Assembly (NCBI GenBank): GCA_019096065.1
Contig: JAGUCH010000005.1
Span: 1,488,001 to 1,552,000 of the forward strand
Source of the DNA: Paracyclopina nana
Taxonomy: Eukaryota; Arthropoda; Copepoda; Cyclopoida; Cyclopettidae
Direction of reading: 5' to 3'
DNA length: 64,000 nt
This document shows positions 1 to 64,000 of this stretch, one piece after another. How positions within the stretch are numbered: the stretch's first letter is position 1; each line of letters opens with the position of its first letter. The position numbers were made by a program, and so were the translations under genes. Under the pieces are notes generated by a model, which saw only the letters and a list, made by a program, of their open reading frames with translations, ran no database searches and had not been told where the DNA came from.

Positions 1-1014
1 CTTGTACTAGGTATTCCAAAAATCTATCCATTCAATGCAACAGAAAGCTGGAATATTCCATGAAACCAGGAAAACTCACATAGATAAGAGATACAATAGC
101 TTTCAACCTTAGCTTTCAAAAGCCTCTAATTCATGTACAGAGCAAAAACAAGATACCTCAAATAAGATCTTCAGCCAAATAAAGAAACTAAGGATGAAAG
201 GATGAGCTTCATACAATGTGCAAATCTAATTATCTACATCAAAGATTTTGTTAAGATTTCAAATATGACTTCTTCATTTTATTTTGTACTCACATTCAGA
301 GCAACACAGTGGAACTGTTTAGTCATCAAAGAGAAAGTTGCTGCGCTACGTTAATGCTCTGATATGGATATATACTACACATTGTATTATGCTACTTACA
401 AGTAGGATATATGCATGATGTAATGTAGAAAAAAAACTAGTAAAAGATCAATCATAGGAGAAGTTTTGTAAGGCTATTTTTAGACCAAAGCTTTCATCTT
501 CAATTATCTTTTTGGTTTGTCAAAAAGTTACAAACACTTTTTTTGTGGTGCTTGCTACACCATTCAACAAAAAAACTTTTTGCGCGAGATGAAAGACGAA
601 TCGTAGATGTGAAGGAAATTAGCAAAGTTCTTCAATGTCAGGAGTAAATTCTGATTCGTCTTGGATGCATTAAGGCTGCCTTCAATTTACTAGAAATGGC
701 TTTCAAGTACTTAGAAAGTCACTTTCAGACAAAGTGCTGCTCAAGAAAAGGCAAATACCTTCGACTACTTCTAGAGAGCATTCAGAACGAGAAAAGTTTG
801 CCATAATCCAAAGCCAAAGAAGAAGAAATGGCCTCCATTTGATATTTGTCAGTTTGACCCAACTTTGCAGGCTACCATAAACAAGAATATTAGAAGATCA
901 CAAGTTTTAAAATGGAAGAACGCTGAGAAAACAAATTACGATTAAATACCTTTAATCCTCTTTTTATGCATAAATCCATGGTTTAATCAAACTGGTCATG
1001 AGCATATAAGTTAT
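1..1014. other. No gene seen; left flank of element A
   Basis: AT-rich sequence with no supportable open frame, splice pattern or RNA motif. It ends at the dinucleotide AT (1013-1014), which is the left copy of the 2-bp target duplication of element A. Confidence 0.6.
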
Positions 1015-1029
1015 CCCCACTAAGTGTTT
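1015..1029 (+). repeat. Left terminal inverted repeat of element A
   Basis: CCCCACTAAGTGTTT, preceded by AT (1013-1014). Its exact reverse complement lies at 8906-8920. Confidence 0.93.
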
Positions 1030-1045
1030 CGCGCTTAAGTGCAAT

Positions 1046-1398
1046 ACTGCTCCGGTACTGCTGCATCACTGTCGTCCAAAAATTGGAATAGCAGTATTTC
1101 TGAACGACTGCAGCAGTCATTATTTTTTTTTTCAAAAATAATTTTGAAATTTGAAAAACTGCTCCTGGACTGCACAGCAGTTAATTTTTTTCGTGGCAGA
1201 AATGTCTTGCTAAACATGTTTTTCAGCCATGCTTAATGGGTTGCCGTTATTATGTTCCTTATTGCTACTGCTAAACATGTTTTGCAGTATTTGAAGTAAC
1301 TGGTTGCACAGTATTTTGAAAAAAAACTGTCCTTATCATTTCTGCAATAATTTTTTTTGCTTAATATTTTGCGCGAGTTGCGTTTTGAAATGTGCAGT
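1046..1398. repeat. Subterminal ACTGC/GCAGT cluster, left end of element A
   Basis: I count about 11 copies of ACTGC or its complement GCAGT in about 350 bp, in both orientations and often as ACTGCT or AGCAGT. In plant CACTA elements such subterminal arrays bind the TNPA-type accessory protein; the same role here is an inference. The 14-mer AACATGTTTTGCAG near 1273 recurs near the right end (about 8720). Confidence 0.8.
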
Positions 1399-1487
1399 CG
1401 TTATTAAGACATTTTTTCATTTTTCCATTTTCAATATGATTAAAAAATTGATACAAGATTGTGACTCAAATAGTATGTTTTTATTAC

Positions 1488-4400
1488 TTAAACTATAAAT
1501 GTTTCATTAGGCACAGCCATGATAATGTCTTCACATATAACAGCCTTACATAAAACTGACTCATCACTGATAAAAACTGGATCTTCATTTTCACTTTCAG
1601 GTACGATTCGCTTAACCAGCACTTCTGACATGTCCAGATACATTGCCTCTGGATAAAACAATGGATGTGTCTTGATTTTCTCACCGTAATAGCCATTTTC
1701 TGCTGTGTCAACAATTAAGAAGAAACTGCCATCGTTTGTTGCCACTAAATTGTTGCATGCTCGTTTTGGTCCTTTATTTGCTGATATTTTGATGGAGTGG
1801 CCACACTGATGACGCTGCATGCGTGAAATAAAAGATTTGACCATCAATTGCTTAGCAAATGATAGTGTATTTGGCTTGATGATTCTCTTGACGAATGAAA
1901 AAAAACTTTCAAATAGCAATGCCGAGAAATTGCTTAGCATGCCTACATCACGAACTTCAAAGATGTGTGAAAAGGCATGAATGTTGAACACACACTCCCC
2001 TGCTCCATAGACTTTTTGGAACAGGTCATAGAATCTTTTTGACATTTCAAATGAGCGTTCGCTAGTCATTTTAGCTCTGAATATGCAGTCTGGCATCAGT
2101 GCCATTCTGACTATCCATGAAAACGTGAGCCACAACTTTCTTGTCTCTCTGTAAGCATCTCCCTGCAATGCCAAGTACATAGCATGAAATCCAACTGTTG
2201 CAACTGCCAAAAACTCAACAGCCTTATAATGGATGAATGTATCTGTGATTGGTCTTGGCCTTCGTTTGAACTCACTTGGCAAATCCATTTGCATCCAATA
2301 TTTGTCAAATCGTTGAGCAATCACTTTTCCCGCTTCACTCAATTTTTTGTCTGTTGGCCTAAATTCGAGAATGAACTTCAAAACAAGCCTGCAGACTCCC
2401 AAACTGACATTATGCATGGGGTCTACACAGAAGTCATTGATCATATCAAAATAGGGCAGTCGCAGTAATGGAGAATAGCCCTGAATTCCGTAGCGTTTTT
2501 TCTTTGGTAGGGCATTAGGATTGTCTTTTAGTTGCTCAGCAATTGTTCGCCATTCTTCCAAATTCCTAAGTTTGAAATTGATAGTGCTTGCAGGGTACGA
2601 CATTTTGTGCTTTCTTTTGTTGTACTTGCCAATCGCCAGGCACCTTTCACAACTGAAGTAGCCGTTATGTCCTACAACAGCCTTCAATTTCAATCGCATT
2701 GGTGTATCACCATTAAAGCGTCGCAGGCAAATACCAGTTCTTAAGCACTCGTCAATCACTCGATCAATTAGCGTGAGCATTTCTGTTGTTTTGCCTTTAC
2801 GGTAAATCTGTACTGCCATGGGGTACACTTCCTTGCAGTTGTCGAATTTTGTGCACAAAATGTTCATTTGTGCGTCACCACTCTTTGTAAGAGGAACGCC
2901 ATCAAAGAACAGATCGGCAAACTTGTGCTTCACTTGATCAGCAGTTTTTTTGATGTTCTCATATTCAAGATGAAATGCGTAGAGTTCGTCAATGGGCGTG
3001 TACGTCCACTCAGACATTAGTTTGTATCGAGGGCGCGGGAAACGTTTCCTTGGAAACTTTGTGCCAGAATAAATTTCAGTCTCATTGGTCTCCGTGTCCA
3101 AAAATTCATAAATCATCTTTATGTTTGGAACTCTACTTTCAAAACGCTTACGCATTGTTGGATAAGTAATAAGCGACTTTGTATCTAGGTGTGAAGCAAC
3201 AGCATGACCTTGAGCAGCCACTATAAAGTTCCACAAACATTCACAAGCAGTTTCTTCGAGCCCTAAAGCATTCACTACTGTCATGAACCTTAAGTAGAAC
3301 GCATCATCTCGCTCATTGCTAGTGAGAAGCATCCTGTCTTTTTCAAACTCCTCTTGAAACTGCTTGCGTGTCATGTTACGGAGGTGAATGTTTTTCTCAC
3401 TGCACACATTAACACTTTCACTTTCACCATCAATTTCATTGTCGTCGTAGTCTTCATTGCAATCAAAGTACTCGTCCTCTTCAGAGTCACTTGCTTCAAT
3501 GTCACTTGGAATGTTGTCGCAACTTTGCTGATCATCTGATGGGCGCCTATGCCTTCTTAATGTGAGCAACGACTCACTTTCAGCCTGGAAAAGATCAAGG
3601 AAGGGTTACGAATACATTTATATAGAGAAATAATTGGTGATAAGTTATACTTGTGCAATTTCATCGTTTTCAAGTTCATGTTGCCCATTAGCGGCATCAT
3701 TGTTGTTTTCCAAATTGATGTGCTCATTAGGAACTTCGTCATCTTCCGAGTCGGTCTCCTTTGATTGGCCGTTGTAATTGAAATCAGCATCGGCGACAAC
3801 AAAGTTAACTTGCTGAGCAACTGCGTCATTACTATCTTCGTCCAAATTGTTGATGGGTGAGTCAGACAAATTCACACTTTGCTGGCTGCTGTCATCCCCA
3901 GAATCATTGACAAATCTTCTCCTTAATAGCTCCTGCATATACATGGTGTCGACCACATCTTCATGTTCCTCTCCATCGTCAACTAAGTCATCATCACCCT
4001 CATCGTTTGAGAATATAAGTTGCTCCAGTGGTATTTCAATATCGTCAGGGTCAACAACTTTCCTAATCTTCCGTTGACGGAGATTTTCGATTATCTTCTC
4101 TCCAGGGAATAGCTCTTGCGTCTCATATACTTCAGTAGCTGCATTGGTGTTAGTGTCGTCATCGTCTGATTCGCCTTCCATGTCACTGTCGTCTCTTTGG
4201 GTCATACGCGACAAATGTAGAAGACGTCTGGTGTCCTCGTTTTTCTTTCTGAGTGTTTTCACTGCTGTGTAACTGTTTATTGCCTGCTTAAATTGTGGAA
4301 ACAGCTTGGTGAGGAGAGAATTTCTTATCGACATGTCATCGCTTTCGTCGTTTCCAGTCAAGTCGGCAATTTTCAAAGGCGCCGCCATTAAAGGGACCGC

Positions 4401-4664
4401 ATTTTTAACACCTGATGGACCCGGCATGGGACTGTAAAAAACATAGCAGTTGTGTTAATTACATTAATTGGATTTATCGTGTAAATTGACTTACTCAGAA
4501 ATTTCATCAAGTTCTCGTTGTCGCCGCATTTGCTCATGACGAGCTGTCGTTCGACGCACTTTTTCAGCCTCTAATTCGGCCTCCTTCTGTTTTTCTCGTT
4601 GGCGTCGTTTACGTTCGGCCGGGCCTTCATGTTTTAATGTTTTTTTCACTTTTTTAGGTCCCAT
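1488..4664 (-). CDS. CACTA/tnp2-like transposase of element A
   Basis: This is the predicted cut-and-paste transposase, about 1015 residues. Three exons: 4664-4495, 4431-3651 and 3584-1488 (phases 2 and 0). The N-terminal exon is basic and Arg/Lys/Glu-rich (starting MGPKK), exon 2 is strongly acidic, and exon 3 holds the catalytic part. Visible in exon 3 are FFDG (first candidate Asp, about residue 545), NGDTPMR (second Asp, about 610), a CxxC pair (FSCERC) and the diagnostic DPMHNVSLGV block of tnp2-type transposases (about residue 705). An AATAAA signal overlaps the stop region on the minus strand (1485-1480). An ATG 10 codons upstream (4694) is also possible. The element B transposase (52173-55054) has the same exon number and phases and aligns through the core. 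No disabling change is seen. Confidence 0.88.
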
Positions 4665-5074
4665 TTTGACGGCATCTTTCAGTCGCCAATTCAAAATGGC
4701 GTTGTTTGTTTATTTGTCGCAGTTGCTGTTTCAGTCTTCACGCAACCTTACCTGAAGGTGAAATGGGGAGACATTAAGTTATTTTTTGTCGTACGACGAA
4801 AATGTACTAATGCAAAACTTTGCAATTAATACAGCAATTATTAATTAATTACTATCATTTGCGAGTAATGAACAATATTAGCAATATTGCGTGTTCAGTA
4901 TTTATGTCATTAAAAAACTGCCGAGCAGTATTCCAAAATATTCCGCGCGCGGACAAGATTTAAATTTTCTCGCCAAACAGGTAGAGGTTAAAATAACCGT
5001 CGCCGAAACGAATCCGACAATTTTAAAAATTGATTTATCATCGAAAATCAAGGCAATCTCGAAGAATTGTGACC
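4665..5074. promoter_or_regulatory. Central divergent spacer of element A
   Basis: About 410 bp separate the two divergently oriented start codons. It is AT-rich and must hold both promoters or a shared one. No clear TATA box was identified. Element B has an equivalent spacer of about 435 bp. Confidence 0.6.
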
Positions 5075-8000
5075 ATGGATGTGCCGGCGGACTTGCCAAC
5101 GACTGTCTACGACCGAGTTTTGGTCATGTACTTGAACGAATCGCCGCCAATGACGCACTTGCCGATTACATGGAGGTCGCCTACTGGAAAGGCCCTCTCT
5201 GAGATCGTCAACTTTGATCCCACCCAAGCCCTGACGAACTCTCAACGAAGGAAAACCTTCAAGTACCAGGAGGCTGGATCCGATTGGAGAGAATTCTCCA
5301 TTTTTGCTCGAGTGGAGCAAGGTGAGCAAAAAATTGACGGTTTACTGATAACAAAATGTTAACGCTCTAATGCTAACTTTAGGAATGCCGGTAACGAGGA
5401 TCCAATCGATAACGCAGGAGTTGAACAGGAATTTCAGCGGGAAGCGTGATGCTGGCGACAGACTGGCCATTAAGATGGATTTGATCCAAAACTACTGCGA
5501 AAAAGGCCATGGCTTATTGGAATTATCCTAAGCGACAGTTAAATGGCAACTTCATCTTCAGCAAATGGGATGGAGCGTCGACCAGGTCAAAAAGCAGGAA
5601 AAACTTGCCGAAAACTGACGGGAGCCAAGAGGAGGGCGAAAATGCTTCTTCGGGCGACGAATTCCAGGATGAGGCCGCACAATTGTTGAAGAAGAAAGAA
5701 AAAACTCCATCTTCTGCTGGTAAAAGGCGGGCATCAACTTCTGGTCCATCAACATCTGGGACTGCGCCACCAAAGAAGCAAGCCAAAAAGTCCGACCAGA
5801 TTCCTGAAGCGAGGACAAAGGTCTTCAAAAGCCCAGCCAAGGGGAAAGGAGTTGGCAAGAAGAGTGCGGCTGCCAAAAATTTGGATAAGTCTCTTGGGAG
5901 TCAACCAGCAGGAAGGTCGACGCGCGGCTCTACAAAGACCCAGCCACAAAAGAACGCCGCCACCGCCAAAAAGGATGACGCGCCAGCAGCAACGACTGAC
6001 ACGCCCACTCATTCCGATATTGGTGAACAGGAAGACACCACCGCCGAGCTGGTAGACCTCACTCTTGGCAGCAATTCATCTGGCAATGCTAGTGATGATA
6101 AAAATGCAGAAGTACTGCAAAAAGTAATAATCATTTTTAAATCTAACATTCGCATTTACTTCAGGAAAAGGTCGAATTGATTGTGCCAGTCAAGCCGTGG
6201 ACTCCAGAGGACGAGGCTAAGGCTAAGCCATTTGCAGATATGACCGAGGACGAGAAGAATGAGGCAATGCTGCAGTTGAAAAGCAAGATTCAACAACTGG
6301 AGCAGGAGACGCTATTGAAGAAAGTCATCATGGAAGTATATGTCCATGAGATCGCTCCACGATTTGACAGCATTGACAAACGCCTTGATGAATTCATCAA
6401 TGTCACCTATAAGAACGACATTGCTGAGCTGAGAGCAAAGCCAAATGGACGTGAGGTATGTTTATTTACATGTAACTTTGCTATATGATCGTACCAATAA
6501 TGTGTCGTCATTTCTTTGATTACAGAGGACGCTTGCTATATGCAAGGAGATTAAGTCACGGCTTGATCACTTCACCAGTGAGACCTCAAAGATCAGGCAA
6601 GACTTTGAAGACGCCGTGACCACGTCAAATGATGCTCGCTCACGTGCAATTGGAATTATTAGCCGCCCTCTCCCTTGGGACTTGATGGGAAAGGGCATGG
6701 ATGTGTACTTTGCTAACTTGCTAGTACAAGATTTGCTCGTTGGTGTCATCCTGCCGTTTTTCAATGGTGTCGTCAATGCTTACGACCACTATATAGCAAA
6801 AGCGGTGATCACCAAAATCTTCACACCTGTCGCAATGGCTCATCTTGTCTTCAAACATTCCAACAAGTAAGTGTGAATTGATTTATGGCGACAAGTGCTA
6901 CTAGACTGACGTTTATGTGTTGCAGTCTTGATAAGGTCGCATTCCAAAGGAGGACCATCCCAAACAATTTGATGAGGATGCTGGAATTTAAATTGTGTCC
7001 TCGTTTGAAGGACTTGAGGAGAATCGGACCTGACGAAGTCTTTGAAAACATGCAGATCGTGAGAGATAAACTCTCATTAGGAATGACGAATGCAAGGACT
7101 TCATTCATTCGCCGTGGCTTGCGTCGCACCAATAATGCTGATGAGGCGGTGTCGGCAATGTATGAAATTGCTCTGGATATGTATGGCGAAAATGCTGTAA
7201 GTACAATACTTGAAAGTAACGACAGTATAGTTGGTATTGCATTGTTAACGCAATGTTAACAATTTTAGCATGAAGTGGACCAGCGGGTGAAGCCAGATAC
7301 CCTTGAGGTGTTCACCGAGAAATTGAAGTCGCGCAGTGAATATCGCACTGCTCTCAAAGCCATGAATAGCAAGAAGGATGGCGATAGCGACAATACTGAC
7401 AGTGATGACGAGGAGAACAAGGGAGCCGTCAGTGGTGTAGCAATCTACGATTGCGATAGAGGGCCGCATCCTGGTCGAATTTGGAGCGTCGAAGATGTCA
7501 TCAAACTGATAATTGCAGCGGGCCACACCTTGGGCAAAAATGTTTTCGAACTAGAGTATGAACCAGTGCCTTGTGTTCCGAACGTAAGTAACATACTTCT
7601 TGACCTGTTATGCCTCGCTGCATGCTGAAAAGTACTTTCAAATTTACAGCTTAATGCGCTGCATAAGTCTATTTGCAAAAAGTACGAGAACAATCTGGAT
7701 GATCTCATCAATGAATTTGCCGGGTTCATTGGCGTAGGCACTCCTGGTACAGCTATGGATCAACCGGCTCCAGCACCAAGACCTTTTCAACCAAGCCCTA
7801 GGAAATTTCCAATTGAGTACGCTGGAGCGTTTGCCAATCCAAGAGAGGTAATTTATTGCTCACACATTTCTTAATTACATGTTAATTACTTTTTGGTACC
7901 GCCCACTTCTCACAATCAGATTGAGGATGCCGACAAAGAGACAACAGAAGAGGAGAAGAGTGGTGAAGTGCAGACATCCAAAGAGATGACCACTACTGAT

Positions 8001-8463
8001 GACAACAGTGCTGAGCAATCAGACACCAGTTCCTTGCACATCCTTGAACGGGGTGGAATCCTGGATAGCGGCGAACTCACTCCTGAATCCGAAATTGCAC
8101 AAGCAGCTCCTAAGCAACCTTTTGATAAGCCAATTCCGCCTGTAAGCCCATAACATTACTTTTTCAGTTATCCTACAATACTAACACAACATTTCTTGTG
8201 ATTGCTAGGACGCTGAAGGTGTCACTGATGCTGATGTGCAGAAGGCGTTGATGGAAGCGGCTGGTCCTTCATCTGGTACGCTGGCTGATGCCAAATCTGT
8301 TGAGGCAATGCGCCAACAGCTTGTTTATGAGGCCATGCAGAAGAGACTTGAAAAGGAGACTCGTGACTTGAGAGAGTTTGATGAAATGATGCGTCGTAAG
8401 CGGGAAATTGAAAAAGAGCTGGAAGACCTGAAGAAGAGGCAGCAGCAACAGCAAGAAAATTAA
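5075..8463 (+). CDS. Second (accessory) protein gene of element A, with an apparent frameshift
   Basis: I do not recognise this family. Nine exons can be traced: 5075-5321, 5383-6123, 6165-6455, 6526-6866, 6926-7196, 7269-7583, 7650-7847, 7920-8141 and 8209-8463. The product would be about 959 residues if read through one shift. Order of regions: a conserved N-terminal block (TVYDRVLVMYLNE), a Lys/Ser/Ala-rich basic linker, a conserved central block (LPWDLMGKGMDV to VAMAHLVFKH), an acidic stretch, and a C-terminal coiled coil ending in a Gln run. It is homologous along its length to 51737-48305 of element B; exons 4 and 5 (341 and 271 nt) match two element B exons in length. The frame breaks at a run of five A (5500-5504): the upstream frame stops shortly after, while the downstream frame (from 5509) continues the homology. 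This may be a real lesion, an assembly error or frameshifting. AATAAA lies at 8556. A TNPA-like DNA-binding role is inferred from position only. Confidence 0.8.
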
Positions 8464-8611
8464 CAGCCATTATGCATTAATGAAGCAGAAAATTATAACT
8501 TATAGCTTTTCATTTCTTATAATATGATAACATACAGTACCTAGAATGCACAAGGAATAAAAAAAGGCCGCAAGGCCAAAAAAACGAATAATGACTACCA
8601 TTTGCGGCAAT

Positions 8612-8847
8612 ACTGCTGAATCAATTTATTTGGTCTTATAAACATACTGCACAGCAAATGCTCAACAATTTAAGCAGTTTTTTGCAGAATACTGCCAACA
8701 ATTAAAAAAAATACTGCATAACATGTTTTGCAGTCATTTAAAAAACTTCTAATCAAAATTCCAAAAAACTGCTGGGCCACTGAACGTACCACTGAAATGT
8801 CACATTTTTGTTACAATGGGCAGTCTTGCAACAGTGGCACGAGCAGT
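8612..8847. repeat. Subterminal ACTGC/GCAGT cluster, right end of element A
   Basis: About nine ACTGC or GCAGT copies in about 235 bp, mirroring the left end cluster. They include a second copy of AACATGTTTTGCAG. Confidence 0.8.
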
Positions 8848-8905
8848 ATTTTGGAGTCAAAAACAAAAACTGATCGACCCCTGCACACCGACTGATGGGC
8901 AATCT

Positions 8906-8920
8906 AAACACTTAGTGGGG
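8906..8920 (-). repeat. Right terminal inverted repeat of element A
   Basis: AAACACTTAGTGGGG, the exact reverse complement of 1015-1029, followed by AT (8921-8922), the second copy of the putative target duplication. Confidence 0.93.
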
Positions 8921-8922
8921 AT

Positions 8923-9767
8923 GGTGTGTTATAGTTGGCTCGTGTTCTCCAACGTGATTCAAACTTCTTTCAACTCAAGAAAAGCTTGGTTTAAAAGAGA
9001 ATGTATGAATAATTCACGTGCGAGCAAAAACCCTTCTAGAACATCACATCTCATATACAGGTTTTTCAAAGTATGCCTCTTTATTCTACTAACATTTTCA
9101 TTGCATTGGTGGATTTTTTATCTCTTGTTTACAAAATAGAAAGGCAAGTTTTTCCACTTCTTTAAAGCGAGAAAGCTTGCTTAAGCATGCATGAAGTTTT
9201 CGAAATCTGCAGGTGAAAATCTCTCAGAAAAGTTGACTTGAATGGGCGCTTGCGCGTGAGCTTTTGAGCCAATATAGAAAGAAACCTGAGTTGTATTCAT
9301 CAGTACTTTCTGTTTCTATATGAAGATTAGAAGCTTACACGCGTATTCTTGCATAAATTACATCCAGAAAATACTGGTTGAGTAATGAGATTAGCTAAAC
9401 GTCTGCAAAACCTCAGACCACTTAAAAAGGCTTTCTACGCTTGATTTACAAAAATGTTTTGCCTCATTACTCCGCTTTGCGTTTTTGGAGAAAAGGCTCA
9501 GAAAAAGTCTCATTTGTGAGTAATCAGGCTCTAATTTTAGTTGCACTTTTCCGGCTTTTCAGTTTCCCCAAAAAAGTGCTAATGAGCCAATCAGTGTTCT
9601 TTTAGATTTCCCATCAATGAAAAGTTTCATCCTTGCACCCAAATCAAGGGTAGTAATTATTTTTGCGGATCTCCAAGCGGAACTTTAAGAAGTATAGTCA
9701 CGCAACCTTTTCGCATTTCATGGTTATTAACCGCGTGGACTTCAAACTCAAAATACAAAAATGCCTT
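8923..9767. other. No gene seen
   Basis: AT-rich spacer between element A and the seven-span gene. No supportable coding or RNA feature was found. Confidence 0.5.
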
Positions 9768-10765
9768 TTATTCTCGATAAAAAAATTCAGATAGGACAAA
9801 TTCGAGTACATCTGGATTTTGCCTCAACATCGTGATTGGCAGGGAGATTGAGGCCTCAATCATGCATAGGAAAAACATGAGAGGATCCAGGAGAAAATCC
9901 ATATCCATGTGGTACGAGATCCAAACGAAGAGGACCAGAGTAGCACACACAAAGCAGGTGTGCACAATGGAAGCTCTTGAGGTTTTCATAGTTTTGTTCC
10001 TTATGGAGTTGTTAAAATTGTGCTGAGCTCCTTCGATGCTACTGATTGAAGCATTGCTCCGCATTTTCTCGCGTTTCACGTTCAACTCAACAACTACGTA
10101 GATAAACACTGTAGCTGCCCCCATAATTTGATACGACCTTTTAGAAAAAAAGTTTTTTATTTAATATAATGAATGATTATTTTTTAATATTACCTTATGT
10201 TCACTTCTGGAGGTTCTTTGGTGCTGATTCCGGAAAGCAGATACTCATTGCCATTGACGGCCTGGCCACGCCCCCAGTTTTGTGCCACGCCCAAAATGAG
10301 GCTTATCAAGATATTCGCCAAAGCCAGGAAAGCATCGAAAAATGCATCGATGACAGGTGGGGCTCGTTTCCACACGCAGACACTCAAGTATCGAAAAATG
10401 GAGTATTCAATGCAGCCCAAGAAAACAGCGATGGCAATGCACGTTTTCGCGGTGCTAAACCCGAACCGAACAAGGTGGAAATTCAGAGGCCCACAAGCCA
10501 ATCTCAGCAGCCAGAACGAGCTCAAGAGCAGATTGCATAGGATGATGTAATAGGAGAAATGCGAGACAATTCGGTTCAGCACCGTTCGCTTCATTGGATC
10601 TCCTACCCTTTTCTCGAAGAGGATCAAACATGGCGTCGTTGTGAATGAGACGATTTGGCAGATAATGAGAATTGTGGCTATGCAAATAGCCAAGCTGGGA
10701 TGCTCCTCAAAAAAGTCATGAGGGTTGAGTGAACTGGTTAAATTCACAGTCAAGTTAGACCACAT
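9768..10765 (-). CDS. Orphan seven-transmembrane (GPCR-like) protein
   Basis: Two exons, 10765-10194 and 10137-9768, joined by a 56-bp intron, give 313 residues. The N-terminus has two N-glycosylation sequons (NLT at residues 4 and 8) and no cleaved signal peptide is evident. Seven hydrophobic segments follow: SLAICIATILII; HFSYYIILCNLLLSSFW; TAKTCIAIAVFLGCIEY, followed by FRY, a possible DRY-like motif; FFDAFLALANILISLIL; MGAATVFIYVVVELNV; VHTCFVCATLVLFVWI; and LLDPLMFFLCMIEASISLPI. This topology suggests a plasma-membrane receptor, but I cannot assign a family or ligand. The last segment ends in a LPIT motif resembling the HIPIT motif of the seven-span genes at 17211-18149 and 21603-22562, hinting at distant kinship. 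Confidence 0.7.
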
Positions 10766-11040
10766 GCAGCCTTAATTTTTTAGTGTAGCTACTTTGATTG
10801 GCAAAGTCTCACTGAGGATTAATTATACATAATCTCTCTCCCAATGTTTCAGTAGGAAAAAGGGCTTTTGAGTGATGAGATTAGGCACTTTTGTACCTTC
10901 ACCTTTTTTAGGGTATGCAAATAAGTCCTGACGATTGGTATTAGAGCTCTTCAGTGATTAAGCCTCAGATTATTGAGTTGAAGCACTGAAAAATGCTTTG
11001 CCCAATCTATGTGTGTTATTTCAATTATCAAAAGCCTGTT

Positions 11041-11441
11041 TCATCTTTTGCTTTTACTATAGAACTTGGGATTCCATGTTTTGCACCTTACAGTCCCATA
11101 TTTGGTTTGAATCCACTGAAGGCACAACTTAACTCGTCTTCTGCGCGGGCAATCTGCACATCCAGAAGCTTCTGCCTGTAAATAGAGAAATAAGTTGAGA
11201 AAATATAAAATCAAATGTAATTCCTGAATGCTTTTAAACATAATTTTTTGGTCTTGGAAGCATTAGTGGGTATAGTTAAACTTACTGTAGATGTAGCTAA
11301 GCTTGTTTTTTCTCCGCCTGCAACTCTAAATAGCAAATCTGCCTCGCTGTCTTCCTCATAGTCTTCTGTTGAGCGAATGTGTCTTGAATTGACTCGCTTA
11401 AAAGCGTACAAAAATACGAGCAAGGCCAAAATCAACTTCAT
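11041..11441 (-). CDS. Small secreted four-cysteine cationic peptide, copy 1
   Basis: Two exons, 11441-11286 and 11175-11041, encode a 96-residue precursor. Residues 1-19 are a signal peptide (MKLILALLVFLYAF...). An acidic propiece follows (TEDYEEDSEAD), then a basic C-terminal domain encoded by exon 2 with the pattern CxxC, RRRR, VKLCLQW, TKYGTVRC. The next gene (12155-11784) shares this pattern and the same intron position after codon 52, so the two form a tandem pair. An acidic pro-part joined to a cationic disulphide domain is typical of secreted defence peptides and of some hormones. I do not recognise the family and assign no function. Confidence 0.75.
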
Positions 11442-11783
11442 CGCGGAAAAGCTAATTCGCTAATGAGAACTGAAAACAGACCTCACGGAAAAAGAAGAAT
11501 TTCGGTATACAACCATAATAGTAGGAATATGGAGCGCTGCTGATACGCTCCATGAATTTCCTAGCGTATGTGCTATGTTTGCATTATTATTGATGCGTAA
11601 AAATCACACAAAAGTAAGTTGAGTAGCAGTTTTTGTTTCTACTTTATTTCTCGTATAGATAATCGCTTCTTAGGTTATTTTGTAATGGACATAAATAATT
11701 TAAAGCATATGAGCTCTACGACAATTTTGACAAAACGCAGTTGCATTGCTTTTTAGAAATTGATCGCGATTTGGGGGTATTTC

Positions 11784-12155
11784 TTATGGCCTATTTTGGT
11801 TCAAGCCTAGTCTGAGTCTGATGATGGAATGCCACTTTCCGCATCGATATGTTCCATACTTTGTCCGTCTCCAAATGAGGCACCATTTCACTCTTCTTCT
11901 TGGTATACAATTGGCACAAGAAAAGTTCCGCACTCCAGCCTAAAAGATTGAAAATCAAACTTTAAAGTAATGCAAAAAAAATTCCACTTTTATACTTACA
12001 GTGGATGATGATGAGTGGCTCGGTTTTCCATCTGCAAGCCTTAAAGCAAAATTAGCTAGTTCTTCTTCACCAAAGTCCATATGACTTAATTGTCTTGCGT
12101 AAATGGTTTCTATGATAGTGCTAATAAATATGACCATGGTCAGTAGTGACCTCAT
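11784..12155 (-). CDS. Small secreted four-cysteine cationic peptide, copy 2
   Basis: Two exons, 12155-12000 (156 nt, as in copy 1) and 11939-11784, encode 103 residues. It has a signal peptide (MRSLLTMVIFISTII...), an acidic middle (FGEEELANF), a Ser-rich stretch just before the intron, and a basic C-terminal domain: CANC, PRRRVKWCLIW, TKYGTYRC. Cysteine spacing and the TKYGT core match copy 1, while the signal peptide and C-terminus diverge, as expected of a fairly old tandem duplication under selection on the mature domain. Exon 2 is recognised only through this paralogy and clean splice sites. Confidence 0.75.
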
Positions 12156-12869
12156 GTTGAGACATTAAATTGCTGAATGGCTCGGAAGAAGATTTTTCTA
12201 AGGCCCACTGTGTCATGTTGCGCCATGTTGCGCGTCTTCTCGGTGCCATACCGATTTTGTCTCCATATGCACAGGTCACTTATTTTTGGTGCATGTTTTT
12301 TGAGTGTTTTTCAAAATCAAAATAAAGTTGTTACAAATTGCCATTGCATTGGTGTTTAGAGCAAAAATATCAGCTTTCCAACAAAGATTAAACAAGTTCT
12401 AACAACAATGTTTCAATAATTTTAAAAAAGAGGAAAAATAGAAATATTCCAAAAATTTAAATCTTTTAAAGCATGTCATGTGTTAAACGATTTGAAAAAT
12501 GCTAAGCAGCTGCATGATGACTCATATGAGCATAGAAAGCTTTGGATTTGGCAACTTTCCAAAAATCAAAAAACACAAATACCTCAAATACCAATGAATG
12601 CCAAGCATTTCTACCAAATACCAAACAAATAGGCTAAAATCTGCAAAATTACAAAGGAAAATGAGCTTCTATTTTTAGCTCATATGGCTTTAAACTGTAG
12701 AAGCAACATTTGGCTTACATCCATAATTACATAGGTGTCTTCAATTGCAAGAAAGCAAGCAGAATACATAGAGGCTAGGAAATTGAGGTTACTTCCTCAA
12801 AGTACAATTAGCAAACACTTTGGCTTCACAATTAAGGCCAAAGGCAGCAGCAAGTGTTGAGAAAGTACC
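12156..12869. other. No gene seen; upstream region of the myosin light chain gene
   Basis: AT-rich spacer. A short open frame at 12177-12359 has no supporting features. Confidence 0.4.
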
Positions 12870-12877
12870 TATAAATA
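12870..12877 (+). promoter_or_regulatory. TATA box of the myosin light chain gene
   Basis: TATAAATA lies 108 bp upstream of the ATG at 12985, followed about 30-40 bp later by candidate start sequence. A strong TATA box suits a highly expressed muscle gene. The start of transcription is inferred. Confidence 0.6.
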
Positions 12878-12984
12878 CTTGGGCTGGTGTCCCCAATTCC
12901 CCAGTCTTTATCAGCTTGACTCTAGAGTCGGTCTTGTTTTTGAGTTGTCTTTTGCTTTTCTGTTGAAAAAAACCAAACAACAAA

Positions 12985-13610
12985 ATGCCTTCTGCTGTGA
13001 GTATTACATTGACATATACACCATCTTGCGGTCTAAATAATTTTCAATCTAAAACAAAAGACCCCTGAGGAAGTCAAGAAAATCTGCGACATCTACGATT
13101 GGGATGGCAAAGGTCTCTTGGACATGTACTACTTCATGGACATCTTCTATGCCCTAAACTTCAACATCTCCAAGAAGGTTTGCGTCAAGTATGGCCAGAC
13201 TGATGACTATGGCAAGAAGTTCTGCAAGTTTGATGAGGTTGCTAAGCTCATTAATGAAGCTCTCAAGGAGCCAGAGGGCTCTGGAAACTACCATGACTAT
13301 GTGGAGCTTTGCAAGCTCTATGACAAGAATGAGAATGGTACCATGATGTTGGCAGAGCTGGAAAATGTCTTGTGCAACCTTGGTGAGCATTTGTTTGTCA
13401 GTCAAAGTTACATTTTTTCGTATTTCCCTATTGCATATATGCTTTTTCATCAATGGGCCTTGAATAAAGTAGATTTCCTTCTTTATCATAGCTGATGAGA
13501 TCCCTAAGGAAGACTGTGCCAAGATGCTTGAAGAACTTGCACCCAAGGAAGATGAAGATGGCATGATCCCTTACCATGCCTTTTTGGATAAACTCACTGG
13601 CAAAGCTTAA
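12985..13610 (+). CDS. Mlc1: Essential (alkali) myosin light chain
   Basis: Three exons, 12985-12996 (only MPSA), 13061-13382 and 13492-13610, give 150 residues, the usual length of arthropod essential light chains. The protein is a calmodulin-fold subunit that stiffens the lever arm of myosin II in muscle. Degenerate EF-hand sequence is visible (ICDIYDWDGKGLLDMYY; YDKNENGTMMLAELE; EDEDGMIPYHAFLDKL). The central motif LYDKNENGTMMLAEL is close to the LYDKEENGTMLLAEL seen in insect Mlc1. A TATA box lies 108 bp upstream. The very short first coding exon is a known feature of this gene class. The symbol is by family resemblance. Confidence 0.88.
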
Positions 13611-14857
13611 GCAAACACCAAAGATATCAATTGTTTGAAGGCCTCCAGAAAAGCAGAAGACAAAATCTTCTGTTTGAAACAACACCAAATGCTGATGTGC
13701 AAATCATTCTTCATGATTTTTCACACTCAACATGCTCAAACAGCTCAAAATCTGTGCAAAAAGACCAAAAAAGACCATCAACTAAAATTGGGAGGGCAAC
13801 ATACGAAACCGACTCTATAACCCATAAATTCCCTCCATATTTCAATGAAAAAAAAACCATGTGATAATTCAACAATTTTGTCAACAAAAACAGAAATGGA
13901 CCTCTTTTGTAACCAGTTCACACACAAATCAGCCCAAGAAAAAAAAAAGGTTCACTTTTGGCCACCCGAAATGATTGAAAGTCAGCTGTCGCGCGTGCAC
14001 GCTTGACACGTGCGCGCGCGCTCCCGCACGCTTGTAATCACTACATAACAACCCGGGGACAAAATTGACAATGTATTACATACCTTCCTTTTGAACGACA
14101 ACCAAAAATGTATTACACAAAAGGTATTGTGCGTGCATTTCTCGCATATTGACGTGAAATATACATCACTTTCACTACGAAACTGAGTTACTGCTGAATT
14201 TTTCAGTTTTTGCTGAGAATCATCGAAACTTGAAACTTCTCATAAATATCCCACTTGATAAAAGGAGGTTTTCTAACTATTTTCAAGTTTGTAGTTAGTT
14301 GCGAGTGTAGCCGAGTCAAAAAGTGTTCTTATCTTTTTAAGGCACCTAGCTTGGAAGAAGGCAATGAAAACCTAAATTATCCTCTCAAAAAGCCTTAAAA
14401 AAGGTGCAGAAACGTGATTGTAAGTTATAAATAATCAAAAAAGTTGTTGTAAAGTTTATTTGAATCTAATAAAGTAAAAATTGAGCAAAACATTGGCGTT
14501 CGCTCCCAATTTTGAACCAAACTCATCAATTCTCTCGATCTTTGGTCATTTAAAATCTCGTCAAAAACACGACATGTTTACACTTTTTCAGGCAAACTAT
14601 TTGGCTACTATTAATTTCGGTTACCACTTTTCCAGCCTTCAGTTGATGTAATCATAAGAAATGACTAAAAATATGAACATGTCAGAGTTACATTTGATTT
14701 TATGGTATTTTTGGCTGATATTTCAACTTCTATGTTTCAGATTTTCATACTTGAGCCAAAATTCGATCTGAGAAAGAAGGGCCTCTTTTTAATCGTATTT
14801 TGGCTAGGCTTTTGTATTTTCTGCGAAATGAAAGGGGTGAAAGCAAATTGACGCAAA
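13611..14857. other. Spacer: 3' region of Mlc1 and upstream region of Tip60
   Basis: No gene seen. A short GC-rich patch with CG-rich alternations lies around 13990-14035 in otherwise AT-rich sequence. It may be regulatory, but nothing decides this. Confidence 0.4.
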
Positions 14858-16522
<1,665 letters not shown>

Positions 16523-17210
16523 TTCCTTTAAACCTAGTCATTCAAAAGTTTTGTGTCTTCACAAATTGCATGCAATACAGAACTAATTTTACACTGACAT
16601 TATCAGCTTAGCAATATTCATCAATTCACTTGGGATTTACAGTAACGCAGCGTTAGATCTTGCCAACTTAATCGATTTTTGCAGTTTTCAGTTTCATCGC
16701 TGCATCGAACCATTTTAATCTCAAAGAATATCAACGAATCAATGGCTGTCTATAGAAAGGCCTTGGTGAATCAGGGCAATTAGGTGATAGAGACCTATTT
16801 ACAGAGATCAATCAAACCAAAGCTGAATGCTCCAAAGAGCCCCTAATTTATCCTTCAGCAGCTGATTTGGTAGAACAAAATGCTTTTACGGTTAAACAGT
16901 TACATTTTGGATCAACCTCAACAAAAGTAGTCATAATATGTTTCAGGCAATTAACCAATAAAATACAAGTTGAAAAATCGCACTACCAATTAATTAATTT
17001 ACCAAAATAAGCGGCCTAACATGCAACTCGAGTTGCAGATTCTAAATATTTCATAATCTGAAAGCCATCAAAAAATCAGGGATACAAGCGTAAAAGTACA
17101 ATTTACTTTCTGAAAATAGTTGCTATTTTTGTTTGTTACTTTCAAATTGAAAATGAAAAACGCATAGCATCATCTTTATTATATAAGTATTCTATTTTAT
17201 AATAAGCACA
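16523..17210. other. Spacer between convergent genes
   Basis: 3' regions of KAT5 (AATAAA at 16957) and of the minus-strand seven-span gene (signal at 17180-17175, reading TTTATT on plus). Nothing else was seen. Confidence 0.5.
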
Positions 17211-18149
17211 TCAAATATGAACTGAAACCATGTGATCATCTCTCGTTGTGGTTTCGTCTTCGTTCTGGGACTCTTCTTTTTCGTAATACTGCAAAGTCCG
17301 AGGAATACTCACTACTGTATTTGAAACTTTTGCCGGATCATGGTGCAACTTTACGGCAGCAATGATTGTGATGGGTATATGAAAGGGGACATAGAATATG
17401 TAAGCCAAAAACCTGACCAAGTCTCTTGACTCATCATATAGACTTTCAAAAATTGCAATTATGCTCATTGTAAGGGCAACAAAAACAATCTGACTACTCA
17501 CAAACCCAATTGACTGTATCAAAGTTTTTGTACTATGAGTAGTTCCCCCAGAGAAGGCCATATTTTGATTGTTGTGTATTTGCTGATTCCTTTTCAGCAG
17601 AAATCTGATCATGAGCAAATCGTAATAAACATTGGCCAATGCTCCAAAAACAGCAAAAGTCCAAAGAATTAATGTGCATACATAACACTTTTCAGAGGTT
17701 GGTGAGCATAACTGTATTCCAGGCAATATTGCTGCCTTTTCTACAAGTCCCAGAGTTGGAACAAATAATTGGTATGCAAGCAAAGCGAAGGCAAATCCAT
17801 AAGTCCTTTTCTTTATGTCCTCATCATGCATGATCAGCTGATTGGCTGTTTTTGACGCAAACCAGAACCTAACAGCTGAGAAGAAGCTGACAAGCGTAAT
17901 GGAGCCACTGATGGCATTAAAATGTCCAATTCTAAGTAAAGTGCAACTAGCAAGGGTTGCATCAGTTTGCAAATGCCCAACGAATGCAAGAATCATCCAA
18001 AAGATTGCCTGGATGTTGGCTAAAAACAAAATCCTTTTGACGTTCCATGATAATTTTGGTGCTTTGTTCTTGAGAAACCACATGCTTAGTGCGTTCAATA
18101 ATATTGCAAAGGGAATTGCAAACTTGCTTGCTTCTTGCCATAGAAGCAT
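17211..18149 (-). CDS. Orphan seven-transmembrane (GPCR-like) protein, intact copy
   Basis: Single exon, 312 residues. Seven hydrophobic segments: KFAIPFAILLNALSMWFL; ILFLANIQAIFWMILAFVG; ISGSITLVSFFSAVRFWF; FAFALLAYQLFVPTLGL; LILWTFAVFGALANVYYDLL; IGFVSSQIVFVALTMSIIAI; and LAYIFYVPFHIPITIIAAV. A short basic loop (RFLLKRNQQIHNNQN) follows span five, and the acidic tail carries QYYEKEESQNEDE. I cannot assign a family; topology fits a receptor but no DRY or NPxxY motif is present. The gene at 21603-22562 on the other strand is a close paralog, about two-thirds identical by eye over the first 130 residues. The two flank the stathmin gene as an inverted pair. Confidence 0.75.
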   Translation of the reverse strand: MLLWQEASKFAIPFAILLNALSMWFLKNKAPKLSWNVKRILFLANIQAIFWMILAFVGHLQTDATLASCTLLRIGHFNAISGSITLVSFFSAVRFWFASKTANQLIMHDEDIKKRTYGFAFALLAYQLFVPTLGLVEKAAILPGIQLCSPTSEKCYVCTLILWTFAVFGALANVYYDLLMIRFLLKRNQQIHNNQNMAFSGGTTHSTKTLIQSIGFVSSQIVFVALTMSIIAIFESLYDESRDLVRFLAYIFYVPFHIPITIIAAVKLHHDPAKVSNTVVSIPRTLQYYEKEESQNEDETTTRDDHMVSVHI

Positions 18150-19020
18150 TTTTGAAGCTTACAAAAAACTAACAGATGGAAAGAGATAATGGCTCCAGCC
18201 TTTTTGAGCCTTAAAGCAACTATGACTAAATACTAAATACACAAACAGAGAGAGGAGGATAGGATTAATGATACAACCTACTTAATCTTGAGTAATCTTG
18301 TTAAAAACTCAAAGCCACTTAATTTACAGCCAATTGCTCTAATTTAACTTCCCCTCTGAAGAAATGTATCCATTTCTATCTGGCACAATTCTCAGTTTGT
18401 TCGCAAGCTGGTACTTCTTGGTAGCGTGGAGGGAAAAGAGGCCACCATAATTCTGACCCAGATTCGTTCATGTTCAACTGAGGGATACTATTTGCTGCCA
18501 ATACCACGTTTGCTTTCTGAAGTTGTATGACCTCGAGCTGCCAGACATTTTTTCATACAAAATACCTGAGGCTTGAGTGTTTTTTGTGCCTGAGAAGCTA
18601 CGCAGGCAATATTGGGTTTGATTACTAAAACAAATCAATAGGCTCCACATATGTTATTCATGGCATGCTTATATGAAATCTAATTTTTGCCTTTCACATT
18701 TTGACAACTTTCTTATACTGCTATTGTCAAATCTTGCTCTTGAAATACAGAGAATTGCAGCATGAAAAATCAATAGATTTGTTGGTTATAAGAAAAATGC
18801 ACTTGTGTGTGAGCAGCGAGCCTTCATGCATGCTTTCATGAATTATTGAGTCATTCTTGCTTTCTTTTTTCGATGACAGCTAGGTAGAAAGCAGGTGAGC
18901 TCATGAGCTCAGTTATTTCACTGCAGTAAACTTGACCAAATTTTAATTCTATACCAAAGTTCGTACTATCCAAACAACTTTCATGAGGTTGTGCTCGATT
19001 TCTTATTACTCATATTAAAG
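18150..19020. other. No gene seen; divergent upstream region
   Basis: Lies between the minus-strand seven-span gene and the plus-strand stathmin-domain gene, so it probably holds both promoters. No specific motif is supported. Confidence 0.4.
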
Positions 19021-20477
19021 ATGGGCTGTGGAGAGTCCAAAATCAAGAGCATTAATTTAGCTCAAGATCCCATTGAAACAGAGAATCATGTAACGAGGCC
19101 TTCAACACGATTGGCCGATAATCTTGACGATGGATTACCAAATAGGTGAGCTTTACTGTATCTTCCGTAACTTTTTCAAATCAGTCTCATTCATCCACAA
19201 AAGCTCATTTAAGAAATTGATCTACGTTCACTTAGTGCAATTTTGGGCCATTGATTTAAATTGTTCAACATTTCTTCTGCAGCTAAAATAATGATTGTAA
19301 TAGGTAACTTTTGCTTACCTTTTGAACGCAACATCCAATTGATAAAAATGATATTATTTTCCCTTTGAAACTAAGAAATACGAGTTTTTTCATGGTTTGA
19401 TACTTTGAAATCATCTTTAATTGATCATCGGAAGCTCGTTAATCCCATATCTCTAAACCTTCCATCATAGTTATAAAAATATGCTTGTTTTTTCTCATTA
19501 CAGGCTTCTAGCAGCAATTCCTATCTCAGACCTAGGAGAATCTCTAGACTCGAGGCATTTAAGTGAGTCATTCAATGGCGCCAATCATTTGGGTAAAAGC
19601 CACACAGTTAGCATGGACTCTGGAGACTCAGGATATGACGAATACGAGGAGGAGTACAGCCACATAATTACGGAAAATTCCTCAGCTGAACTGGTGAAAA
19701 AAGTGGAAGAAGACTTCAGACCGGTTGATCTACCAGAGCTTCTCGTCATCACTGGCAGAGCATGTACGAGAATTTTGTCAGGCTACCAAAAAACCAAAGT
19801 GGACGAGGCCAAAATTCTCGATGCTCTCAGAGATGAGGGATTATTGGCCAAGCCCAAAATAAAAACCAATGGTGGCCTCAGTTTTGAAGTAGTTGATGCT
19901 GCTGTCGTTGAGAAAAAAACAGCTGTAGAAGGAGATGCTTTCATCTCTTCAGAGTTCATGCCAAGCAAAACACTCAAAAAGTTGGAACTGAGAAGAGGGG
20001 TGAGTAAATTAAAAAAAAAAAATAGTGTGCCAAATCTGCAGAAGTAAACAAAGCAGTGGCGCAACTCAGTACTTTTTTGTGTCAAAATCTTTGACTTTTA
20101 TTTTTCAGGCTCTCAGGAAACCAACTCAGCAGTTGGAAGTAAAATTGGCTGAAGCTGAGCTTCGAAGGAAAGAGTTGGAAGAAGAAAAGGTGAAAAGTGT
20201 CCTAGAAAGAAGTGGCCTTGAACGTCATGGAAGAATGAGATCAGCTTCAGCTATGAGAAGAGAAAACCTTTATAGTGCAACTGTGGCCAAAAGGCAACAA
20301 CAGCTACAAGAAATGAGAGATAAACTGAAAGAGAAGCACAAGAAGAACGACATGATCAAGCTGAAAAAGCAACTCAACACCTCAGGATCATCCCTGATGG
20401 ATTCTGGCTACAGGATGGAAGCTTTGGCTGCAGGAGCAAATTATGGGGGAGGTGCCATGGACTTTTTTGATGATTGA
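19021..20477 (+). CDS. Stathmin-domain protein, STMND1-like
   Basis: Three exons, 19021-19145, 19504-19999 and 20109-20477, give 329 residues. The N-terminus MGCGESK is a consensus for N-myristoylation of Gly2 with palmitoylation of Cys3, predicting membrane attachment as in STMND1. The middle holds a conserved-looking segment (KILDALRDEGLLAKP) and SKTLKKLELRR. The C-terminal third is a charged helix (about 210-310; QLEVKLAEAELRRKELEEE to DKLKEKHKKND) typical of stathmin-like domains, which bind tubulin dimers in classical stathmins. Tubulin binding by STMND1-type proteins is not established. The first intron (358 bp) is long for this region. AATAAA lies at 20537. Confidence 0.75.
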
Positions 20478-20709
20478 AACTGTTTTTATCAGGATTTGCT
20501 ACCACATTTGCAATGGATCAGTTTGTCAGCAATACCAATAAAAAATGCAATGCCACTATTTTGTAAAAAATAGCTTTTTGTTTTTAGCAAGCTAGGATTT
20601 CAGCTAAAAAGCATAGAGCTTGTGGAAATGATGATGCAGATTACTTGAAAAATATCTTTTCTCTTTACCAGCGGTATTAACTAGAATATCACTCGTGACA
20701 GCAGTTGTA

Positions 20710-21560
20710 TATCCCGTTCATGTGCAAAGTTGATTTTCGGAAAGTAAAAAATTGTCATAAGGCAACGGAGTTTTGTTATCAAACCACTTATGCCCTGTTC
20801 ATGTATTAAGAATGCCTTAAGGTATGGAAAAAATTGTCTTAAGGAAAAGTGAATCTGCTGCTGACTGCTACTCAACGAGTTCAGCTTGGGGCCGAGCAGC
20901 GTTTTGAATGGCCATTTATTTGCTATTTTGTCTCACGGTTTTCCGCTTTTTTCAAAACAAACTAGCTTTCTTAACGTTTCTTTGATAAGAACTGAAATTT
21001 AACTATTGATTTTGCTCAAAATGTCTAAAAAGTGGAGTGCTTCGTTGCCCAAATTTAGATTTGTTTACTGTCAAGTTGGCTTAAAGTCGATCTGATTTTT
21101 TTAGCATCAGCTGGCGCTTGTCATAAGACAATTTTTCTCCTTTCCTTGAGGTGTTTTCGTGCATTTTCATAAGGAGTTTGGGGCGTACATGAACAGGACA
21201 TTAAGAAGGGCTTCTCAACTAGTTGAACCAGGAATCGAGCTAACAAATTTAGGGCAAAATTCCGAAAAACATTGATTATTTCAGCTGTATCTTTTATGTA
21301 ATAAATCTGCAATTTTTGAGTTGGTTCATGTGAATTTGTGTTTAATACATATTGATTCAGAAGTAACCAGTTTGGCACTGAAATTGAAATAAACTTTCAG
21401 TGTTTACTTTTCAATAGTCTTAAAATTGACCCGTTTTTTTCCAAAGTGTTAGCATCAGCAGAAGTTTACTTTAGTGTTTGTCGTAAGACAATTTTTCTCC
21501 TTTTCTTAAGGCGTTCGACGTGCATTATCGTAAGGAATTTGGGGGCACATGAACGGGATA
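20710..21560. mobile_element. Non-autonomous inverted-repeat element (MITE-like), 0.85 kb
   Basis: Perfect 16-bp ends: TATCCCGTTCATGTGC at 20710-20725 and its complement at 21545-21560. A second, imperfect pair lies inside (CCCTGTTCATGTA at 20793-20805; complement at about 21187-21198). Four copies of a roughly 80-bp unit (CATGAACrGG end plus a TAAGACAATTTTTCTCC block) can be seen, two facing right on the left side and two facing left on the right side. If AT is the duplicated target, the true ends read CCC...GGG, as in elements A and B. No coding capacity. It ends 43 bp before the ATG of the broken seven-span gene. Confidence 0.8.
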
Positions 21561-21602
21561 GTAGAGGCTTTCAAATTCCTCTTCCTTGTCTTCATTAGAG
21601 AA

Positions 21603-22562
21603 ATGTCGCTGTGGCTGGAAGCAAGCAAGTTTACGATACCATTTGCTGCATTCATCAATGCACTCAGCATTTGGTTTCTTGTGAGAAAAACACCCAAATT
21701 ATCATGGAGTGTCAAAAGGATCCTAGTTTTGGCCAACCTTCAAACAATCTTTTGGATGTTTGTGTCATTCTATGGGCATTTGCAGACTGAAGCAACCCTT
21801 GAAAATTGTACTTTTCGCAGACTTGGACTCTTTAATGCCATCAGCGGCTCAGTCAATTCTGTCAGCTTTTTCTCAGCGGTGAGGTTTTACATTGCCCTGA
21901 AAACAGCCAACCAAAGGATCATTCATGATGACTTCATCAAAAAGAGGTCGTACCTTTTCTCACTCATCATGCTTGGCTACCAATTGGCTTTCATTGCATA
22001 TAGCTTTGAAAAAAATATCGCAATATTACCAACTGTACAGCTCTGCTCACCAACTGCATCGAAATGTCCAACGTGTACAGCAATATTTTGGCTAATTGCA
22101 ATTCTTGGCGGATTGATCAATATTTACTATGACTTTTGAATGATAAGATTTCTGCAGAAGAGGAATCAGCAAGTTCACAACCAGGAAAACTTGGCATCAT
22201 CTTCGGGAAAGCCACTGGATACCGTAACCCTGGTGAGATCAATTGTCTATGTAAGTGGGCAGTTGCTCTTTGTTTGTCTCTCTGTTGGTTTCATCACTAT
22301 TTTCAATTATGACAATGAAGAATCCAGAGACATCAACAGGCTAATAGCTTTTGCTTTCTACGTACCTTTTCATATACCTATAACTGTAATTGCTGCTGTG
22401 AAGCTGCACCAAAACCAGCCCAAAGCCCAAGCCAACTTGAGCAGTATTCCACAATTTCTGCAGTACCACGAAAATGACCAAGAAGAATCTTTGGATGGCG
22501 GAGTCAAACATAGAGAAGAACCGAATATTATCAACGATTCTATTTCAACAATTCACATTTGA
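21603..22562 (+). pseudogene. Seven-transmembrane paralog with one in-frame TGA
   Basis: One frame of 960 nt matches the intact gene at 17211-18149 end to end (EASKFTIPFAAFINALSIWF; NAISGSVNSVSFFSAVRF; FYVPFHIPITVIAAVKLH), but a TGA at 22137-22139 interrupts it just after span five. The intact copy reads YYDLLMIRFL there and this copy YYDF-stop-MIRFL. No other stop or shift is present, so the lesion is recent, a sequencing error, or a read-through codon. The MITE-like element ending at 21560 directly abuts its 5' side and may have removed the promoter. AATAAA lies near 22818. Confidence 0.8.
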
Positions 22563-25500
22563 AAATACACTTTCCTCTAATAAGCTTAAAATAGGCATAG
22601 CCATGCCAAAGGTACAAACAGCATCAAAAATACTTTTGGAATGAGGCACAGCTCTTCGTACTTACTTGCGGTAATTGTTTAAGAGCACTTATGTGGCATT
22701 AAAAGTTGGAGCAAAGCAGTATTTTCGTATGGAATTTTTTCTCCTTGTGTTTGCACTCAAAATGATTTAGCGCCTGACCGCGAGCCATTTCAAAGAGTTT
22801 TGCTTCAATATAGCTGCAATAAAGTGTTTAGCATGACAATTTTATGGCTTTATACCCTTTGATCTGATCTCAGCTTTTGCCGCAGTCTCAGCTCAGTTTT
22901 TGCTGCCATTTCACGGCCCCATTGCTGATTGCTAATTTATTTATCACGAATTCTGTCTTGAAAAAAATCAAATGATTCAATGGGTAGACTCACACATGAA
23001 TACGACGAGAACGCATAAAGAAATAAAAAGGAATAAGTTTTATTGCAATATCTTCAAGCCAAAAGAGCATCCCACCACAAGAAATTGAATTTCAGACCAA
23101 AATACTGCAGACAAGGCTGGATATTTTACGAGCAAAATTCGTATCACGCAAAATGTTCATCTTTTTGCAAGGTAGTGGTGTCTCTGTGGTTTTTTAAGGA
23201 ATTCTGCATCACAAGATTCCACATTATCATCATCATCAGTCTTGTAAAATATTTAGCCTTCTTGCACCATGGCACGTGAAATTGAGCGCATTTTTTGGGC
23301 AGCACGACAACCTGTGGCGCGCAGCGCGTGTGTCCTCAAGTTATATTCTCAGTTCTATCTTAGTTTCAGTGAGTACAACACCAACTACAGCGCTTAGTGC
23401 TTTGACGCGAGCCAGCATTTTTCTGTGTGAGCTTTTCTTAAAAGTGAATGAAGCAGTGAATTCATTATCTTGAAGAAAAGGTAAGCTAAGACGGCTTTAC
23501 GTCATCAATGCGCGAGCGTAGTTGACCCGTTCAACACATAAACTTCTTGATCTGTTATATTGCAAAAAGCCAAAAAGAGCAGCTTCCTCTTATGAAAAAC
23601 CAATTTAACTAAACGTGCTAATCTGGCTACACTTTTAATCAGAACTATAGCTTGCCCATAAGCTAGTCCAAAGGCCAGCCTGCAATTGGAGGAAAAGATG
23701 GAATTTCAGGAAAGAAAGCTCTCTAAATATAGTAAGATGTAAATATAATTGGTCCATTTGAATCTTAGATACTATACTTAAGGCTGTAAAAATGATACCT
23801 TGCCAAAAAAATCAAGAATATGCTTATTCAGACGGCGCTGCGCAGGCAGTGATCAGCTCTGATCACAGCTCTGAAATCTTATGAGTTCGCCGGTAGGATA
23901 AATATGGTATCGTTTACGGTTTCCTATGACCGGCATGCTAGGTCAAATTATCGATTTTTGCTCGACAACTCTTTAATTTTGCAAAGTAACGTAACTTTGG
24001 TGTTGATTAAGTTGGGAAATGTCTGTATGCATGGTCGGAATATGCGGAAAAATAGTCAAAAGTAAACATTGGCGGTGTTTAGATGAAATGTCAGCTGACG
24101 TCCTTGCTAGTTAGCCTGAAAGGCGTGCCATGCCATACTCAGCATACTGTAAGCTCTTTTTTCGGCTCGTGCTTAGCTCAAACTGAGTTATGGGCCAGCC
24201 TGTGTAAATACCTACTCCTCACACCAGTTGAATATGTTTAGCGTGGATAATTCGTAGGTACAGCCAAGGAGTAGTCGAGAAAAAAATGTGGTCATTTTTT
24301 CTCGATCCATTATGAAGTCAAGGCTAGTTTTTATTCAACTGACATGAAGGCATTTTTGAATTATTATTATTGAGATGGACAAGGGGGGCTGGATTTGCCT
24401 TCCGGTGCATATGCACCTGAAATTGCCACTTTTCTCTCATTTGCAAGTTAATTTTTCACTGTCCAACAACCGACTTTTTTCAAAGCTAGGTTAACCTTTC
24501 AAACAGAAGTTAAGGGCCAACTGATCTGAAATTCCAGTCACACGATATGGGCACCGATCAGACCATTTTAGGGCACTGTGCTGGATCATAAAACCTTTTC
24601 TTTATCCTCGCGTGTTCTAATTGCGTCGGCAAACAAGATTCAAGCCTTAAAATCTGATAGAAATTGGCTTTTTATCGCACCCTCATGGCAGGTAAAAATG
24701 TCACCCATAAAATGTCAACAATGGCCGCCAAATATTTGAGGCAAACCAATTTTTTCGGATTTTGCAAAGAAACAGAGAAATTCTTCAGATTGTCATCACT
24801 TGCAGTAGTAAACTTGAGCTAATTACATTGTGTGCCATTTAAGGCTCGGGTCATAAATCGGGTCAGCATTTATGGGCATCCAGTCGGAAATTAACCATTT
24901 TTGAAAACCGAGCCCCTTTTCTTGAGGCTTTGAAATTCCTTCCTCTTTTTACAGCTTATCTGCCAAAAAAGTGGCGTTTTTCACGGCCAAACTCACCTTT
25001 GTCTGTGTGCACATTAGAAGAGATGCTAATCTCGCTGCATGTTTGCTTTAATGACCACAAAATCTGAAATTGAAGCCCTCTGAGCAAATAAAAGTTTTTT
25101 CAAATGAGGCCACAATTTTTCATGCCATTTCAAAAAGTACCCCACAATTTGCTTTGCTCGTTTTCTGCAATGACTGGGCAATTGCTTATGCTAAACATCA
25201 ACCCTTAGCCATTTTGCCTTATATCAAATTTGTAATAGTCAGGTTTGGGTCAATTTTGATGCAGTTGCTTTTAGACCAGTAAAAAATAGAATTTTTTAAG
25301 TCCAATTAGTAAAAGAGATTATTTACATAGGGAAATAGTTTGATTCTTAAGAAATCAGAGGTGAATGAAACAATCAACAATTTTCATGAATGTGGCTTTC
25401 CTTGAATCAGCCATTATAAAATCATTGGGTTAAAGCTCATTTTTCACGATTTTTTGCTCCGTTCTGTCAATCAGGGAGCCTCTGTGGTAGCAAATGTTAT

Positions 25501-27316
25501 CCTATAGTCTATCCCAAGGCTGCAATAAAAACTTGGGTGTATTTTAATAAGGAAAACGTGCAATTTTGGGTGGAGCGGTGAAATGTTAGCCTTTCATGAT
25601 TATTCAAGATGTTTTATGTGGTGTCGTATCAAAATCAGGCCCAGCACATCTCCAAAGCAAAAGAAGCTGGCTTTTCGGGGTTAAAGAGCGTGGATAAGTT
25701 GCTCATAATAATTCTTTGAAAAGCCTTTGCAAAACTGATATCAAAAACCCTCGCGCCTTGAAAAATGATTCATAAACCCTGAATATAACAATGGCTTTTA
25801 TTATTGGAGCGGCAGCGTGATACATTCTAGTGGAACGCAGTTAAAATTCCTGATTGAAAAAAAAGCTTTATGACTCTTCTTGTGATTTTGGGCCTCCAAT
25901 TCGAATGCAGTTATTATGATCGTGGCAGTATTTTAAGCCAGCTTTTTTCCAGTCTCGAAAATCGGCCCAATTAAGAAGCAGCTTCGCGGTTAGTATGTCA
26001 TGGAAATATTCTAGATGTGATATGAGGATTGGGCTCATGAATATTCAAAAAATCGTCAGTCTGCCAAAAGTAGTTCATGATGATTTACACAGTGGCCCAA
26101 TTGAACCATAATCCTATTAAGGCTTAAAAATAAATTCAAAGGATACATCAATGCAAGTTAATCCTTCCAAAATAGCAGAGCTCTGATAAATAATTCACTG
26201 GTTAGTTTTTTTTTCTGGTTTACAGTGTGTAGTATCATTTTGCGTAGGATTATCTATTGACATGAGGTGGCTCACTAACAAACGTGTTTTCCCCAGGAAA
26301 ATCTTGATTGCATAAACATAAAGATAAAAATGGCTGAAGTGTGACAATTTTGGCAAGATGGCGTTAGATAAGTTGAGTAAGTTATGGCGCTCTTGGCCAC
26401 TAAAATTGCACTACCGGATTTTTTACAAAATGGTTCAATTCTAAAGGCTGAGCTACTAGCTCACAAAAATGGCAAACAAGCGGTTTTTTTGCTCTAAGAT
26501 TCATGCATTAAAAAAATAGCCATGAGAATGCCAATTTGATGGCTTTTTGCCACAATAATAAAAATGTGAAAGCTTTCAACGCTATTTTCTCATTCACTCA
26601 AAAAGTCAACGTGAAGTTAAATATAAAGACTACACTGATTGCAATGACAATTTGGTGACATTTTGCGTTGTGATGAAAACAATGAGTTTAAGCTTTTAGC
26701 GTCATTTTCACAATTACTTGAAAAGTCATGACATTTAAGTGGGCAAAACTGACACCTTAAATAACCTGGCAAGCATTAATTTTCTCAAATTATTGCTCAA
26801 AAAGGATTTATTGAGGCCTACTAAATTTGTACGTGAATCTTGACCCTTATGGCAAAAGAGAGAGTTGACAAGAAGAGATGACTATGATAATGATGATGTT
26901 ACGATAAAGTCAGCCTTGGACAGTCACGACTTTTGAGCTACCCTGTAATTTCAAGCCTCCATAGATTTCACAGAGCTTTTTTGCATCTTTGCTTGTTGTC
27001 ATTGAAAGTGGAATTCCTCAGCTGGTCAGCTGGTGGCAAAAGTGGCTGTAACTCTTCCAGTGCTAGAAAATTGAATTGGCTATTTTGCAATTACATCGGA
27101 TGATTAATGGCCATGGTAGGCCACTACCAAGACCTAAAGGGTGGCCAAAAACAAAGCCGAGATATTTAATTTCTGCGCTACCCAATAGCAGCAAAAATGT
27201 GCTTGGCTGGCATTGTTTAGAACAATATATATGACATGTCACTTTTTTTGGCTCAATTGTTCTCCTCATACCTAATAGAACTTCTGGTCGAATTGAAGCA
27301 CATTTTTCGAAGGTAC
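22563..27316. other. Long stretch without a supportable gene
   Basis: AT-rich, with only short open frames lacking domain features or matching splice sites. It could hold old transposon debris or regulatory DNA; nothing specific is supported. Confidence 0.5.
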
Positions 27317-27512
27317 TGCCTAACCGCAAATCCGCCTAAACGCAGTCCACTTTAACGCAAATCTGCTATTACGCAGTCCATCTAAAAGCAGTCCACTTAA
27401 ACGCAGTCAAACTTTCATAGTAGGTATTAAATATTCCATGCTTTTGAAGTGGCACCTACAGTATGTTCAGGCAAATCTGAAGACTGCGTTTAGGTGGATT
27501 TGCGGTAAGGCA
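27317..27512. repeat. Small inverted-repeat element with internal tandem motif
   Basis: 31-bp near-perfect inverted ends (27317-27347 and 27482-27512) carry ACCGCAAATCC and CTAAACGCAGTC. Behind the left end, an ACGCAGTCCA-type motif is repeated about four times to 27410. About 196 bp, non-coding, MITE-like. Confidence 0.75.
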
Positions 27513-27673
27513 GATTTACCCATAAGTAATCCTCTTAATTACGTCCATAGACAATCAGGAATATTCATGCAAAATATCCTTGAGTGTCAAATATGTGTAA
27601 TCCTAATTAAGATTGCTGAGCAATCCTATTATTAGGATTAACCAGTTTTTTATAATTGTAAGAGTACTAATTT

Positions 27674-28063
27674 GGGCGATCCCATATTCGAATTTTTAGT
27701 CAAGTTACCTTGCTAAAACAGCAACCTTACTTGATCAGTTAAGTTCAGCTTGTTCTAGCCAAGTTCGGTTCGTTTTAGCAATGTTCAGTTGACCGCTGAG
27801 CTGACGCGCCAACGCGTTGTACATCAGCAGCTGATGAGCAAAGTTAGCTTTTCTCAATTTAGCGAGCTTCAGTTACTACGCATATGAGAATACTTTTTGT
27901 TAAGTTCAGTTTGGCAACTGAAGTTAGCTATGCAAGCAAGCTAGTACTACATAAAATCAAGCTAAGTTAAGTTCTACCTACATAAATATCTGGGAATGGA
28001 ACTGAACTAAACTTAACTTTCTACCTAACTTAACTTGACTAACAGGCCAATACGGGAACGCCC
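27674..28063. repeat. Inverted-repeat element, about 390 bp
   Basis: Ends GGGCGATCCC (27674) and the complement of GGGCGTTCCC (28063), with a shared TTAGTCAAGTTA block further in on both sides. The interior is rich in AAGTTCAG/AAGTTAG repeats. Non-coding and MITE-like. Confidence 0.7.
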
Positions 28064-30930
28064 TATGATTTGGAATTTTCCTTCAAAGAAGCTTATACCC
28101 AGTAGAAATAACGCAAGTGTAGCTGGTATGATATCTAAGTAGAAAAGCACGTTACAAAGGCATATTTTCAAGCGTATTTTGCTTATTTTGCCAAAATAGG
28201 CCACCCATGTCACGATTCCATTAGTCAAATTCCGATCTAGATCTTTGGCTCACTTGAAGAAAGTGACAGTTTGACCTTTGATTGCTATCACTAACATGAA
28301 CTTGAACTGCTCATCTGCAACTCATTAATTGGATGTTTTTCGCGCTGGCCTTGAAATTGGAGCTTCGATCCATCAATAATGAGCGTGAATAGTGCACTCG
28401 GCACAAAAACCGATCCATCAAGAAGCATTTTCACGTATTTCAACCATACTGCACCTACTGAATGTAAACACACTCCTACAGGGACTTTTTTATCAATTTC
28501 AACAGTTTTTGCCCATCTAAAGGCATTTTCAACAAATGGACATTTAAAGTGCATCTTGCTGTCGAATTGATTCAAGCCGCTAAAATATAGCAGAACATAA
28601 AATATCGACCAATCCTTGACCACTGATCCCTAAAATGGTTATCAGCAATAGGCTACGATTTGTAAAACAATGGTGACTTGCCATATATATAAAAGCTTTG
28701 ACCTCGTAAACAGAAATGTTCCTCGCTATCTTGAATAAACAAAGACATAAATATTGCCTTTCAAGTACCAGCCCGAATTTCGACATACCATCCGAAGAAA
28801 AATACCTTTTGCCAGGTTTCTCTTTTGGTATAGAACAAAAAAGAGTTAATTAGGTGTGCGCAAAATGGAGCCTCGTTTCTGTAATGTGTAACCTAAGGAG
28901 CTGAAAATATTACTACAATATATACACTATGCCCTAAATTACTGATCGTGATCGACCTGAGAGCTATTATTACGCTACAAAGAAGTTGGCTAAGGAGAAA
29001 CCTTGTCCCATATGTTAATCCTTATTTTTCAATTAGCCGATCCATTTTGACGCATCTGACGCATTTTTTCACCTTCAATTTACCTGAAACACTCAGTAAG
29101 CAAAAAGTGTGTCACGAATTTTGGGCGCGTGCTAAGCGATGATGATCGACTCCAATTCCGATCTGTCATTCTTCTCAGCAGCTCAACCTGACCTTGTGCA
29201 ACTTCTTTTGAGGCCTATAATAGCAAAGGAAAAGTTGTTTACGCCACATTTTGGTGGTCTTTTGACCTCTCATCCACCATGTGTCCTCTCAATTCGTTAC
29301 AGCCTAATTATACTGAAGGAGTAGCTCTTCATTTATCTTGTTTTTTGAGAATGCCCACCTCATTTTCAAAAGTGGCCAAATTCAATTAGGAAAACAGCCA
29401 CTTTTTGAATTTTGTCAGTATAAGCTAATTTAACAGCTTCCTTTGACACTCACAGCCTCTTTTGCAACATTTTGGCGGCAATTAAAAAGTGCTAGGGTCA
29501 ATTGGACGACTTTTTGTGGCTGAATCTCCTCACTGTGTTGGCAAATGCCCCACACGATGGGAATCACCGCTGAGCTAAGAGGATGTCCGGGCCTCGGATA
29601 AATGAAAATATGTTTGCCAATTTAAAAGCATAGGTGTCTAAGCAAATACTCATTTACCTACGAAAATGAAGTATTTTGCAACATTTTCCCAATGTTAGCT
29701 CATAAAGTTTGGACATCATTGAAGAAGCCAAAGTATCCCAAAATTTTCAGTTGGAAATAGTAAGCTAAAAATTATTAAGGCATATTTGAGAATCAGTGTA
29801 ATTTTCAAAATTACATTTGAGTTACGCAATGATTCTTCGTAAAGCAACTAATGAAAAGGCTGCTACATACCAAGCCCTTGGCTGGATTTGCATGCGAGCC
29901 ATGGCATAATAAGCATCTTTTCCTGGGAGCTTCTTGCTATTTATGTAGGCTAGCTCACAGTTTGATACTAGAAGACTGATGGACCCAAGCTTAATTGATG
30001 AGACTGGCCATATAGCAATATTTACCATGGCTGACAACGATAAGGCTACATTTAAAACCATAAATCAATTCCTTTCAGACTAGAGAGCAGAATAAGTGGA
30101 TAATTTTTTATATATGAGTCTCGCGCAATTTCCAATTTTTCGAAGCAGCAGGAGGAAATCCCCCAAACTTGGGATGGGAGAATTGAAATTGTGTGTTCTA
30201 CTGCTGTGATCCAAGTGATTTCGATCAAGCCTTGTGTCAAAGATTATCCTCGGAGCTGCCATTTTACTTTGGAACAAAAAAGAACCGGAGAAAAAAAGGA
30301 AAAAGGGCCCATTGTGATGTCCACCACTTCCTCAAAAGCGTGACAAATTCACTCTTTTCATGTGGTTGATGCACATCTCCTTGGGTGAAGTTGCAAAAAA
30401 ATTACCTACTGGATATTGCCTCTAAGAAACACTCTCTTAAAAAAGTAAGTCAAAGTAGTAGTATTTTTTCAGTTCAATTGAAAAAACAAGGAAAAATTGC
30501 ATTTTTGCTGAAATGAATGACTTCTTTTAGAGGTGTGCAGTTCTCCTGCCTATTTTAACAAAGCTGTAAAACTGAGGCATTTTTCCTGCTTGCAGAATAG
30601 GCTCAACTACGTTTATAGGGTGGGTGCAAGGTTATTTTCTTCGCGGGAATAATGGTCAGCTTGTGGTGGGATTGTGCTTGCTTTGCTGTGCCGAAAAAAT
30701 CACGCGAAATTGTTGTCAATAATTTATCTCGAATCCTGGCCCTCGGCTATATCACGATCTGATCCAGGAAGACTAAATCGTTCTGTAAAAATTGTAGCTT
30801 GTGTGCATCACTTGAAAATTGCATTGGTTTTCTAGATTTTGATGCGCTGATATCGACTTTAATTGGTCATATCTTGAAATCTCAAAAAATGACGTGGAAA
30901 TTACCAGTTAGTTGCATAGTTGTGTAGCTA
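28064..30930. other. No supportable gene
   Basis: Several open frames of 60-110 codons (for example 28623-28291 on the minus strand) lack recognisable features. Read as non-coding. Confidence 0.45.
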
Positions 30931-31398
30931 ACACTTTGTTGAGTTTTATCGCATTGCACACATTGACTCAGTTTGGCTTGTTTTTGTTTACACCTTGCTT
31001 GCTTTCAGCTCAAAAGTTTTGCTACTCATCTGCGATTTGAAAGTTGGTAAATCACTAAATCTGCTACTTTACATAGCGTCGAGTGGTAAACATTATTTTT
31101 ATCAAAATTCGTGGATTTTGTTTGTAATTATTTAATTACCCCATCTAATAATAGGCCCACCACCACCCAGACTGCAATTGTAATTGCTTCTCGGAGTCAG
31201 CCGACAGTTTCTGTTTGATTGAACTTGGTAGATAATGGCGATCTATCATGATCCAATGTCATTGCCAGATTTGATGAAATCCCAATTTTAATCTAACAGG
31301 TGAAGAACAAAACTTTTGTGCTGCAAGCAAACAAGCTGTGTACAAACACAAGCCAAACTGAGTCAAAGTGCGTAACTTGATACAGCCCGACAAAGTTT
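30931..31398. repeat. Diverged long inverted repeat, arms about 120 bp
   Basis: Left arm about 30931-31050 and right arm about 31275-31398 are inverted copies, best at ACTCAGTTTGGCTTG (left) against its complement (right, about 31350-31364). Looks like an old foldback or MITE-type insertion. Confidence 0.7.
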
Positions 31399-33112
31399 TT
31401 GCCATACGATACTACTTTGAAGAATATTTCCATAAATAATGGCCCAGTAAAATGGACATTCGTGGCATAACCTTGCCAACAGCAAAGTTTTGGGTTAGAC
31501 AAAAACCCAAAATGAAAACGTTTTCTCAACCGTGTCATCGCCAAACACATCTCTGAAGGCCAAATAGAATTCACACCTTACATATTTCACACTGAGATAA
31601 CACACTGGGGCACTTGAACCTCAAAAACGCTGCCTTTACATAACCTCCCAGACTCGCAGGTTCACCCTGTGCCAAAACAAACATTCCATTTGTAGATCAC
31701 ATCTAATCAATCAGTTTAATATTTACTTTTCCTGTTATAAACGACATTCACTTCACGCTAAGTAAAAAGTCGTGTTAGCAAATTGCTCAATGTGAGCTAT
31801 AAATTCCATCACACTCCTCCAAAACTCCAAAGGGTTATTTACTATGCCAAAAAATGTACCATCAATTTGTGCTAAATTTGACTCGATTGGTGACCATGCA
31901 ATAAAGTGCATTTTTGCCTTTTGCTCAAAGTGTAAGAACATCAGAGCTCAATCAATAATGCAAAGTCCTCTTAAGCTCGCCTTTTAAAGGAGATTGGCAA
32001 TGCATTAAAAAAAGAAGGGTGAAAGTTTAATTTGACATTCAGCAGATGACAAGTGACAAGATTGATGCCTAAAGTTGAAAATGACTAAGGCAGGGTCATG
32101 ACCCTCAAAAAATGAGAACCTGGTTCACCAAGGAAAATTGATAGTAATACATTGAGGAGGACACACTGGATGTGTTTTCTGCCAATAAAGCCATGGTGGT
32201 CTCAAAGCTATATTTGGACTTTTTTGGGGTCCTCATGACTCAGCTAAAAAGAGTGAACAAGCTATACATTTAAATCAACTTTTTCCCGCTCTCCATGGCT
32301 CAAAAATGCCTCATCACAGCAGCAAGGATTGGAATCACACTGAAAAAGAAATAAATTAGAACAAAATCTGTTTTTGAGCAGAGCCATCTAGCGTAGAGTG
32401 AAATAAACTCACCAGCTCATTTCACGAGAAAAAACATTGTTTGATCCTTGTTGAGATTTGGAGGGAGCATCATTAAGTGAGCCATATAAGGAGCCATAAA
32501 TCAATATCATATATGGTTTATTATGAGGCATAATTGCTTCTTGTCAGGACTTTTCGTGCTAATCTTTTATCAACAACGTTCGACTGGAGCTCCAAAAATT
32601 CTGCCAACTCACTGGCCTCCTTGTTTTCAATTTTCCACCAGAGCTTGAGAGTGTAACCTCAAAGGGTTTTTTTTCAAGGGAATTATGCTAAATGGTTTCA
32701 TGCTCAGCAGCAGCCTCAGAAAAGTGCAATTTTAGCAAGGAGTTTTATGGCTTCAAATTATTCACACAGTGGAATTTTGTGTGCAAAATTTCTGGAAAAT
32801 GTAGTAAATTAAAAGCTCTTTAAAAATTGGAGATGCTCTTTGCTCCAAGCCTCGAAACGCTTTTCAAACTCTTGGAGCATTTCGGAAAAAAGCTTGGGAA
32901 ATGCGATTCTCATGCAATCAAATCCATCTTTTTCAAACTATAAGAAAAAAAGTTGGCAGATGTCAATTTTTGATAAATGTGGGATGGACCATGAACTTCC
33001 AACTCATTAATGACACAAGGTCAAGCAGAGATATCCTGCAATAAAATCAGTGAAGGTGGCAAAATCAGTATGCATGAGCTAGTTATTAGAAAGTGTCGAC
33101 AGTAATATCTAT
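31399..33112. other. No supportable gene
   Basis: AT-rich sequence with no coding or RNA feature seen. Confidence 0.45.
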
Positions 33113-33300
33113 TTATATATGTAAACAATTTATAAAACAAGCTAATAAAACAGCTGAGCAAATTTTGTAAAGTAAAAATCGAGTGGCAACTTTGCGGGCT
33201 CGAGCTTGCGAGAGCCAAGTAATGCTACGAGATTTTTACTTTACAAAATGAGCTCAGATATTTTGTAAGCATGTTTTGTAATTTGTTTACATATATATAC
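33113..33300. repeat. Foldback palindrome, about 190 bp
   Basis: The two halves are inverted copies meeting near 33206. Matching blocks include TATATATGTAAACAA, TTTTGTAAAGTAAAAATC and CTGAGC, at roughly 80 percent identity by eye. Would form a long hairpin. Confidence 0.8.
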
Positions 33301-33302
33301 GA

Positions 33303-33883
33303 TTTTATATGATGGAAAGTAATTTTCAAATGTTAATGAAGTTACCAGACCAGGCAATCTTGACTTAGCATTTGATCCATTACTTTGAGGGCTTGGGTTG
33401 AGAGGCCTTCAGTAGTGCAAGAGTATCTGAAAGTGTTAATGAATCACTTAAAAGTGTGCATTTTGAATTTGGCACTTTTGAAGCTAAAAGATGTGTTAGA
33501 TCAAGTTTGGTCTGGTATCTCTGATAGAGACTCTACTCCTCTGCAAAGCTTAGCTCAGCTTAGAAGAAGAATAAAATGGAATTCTAACAACAATTTTTTC
33601 TATCTGTATAGGTAGCTCAGTCAGTAGAGCGTCGGGCTCCTAATCTATATGATCAGGGTTCTATCCCCGTGCAAGGCATTTTTCTCCTTTTTTCTGCAAT
33701 GGGATTTACTTCTTGGACAATATCTGGTCAAACAGAGGAGCAACACACCTTATAAAATACTTTATAATGTGTGTCACTTGATAAAGTAAAACGTCAGAGC
33801 CTTTATATATGTGTAGTTATATGAACTGAGACGAATTGGTAAACTGAATTATACATGCGAAAATTACTTTCCATCATATAAAA
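33303..33883. repeat. Inverted-repeat element enclosing a tRNA-like sequence
   Basis: A perfect 25-bp inverted repeat (33303-33327 and 33859-33883, core GATGGAAAGTAATTTTC) brackets about 530 bp that includes the tRNA-like stretch at 33604-33678. It directly abuts the foldback at 33113-33300. Confidence 0.75.
33604..33678 (+). other. Degenerate tRNA-like sequence (SINE head or tRNA relic)
   Basis: A-box-like TAGCTCAGTCAGTAGAGCG and B-box-like GGTTCTATCCC are spaced as in a tRNA, and the CTCCTAA loop would give anticodon CCT (Arg) or derive from a Lys tRNA. The anticodon and acceptor stems do not pair well, so it is probably not a working tRNA. Confidence 0.6.
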
Positions 33884-34105
33884 ATTTGACCCTGTTTAAA
33901 AGGTGACAATGCACATTTTTGTCAACTTGGCGGTGGGTTTACTACATACATACGGCAGTGAAGCGAAAATCCCTGTATTTTGCTGAGATTTGGCGTGCGC
34001 TCGCATCTGCCGTACAATAATGACCTATTTTTCATCACATGTGAAGAAATAATATCCATTATTGTATGGTTGATGACTTGAGAATTCGTCTTCAACTAAA
34101 AAAAA

Positions 34106-34175
34106 GACATCACCAGGATTCGAACCTGGGTCTGCTGAGTGATAGGCCTGTACACTACCACTATGCCACCAGTGC
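34106..34175 (-). other. Degenerate tRNA-like sequence on the minus strand
   Basis: On the minus strand there is an A-box-like GGCATAGTGGTAGTG, an anticodon region CCTATCAC like that of Asp tRNA (CCTGTCAC), and a good T arm CCAGGTTCGAATCCTGG. The acceptor and anticodon stems do not pair, so it is probably a tRNA-derived repeat. Confidence 0.6.
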
Positions 34176-34439
34176 ACATTAAAAGGCTGGCTTTGATGTG
34201 TGATTTAAAATTGCATGTAAAAGCGCCATCTATTGAAATGACTCCGCATTTAGCAGTGACTGTTGACTGCTGAGCTTTTGTGTTGCTAACCTGAATATAC
34301 GCGCGCGCGATTGACCGCAAAGTTTTACCTGCAAACGAGCTATCTGTTTTAAGGCCAATTTAATTGTTAAATTAATCAATTTTTTTGCCTTTAAAAGTAC
34401 TATTGGGACTTATGACCCTCACGAAGCTGACAAAAATGT

Positions 34440-34590
34440 CAATACTGTCCTGATGACTCGTCCATATAGGGTTTTTCGCTCATTCGTAGTAAAATTCCAG
34501 ATCACTCGTGGCTTCGCCACTCGATGATCTTTCATTTGACTACTCATGAGCGAAAAACCCTATATGGACTCGTCATCAGGACAGTATTGT
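34440..34590. repeat. Foldback hairpin, 151 bp
   Basis: Ends CAATACTGTCC and GGACAGTATTG. The arms match almost base for base through TATAGGGTTTTTCGCTCAT and less strictly to a short central loop around 34511-34516. A MITE-like or foldback element. Confidence 0.85.
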
Positions 34591-36135
34591 TACATTTTCA
34601 TCTCTCCTTTGCATACACTTACTATAAAGATCCTATTATTCACTCTGCAAAATGGCCATTACTGGCTTCATCTTCAGTGGGACTCTCTATAGCACATCTT
34701 TCAGTATGGAAAGTATCTTTAACCCGTTAGAGAAACGTTTTATGGTCTCCAGCCAAGCACTGAGAGTGGATTTTAATACCGATAAATTGAGCATGATTAA
34801 TGCTTAGCAAATTGAGCCCAGGGTCACGTGACATCGAGTCGCACTTGCTGCACTAAAGAAAAGGCTTTAAAGAAGCTAATTTTACTGTGTTTGTTTACAT
34901 TATTGACCACGTGGGTGGCGCGCGAATGTAAACAACAACAAAAAAACGGCTGTGCCCATTTTCGGTAAAGCATCTCAATGCAGGAAATTGGCTTGATCTT
35001 TTTTGCTGATATTGCTTTGCATGAATAAGCTAAAAAGGTCGTGAATCTAAAAAGTCGTGAAAATGAGGCCCACACAAAGAGACATAGGAAAAGTTGATAT
35101 CATCACGTGTGCCTTTACATCTTATCATGATGCTCATAAATACATTTTTTTCTCGCTTTGAAAATTGTTTAATTAAAAAAAACGGGCTCATTTTTGACCA
35201 CGTGCTTTTTTTCAGTTCCCCTTTTTTGCTGCAAAATCAATTTTTCTCACTTTTGGCCATAAACACACGTGTTGTGTCCAGCAAAAAACACAATTATTAT
35301 TACAGGGTTAAAAAGTGGAGCTTTTTGCTGTTACCAAAATACATAAAATTTCTCTGACCGTTTCTAATTATTGCCAGCAGCGGCATCAGCTGGGGCCAAT
35401 TCCCGACCAACCACCACCACCAACTTTCATGATGATTTATCTATGCATGAACCTTGAACTGAAATGGGTCATTATTATTATTATTTTGTGCAGGAAGATG
35501 ATGCCAAAACTATTCATGAACTGCAGAAAATTGTCCTGAGCTCATTATACTTAACCTACAACATCATCAGAGAATGGAGCCATTTTTGCGGTATTTTTTA
35601 AATATCCCAGCATTCTCGAAAATTGAATGTTGCTGCAGGATAATAATAGATTTTCATAGTAGTTGTAGATGACTTGCTATAATTAGTTTTTGCTGTCATG
35701 ATATCAAACCATTATTGGAGTATTGCTAAGAGCATTTTGCACACACTTCCAAATCGAAAAAGGGATGTGGGCAGTTAAAATGACAACAGATTTCCATTTT
35801 GGGACACGGACGCCATTAAGAGAAAAAGTAGCAAGGATTGCACGCATCGAATGAGTTTCTAAAAGGTTTTCTTGCTGTCATTTCAAATTCAATTCTCGTG
35901 CTAAGAGAATAAATTGCATTCATTAGACCTCGACTGCTATTTCAAAGCTACTCCCTATTAAAAGGACCCTTTTCATCATCAGTTTTGACAACCATTTAAC
36001 ACCCTTTTCTGCCTGTATCAAAGATCAGGGATAGCCCTGTAAAGCACGAAAGAAAAAAAAATTAGCAAACGCCATTTTTCATTTTGCTAAGTAATTTTAG
36101 AATTAATGCAGACACTATTTTTTAGTTTGTTTCAG
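34591..36135. other. Upstream region of rols
   Basis: No open frame supported. A short ATT microsatellite lies near 35470. An untranslated first exon of rols may lie here or further left, since the exon at 36136 follows a clear splice acceptor (TTTCAG). Confidence 0.4.
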
Positions 36136-36690
36136 GTATGGAGGACTTTAGCAGGAATTTCGAGGCCATGTCCATGTCCTCAATAGTGACAGACATTGCG
36201 GCCCCGCCTCCGCCCCCGCCCCCATTAGAACTGGAGCGATGGCAAACAATAGCCAAGGGTTTTCATGCCACAAACAAAAGGAGCTTTTTTAGTCGCCAAT
36301 TCTCACAGGAAAACTTTTACGACACTTCAATGAGAAGTCGTGGCGGCGGAGGTTGCGAGCCGAGATTCAGTCGGGAATCTTCCGTCACCAGTGAAATCTC
36401 AGTGAGCTCCAAATCCAGTACGCTGTCAAGGATTTTTTCCAAAAAGGGGCGGGGCCGGTCACGCCCCCAATCCACAGACATGGGAGGCAGAAGTGCGTCC
36501 ATTGATTCGGTCAATTTCGGAACTTTGAGGTTCTGCAAGAAGCCATCTTGGTCCACTCCGGCCACGCCCACTCCAAGTGAAACTTATGGCACTCTACTGC
36601 GTGGGCGTGGCAGGGAGCGGAGAACTGCCACCACGCCCTCCTTCAAAGAAAGAATCAAACATGCTTTCAGCCATGAAAAGCACAGGAGCG
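36136..36690 (+). CDS. rols: rols/TANC: N-terminal exon 1a
   Basis: 555-nt exon flanked by an acceptor (TTTCAG) and a donor (GTAAGT). Its first codon may be the ATG at 36138. It ends in phase 1, which joins in frame to the exon at 57244 or directly to the RING exon at 61323. The 184 residues are Ser/Arg-rich with a run of eight prolines, many potential phosphorylation sites (SRESSVTSEISVSSKSSTL) and an RGRGRERR stretch. The exon length is a multiple of three and it starts after 'gt', so it could also be an internal coding exon. Assignment to rols rests on strand, phase and the absence of any other partner downstream. Confidence 0.6.
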
Positions 36691-38712
36691 GTAAGTTTCA
36701 TTTTAAATTCACGCAACCTTTCACCTTAAAAATAGCTTTTGAAAGTTCGAGATTTGGAAAAGGTATTTTATTGCGAGCGCAAATTGAAAAAAAGAAATTA
36801 GGGCGTAGCCAATCGAGAAATGCGGGAAGCCATTGAAAAGCTTCATCAGAATTTTAATTGCCAAATAAAAGCACAGTGGGAAACTGGAGGAGAAAATAAT
36901 GACTGCGCAAGTGTGAAATTTCAAGAATATAACTCCCACTGTGCACAGTGCTCAATTGTTATACACTTCAACCCTTTCCTTGGCGGAATTTCCAGCCTTT
37001 TTTCTTCAACCAGTAAAGTATAAATTATGACAACTGCAAAGCCAAAAATGGACTCTTCTTCTTTAGTGAAAATCTTCTTGATGAACCGTGCCCAAATGTG
37101 GAAAAGTATGATGATGGTGAAATTCGAGTAATTTATGGATGTGCTAATAATATTCAAAGGGCCACGAAAAAAAGGAATTCTATTTATTGGCTGTCAGTGG
37201 AGAAATGTGGGAAAGCACAAGAAGATGTTTAGCAGAGACAAAAAATTAGGGGCAATTTTTTAGCTTCTCCTATTTTTTTAGTCGATCTGAATTCCCACCC
37301 TAAATGTTGCTTCATTTCCCCCTTGGGGTCGGAGAGGCCAATACACAGGCTAATGTCGTAGAACGTAATCAATAGTGGAAATCTCGCGTTTTTTGTTCCT
37401 TCAAAGTCGTTTCGCTTTCTGCTCCATTTCCATCGAAAAGTTCGAAATTACCCATCTAATCTCCGCATTCTGCTTCACTTTTAACCTGTTGAGTGAAAAG
37501 TGAATGCAGTTGGCAAAAAACGAATATTTTGCAATTTTTTACGCTGAAAATCGAAACTGACCTTGGAATTTGCCAACAAACAAATCACCGCACATATATA
37601 GGCGTGACTTTTCATCACATGATTAAAATGCTAAGTGCAGCAGCACAAAAACTAACAGTTTATATGCTCGTAAATTATTCTGCCTTAATTGAGTTTGGGC
37701 AGATTTGTATACATTTGCTAGTATTGGGTAGACACCCGAAATGTGTATTTGAATGGCTCATACGGATTAATAAGCTGCAAATTGTCGAATATTCTCCCAT
37801 AAAAACAATGAACACCTATGAAATCGAAACTTTATTAGGGCTAAAGTCTCAATAAGGAGAGACTTTCTCATTTCTAAAAATATTTTATATCAGTTACGAA
37901 GCAAGTTGTTCTCATTTTTATTCAGCTGAAAATCCTATCAATCCAACAAAAAAGTATTAGTACCATTTTAATGGTATTGCACAGTGGTTCAAAATCCCAT
38001 CTAGACGCGCACGGGGAAAAAACTCGCGAAATCGTCGCAGTCAATTTTTCAAATTTCATAGGGCTCTAAGGTAAAAATTGACTTTCATAGCTCCCAATTC
38101 CGCACATTTCCGCAGCCAATTTTGATGAATAATCATTAAATGGGGTCTGATTATCATCATAGCCATAGTAGCTAAATGTCATTTGACGTCAAACAAAAGA
38201 ATCCTGAAAGTTGGCAAAATTGGCAGTTCTCCTGTTTCCCCTCATGGAAACTGTTTCATTTTAAAGATGAATTTCAACCTTTTTCTGTCATTTTTTACTA
38301 ATTCGAGCAATTTTTATGGCTAAAAAGTTCTCCCAAAAAGAATCTGAAAGTTGGTGTCAAAATGATAATTTTGCGATTTGGCGGAATTTCACATGAGCGT
38401 GAAAACGGCTTTTTGAACCACCGTGTATTGTTATTTTGCCACTTTAAAATGTCACAAAAAGCCAAAAGAAGCAAGAAAAAACTTGAAGGAAAAAAATTCG
38501 GGGAATGTCGAAAAACATCATAAATATCGATTTTTGACTCCGAAACGTTATTTTCGCGCATCTTTCGAGTGCATGCAGCACCTAAGCGTTAACTTACCGC
38601 GCATTGCTTTGGAGAAACGTGCACGATTTTCTCAGCTGAGAGTCCCTTCCAGTTGAGCCCATGTTGCACTCAGTTGTGTTGGAAGCGCCATGATGTAAAG
38701 TCACTTGCTGCC
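36691..38712. other. Intronic sequence of rols
   Basis: No exon supported. An open frame of 120 codons at 37493-37855 has no coding character I can defend. Confidence 0.4.
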
Positions 38713-38941
38713 ATGGAAGCTTTTAAGAGTGCATTCAAGTTCAAAAACGCCAATGTGTCACCCCGTTTTGCTCGTTGGGGCTCAACGCGTCGAAAACGGT
38801 CGAAATTGAGCGTGTGCAGGGAAAACAAGGCAGTTTCGCTGCCAAATTCAAGGGCATCTTCAGTTTTTGGCGATTCTTGCCTCGATTTGCCCCATAACAG
38901 CCAGCACTTCAGCAGAGACGAATATTTGGACCCGTTTCAAG
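38713..38941 (+). CDS. rols: rols/TANC: alternative first coding exon 1b
   Basis: Begins MEAFKSAFKFKNANVSPRFA and runs 76 codons plus one base to a good donor (G|GTAGGT). Its phase-1 end is the same as that of exons 1a and 1c. Basic and Ser-rich (RWGSTRRKRSKLS). No acceptor in the right phase lies directly upstream, so it looks like a true first exon with its own promoter. Membership in rols is inferred from phase and orientation; splice data are absent. Confidence 0.55.
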
Positions 38942-40113
38942 GTAGGTCGTGATGTTGACACTTTGCCGTGATGCAGCTGTTTGTTTACATTTCGGCTGAC
39001 CCACGTGGACGCTCGGGCGCGCACTCCCATGCAAAAATCAAAACAATGGAATTTTATGCGAAATTGTTACATTGACCTAAATCATGACATATTGTTCAAG
39101 TCACTTTTATTGACTTGAGGCTTAAATTAGGTGAGATCTCTTTTGTTCACAGCTTAGTGAAACTTTTTGGATCAAAAGAAATTGGATACATTTGATTTGT
39201 TGATATAACTGATTTATGGGGGTGACGTAGCCCTATGCTTTGTTGTCAATGCAAACATTAGGTCATGATGAAAATAGATTAGGGCAAAAAGAGTTGTACA
39301 GACTGTGTGTTGCACTAATGACTGGCCAAAATGTGACTATTCAGCACTGAATGAATCATCTTACTGCCAAAAAAAGGAAGGTGTCAAACGAAATTTGACA
39401 CGTTTTGACTCACATCTGCTTGGCTAAGAAATTATACAAATCCTCGTGTTTTTTGCATGCTAACTTGCTACAAGGGCTGATATAATCCAGGCCAGGCTAG
39501 GCCAAGCACAAAAAGCCTTGAAAGCTTTTCTCATCTTGTGAAAGGGCTGTAAAACTCAGCAAGAGATTTTTCATATAGTTTTTTTTAGGAAGCTCCACTT
39601 TTAATAGTACTTGACTCTTTTACCCACCACAACATTGAGGTTTGCCTATTGCATGTCTAGCTCACATTTGGCAGCAAGAAACAACAGATCAAAAGGCATG
39701 ACAAATGTGTCACTGTGTTCAAAACACTTCTCCTTTTGTCTTCTTCTTCCACTTTAACAACTTTTTTTGGTATTTTTCCACTTAATTTCAAGTGATTGAT
39801 ATGTGATCAAAATGGGGAAACTTGAACAATTGCTGGCAGGTCTTGGGAAGAGCCCTCCCAAAAATACGAAAAATATTCTTCCATTGTTACTTTTGCCAAG
39901 AAACACACACACGCATTTTTCGGGTGAAAATGTGAGCTAGCAAACATTGCAAACAACATTAGTCATCCTGTCAATGAGCATGGCTGTGTATATCAATAAC
40001 AAGATAAGGACACACAACTGCTAGAAAATGCCTTGTTAACATTCTAAAGAGTTTCACCCAAAAAATTAGAGGCCAGGTCGATTTTCAAAATGATTGCCAT
40101 TTTTATTGATCCT

Positions 40114-40512
40114 TCAAAATTGCAATTTTTTCAATTTCACTATCCATTTGCCCTTCACTGGCTTGGGCAAAATGTTGTACACTTTGCACTTGTGGCTCCA
40201 ATGAATTGGACGGCAGCTGCGAAATCCGCATTTTTCGCACTTGGATTTTTCGATTCCTCTTTTCTCGTAGTGGATCCTCATATAAGCTATCGACTTGCTC
40301 GAAAAGTCACAGTCTTCGCACTTGATGAGCCCATTTTTCCTCGGCCAAATGCTGTGGCTGTGATTTTGACCTGTAAGGTTGGTGCAGCTTTTGAAGTCGC
40401 AGTGATGGCACTTGATCAGTTTTGCATTGGCCCTTTTCATATGTTTTGCCAAGAACTTCTTGCTTTTGAACTGCATATCGCACTTGGAGCAGCTAAAATT
40501 GCTATTTTCCAT
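40114..40512 (-). CDS. Small C2H2-type zinc-finger protein in a rols intron
   Basis: Single exon, 132 residues. CxxC pairs recur (CSKCDMQF, CHHCDFKSC, CEDCDFSS, CEKCGFRSC), some with only one or irregular His ligands. The C-terminus ILPKPVKGKWIVKLKKL closely matches VLPRPKSGVWIVKLERL at the end of the neighbouring larger gene (42757-40901), so this is a shortened paralog. Both are intronless, on the minus strand, and nested in a rols intron. Probably nuclear and nucleic-acid-binding; the target is unknown. It could be a decaying copy, but the frame is intact. Confidence 0.7.
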   Translation of the reverse strand: MENSNFSCSKCDMQFKSKKFLAKHMKRANAKLIKCHHCDFKSCTNLTGQNHSHSIWPRKNGLIKCEDCDFSSKSIAYMRIHYEKRGIEKSKCEKCGFRSCRPIHWSHKCKVYNILPKPVKGKWIVKLKKLQF

Positions 40513-40900
40513 TTTGGCAATTGGTAGTTGTTAACGGTTTGGGTGCTGTTATCACACTGAGAGCTGAGATTTCGCGTGGTCGCAAGACGCCAAAAAATTG
40601 AGCCATTTTCCGGCTTCTGAGAATGCGTCCTTTAATTAATCGCGAAATGGCGTTACCGAAAAAAAAATCGAAATCCCTATGGAATTTTCATGTTGATCAA
40701 TAACCGCTTTTAAAAGAAGCTATCAATTTAAGTAGTTTTTTGAAGGTTAAGAAAAAATACAGCTAAATCCAATTTATTTTGATTTTAGCTAATACTGCTT
40801 GTATCCTTTCAAAGTTTATTTTATTGAGCTTTCTAACTTCAGCCTATTTTGTTTAAAAGTAATAATTGAAGCAATAAAGTTGGGTTGGTCAATATTTATT

Positions 40901-42757
40901 TCAGTCATCTAGACGTTCCAGTTTCACAATCCAAACGCCAGATTTGGGCCTAGGCAGAACATGAAACACTTTGTCTTTGATTTCTTCATATCTGGAGCAC
41001 TTGTGAACCCTGAACTTGGTGCAGGAAGTGTAGCCACATTTGACACACTTTTCCTTCGGCAGTCCTCGTTTCTGCTCTGAAAGCCTCACGTGCCTTTTGA
41101 AGTTTTGCTGCAAAGGAGTGTAGTAATGGCAAAAGTCACACATGAAAATTTGCCTTTGCACTGATGAGATCAGAGTTGTGCTGCCCAACATGGGCATTTT
41201 GGGCACTTCTTCATCTTCTTCTGCTTTCTCTTCTTCTATTGGGGCTTTTTCCACTCTTGGCTGTCTTTCGGCATCTTTGCGATGTCCCGTCTTGTGCCTG
41301 AACAGGAGATTGAATGTGCATGACAGAAAGTCACACTGGTCGCACTTTTTCGCACTGGATCCATGTTTGACTCGCGCCTTAATATGAGTGTTTAGCTCCT
41401 GTTGGGTGATGGTTTTGTAATTGCAAAATTTGCAGAAAAACCTGTAATTCTTCCCTGACGTCGTCAGTGTTTTGGTGTCAGAAATTGTTATTTTGGAGAT
41501 GTCATCATCATCGTCAACTACCTCTTTTTCAAGCACTGGCATTTCATTATCTTCACACTCTTCTTGCTCATTTTGATGATGTAGATTTTTGTGGCTGCGC
41601 AGGAGATCGTTTGTGCATGCCAAAAAGTCACACTGGTCGCACTTTTTCAAGCTGGATCCATCGCTGATTCTCTCATTGGAATGGAGCTTTTGCTCCTCTG
41701 GAGTCGTGCTCTCGTAATTGCAAAATTGGCAGAAAAAATGGAAGCTGGTATCAGAAGAAACCGTTGGTTTGCTTTCCAAAATTGATATTTTTGGCATGTT
41801 TTCATCAAGCACTGGCTCTCCTGGCATTTTTTTAATTTTCAGCACACTTACGATTTTCGGCCCTTTTTGCCCGTTTTTGTGATGTATCGTCTTGTGAGTG
41901 TACAAGAGTTTAAATGTGCATGAGGCAAAGTCACACTGGTCGCACTTTTTCACACTGGACCCATCTCTGACTCGCCACTTGGAATGGAGATTTTGCTCAC
42001 GTTGGGTCATGGTTATGTAGTTGCAAAATTGGCAAAAAAACCTGATGGGCGATGTCAGTGTTTTGCTTTCCAAAATGGCCTTTTTTGGCTCATTTGCCTC
42101 AATGAGCTCTTCCTTGGGCTCTTCTGGGCTTTTCGACTTTTTTGGCCCTGCAGCCAAATGTGGCTCTTTTTCCCCATTTTTGCCACGATTTTCGTGATGA
42201 TGCCTATTTTTGTGTCTATAAAGCAAGTTGTTTGTGCATGACAAAAAGTCACACTGGTCGCACTTTTTGGCAGTGGACCCATCACTGATTCTCCCTCTGG
42301 AATGGACTTTTTGCTCCTGCAGTGTGATGCTCTTGTAGCTGCAAAACTGGCAGAAAAACTTGTAGTTTTTCTCATGCACTTGCTTTCTGTGCGAGTCTAA
42401 GCTCGAATTGACCCCTTTATGGCTACACAGCCCGCAAGAGCCCACTCTGTACCGAAAGGGAATGGGCCCACAACTTTTCTGATGCTTGCTTAAAGCTGCA
42501 GCTGATCTGAAAGGCTCTTGGCATTCATAGCAGCAATTATGCCTGATCACTTTGTGCCCCAACAAATTGCCCTTGGTGCGAAATTCGCACATGTCGCACT
42601 TTTTCACTTCATGGTGCTCCTCAAAATGGTCCAATTGTTCATTTTTGCACTTGAACTTGAGGCTGCACTGAATGCACGTGAAAAAGGCTTTCTTTGCTTG
42701 TCCTCCTTTGCCTCCACGCAATTTCTTGTATTTCTCCACAATTTTGGCTGTTGCCAT
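40901..42757 (-). CDS. C2H2 zinc-finger protein with four long tandem repeats
   Basis: Single exon, 618 residues. After N-terminal fingers (residues 28-130) come four copies of a unit of about 55 residues at 134-188, 239-293, 340-394 and 439-492, separated by acidic or Lys/Pro-rich linkers. Each unit is a half-finger (FFCQFCNY... with CxxC and one His but no second His) followed by a regular finger (KKCDQCDFxxCT...HKxxHH). A last irregular pair (540-590) and a conserved tail (VLPRPKSGVWIVKL) follow. Probably a nuclear DNA-binding protein; the family is not recognised. It lies inside a rols intron on the opposite strand, next to a small paralog (40512-40114). Confidence 0.85.
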   Translation of the reverse strand: MATAKIVEKYKKLRGGKGGQAKKAFFTCIQCSLKFKCKNEQLDHFEEHHEVKKCDMCEFRTKGNLLGHKVIRHNCCYECQEPFRSAAALSKHQKSCGPIPFRYRVGSCGLCSHKGVNSSLDSHRKQVHEKNYKFFCQFCSYKSITLQEQKVHSRGRISDGSTAKKCDQCDFLSCTNNLLYRHKNRHHHENRGKNGEKEPHLAAGPKKSKSPEEPKEELIEANEPKKAILESKTLTSPIRFFCQFCNYITMTQREQNLHSKWRVRDGSSVKKCDQCDFASCTFKLLYTHKTIHHKNGQKGPKIVSVLKIKKMPGEPVLDENMPKISILESKPTVSSDTSFHFFCQFCNYESTTPEEQKLHSNERISDGSSLKKCDQCDFLACTNDLLRSHKNLHHQNEQEECEDNEMPVLEKEVVDDDDDISKITISDTKTLTTSGKNYRFFCKFCNYKTITQQELNTHIKARVKHGSSAKKCDQCDFLSCTFNLLFRHKTGHRKDAERQPRVEKAPIEEEKAEEDEEVPKMPMLGSTTLISSVQRQIFMCDFCHYYTPLQQNFKRHVRLSEQKRGLPKEKCVKCGYTSCTKFRVHKCSRYEEIKDKVFHVLPRPKSGVWIVKLERLDD

Positions 42758-44313
42758 GTTTTTGTTTTGATTCTCACTGAGCTACCGAGGGGAGAGCATC
42801 ATCAGCTGTTGAAAGGACACATGGCAATTGACAGCGCCACCACGTGGCCAAAAGTGGCATTTTCAATATTAATTTTCCGATAAACGCATACAATTTCTAA
42901 GGCTAGTCGTTTTCATGTATGACAATGTGGAAAAGAGACTGAAATTCAATTTTTTGGGCCATAGTGACAATTTCACGAGCTTTTTTCATATCCAAGTATT
43001 AATAGGAAAAAACAGCCCACAGCGAACTGGTTTTTTTCCGTTTGGTGGCAACTGTAGAAAAAAGTGATTTCAATATCCCGCTGGGTGGACAAGTGATCGA
43101 TTTTCACCACTGTGTTGCTATTCAAGGCAATTCATCTTTTCAGTGGAGAAAAACCCGGGTAGAAACCCCGAGGGCGTCCGAAGAACCTAGTTAAAATTGA
43201 GAGTAACACACTTGAACCGCTCGGTTTCATATTCTGAGGATACTAAAAATACTTTGCTTTGCTTACAGAAAGTTGTCTTGGTTATATAAGCTCAAATTGA
43301 CGTGGGTTGCTTGGATAAATTTGTGATTGAGCCCGACCCCTTTTTTTGCTCGGGACACCTCGTGATCAGCTTCAAATTGGCATTTTGCCTTTTTTGTCCC
43401 AGGTCGTGCCCGCCACCTTAAAATACCAATTTTTGCTTCCAAAAATGCCAAGCATTAATTATCATCCTTGTTCACACCTTTGCAATATTTTTCTTTTAAA
43501 AATAATGGATGAATTTTAAAAGAAAATGAAAGTTGAGCATAACTGCCCGTAGTTTTGCGCAGTCATAATTTTTGCCATATGGTCAAATGTTCTTTTCATT
43601 GAGCTGAGAGACAAACTTTTTTAAGCTGGGCTAATGAAGTCATTTTCCCTTGGCAAATTTCGGAAATGATTCACATTTTAATTTTCTCAGGAAATGTGGC
43701 ATTTCCTGTCATTAGCAAAAAGAGTAACCTTTTCGCTTGGTTAAGAGCAAGAATTTCCCTTCGCAGAAAAAGGAATAAGAAGGGGTTGAAATAATGCTCA
43801 CGACTCAACTTAACAAGGTATAGAGAAGAAGCAGCTCTTTGTGGGTCAATAGAAATTCCAACAATGACCAGAAATGTGAGTGTCATGCTTGATTTTTCAC
43901 ACTTTGCCAAAAAGTGAGCATAAAATTCCTCCCTTTGGAGGTTTTCCCATAAAAAGTCTGATTTATGGCATTCAAATGTCTGGCTGATGATGATCATTTT
44001 TGCAAAAAGTCCAATAAATATCCTATGTAAGCTAGAATATCTCCCCCCTTGCTTTCCCGCTCCAATTACCCAACTCTTTCTTATATTATATTCAAAGTAG
44101 ACATTTTTGGTGTAGCTTTGCTGCGATAAGGGTGAAGTGTGTCCATCTTGATGTGTCTTTTGTCAAACCCTTCCTGGGATAATCCACGATTTTCATTCAT
44201 GCTCACGAAACCGCATGATTAACATCGCATTATTATTCGTTTATTTACCGAGATTATTATTTACTTCAAGCAAAGGAGTTTCTCTCTTAAATATCATGCG
44301 CTCGATTTAGCAT
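42758..44313. other. Intronic sequence of rols without a gene
   Basis: Spacer between the minus-strand zinc-finger and phosphatase genes. No supportable feature was found. Confidence 0.45.
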
Positions 44314-46283
44314 TCAGCTTGATTTGGCAATCATTACAGAGTCCACAATTTGGCCATTCTGCCAGGCCGAAAAAAATGATTGTGGAATGAGAGCCCATGC
44401 AATTATGGAACATAATACCTGTTCAGCTGAGATGTAGTCAAACTGCAAATGAGTGCTGTTGTGAACTGTCAAGTTGATGTAGCCAAAATCTGGATGCTGA
44501 GAGGCCAAAAAATAGGGATGATCTTTTGATTGATAGCCGTGCCCTTCAAAGCTTCCCTGCAAAAATATATGAACTTTTTCACTAATCAAGAAGAAAACCT
44601 GTTTTCTGGGCAAAATACTCCAGATCCTGCTGTGAAGTGAATGGGAGCTTTTGCATTGACATAAGGCTCAGCAGTTTCATTCCACACCGTGTAATTGAAC
44701 ACTGGCCAGCTTCTTTCAAATGAGTGCTTGTGTGCCCAAATTGCAACATCAACTTTGTAATCATTGAGCACAGATTCAAGCCCATACTTTATTTCCCCAT
44801 TGATTGGAATGCCAAATTGTGTCAAAGTTTGGTTATTGGCGCAATCCCACCAGCCTACAAACATTGATCTGGTAGCACTTTTCTACTGTAGGCGTTACCC
44901 CAAAAGAGATGGGTTGAAACTAATAGTATCCTTTTTGAGTTAGCGTACCTTCTGCGCAGTACATGGGCCTATGTCCAAACACAATGACCCAAGGCTGATT
45001 TTGCCTGTTTCGATTTGCTGCTTCCAAATCATGTTGAAGCCACTTGTACATTGACTTGATGTTGTCTAATGTGCCTCCATGTTTGTAGTAGACTTCAACG
45101 TTCAGTGAGATGAAGTGAATAGGGCCAAAATCAAAACTGAATTGGAGCTCTTGTTTGGCTTCATTTTCAGCTGAGATGGGCATCAAAAAGCGGTGTCGAT
45201 ATTCTTTGTAGTTGTCTGGGTGCTCATGGTTGCCAGGGCAAACCATGTATGGCACATATGCAGCCACAGGCTCAATTTGCTCCATAAAATTGTCCCCAAC
45301 GAAACCATTGCTCTAAAAATATACAATATTAGTGCCATAATCTGCATTCTGAATATAAAGGGTCCATTGTGCTCTATGGAGGTTTTTGCCCAGAGCAAAA
45401 ACTGTAATTCATTAAAAATTCATGTGGTTTAAGATAGAGATCAACAAGAGAGAGGTGTGAGGTATTAATGGCTTACGTCATCCAAATCATAAGCAAAATC
45501 TCCAGCATGAATCACCATATCTAGATTGCTGTTATGAATCTCTTTTTGCAAGAAAGGCAAAGATAGCGCATTTTGTGAGCCCAAGTCTCCAAAAATGGCA
45601 ATTCTGGGGTAAAAATTAACTTGCTGCTCAGTTTTGAACCAGAAGACTGGGGAAAATCCACCTTCTTCGCTGCCCACGTAATAAACTGAAAACAATACCA
45701 AATGGTTTTGTTTACCAAGTTAATTGGGGGGCAAAACTCACAGTAGATCATTCCTGGCCTGAGATTTTCTAGGGTAACTTTATGCACAAATCTTACGACT
45801 TCATTTTCCTCAAATCTCAATTGAATTCCTTCAGTGTTTTGGCTGAAATCAGAGGGATGCAACCCATAAAAAACCAGAGATTTCGTCCAATCTCTGGTCA
45901 TCCAGGAAACCACCATTGAACTAGACACATCTAGGCCAGAAAAATTAAGCTAAAATACATAAATATGTGTTTATTAATTACTTCCTAATGAGATGTGGAC
46001 TTGTTTTGGTTGGGTGAAAATGTCAGCTGTCACAGTTTTCTCTAGATATTCTTCAAGCTCTTCACTGTTTACTTCTAATGATTACATTTATTAGAAGACA
46101 AAAAGAAAACAATTACAGCTGGCTTTGTTCACCCCTTTTCACTTTAACCTGGCCATCATCTTGTTCAGAAATTCCCAGAAAATTCAGCATCAACAGCACA
46201 GCTAAAATTTGTACTGAAATCGAGCCTGAAATCAGGATGACTTTGAGCTTTTTGGAAACCAAGCAGCCTTTAGTAGAGCTCAT
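44314..46283 (-). CDS. ACP7: Purple acid phosphatase, ACP7 type
   Basis: Binuclear-metal phosphomonoesterase of the secretory pathway. Eight exons (46283-46133, 46074-45982, 45930-45742, 45685-45477, 45312-44949, 44854-44619, 44556-44419, 44358-44314) give 474 residues. A hydrophobic segment at about residues 14-36 acts as a signal or membrane anchor. An N-terminal fibronectin-like domain follows (QVHISLGNVSSSMVVSW), then the metallophosphatase core with all five metal motifs: GDLG, GDFAYD, GNHE, VFGHRP and AHKH. The HSFER segment stands for the HxYER typical of the family. Nested within a rols intron on the opposite strand. The last, 15-codon exon was chosen because it restores the usual IVDS... 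tail; reading through the preceding donor would also stay open to the same stop. Confidence 0.92.
44892..44909 (+). repeat. Dispersed short repeat, copy 1
   Basis: GCGTTACCCCAAAAGAGA recurs exactly at 61236-61253, and both are followed by a looser ATAGTATCCTTT/ATAGAGTCCTTT match about 20 bp on. Lies in an intron of the phosphatase gene. Possibly the end of a transposon family. Confidence 0.55.
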
Positions 46284-47674
46284 GGTACTTTTTAAAAATA
46301 ATAACAGCTGTTTTGGTGTTGTGGTAAGTTCAAAACACGTGCGCTGTGTTATGCATAAACCATGATATTTCAAACTGTTGCAAATTAGATTGACATCACA
46401 ATTGGCAATGTGTGACAGCATGAATGGTTAACCCATCTTGGAAACCTGTCAACTTGAGAGTTTCAAGTGTTGGAGCGAAGCTTTAAAACTAGGGCTTATT
46501 CAAAGAATAATGCCTGAATATTTGCATTCAATTGAGATTTTGACGGCTCCATCTCTCCTACTATAATAATCTGAAATTCGTCACGAATTTATCATGACGG
46601 TCACAGTGGGGCAAAGTTGGATTAAAGAACCCACTTCAATAGAGCCTTTTCACAAACATATCCCACAGTGTCCTCTGTTGAAAATCGGGTCGCATTTTTA
46701 GACCTTTGGTGTGAATCATCGTGCCCTGAAGCAGCTGAAGCAGCATCAATTTTACGACATGAAATTGATCTGAGGGGAAAATGATCATTTGTTATGCCCT
46801 TCAATTGAATAGGAGATTTTGGGCAAACAAAGATTTATATCTTTTTTGGCTGATTTCTTTTGTTGCTAGCTCACAAAGCAGCAGGACTTTTTTGAGGTCA
46901 AAATGCACTTTTAGGCTTGGCTCAAAATCATCAGTTCTTTAATGCTGCTGAAAGTGACGCAAAGGTTGCTCAAAGTTTAATCTCAATAAATTGAAGTTCT
47001 TAATTTTGCATTTTTATGCGTTGCATTTCTTGGATATGAAATGCAATTTGCCTTTTAACATCCAGCTCAGTTTCGCAGAGCTGCATCATTTACCTACTCA
47101 TCATTATTGAGCAGTTTTGACAATTGCAATATTTTTCATCGCCATATTTCATAGTTTATGCAGGTTATTAACTTTTCATTTTCAGTGTTACTCACCTCAC
47201 CTCAACTTTTTATGCAAAGCACATTAGCTCTTTCGGATTTTCATTGTATGCATCTTACTTTAACACATTAAACCATGGCAACACTTATTGTGAAAATCTT
47301 ATCTGCCAAAGATCCTGCATTGTTGACCATAATCCTATGACAGTTTTGACTTGGCACAAAAACGCTTGTAGATATTCCGAGCTGGTGTCAAAAGATTGGT
47401 CATAGGAAAAAAATCGCTCTAGGGATCCTGACAAATATAATGCCCGTCACCCTGGGGTAAGCTGGCCAAAAAAAGTTGAGTCGTAATGATTGCAGCTGAA
47501 AATGATCTGTACACAAACTGCACAAATATTTTGCAATGCTGATGTAAAATATTGACGCGAAGATAACTGCTCAAAGATGTTTTTTTACTTTTTGCGTCGT
47601 TTGTTCACAGCTGAAGAAAAATAAGTTAATGCAAGAATTTTAGCATACCAAATCATGTACCATTTACCATATAG
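46284..47674. other. Intronic sequence of rols left of element B
   Basis: No gene supported. It probably contains the promoter of the phosphatase gene next to 46283. Confidence 0.4.
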
Positions 47675-47676
47675 CA

Positions 47677-47696
47677 CCCAGCGAACCCCTTTTTCG
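47677..47696 (+). repeat. Left TIR of element B
   Basis: CCCAGCGAACCCCTTTTTCG, preceded by CA. Confidence 0.93.
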
Positions 47697-47699
47697 TTT

Positions 47700-48000
47700 C
47701 AAAGTTGAAAAAAATTCGATTCGAAATTGATGGAAAGTTTTTTTCCGAACGCGTTTGTTATTATTGTTTTGGTAACACGGAAGTTGAACTAAAATCGATG
47801 AAATATCAATTTCGGAAATCGATTCCAAAACTGATGAAAATTGTTATCAAAATTGATAATTCCACATCGCTACTACTTCTTTTAAACATGTTCCAAACAC
47901 ATTTCTTTTCAGGAAAAACCGATGTTGAAAAGTGATTTGGAAACCGACGGCCTTAACCTTGGAAACCACAAAAAATCGTTGGGAAACCGATTGAAAACGC
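47700..48000. repeat. Subterminal motif cluster, left end of element B
   Basis: Repeated GGAAACCGA/GGAAACC and AAATCGAT-type motifs, for example around 47791, 47816, 47938 and 47978, in an A-rich setting. These differ wholly from the ACTGC motif of element A. Confidence 0.65.
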
Positions 48001-48304
48001 TTGGAACGTGCTAGGCCTTTGTGTGGCCTTGCTGAAACGCCTGTGCTACGTTTTTTAACGAATTGGAAATGAATTCAACAATTGTCATGAACACATAGCT
48101 TTTATTTCACCGTGAAAGGATCGCTGCAAGTGCATGCGCCTAAACTTTTTAATAAATGTTTCTTAAAAATGGAAATATGTTTGGAAAATATTATATACAT
48201 AGAGACATACATAAATTTGCTTCAAGCTCGCAATGAAGGCTTTTGGGCAGAGCCGGCAACTGAGACAATTAATGTCTATTACGAAACTTGATTGGAGTTT
48301 TCTT

Positions 48305-51300
48305 TTACTTAAGAAATGGTTTCCTTTCTTCAGGTGTCTTCTTTTCTTGCTCCGCCCTGATACGTTCGAAATGGCGACGCAAACGTTCTTCAATTTGCTC
48401 GTTAGTCATGCCGGCAAAAGGATCGGAAACAACATAGGGATCATTTGGTTTCTGAAAAGAAGTGTAAGTGTGAAGTACTTGCAAATGCGTTTAAGAAAAA
48501 ATGAGAAATGTTTATGCTTTCGTTAAATGTGCTTCAATTTTCGTAAGAATGCTTCGCTGAGCGTGTTTAAAAGTTTGCGTTATGCGTTTTAAAGCAGCAA
48601 TGTTAATTGTTGTAAAAGCGTTCGGACTTACAGGGGGCATAGGCCTAGTTTGGCCTTGTGGAGCTTGAGGTTGAGGAACTTGAGGCGTTTTGGCACTTGT
48701 CGAAGGCATTTCTTGCTGTGAAGTAACAAGCTGCTTCACTCCCGATGGAAGAGTCTTGACGCCAGTGTACCATGCATGCTTTTCAGCCGTCTCCCCACTG
48801 GTTTTGGCAACCGACTCCCTCAACTGGCTGCTGCACATTGGTTCGCCACTATCCTCATCGGAGCCGTGGCTCTCAATGTTCTTCTCCAATTCGGAAGGAC
48901 TTTCGACATCAGGGGAGTCTTTCTTCTCCTTGGCTTCCGGAATGTCCTCAGTGGACTCATCAGATTGGCTCTCACCCAAGTTGGAGATGTCAGCGTTGAG
49001 GCGGTCTTGCTCCTCGTTCTCACTGTCGGAACGTGTTCGGGGAGTTGGCAATTGGGTGTCCACTGGGAATTGCTTCAAAAGAGCATCCAAATCGCTGATG
49101 TGGTCATCTAAGACTCGCTTGTAGATGTTTCGGATCTGAAATGTTAATTTAATGATCACAACAAAGCCGCTTATTGACATCGGAATGAATTTGAACTTAC
49201 ATCGGGAAAGTTTTTTGGTTGATCAAATGTAAGTTTGGTGACATCCAAACCATCAGCCCTGGCAGCAGCCAAAATGCCTTGCATTACCTCATAGGGACTG
49301 AAAACCTTTTCGGACTTCTTTGGACCACGCATTCCATCAAACAGGTCGTCTGGCTCACTGAAGCTCTTGCCTAGCGCTGCCTTATCCTGGTAGTCGTTGA
49401 AAGCTTTTTTGCATTCGCTTCGGGCGTCCATAAGCTTTCTCTTGTAGACATCCCTGTCCTCCATAACAGCTGTTGGAGGGATGGCATGCTGGAAATAAAG
49501 TGCGTAAGGTCATTATTACAAAAAATTGATTTCAATAAATGCAGTTGCCAAATAACTTTAAAACGTGAAAAAGAAATTTTGGCACTTACAGCGTTGTGAA
49601 TGTAATACTCATTGTCAGAGTTGTGAAGGGCATCCAGGGCAGCATCAGGCGTGGAAGCATCTTCGAAAGCAAGCTCGAGTTGCTTCGTCCTTGCATTGGC
49701 GAAACGTCTAGCCATGACTTTCTTAACGCCTTCAAAGTTCCCAACGAATGTTTCATTGCCAAGCTTAAGTTGTGCACGGACGTAGGGAATAATGTCCGAC
49801 TGAATCATCTTTTGGAAGGCACTGGGAACTTTACGTTTGTAGTAAAGAACCTTATCAGGACTACAAGTGGACGTAAATATAGTGTTTTTGAAAAGCCTTT
49901 CAAAAAAATAAAGCTATCAAAAGCAAAACTTACTTCTTAGGATGACGCCACACGAGATGAGCCATTGCAATCCTCGTCAGAAAGACATTTGTGAAGGCAA
50001 AAGCAATCCGAACATTTACATGTCCTTTCTGGGAAGCGAGTTCGTCCTTAATAAGAGCGACTACTTTTGATTGCACGTAGTGCGAAGACATGAACACGTC
50101 GAAGCCGAATCCCATCTTGTCGAAAGGCAAGAAACGGCCCAAAATGCCTGATGACCTCGACTCCTTCTCAGCGGCATTGTCGGAAACTTTTCCAATTTCG
50201 TTCCTAATGCGGACTTGCTCAATCGAAAAATCCTCAATTGTCGTCTTTGTTGACATGATCGCTTCCAAAATTTTCTGAAAGGAAAAGTTCAGACAGTTTT
50301 AAATTCCGAATGCGATGCGATCAAGCAAATGAAACTTACAGCAACACTGTTCTTGGTGGCCTTATTTCCAAGGATGTCAATCACTTTTGCAACCTCAGTG
50401 ATAATGGCGTCATGAAGGGCATCTTGGATGTCAGCCAATTTTTGGTCAAGGACTTCCTCCAGAACTTGGCGAATGATAGCCTTCAAATTTGCGTTGCTCG
50501 TCGGTTGCCTTTCTTCCAAATTTGTTAGGAAAGCGCTCAACTTTGCATCCAATTGCTCCTCACTGATGAGGATGGCCTCTGAGTAAGTCGGAACCTCCTA
50601 AAAAAGGTATCAGAATTGGACTTTTGATTCGTTCACAATTACTTATTAATGAGTTTAGTAATTACCATTCTTGGCACCTCCACATTGTAGACGACTTCCT
50701 TGGCAGAAGCCAACGCAGCGGCCGCAGCAGCAGCATCCATTTCATCTTGTGAAGCTGTTCCGCTCGGCGTGGAAGTGTCCTTAGCAGGTCTCTTGGTTGG
50801 AGACGGCGTGATGGTGTCGCTGTCGGACTCCGAAACATGCATGAGACGTTTCCTTCCTGGGGTCTCCTTCTTCTTTTCCAATGCTTCGGAAGATGTTTGG
50901 GATGAGCCCAACTGCGAAGACAATTCCAGCTTGCCAGTGAAGCCGCTTGTCCTTGCGCTCTTTGGCGTGAAGAATGGATTCTGCAAAAAAATTCCAGACT
51001 TCTTTGTAAAAAATTGCGAAGTTAAACTGTTCGCAAGGAAAAATAATTTGTACTTACCGCTCCCTCAACAGACTGAGTGCTCTCAGATGAGCTCGAGATC
51101 GATTTTTTGGCGGCGCGCTTGCCAACCTTGGCAGGATTAAATTCCTCCTCAGATTCAGGGTCGGTCGTTGAAGGCAAAGTTTCTTGGCCGCGCTTCCTTG
51201 TTCCAACCTGATTCCAACGTTGATAGGTTATCTTGTTGGTGATCTCGTCCCGTTCCGTGTAGGTCCAGCCGGCCATCATCTTTTCGCCCCAATTCTTCAG

Positions 51301-51737
51301 CAGCGATGCCTTAAGTCCAGATTTTTGGGGATACGAAAGCGATTTGAATCTTGCGTTCAAATCATCCAAAAGGCTCGTAAGCCTTGCTTGATCGGTCCCT
51401 GAAATTAGCATTGGGTCAAAATTGACTTGGAAATTGTTCGTAAACCAATATTACCTCGCTCGACACGGCAGAAAATGGACATTGCCTTGGTAGGCTCCGT
51501 CTCATCGATGAGAAAGTTGTGGACCTTTGCCCGTTGAGCCAAAGTCATCTTTCTTGACGGATTGAAGCTCGAAACGACTTCAGTTACCGTTTGCATGTCG
51601 GCGTAGACATGATCCGTCGGCATCCACAAGACGGGCTTCTCATCCTTGAGGCAAATCATGACGAGGCGGTCGTACACGGTCCCTGGCGTGTCCGGAGGGG
51701 TTTCGTCCAATGTTTGGGTCTTCTTTTTGGGGCCCAT
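48305..51737 (-). CDS. Second (accessory) protein gene of element B, intact
   Basis: I do not recognise this family. Nine exons (51737-51455, 51398-51058, 50980-50666, 50597-50340, 50274-49934, 49860-49590, 49488-49201, 49135-48632, 48451-48305) give an unbroken 915-residue protein. It has a conserved N-terminal block (TVYDRLVMICLKDE), a Ser/Lys-rich linker with an alanine run, a conserved central block (LPFDKMGFGFDVF to IAMAHLVWRH), a Glu/Ser/Asp-rich region, and a short charged C-terminal helix. It is homologous to 5075-8463 of element A; two adjacent exons (341 and 271 nt) have exactly the same lengths and phases. Sited opposite the transposase, as TNPA is to TNPD in plant En/Spm, it may bind the subterminal motifs; this is inference. 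A polyadenylation signal lies at 48106-48101. An upstream ATG at 51779 is an alternative start. Confidence 0.85.
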
Positions 51738-52172
51738 GTCGTCGTTTCTTCGGAAATTCGTCGGATTAAATCGATACAATTCGATTAAGATGGTTTTCTT
51801 CCGCGTCGGTTTTAACTACGTTTCGTTTGGCGAACTTTTTTAATGACTAGCAATTTTTAATATGGGCCGCTTTGGCTAATTTGGCAGCGCGGGGCAGCAA
51901 GGGGCGGCAGATCAAATTTGGCGTCACTTTTCATCAAATTCGGGGCGATAAGAAAAACTTGATGAAAAAAATTAAAAATTTCCAAATTGATTCTGAAATG
52001 ATTAAATCTTCGAAATATTTTATAAGAAATGAAAAAAATAATTATTTACCGACATTCAATTTTGGTTTTTTTTTTAGACGCCCCTGGCAACAACGTGAAT
52101 AACAGTATCGTCAGCGGCCATTCAATAAGACGACAACAATTTTCGCTGCGTCATTTTTGAAAATCATTTAAA
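51738..52172. promoter_or_regulatory. Central divergent spacer of element B
   Basis: About 435 bp between the head-to-head start codons, AT-rich, and presumed to hold both promoters. No firm TATA box was chosen. Confidence 0.6.
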
Positions 52173-55054
52173 ATGAAAAAGAAGAAGCAGCAATCCAAGG
52201 CTGAAATAGCCGCAAAGCAGGCACGCTATCGAATAAGAGCAAAGGAGGCGCAAAGAAAATTGCGTATGATGCAATACCGATGTGCTGCGAGAGTGCGACT
52301 CCTTCAGCAAGCTCAAGGTGTTGACGAGGAATTGTAAGTTGCCCTTTATTTTTCCAAACATGTCTATTACTAATACATGGTCATTAGATTGCGCGATGAG
52401 GCTCTGTATGGCGAGCACCTCAACGACTGCTGCCCATTCAATGACAGAGATCCTGAACTTGTTAACGAATGCATTGAGAAACTTCGGAACAGTTCCTCTT
52501 GTACAAGCGCTGAAAATGAAGACACTGACGACGAAGATGTCGAGCAGTCACTAAGTGCTGACGGAAATGATTTGAAACGCAACAGGAAGCTCATTCAGGA
52601 AAACCTCAAGCGGAAGCTAGAGGCCGTCGGAGATATATCGCCAAACGCAGAAACTCCAGACTTCCTTGGCGAAGACATTGACTATGGCAATACTCTGGAA
52701 GGACCAACGCAAGAAGAGCTAGAGGAGATGGCTTCCAAGAAACCGAAGTTGTTGCAAAATCAATTCGATCATGAGCAGCCATCAACATCAAGAGCTGCGC
52801 TCGCAAATGATGTCTCAAATGTTCTTAATGAGTCGAGTGATGGCAGCATTATTTTTGATAATGGGTCTCAAAGCAGTTCCGAAGGCGACAAGTCATGCTC
52901 CGAGATTTACGACGATAAACTTCCGATTCATTTTGGTCCGGAGAATCTTGATTTCAAGGAAAATCAACGTTCAGACACAGAATCCGATAATAACCCTGAT
53001 TGTGATGGTGAACCTGTAAGTTTTCTTAACGATACTTTAGGATTCGTATTAATGTACAAACTTATTTGTAGGTGGCAATTCAAGAAATGATTAACATGCC
53101 CAACAACGAGCCGGAAGATGTTTTCTATGACGCTGTGGAAGAGTTTGAAGAAGATGGCAACGATGACCCCAGAGAAGACAATGCTCTTCTTCTACATGGA
53201 ACGAATTTGAGCGATTTCAAAGAAGCGATTGAAAAAGAGTCTCAACTGCCAACAGTAAAGGAGAGGAATCACTCCTTATATGCTCGATTCTTTTTCTTGG
53301 CGTCCATTTTGGCAGTGACTGATCGAGCAGCCAAAGCATTTTGGAATTTTGCTCGAAGTTTGACAGATCGCACGTTGCTATCATTTAAGGCAATCAAGAA
53401 GCGTTTCGAAAAAGTTATTCCGCCAGTCAATATGACGTATGAGTTTCTGGACACTGTAACAAAGAAGACGCATCAGTATCAGGGGTCAAGTTTCCCAAGA
53501 TCAAAATTTCCAAGGCCGCGATACATCCTACTTTGCGAATGGTCGACGGTCGAAATGACTGAATTGCACAAATTCTTCTTAAGTGTGCATCCGAATGGGT
53601 TCAAAAGCGACTTCAAAGGAAAAAAATACGTTGACCTCTTTGTGGATGGAGTCCCTTTGGCAAAATCTTCGGATGCGTTAATGAATGTGTTATGCGCAAG
53701 GTTTCTGCCATGCAGGAAGGTGTGGCCAGTCGCAATACATATCTACCGGAAAGGACAAACAACGGACATTGTTGACTTGTGCAGCCGTACGTTGCAAGAG
53801 TGTTTAGACAACAATTTCATTGTGCGAAAATTTATTGGCGACAGTCCCATGCGAGCGAAGATGAAGTGCTTAAAACAGCATAACGGTTACTGCAGTTGCG
53901 AGTGGTGCTATTGTGTTGGAAGGTATTTGAAAAGCGAACGAAAAATGGCATTTGATTCGGCATCTATGAACTATCGTCGGCGAACGCATGCTGAATGGCT
54001 GGATATTGTTTCAAAAATCGAACGCAACCCACAAGGAATCGCTGAAAAAGACAGATTTGGCATTAAGGGCTCATCGCCTCTACTTCAGCTGAGCAATTTT
54101 GATATTATTCGAGACTTTGTGCCCGACCCAATGCATAATATTGGACTTGGAGTCGGTCGGGCGCTGCTTGGCTTAATTTTTGAAGTGAACAATGCCAAAG
54201 AGATCACGAGCGCAGCTGGCAAAGAAATTGCAAAATCGTTCGACAAGTTGTGGTTGGCGACAAGTATTCCACAGGAATTCCCACGTGCACCAAGGGCAAT
54301 CCTAAACAATTTGAAGCATCTGAAAGCAAGTGAAATATTGGCTATAATATGCTGCGGCTTCACGCACTTGTACACAGCTATGAAGCCGTTCCTATCAGCA
54401 TCAATCATCAAGACTTGGTTGTACTTCTGCTTTATCGTCCATGCTGCACTCTTACCTGATCCAATCTTTGAGCAAATAATGCCAGAATCAGTCGGTTTCC
54501 GAAAGCAACGGGAATTCTACCGGTTATACGAGAGGAATTTTGGTGTGAAAAATTGCACCTTCAATTTGCACACCTTCTCCCACCTCTTTGAGATTCGCCG
54601 AATTGGAGCCTTGAGTGATTTCAGCGCAATGCCTTTCGAAAGTTATTTCTCGTACCTTAAGAAAATTATTAAGCCATACACCTTGAGCTTCGCTAAACAG
54701 TGCTTGATAAAATCATTCATTTCAAATATGAATGACCACAGCTGCGGATACCAAGTGTGTGTGAAAACCGGTGGGAGGAAACGTACTGTGAACAACATCA
54801 TTTGTACTAAAGATGGTTTGTTTTACTTCGTTTTCGACACTGATGGCGACAAATACTACAAATGCAATCAAATCTTCACCAAAAAGTTCTATACTCCTGA
54901 GGCACCGGAACTTGATTGGGATGAAGTATACGTCAAAGTTATGGATAAGGTCGACAATGAAGATGTCCTTGTACTGAAGAAAAAGGTACTTTGCAAAGTC
55001 ATTTTGGCGGACAAGGTGCTCATCTCCGTGCCAAATGACGTTTATTACACGTAA
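52173..55054 (+). CDS. CACTA/tnp2-like transposase of element B
   Basis: Three exons, 52173-52333, 52388-53015 and 53072-55054, give 923 residues. The exon phases are those of the element A transposase. The first exon is basic (MKKKKQQSKAEIAAKQARYR) and the second is Glu/Asp/Ser-rich. The third holds the catalytic core: VDLFVDGVPL with the first candidate Asp, IGDSPMRAKMK with the second, a CxxC pair (SCEWC) and the tnp2 signature PDPMHNIGLGVG. Function: excision and insertion of the element by DDE chemistry. No stop or shift interrupts it. AATAAA lies at 55155. The catalytic Glu cannot be fixed without an alignment. Confidence 0.9.
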
Positions 55055-55249
55055 TGCAAAAAATGTGTTTCGAACTTATGATGTAAGCAGCAACTGCAAA
55101 GTTCGTTGTGTCAATACATGTTTGTCCTTGTAAAGTTTCCATTCAATTCTGAAAAATAAATGATTACATGTTATTTGAGTTTTCATGTTTGCAATTAATG
55201 ATTTTTTGTTGAATGAGTTCGGAAAAAAATTACTAAGAAATATCTATTT

Positions 55250-55510
55250 TCTTCAATTTTGATCGATTTCGAATAACGATTTTGGAAGAAATCAATAATA
55301 AACTAATGGAACGGCTGTCACTTTTCAAACAGTTTTGAAAAATCGTTTGAAAAAAGTTCCACATCAGATTTCATCTACTGCTGCAAACGAATTCCAAAAA
55401 ATTTGAAAAAAACCCATTTCAAATTCGTTTGCAAACACGTTTCGATAAGAAAACTGATAAAAATCGATAAAACATGATATTTAACAAAAAATCAGGAAAC
55501 CGATATCGTA
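55250..55510. repeat. Subterminal motif cluster, right end of element B
   Basis: Contains ATCGATTTCG, AAAATCG, AAAATCGATAAA and GGAAACCGAT copies echoing the left end cluster. Confidence 0.6.
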
Positions 55511-55518
55511 AACTATTT

Positions 55519-55537
55519 CGAAAAGGGGTTCGCTGGG
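55519..55537 (-). repeat. Right TIR of element B
   Basis: CGAAAAGGGGTTCGCTGGG, the inverted match to the left TIR with one T fewer, followed by CA. Confidence 0.93.
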
Positions 55538-55539
55538 CA

Positions 55540-57243
55540 TGAACTTGGTAAAGTTATGGCTTCACTTCAAAATGAGACCTAAACTCTTGTCAAGGTGTGA
55601 GAACAAGAGTTGTTTCCCACAGTGCTTTTTTCTGACAATGGGGAGACAAATCAAAAGGGATGACAAGTCTAGCATGACGTGATTTCTTCTGACTTTGAGT
55701 GGCTTTGCGTCCTTATAAGGGAAGAAGTTTTTTTTCGTTGGAGATGGCTGTCGTTGAAAGTGTGATCTTTAAGCTTGGAAATGTGTCATGAAGAGATACA
55801 CAGTGACATGGAAAGGTGACACTAATGTGTTATTCTCAGTTGCCAGATGCCTTTATGGATTTTTTGAGCTGACTTGATATATTAACAAATTGCCCCCTGG
55901 TGATTTCGTGCCGAACATCTTATTCTTTGACAAAGTGTGATTGAGTTTCTTGACCCTGCTAAGCTGGTGTAAAGCAAAAAAGTAGGCAGATTACCATGTT
56001 TTTCAAATATAATCTCTGAAAACGAGCAAATTGCCCATTATTGCGCAACACAGGCATTTTCAGATTGTGCTCAAGTGGAAATTCACATTTTAAGGGAAAA
56101 AATCACCAAAAGAGCATTATTCAGTGAAAGTGCAATTTTACTGATATTCCATTTGAAATATTTTGCCTTTTGAGCCTTTTGTCTTCCTGATGAAATTGGC
56201 TGTGAATGAGGTCAACGCATATTTGAGGTTATACTCCAGTTCTCTCATTTAAATACTGTAATTTTTTTCCTCTGAATTCGCACTTTGTTTCACTCATGTT
56301 TCACTGCTACTACTACAACAACATCTACCTGACTTGAACTTTGGCACCTTTCGCGGCTTTTTTGCATCTAGCAGATTTCTTTTCTTTCGAAAAATCAAAT
56401 GTTTTTTCCTCGTAATTTACTTTTTATTTCTCCAGTAATTGAAGGCTTTAACCGGAGATGTAGCATTATTTCATCATTAGGGGAGAAAATTCTCTTCATG
56501 TGTGGTGTGTGGGGGGTTATACAAACCAAGTGAATTATGGGATCATAACCTAATAATACTGCATAAATGTGGAATGTGAAAATTCAAGTCGAGTGTGCGG
56601 TCGCACGAGCGCAGCAAATGAACGCCATCACAGCATCACACTGGGCCAAAACGATTGTGGCAATAATCCCAGTGTGCATGCACTTTTGAGGCCAGAAAAC
56701 CTGGGGTCGATTTCAATGAAGTCTCTTTTAAGAGCAGTTATATCTTTGCGACAATAGGGTGGAATTCCAGCTTTGAAACTTTCTCCACCCCCTGGAATTT
56801 GAATATAAACTCACCGAAAAAAGTGCGATTTTTTGCCACCTTTTCAGCCTTCATTGGACTGTGAAAAAAGCCATTTTTAAGGGCTGCTGGTTTAGTTTTC
56901 ATTCATGAATGTGTTTTTTTTTGTGTGCTATTGGTGCCCCCACACATATACACAGTATATAATTAAAGATGAAGACATTTCAGATCATTTGAGATGGAGG
57001 ACATTTATCAAGAGCAACTTTGCTCAGGAGAAAAAAGTATCAGATTTTGCAGGTCACATTTGATTCAGGCCACTTACAAAACAACGTCAAAGTGACACCA
57101 CTTACTGAATGCTAACAAATGAATAATTGTGCACAAAACAGAGCTCCTCTGAGCTTGATAAAGTGGAAGTGAACAGTTATTTGTCTCTGCCCCCGAAAAA
57201 GTGGAGAAAAAAGACTGATTTTTGTGTATCTTATTTTTTCCAG
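55540..57243. other. Intronic sequence of rols right of element B
   Basis: No exon or other feature supported. Confidence 0.45.
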
Positions 57244-57315
57244 GTATGTCACTATCTGAGGATGATTCCAAAATATTGCACCAACAGCAGCATTCCAAAC
57301 CCTTACACAGAATTT
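57244..57315 (+). CDS. rols: rols/TANC: small 72-nt exon
   Basis: Follows a strong acceptor (a T-rich tract ending TTTTTTCCAG) and ends at GTAAGT. Its 72 nt are a multiple of three and phase 1 on both sides, so it joins exon 1a or 1b to the RING exon without changing the frame and could be skipped. It encodes MSLSEDDSKILHQQQHSKPL and a few more residues. Like exon 1a it begins 'gt ATG', so it could also carry a start codon after an untranslated exon. Confidence 0.55.
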
Positions 57316-59323
57316 GTAAGTGAAGGGGAAAAAAATGGGAGTATCTTTTCTAGGGAAAAAAGCAGACCTATGGAATTTGGGGAGTTCAATTACTGCTGTT
57401 CTGTAGCTTGGATTACGTGTAATCACATGTTTCACCCCCTGTTTTTTAGCCTTTTCAAAATCAATGAAATGAGATCTTGTCACGCCAGCAGCATAAAAAA
57501 TGAGACATGCCTAAAAATAGTACGAAATTTTCCTGGGCAGCCTAAAAAACACTGAATGCATTGTTTCATGGAATCTGGGTTTGAACCTTAAAAGATTCAT
57601 TTAAAGGTCTTATGTAATGATCAGTCTTGGCACTCTAAAAGGCAGCTTCTATGTAGACATTTGAGTAAAAAATTAATAGCTATGTACACATAGCACTTTG
57701 CGCTGAGCATTCTTTTTTATTAAAGTATCAGAGTGCTTCAAATGACAACAATGAGCAACAACAGTTACAAAAATGCTGGCATTATTATAACAAATGAATC
57801 CAAGTTGAACTTGACAACTTTTTTCACCCACAGCTTCACATAGTATTATTGCAGCAGTCTTTATGCCTCATGAATTTCAAGTAGCTTTACTATATAGTTG
57901 ATTTGTTCACAACCAGTAAAAATATGCATGATGGGTTGGCCACCCACTTCTACTACATGATTCTCTTACTTTTGTGGGTGGACCCTTGAGGGTCATTGAT
58001 TTGATTCAGACCACCTAAAAAGCTGCTAAAAAAGCCAAAAAATCTAGTTTTGTGACCAGTTGGGCTATTAATACTGTGTTTTTGCTCAGCATTCAGAAAC
58101 TGGCCCAAATATTGGCTGCTTCTTCTTAATGCAGTAGCCATAAAATCAAATATGGAAAGCAAAACATGTTCATCCCCATCTACGGATTATGACCTTTTTT
58201 ATTGATGATTCTCCAGCATGGCATGAAAAAGCCAATTTGACCATCAACAATTCAAGTTTTCTTTCTTTTAGTGACTTTGAAATGCAACTGGAAAACATCC
58301 TGCAGCAGCTTCATTGCTATGAGCAAACATGGCATTAATAGCTATTTGCTTAGAGGGAAATTAAGCTGCACTGCAGTTGCTTAGCTAGAGCTGTCAAAAT
58401 CTTTTCTTTTGACTTGTTTGCTCTTATCTCAACACCTTTGTTGTTGACGAATTCTTGAAATAGTGCAGAGTGAAGTGTGATATGCTCATGACAAATTTTC
58501 CAAGAAAAGCCAAGCATGATCGTGGTGAGTAGTTAATTACAAGGTGACAAGTTCATTTAAAATTTTTCTGCAATTAGCATTTTGTAATTATTTGGATTTT
58601 GGCTATAGTTTCGTCTTATTCTTGACTCCCACGCAATGTTTCCAAAACTGTTTTGGGCGTGCGATGGTCAGCTAAAAAAGGTGAATGAATAATGACCAAA
58701 CCTGCCCTTAAACACCTTGTTAAAGATTCTACCATGCTCACAGTGGGGCAAATAGTCCTTCAAAAATTCAAAGACCAATTTTCTGAGAAGTATCATTAAA
58801 CTGGAATTGTGATAGCAACGAAATTTACCAAGTTTTGAGCACATGTGCACCCATTATGCTCTGATGAGCCAAGAAGAGGAGCTCAGTGAATCGTGACTGT
58901 TTAGCTAGGTTGGAGTGCTATAGAGTGCAAAGAAACATTTGAAATTGGACTTTTATATAATCGGCCCTTTTGACGTTAATGTCCTGTTAAAAAGCTCACA
59001 AAACAACAACTGTGAATGTGACCTAGCTAATAGAGTTGAAGACCTGCACTGCTCAACACTTTGAGCATTGATTTTAATCTCAAAATTAGAGAAAATGAAG
59101 CTTTTCAATGATTTGTTTACTTTTTGAAAAAGTGCGCCAATCGCGGCGCGGCGCGTGTTGTTAAAGCCCGCCGGTAAGCGCGCTCGCATCAGCTGACTTT
59201 GCCCTTACTCATTACTGCTGAAGCCGTCAATTTTCAGCACATTTTGTGGTAATTTATGCAAGTTTTATAGCTGTAAGATGTCACTTTTTGGTCCGTTTGC
59301 ATCTAGTTGTCACTGTAGTTGAA
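57316..59323. other. Intronic sequence of rols
   Basis: No supportable exon seen. Confidence 0.4.
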
Positions 59324-59856
59324 ATGTTTTGTGAAACAAGACAAGAGCTGAAGGGCAAAATGTCAACAAGAGAATGTTTTTATGCTGTGCCCTACGACGC
59401 TATTTCAAGCGAGCAGCAGCACATTTATGAGACAATTGAAGAGGTGAAGGAGGAGATTTTTCTCATGAAAAAATTCAATCACCATCATCAGAGATCAATT
59501 CACTTGAAAAAAACCTCTTCACTAGAGACAAGCTCGGATTGCTCATCAAAAACTTCAACTCCTTCATCAACGTTGTCCAATTCTCACAGTAAGTGAAAAA
59601 TCTCGGAAATTCTGCAGATTCCTTGAGGATTAGCTTAATTACATCATTTCACTGCATAATCTCTTGTTTTCAAGCAGTTTTTCGTCAAATGACTGTCATT
59701 CCTCAGTTGTCTGAACAATCGGTCTCATGTGACATGTTCAAGTGTCTGAATTCCGAAATGTTGACTCAGCAAGCTCAGCTCTTGACCTCTCCTGGATTGT
59801 TGCAAAATTTGGCAAAATCTAAGAATAGCACCGAGAAGAATTCTCAATACAAATGA
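59324..59856 (+). CDS. Exon 1c: alternative rols start, or a separate two-exon gene
   Basis: An open frame with ATGs at 59324 and 59360 (the latter MSTRECFYAVPYDAISSEQQ) runs to a donor at 59589. The product is Ser/Thr-rich with Tyr motifs (HIYETIEEV). The exon ends in phase 1, so it splices in frame to the rols RING exon at 61323. It also splices in frame across an 89-bp intron to 59678-59856, which ends in a stop after QYK, making a protein of about 136-148 residues. Both could occur, as an alternative first exon with an alternative last exon. The sequence alone does not decide; strand, phase and position favour a link to rols. Confidence 0.5.
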
Positions 59857-61322
59857 TGCTTTTACAATGACTGACAAGAGATTTCATGTACAAATTAGAG
59901 CAAAAAAGCTCGTCTCTTCTTCTGGCTTTTCAATTCATTTCAAATTCCACGTCGTCTGGAATTCCCAGCTTTTGCCTGTTTTGAGGTCTTGTAAAAGGTT
60001 TTAAAGTGAAATTCATCAGTCCCAATGCTTTTAAAAATAGAATACTCCAATTGACAATGCGAGACCAAAAAAACTTTTCATTTACTTATAAAGCAGAAAA
60101 GTAATTCTGATGCTTCTAAGGAATGTTAACTCTTTTTTTAAAATAGCTAGAGTTGTTTGTTTGTCAAGTTTCTCAGCAGTAAATTGTTTGTGAAATAAAG
60201 CACTCATTTTTAAGCTCTGTTTCACATTGTCTGCTTCTTGGCTCATTCAAAGTAAGTGAAATTACACTCACTGCTCATTTAAATTAGATAACAAAAAGCT
60301 AATGATAATATTATAAAGTTTTCTTCCGACTTGAATTACCTTTCACAGTGTTTCTTTTATTCTGTTAAAGCATATTGTCAATTCTCAAGAAAAATGTGTT
60401 TTGTCAATGAATGGCCCAGTGTGAGTGAAGAAAGCTTTCTTTTAATGCAATGCTTAAGCAGCAAAAAAGAAGTTGCTCAGTCTCAATTTGAGGTCGGAAC
60501 TAGCGACACTAAACTGAAGCACTAATCTAATTGAAATTCAGACCCTGTAGAAGTAAGAAAATTGCACTTGAATATTTGAGCCCTCAAGCGCCGCCATTTT
60601 TCCTATTTTAAAAACTGACCATTGCTCAAATCGAATTTTTGCGTGATTTGTGCAGAGAATCAGAGCAATTTCTTCAATATCCGCCTTTACTCATTGCAAA
60701 ATGGAGGCTTACTTTTTTGTACCATTAATTAGCAGCTCATAAAGGTGCATGATAATTTATGTGGGCTTAAGTAGCAATTAAATTTTTCATTAGCCCAATT
60801 TTCTAATGGTTGCATGATGTAACTTTGAAATGTGGGTGGTCCACGGACATCAATAAGAAATATTCAGCCTGCATGGTGATGGACCGAACTTGACCTCGTT
60901 CAGCTCGAGCCCATATTTAGCCACCTCGGTCCATGCCTACTCTCTTTAGAAATTGAGCTGCCTTGAAGCCTATTATTAAATGGTCAAGTCTACTATCTAC
61001 AATATGTTCCCACATATGATGATGACTACTTGACTTGCACAAAGGCAGCTGTAAGTAGTGGCGTTTTTTCTCCTAAATTAAAGGGTTTTTCTGAATAGTA
61101 GTAATTTTGCAGCCCAAAAAACGAGGCTTGAAATGTGCATTTTAAACACTTTCTAAAGAGGTGAAAACGCTCAGAGTTCTCACTATTATAATTGTGGAAA
61201 TATAATCCAGGATCTGGAAACACTGTTTTATTGTTGCGTTACCCCAAAAGAGAATACTTAATATTGATAGAGTCCTTTATAGTGTTATAGTGCTCATGAT
61301 TTCTTATATATATTTTTTGCAG
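59857..61322. other. Intronic sequence of rols
   Basis: Contains copy 2 of the dispersed 18-bp repeat (61236-61253). No exon supported. Confidence 0.4.
61236..61253 (+). repeat. Dispersed short repeat, copy 2
   Basis: Exact copy of 44892-44909 (GCGTTACCCCAAAAGAGA) with a loosely matching 3' flank, about 70 bp upstream of the RING exon of rols. Confidence 0.55.
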
Positions 61323-64000
61323 ATTTGAGCGCTGTCAGGCGGTTGATGTCCAATGAATCCACTCCAGTGCTGAGCAGACATTCACGCGAGAGCTCCATCA
61401 CCCGTTATTCCGGACACAATAACGACTTTTGCCCCAGCTGCCGGATGCCGTTCGATAAGGCCAAAAAGCGAAGGCTGGTTGACACTTGTGGTCATGAGCG
61501 ATGCTATGCTTGCATGTTCAGAAATGAAAACTGCCCTATTTGCATTGCTCCTCCAGGTAACAACTCTATTTTAAGCCTTGGGGCAACAAATATGCACTAT
61601 AAACTTTTATTGTTTCTCAAGAGTTCAAAAAGTTGACTCTGTTCTCCATTTAAAGTCACGCAAACCTTGCTTTTTTGGCTTCGGTCAAAACATGAGTTCA
61701 TAGATGTATTCTGGCAGCACTTATTTTCCTAAAGCCTTAACCCTAAAGAGAAGCAATTAAGCATGTGATACTTTTTTGAAGTAACGCGCATTCTTGTGCA
61801 ACTATTTGAATGACCTTTTTAAAAGGTGAAATTTGAGCAGGAAATGTTTCATCATTTGTCATCATGCTTGTTTGCCTGATTCATTTCCTTGGAAAAAAGG
61901 CATAGCAGACAAAGGACAGACTTTTGCAATAGGTCAGAAAGCAGCAAGAAAGCCACGCGAGTCTAGACTTGCAAAAGATTGCATCATGTTCAGTTTCATT
62001 TTACCTTTTCAGGTGGCTCCAGCCCATCCAAAGTGCAAAAGTCTAATTCAACTATAGACAGCAGGCCTATCAGCATTGTTTCCTCAAGATCGAGCCAAAT
62101 CCGATCGTTCAGCCCCTTGAGACCAGTTTTGGCACCAAGAGCTAACACCATCAAGTATCCTCAACAACCTCCCAATAGATACAAACCAGGTAAGAGAAAA
62201 CTTTTAAAATCACAATGAATGGGAGCGGAAATTCTTGCTTTTTTCACTAGTAAGAATGGGGAAGTGCCATTAATTTTTTCACCCTTAAAATCAGTGTGAC
62301 ATGCGCGAAATTGGAGGTGTGACATGAGAACTTGCAGCACAAGTGGATTCATTATAGTGGAGTGTTTATGTCCATTCCTTTGTTTTTGCTATTGGGGGAA
62401 TGTGCTCTAAATTGAATGAATCTGTTTTTCAGACTTGTACTATCAGAGGATTGCAGTCAAGAATGACCAACACTCGCATGAGTCTGGATTCCAATCAGCT
62501 ACAAGCTTGAACAGTCTGGATCAGCAACCGCAAAAGGACTCTCCGCCAGGATCAACCTTGACAGGTTCTTCAGGCCTAGAAAATGGCCTGACTTTGGCAA
62601 ATTCAAGAAAATTATCAGACAGTTATGGCTCCTTGGCATCAAGCTACATCAGAAGTTCTGTGCTAAGGTCACTCAAGGATGATCACAATAGTATCAAGAT
62701 CCACAGAAACATGCCTTTGGACTTTATAAGACAGCCTTACTACACTTTGAAGCCTCTGTTCTTTGAAGTGCCTAGTACCAGCAATGAGTCCATATTTGTG
62801 GGCAGACAGTGGCTCTTCAGGGAAGTGAGTGAACATTTGACCTCTGATTTGCCCACAAATAGAGGAGTGGTCATTTTTGGTCATCCTGGAACTGGCAAAA
62901 CCACCATTGTACTGCAGCTGGTTGAAAACAGCTGTTTTGGGAGATCTTCAGAAGGTATAAGACTTGAAGCAAGTCCCTTATTTTATTTAATAATGTATAT
63001 CTTTTTTAGATGGAGCTTCCTCAAAGTGTTCATCACCTATCAACAGAGCAGAGTCTCTGTACAGGTCAGAAGCCAGCTTGACACTATCTGTATCTTCAAA
63101 ACCTTCAGTTGTGAATAGTATGAAAGCATTGGCCAATCAGGTTGTTGCCTACCACTTTTGCCAGGCTGACAATGCTCCCACTTGTATGGTGCCAGAATTC
63201 ATTCATAGCATTGCTGCCCAAATGTCCCAATCTCCACATTTGACACCTTACTACCAATACCTTCTGTCAGATCCTGGGCTTCAAGGCCAATTATCCTTGG
63301 CAGGGTGTGTCTCAGATCCAAGAGGAGCTTTGGTCAAGGGCATTCTGGAGCCTTTAAACTCTCTCAGAAGGCTAGGTAGATTATCTGGTCAGACTTGCAT
63401 CATCATCATTGATGGGTTGTGTGAGGCTGAACTCCATAGGCCTGACTATGGAGACACTCTTGCCTCATTTCTGGCCAAGCATCTGGATGAGTTCCCACCT
63501 TGGCTGAAGATTGTGTGCACTGTCAGAACCAGCCTTCAAGACATCACCAAAATGCTCCCATTTCAAAGAATCAGGTATAATGCTCCATTTTTTATAAAGT
63601 GACTGCATTTCCTAAGTTATTTCCATATTTTTAGCCTGGATAAAACTGATGTGGATGAAAGGCTGAATAAGGATATGTGTGATTACCTCAGTTTGAGAAT
63701 CACCAGGAGCCCTGCAATTCTGGGGAACATAACACCCAGCCATGCCAACAAATTTGAGGGCAATCCTCAGCACAGATTCACTTCATTCATGCTCCAAGCT
63801 TCACATGGCTCCTTTTTGTACTCAAAAATGATCCTGGATCTCATTGAAAGGGGCTACCTAGTCATCAAGTCCAGCAGCTTCAATGTTTTGCCCATGACTC
63901 TATCTGAAATCTTCATGCTGGAATTCAACCTCAAATTCCCAAGCACCAAGGCCTTTGAGAAAGTACAGAGCTTGTTGGAAGTGGCCTTGGCCTCTCTGAT
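61323..64000 (+). CDS. rols: rols/TANC scaffold protein, RING and STAND-NTPase part, truncated by the window edge
   Basis: Orthologue of Drosophila rolling pebbles/antisocial and vertebrate TANC1/2, a scaffold that links adhesion receptors to the cytoskeleton during myoblast fusion in flies and acts at synapses in mammals. Exons seen: 61323-61556, 62013-62189, 62433-62954, 63010-63574 and 63635 to beyond the edge. The first encodes a RING-type finger (CPSCRMPFDK, CGHERCYACMF, CPIC), present in arthropod Rols but not evident in vertebrate TANC. A Ser/Pro-rich linker follows, then the P-loop NTPase with Walker A GHPGTGKT (about 62878-62901) and Walker B-like IIIIDGLCEAE. ANYHFCQADNA-type (here VVAYHFCQADNAPTC) and LIERGYLVIKSSS blocks are diagnostic of TANC. 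The ankyrin and TPR repeats should lie beyond the window. Confidence 0.93.

Follow-up and report, generated by a model that had tools for sequence, protein, structure and literature searches.

We asked what is encoded by a gene of the copepod Paracyclopina nana that lies back to back with a transposase gene, and whether it belongs to the host or to a mobile element. The window, i.e. the whole stretch of DNA that was analysed, covers 64,000 nucleotides (contig JAGUCH010000005.1, positions 1,488,001 to 1,552,000) and carries two such genes, here referred to as accessory genes A and B. A preliminary description of the window had regarded their products as a conserved accessory protein and suggested a TNPA-like DNA binder or regulator, an interpretation that as a whole is partly supported by our data. 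Specifically, the element is a CMC cut-and-paste transposon whose ends are of the TRC type (animal CACTA), a narrower definition than before, and the gene is the second one that it encodes. By analogy with the plant CACTA elements, the protein would work like TNPA, as a helper that recognises the element ends, and we give this reading a probability of roughly 0.55. The element that carries gene B is organised as follows (coordinates refer to the window):

47677-55537: complete TRC-like CMC element B, 7861 bp, with 17-bp inverted repeats CCCAGCGAACCCCTTTT at both ends and flanks CA / CA
47677-47693, plus strand: left terminal inverted repeat, exact pattern match at C5:1535677-1535693
47694-48304: left subterminal region with repeated CGATTTCGAA- and GGAAACCGAT-like motifs
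48305-51737, minus strand: accessory gene B, nine exons, 915 aa, open spliced model
51737-51455, 51398-51058, 50980-50666, 50597-50340 and 50274-49934, minus strand: gene B exons 1-5 (283, 341, 315, 258 and 341 nt)
49860-49590, 49488-49201, 49135-48632 and 48451-48305, minus strand: gene B exons 6-9 (271, 288, 504 and 147 nt)
51455-51737, minus strand: exon 1 of gene B, the conserved N-terminal block (approximately residues 14-95; alignments A2 and A7)
49590-50274, minus strand: exons 5-6 of gene B with their intron, the conserved central block (LPFD...IAMAHLVW...NARTK; alignments A1 and A6)
51738-52172: 435-bp gap between the divergent genes, candidate shared promoter
52173-55054, plus strand: transposase gene B, with a basic exon 1 (52173-52333), a middle acidic exon and a catalytic exon ending at 55054
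55055-55520: right subterminal region with CGATTTCGAA- and GGAAACCGAT-like motifs
55521-55537, minus strand: right terminal inverted repeat, exact pattern match at C5:1543521-1543537

All introns of gene B are of the GT..AG type and the frame of the spliced model runs uninterrupted from ATG to stop over 915 codons. By eye, protein B has low-complexity linkers that are Ser/Ala-rich, acidic or basic, and a basic KKK stretch at its N-terminus. Judged from its position, the gap between the two genes is likely the promoter of both. For the transposase, the open frame of the catalytic exon is 53072-55054; the donor of exon 1 was checked, and exon edges were modelled for exon 1 only.

The second element of the window has the same layout in the opposite orientation:

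1015-8920: complete TRC-like element A, 7906 bp, with inverted repeats CCCCACTAAGTGTTT and an AT / AT duplication
1030-1487: subterminal region with the GCAGTATT-like motif
1488-3605, minus strand: catalytic part of transposase A, 705 aa open frame, 42% identical to B, all signature residues kept
5075-8463, plus strand: accessory gene A, homologue of gene B, nine exons, frame break near 5508
5075-5321, 5383-6123, 6165-6455, 6526-6866 and 6926-7196, plus strand: gene A exons 1-5 (247, 741, 291, 341 and 271 nt)
7269-7583, 7650-7847, 7920-8141 and 8209-8463, plus strand: gene A exons 6-9 (315, 198, 222 and 255 nt)
8464-8905: other subterminal region, with the GCAGTATT-like motif repeated on both strands

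That the two accessory proteins are homologous, as had been claimed, holds for nearly their whole length. Gene A aligned to a profile of the B-type copies over residues 12-761 of 915 with a score of 432, whereas 20 letter shuffles scored no higher than 70 and the opposite strand 55. The nine-exon structure said to be common to both stands as a count, nine exons each, and not as a one-to-one correspondence, since gene A lacks an intron in the region of the second exon but has an additional intron towards its end. The two exons of identical length (341 and 271 nt) are indeed equivalently placed, being exons 4 and 5 in gene A and exons 5 and 6 in gene B. All gene A introns are GT..AG. Overlooked in the earlier reading was a break of the reading frame in exon 2 of gene A, near 5508 and next to a short run of A; the remaining exons are each open, the terminal stop excepted, and the break may reflect a broken copy or an assembly error.

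The ends of these elements were compared with those of copies elsewhere in the assembly (92 Mb, 10 contigs). This assembly has 80 matches to cuticle proteins of arthropod type, in agreement with an arthropod host; a nematode host was rejected, with 0 matches to nematode cuticle collagens, in a search whose controls matched nowhere either, and no exact SL1. Among the 11 elements with both ends read, i.e. excluding E5, for which the left end was not found, all inverted repeats start with CCC, and the flanks match over 2 bp in 11/11 and over 3 bp in 0/11, which gives a 2-bp target-site duplication (of the two left repeats of E4, which have identical flanks, we took the inner one). Both characteristics mark the TRC group of animal CACTA elements according to the accounts in PMC1636069 and PMC4298943. 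The B-type repeat has 35 exact matches in the genome, those at window positions 47677 and 55537 included, and the reversed control has none. At two places (C1:4514557-4515987 and C4:7519880-7521240), B-type repeats face each other across only some 1.4 kb, and these pairs are probably non-autonomous derivatives.

The partner enzyme was assigned to the CMC superfamily by its predicted signature residues. As outlined in PMC12730594, the CMC transposase signature consists of D, D, C(2)C, H(3-4)H and E in this order; in the last exon, D192, D257, C276, C279, H500, H504 and E523 are invariant in all 13 aligned transposases, their catalytic roles being assigned by position, and E507 is likewise invariant. 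The transposases of A and of L039 (with L042) are 35-41% identical to that of B. With respect to the TRC group, the CxxC mark is present, and the [LVI]-D-x-[LM]-H-x3-L-G motif is complete in A (VDPMHNVSLG), while B reads DPMHNIGLG with P before D; in L039 and L041, E replaces the D of D-x-M-H-x3-L-G. Two other TRC marks were not found. In most TRCs, motif I has W-P 12-14 residues after D-G (as summarised in PMC1636069), compared with 25 residues in B (DG 192-193, WPV 218), and A has no WP. Moreover, the Pfam family Transposase_21 had no match in transposases B, A, L039 and L041. We therefore refer to the elements as TRC-like. A genome search with PF02992 gave 0 matches, and its controls matched nowhere either. 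An RNase H-like fold is a mark of CMC transposases; the AlphaFold model of the catalytic exon is too poor to read a fold from (mean pLDDT 34). Searches of viral contigs gave no relatives of the accessory protein or of the transposase, and searches of plasmids none of the transposase.

Is the accessory gene a regular component of such elements? The preliminary description had placed it beside CMC transposases; it lies inside the inverted repeats, and the divergent pairing recurs. In 12/12 elements first examined (ten retrieved elements, E11 in part, and element A of the window, the retrieved ones having been chosen as closest to B) the gene is divergent from the transposase. Genome-wide, and among the matches listed, an accessory match is present at most 7 kb upstream on the opposite strand at 63/89 transposase loci, as against 0/89 upstream on the same strand and 3/89 downstream, so the search for the same gene beside other CMC transposases, proposed earlier, was successful, and the association is with transposases rather than with an unrelated host family. 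With a single transposase query the count among the matches listed was 52/65 paired, where about 0.23 would be expected by chance (63-67 candidates were scored per transposase query). At 26/89 transposase loci there is no accessory match among the matches listed; one of the 26 was read, and the gene is there, over approximately 770 residues (score 183; the 12 letter shuffles reached no more than 36 and the other strand 32). Conversely, 32/95 accessory loci have no transposase among the matches listed, and this number had been 43 before two transposase queries were added, through which 11 loci gained one.

Direct support for joint movement comes from E3 on contig C3 and E11 on contig C7. The two copies share 99.5% identity over 8066 bp, a stretch bounded exactly by the two inverted repeats, and they occupy separate sites, where the 2-bp duplications differ (AT and TC); hence in this pair of copies the accessory gene travelled within the element. 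The E11 transposase frame is interrupted.

To evaluate the idea that the protein has a function kept by selection, we compared copies pairwise, and the conserved blocks were found to be under purifying selection: across eight informative pairs, residues 1-200 have a pN/pS of 0.15-0.35 and residues 316-700 one of 0.11-0.29, as against 0.43-0.76 in the linker (201-315) and the C-terminal part (701-915). Since the conserved blocks are almost saturated at synonymous sites (pS 0.67-0.88), no meaning attaches to the exact ratios. Two further near-identical pairs were uninformative. Introns after residues 95, 513, 603 and 699 are common to all 11 B-type copies, A and L042. In spliced alignments, stops were present in 0/11 B-type copies and frame shifts in 5/11 (E4, E5, E7, E10 and E11); the aligner can dodge stops by adding introns in variable stretches, and the absence of stops is therefore weak evidence of intactness. 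A relative, L040 (349-2244, minus strand), has a 631-aa open frame, keeps only the introns after residues 95 and 699 of the four, and has no transposase among the matches listed; it is possibly a stand-alone or domesticated gene.

Consistent with the earlier statement that no domain could be named, Pfam and PDB-profile scans gave no fitting family for the accessory protein, nor did the Rfam search return a usable match, and no DNA-binding domain was found in these searches. For the N-terminal profile, a Thioredoxin match (E 0.008) was dismissed because it is short, at 29 columns, and partial; single-member Pfam matches such as DUF7602 (E 0.0018, 1/8 members) were dismissed because the other members lack them. 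A BEN- or DUF4806-like reading of the central block has no support in Pfam. Specifically, PF16064 (DUF4806) had no match at E ≤10 in eight A1 members, six A6 members and L040, in a search where the HMMER filters drop most weak matches; the genome search with PF16064 gave 0 matches with an uninformative control. The AlphaFold model of accessory exon 5 (mean pLDDT 49), which places a long helix ahead of the central block, is too poor to interpret. Elsewhere in the window, a 626-aa frame (40901-42781, minus strand) has repeated weak C2H2-like zinc-finger modules (KKCDQCDF) with Pfam matches that are all below the cut-off.

What the protein might act upon is suggested by the element ends. We counted 10-mers with at most two mismatches in the regions of about 0.5 kb inside the inverted repeats, and in 8/10 elements a 10-mer recurs in both regions above every one of 40 shuffles. 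Interior stretches, compared with shuffles of the end regions, exceeded this null in 0/10 elements, and the motifs are several times denser at the element ends than in the interior. In E3 and E4 the subterminal repeats are not above the shuffles. The values of k were chosen by us (k=10 with two mismatches or k=8 with one); with the latter 7/10 elements are above the null, where the palindromic motif of E7 and E8 was counted on both strands, and E8 otherwise equals the null maximum. For element B, the count at k=10 is 16 compared with a null maximum of 12, while at k=8 the two are merely equal (8 and 8). Exact 7-mers exceeded the shuffle maximum in only 1/8 elements; exact counting was too blunt, and mismatch counting was used instead. 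The motif varies by element, being GGAAACTGAT in E2, AACGAGTTTC in E6, AACTCGTTTC in E7, CAAACGCGTT in E8, CAAAGTCGAT in E10 and GCAGTATT-like in A.

Repeats of this kind resemble the plant CACTA ends that are bound by TNPA, and for this reason a TNPA-like role is proposed. TNPA recognises variable subterminal repeats and is needed along with TNPD, according to PMC2613891 and PMC1636069. By analogy, the accessory protein would bind the element-specific short repeats in the regions of about 0.5 kb inside the inverted repeats, bring both element ends together and recruit the transposase to the paired ends; it may also damp the shared promoter. We infer the DNA binding, the contact with the transposase and the need for the protein in transposition, and likewise the link from protein to repeats, which the transposase itself could read. 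Against the TNPA-like role we counted that no DNA-binding domain was found in Pfam and PDB-profile scans, that the structure models are unusable, that the repeats of E3 and E4 are not above the shuffles and those of B only equal them at k=8, that the transposase has a basic exon of its own, that plant TNPA shares the transposase transcription unit and has little similarity to TNP1, unlike the conserved protein here, that among the matches listed 26/89 transposase loci are unpaired and 32/95 accessory loci have no transposase, and that the frame is broken in copy A and shifted in 5/11 B-type copies. As to that basic exon, exon 1 of transposase B (52173-52333) encodes a strongly basic segment that could bind DNA itself.

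The divergent genes around a short gap, together with the Ser/Ala-rich, acidic and basic low-complexity linkers, would also suit a regulator encoded by the element, with the shared promoter as its target, or a factor that counteracts host silencing; in either case the protein would stand outside the complex that cuts and joins DNA. In plants, according to PMC1636069, reactivation or repression of the promoter is a further activity of TNPA. We give this reading about one chance in four. Against it stand the motifs, which lie within the two ends and are several times as dense there as in the interior, and the persistence of the gene in lineages (L039 with L042, and A) whose transposases are only 35-41% identical to B, which suggests a core function. 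Rather improbable, though still ahead of a host origin, is a structural partner of the transposase, one that does not bind specific DNA sequences and serves instead in assembly, stability, nuclear import or the choice of target. That no DNA-binding domain was found, the long helix predicted before the central block in the low-confidence model and the basic N-terminal KKK stretch agree with such a partner; the subterminal repeats, however, would then be unexplained unless the transposase reads them. Finally, capture of a host gene by a few elements, or chance proximity of a host family to transposases, would account for the 32/95 accessory loci without a transposase among the matches listed and for L040 with its fewer introns and no transposase among the matches listed, but is highly improbable given the fixed divergent arrangement at 63/89 loci among the matches listed, the intron positions common to B-type copies, A and L042, and the transposases gained at 11 of 43 loci after two added queries, a chance neighbour being very unlikely from the pairing counts.

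How do the elements, with a TNPA-like helper as the favoured reading of their second gene, relate to known systems? The TRCs described in PMC1636069 (SmTRC1 of Schistosoma and those of Aedes and Tribolium) share the CCC inverted repeats and the 2-bp duplication, and their transposases have DG, CxxC and the D-x-M-H-x3-L-G motif, the last of which is complete here in A and in all but its first position in B. In Aedes, where the element measures 9.2 kb according to the same account, the repeat is CCCAGTCAAC, similar to CCCAGCGAAC in the present elements. In contrast, the available text of PMC1636069 describes no separate divergent second gene in TRCs, and the extra proteins of SmTRC1 are there attributed to alternative splicing, with those portions not detectably conserved; the present elements differ further in having no Pfam Transposase_21 match and another motif I spacing. 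Spongebob_HMa / EnSpm-4N1_HM is also alike, with inverted repeat CCCAGCCAACATTGAC and a 2-bp duplication, and was called TRC by its authors; it differs in that, in the available text of PMC4298943, the exact transposase was not found and no second gene is reported. The plant CACTA proteins TNPA (En/Spm) and TNP1 (Tam1) are similar in being a second element protein beside a CMC transposase, in elements with variable repeats inside both ends, but as presented in PMC2613891 they derive from the transposase transcription unit and have little mutual similarity. Here the second gene is separate, divergent and recognisable across lineages, and the likeness to TNPA lies in the set-up and in the proposed function.

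TNPA-like helpers are already known as a kind, and the difference here is a separate divergent gene, in an animal, that is recognisable beside transposases only 35-41% identical to that of B. Among the papers searched, no title or abstract describes a divergent second gene in an animal CACTA element, and it may be recorded in Repbase. More tentatively, and with the odds somewhat against it, TRC-like elements might be obligate two-gene systems, in which a protein family of no recognised fold was inherited with the transposase before the split of lineages that are now about one-third identical, and in which DNA specificity changes with the fast-evolving subterminal repeats to give each element family a private end-recognition code. 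Descriptions of animal CACTA elements, in the parts of the literature covered here, centre on the transposase. A conserved partner with its own transcript would help to explain their large size, would warn annotators against counting the gene among those of the host, and would give cell-based tests of such elements a second component to include. Moreover, many natural pairs of protein and end repeats would provide a test of how transposon families stay apart in one genome. Apart from single copies, head-to-tail element arrays were observed at C2:2564909, 2573220 and 2581511 (period of about 8.3 kb) and at C8:4369491 and 4376093 (about 6.6 kb), which are the result of tandem amplification or an assembly artefact.
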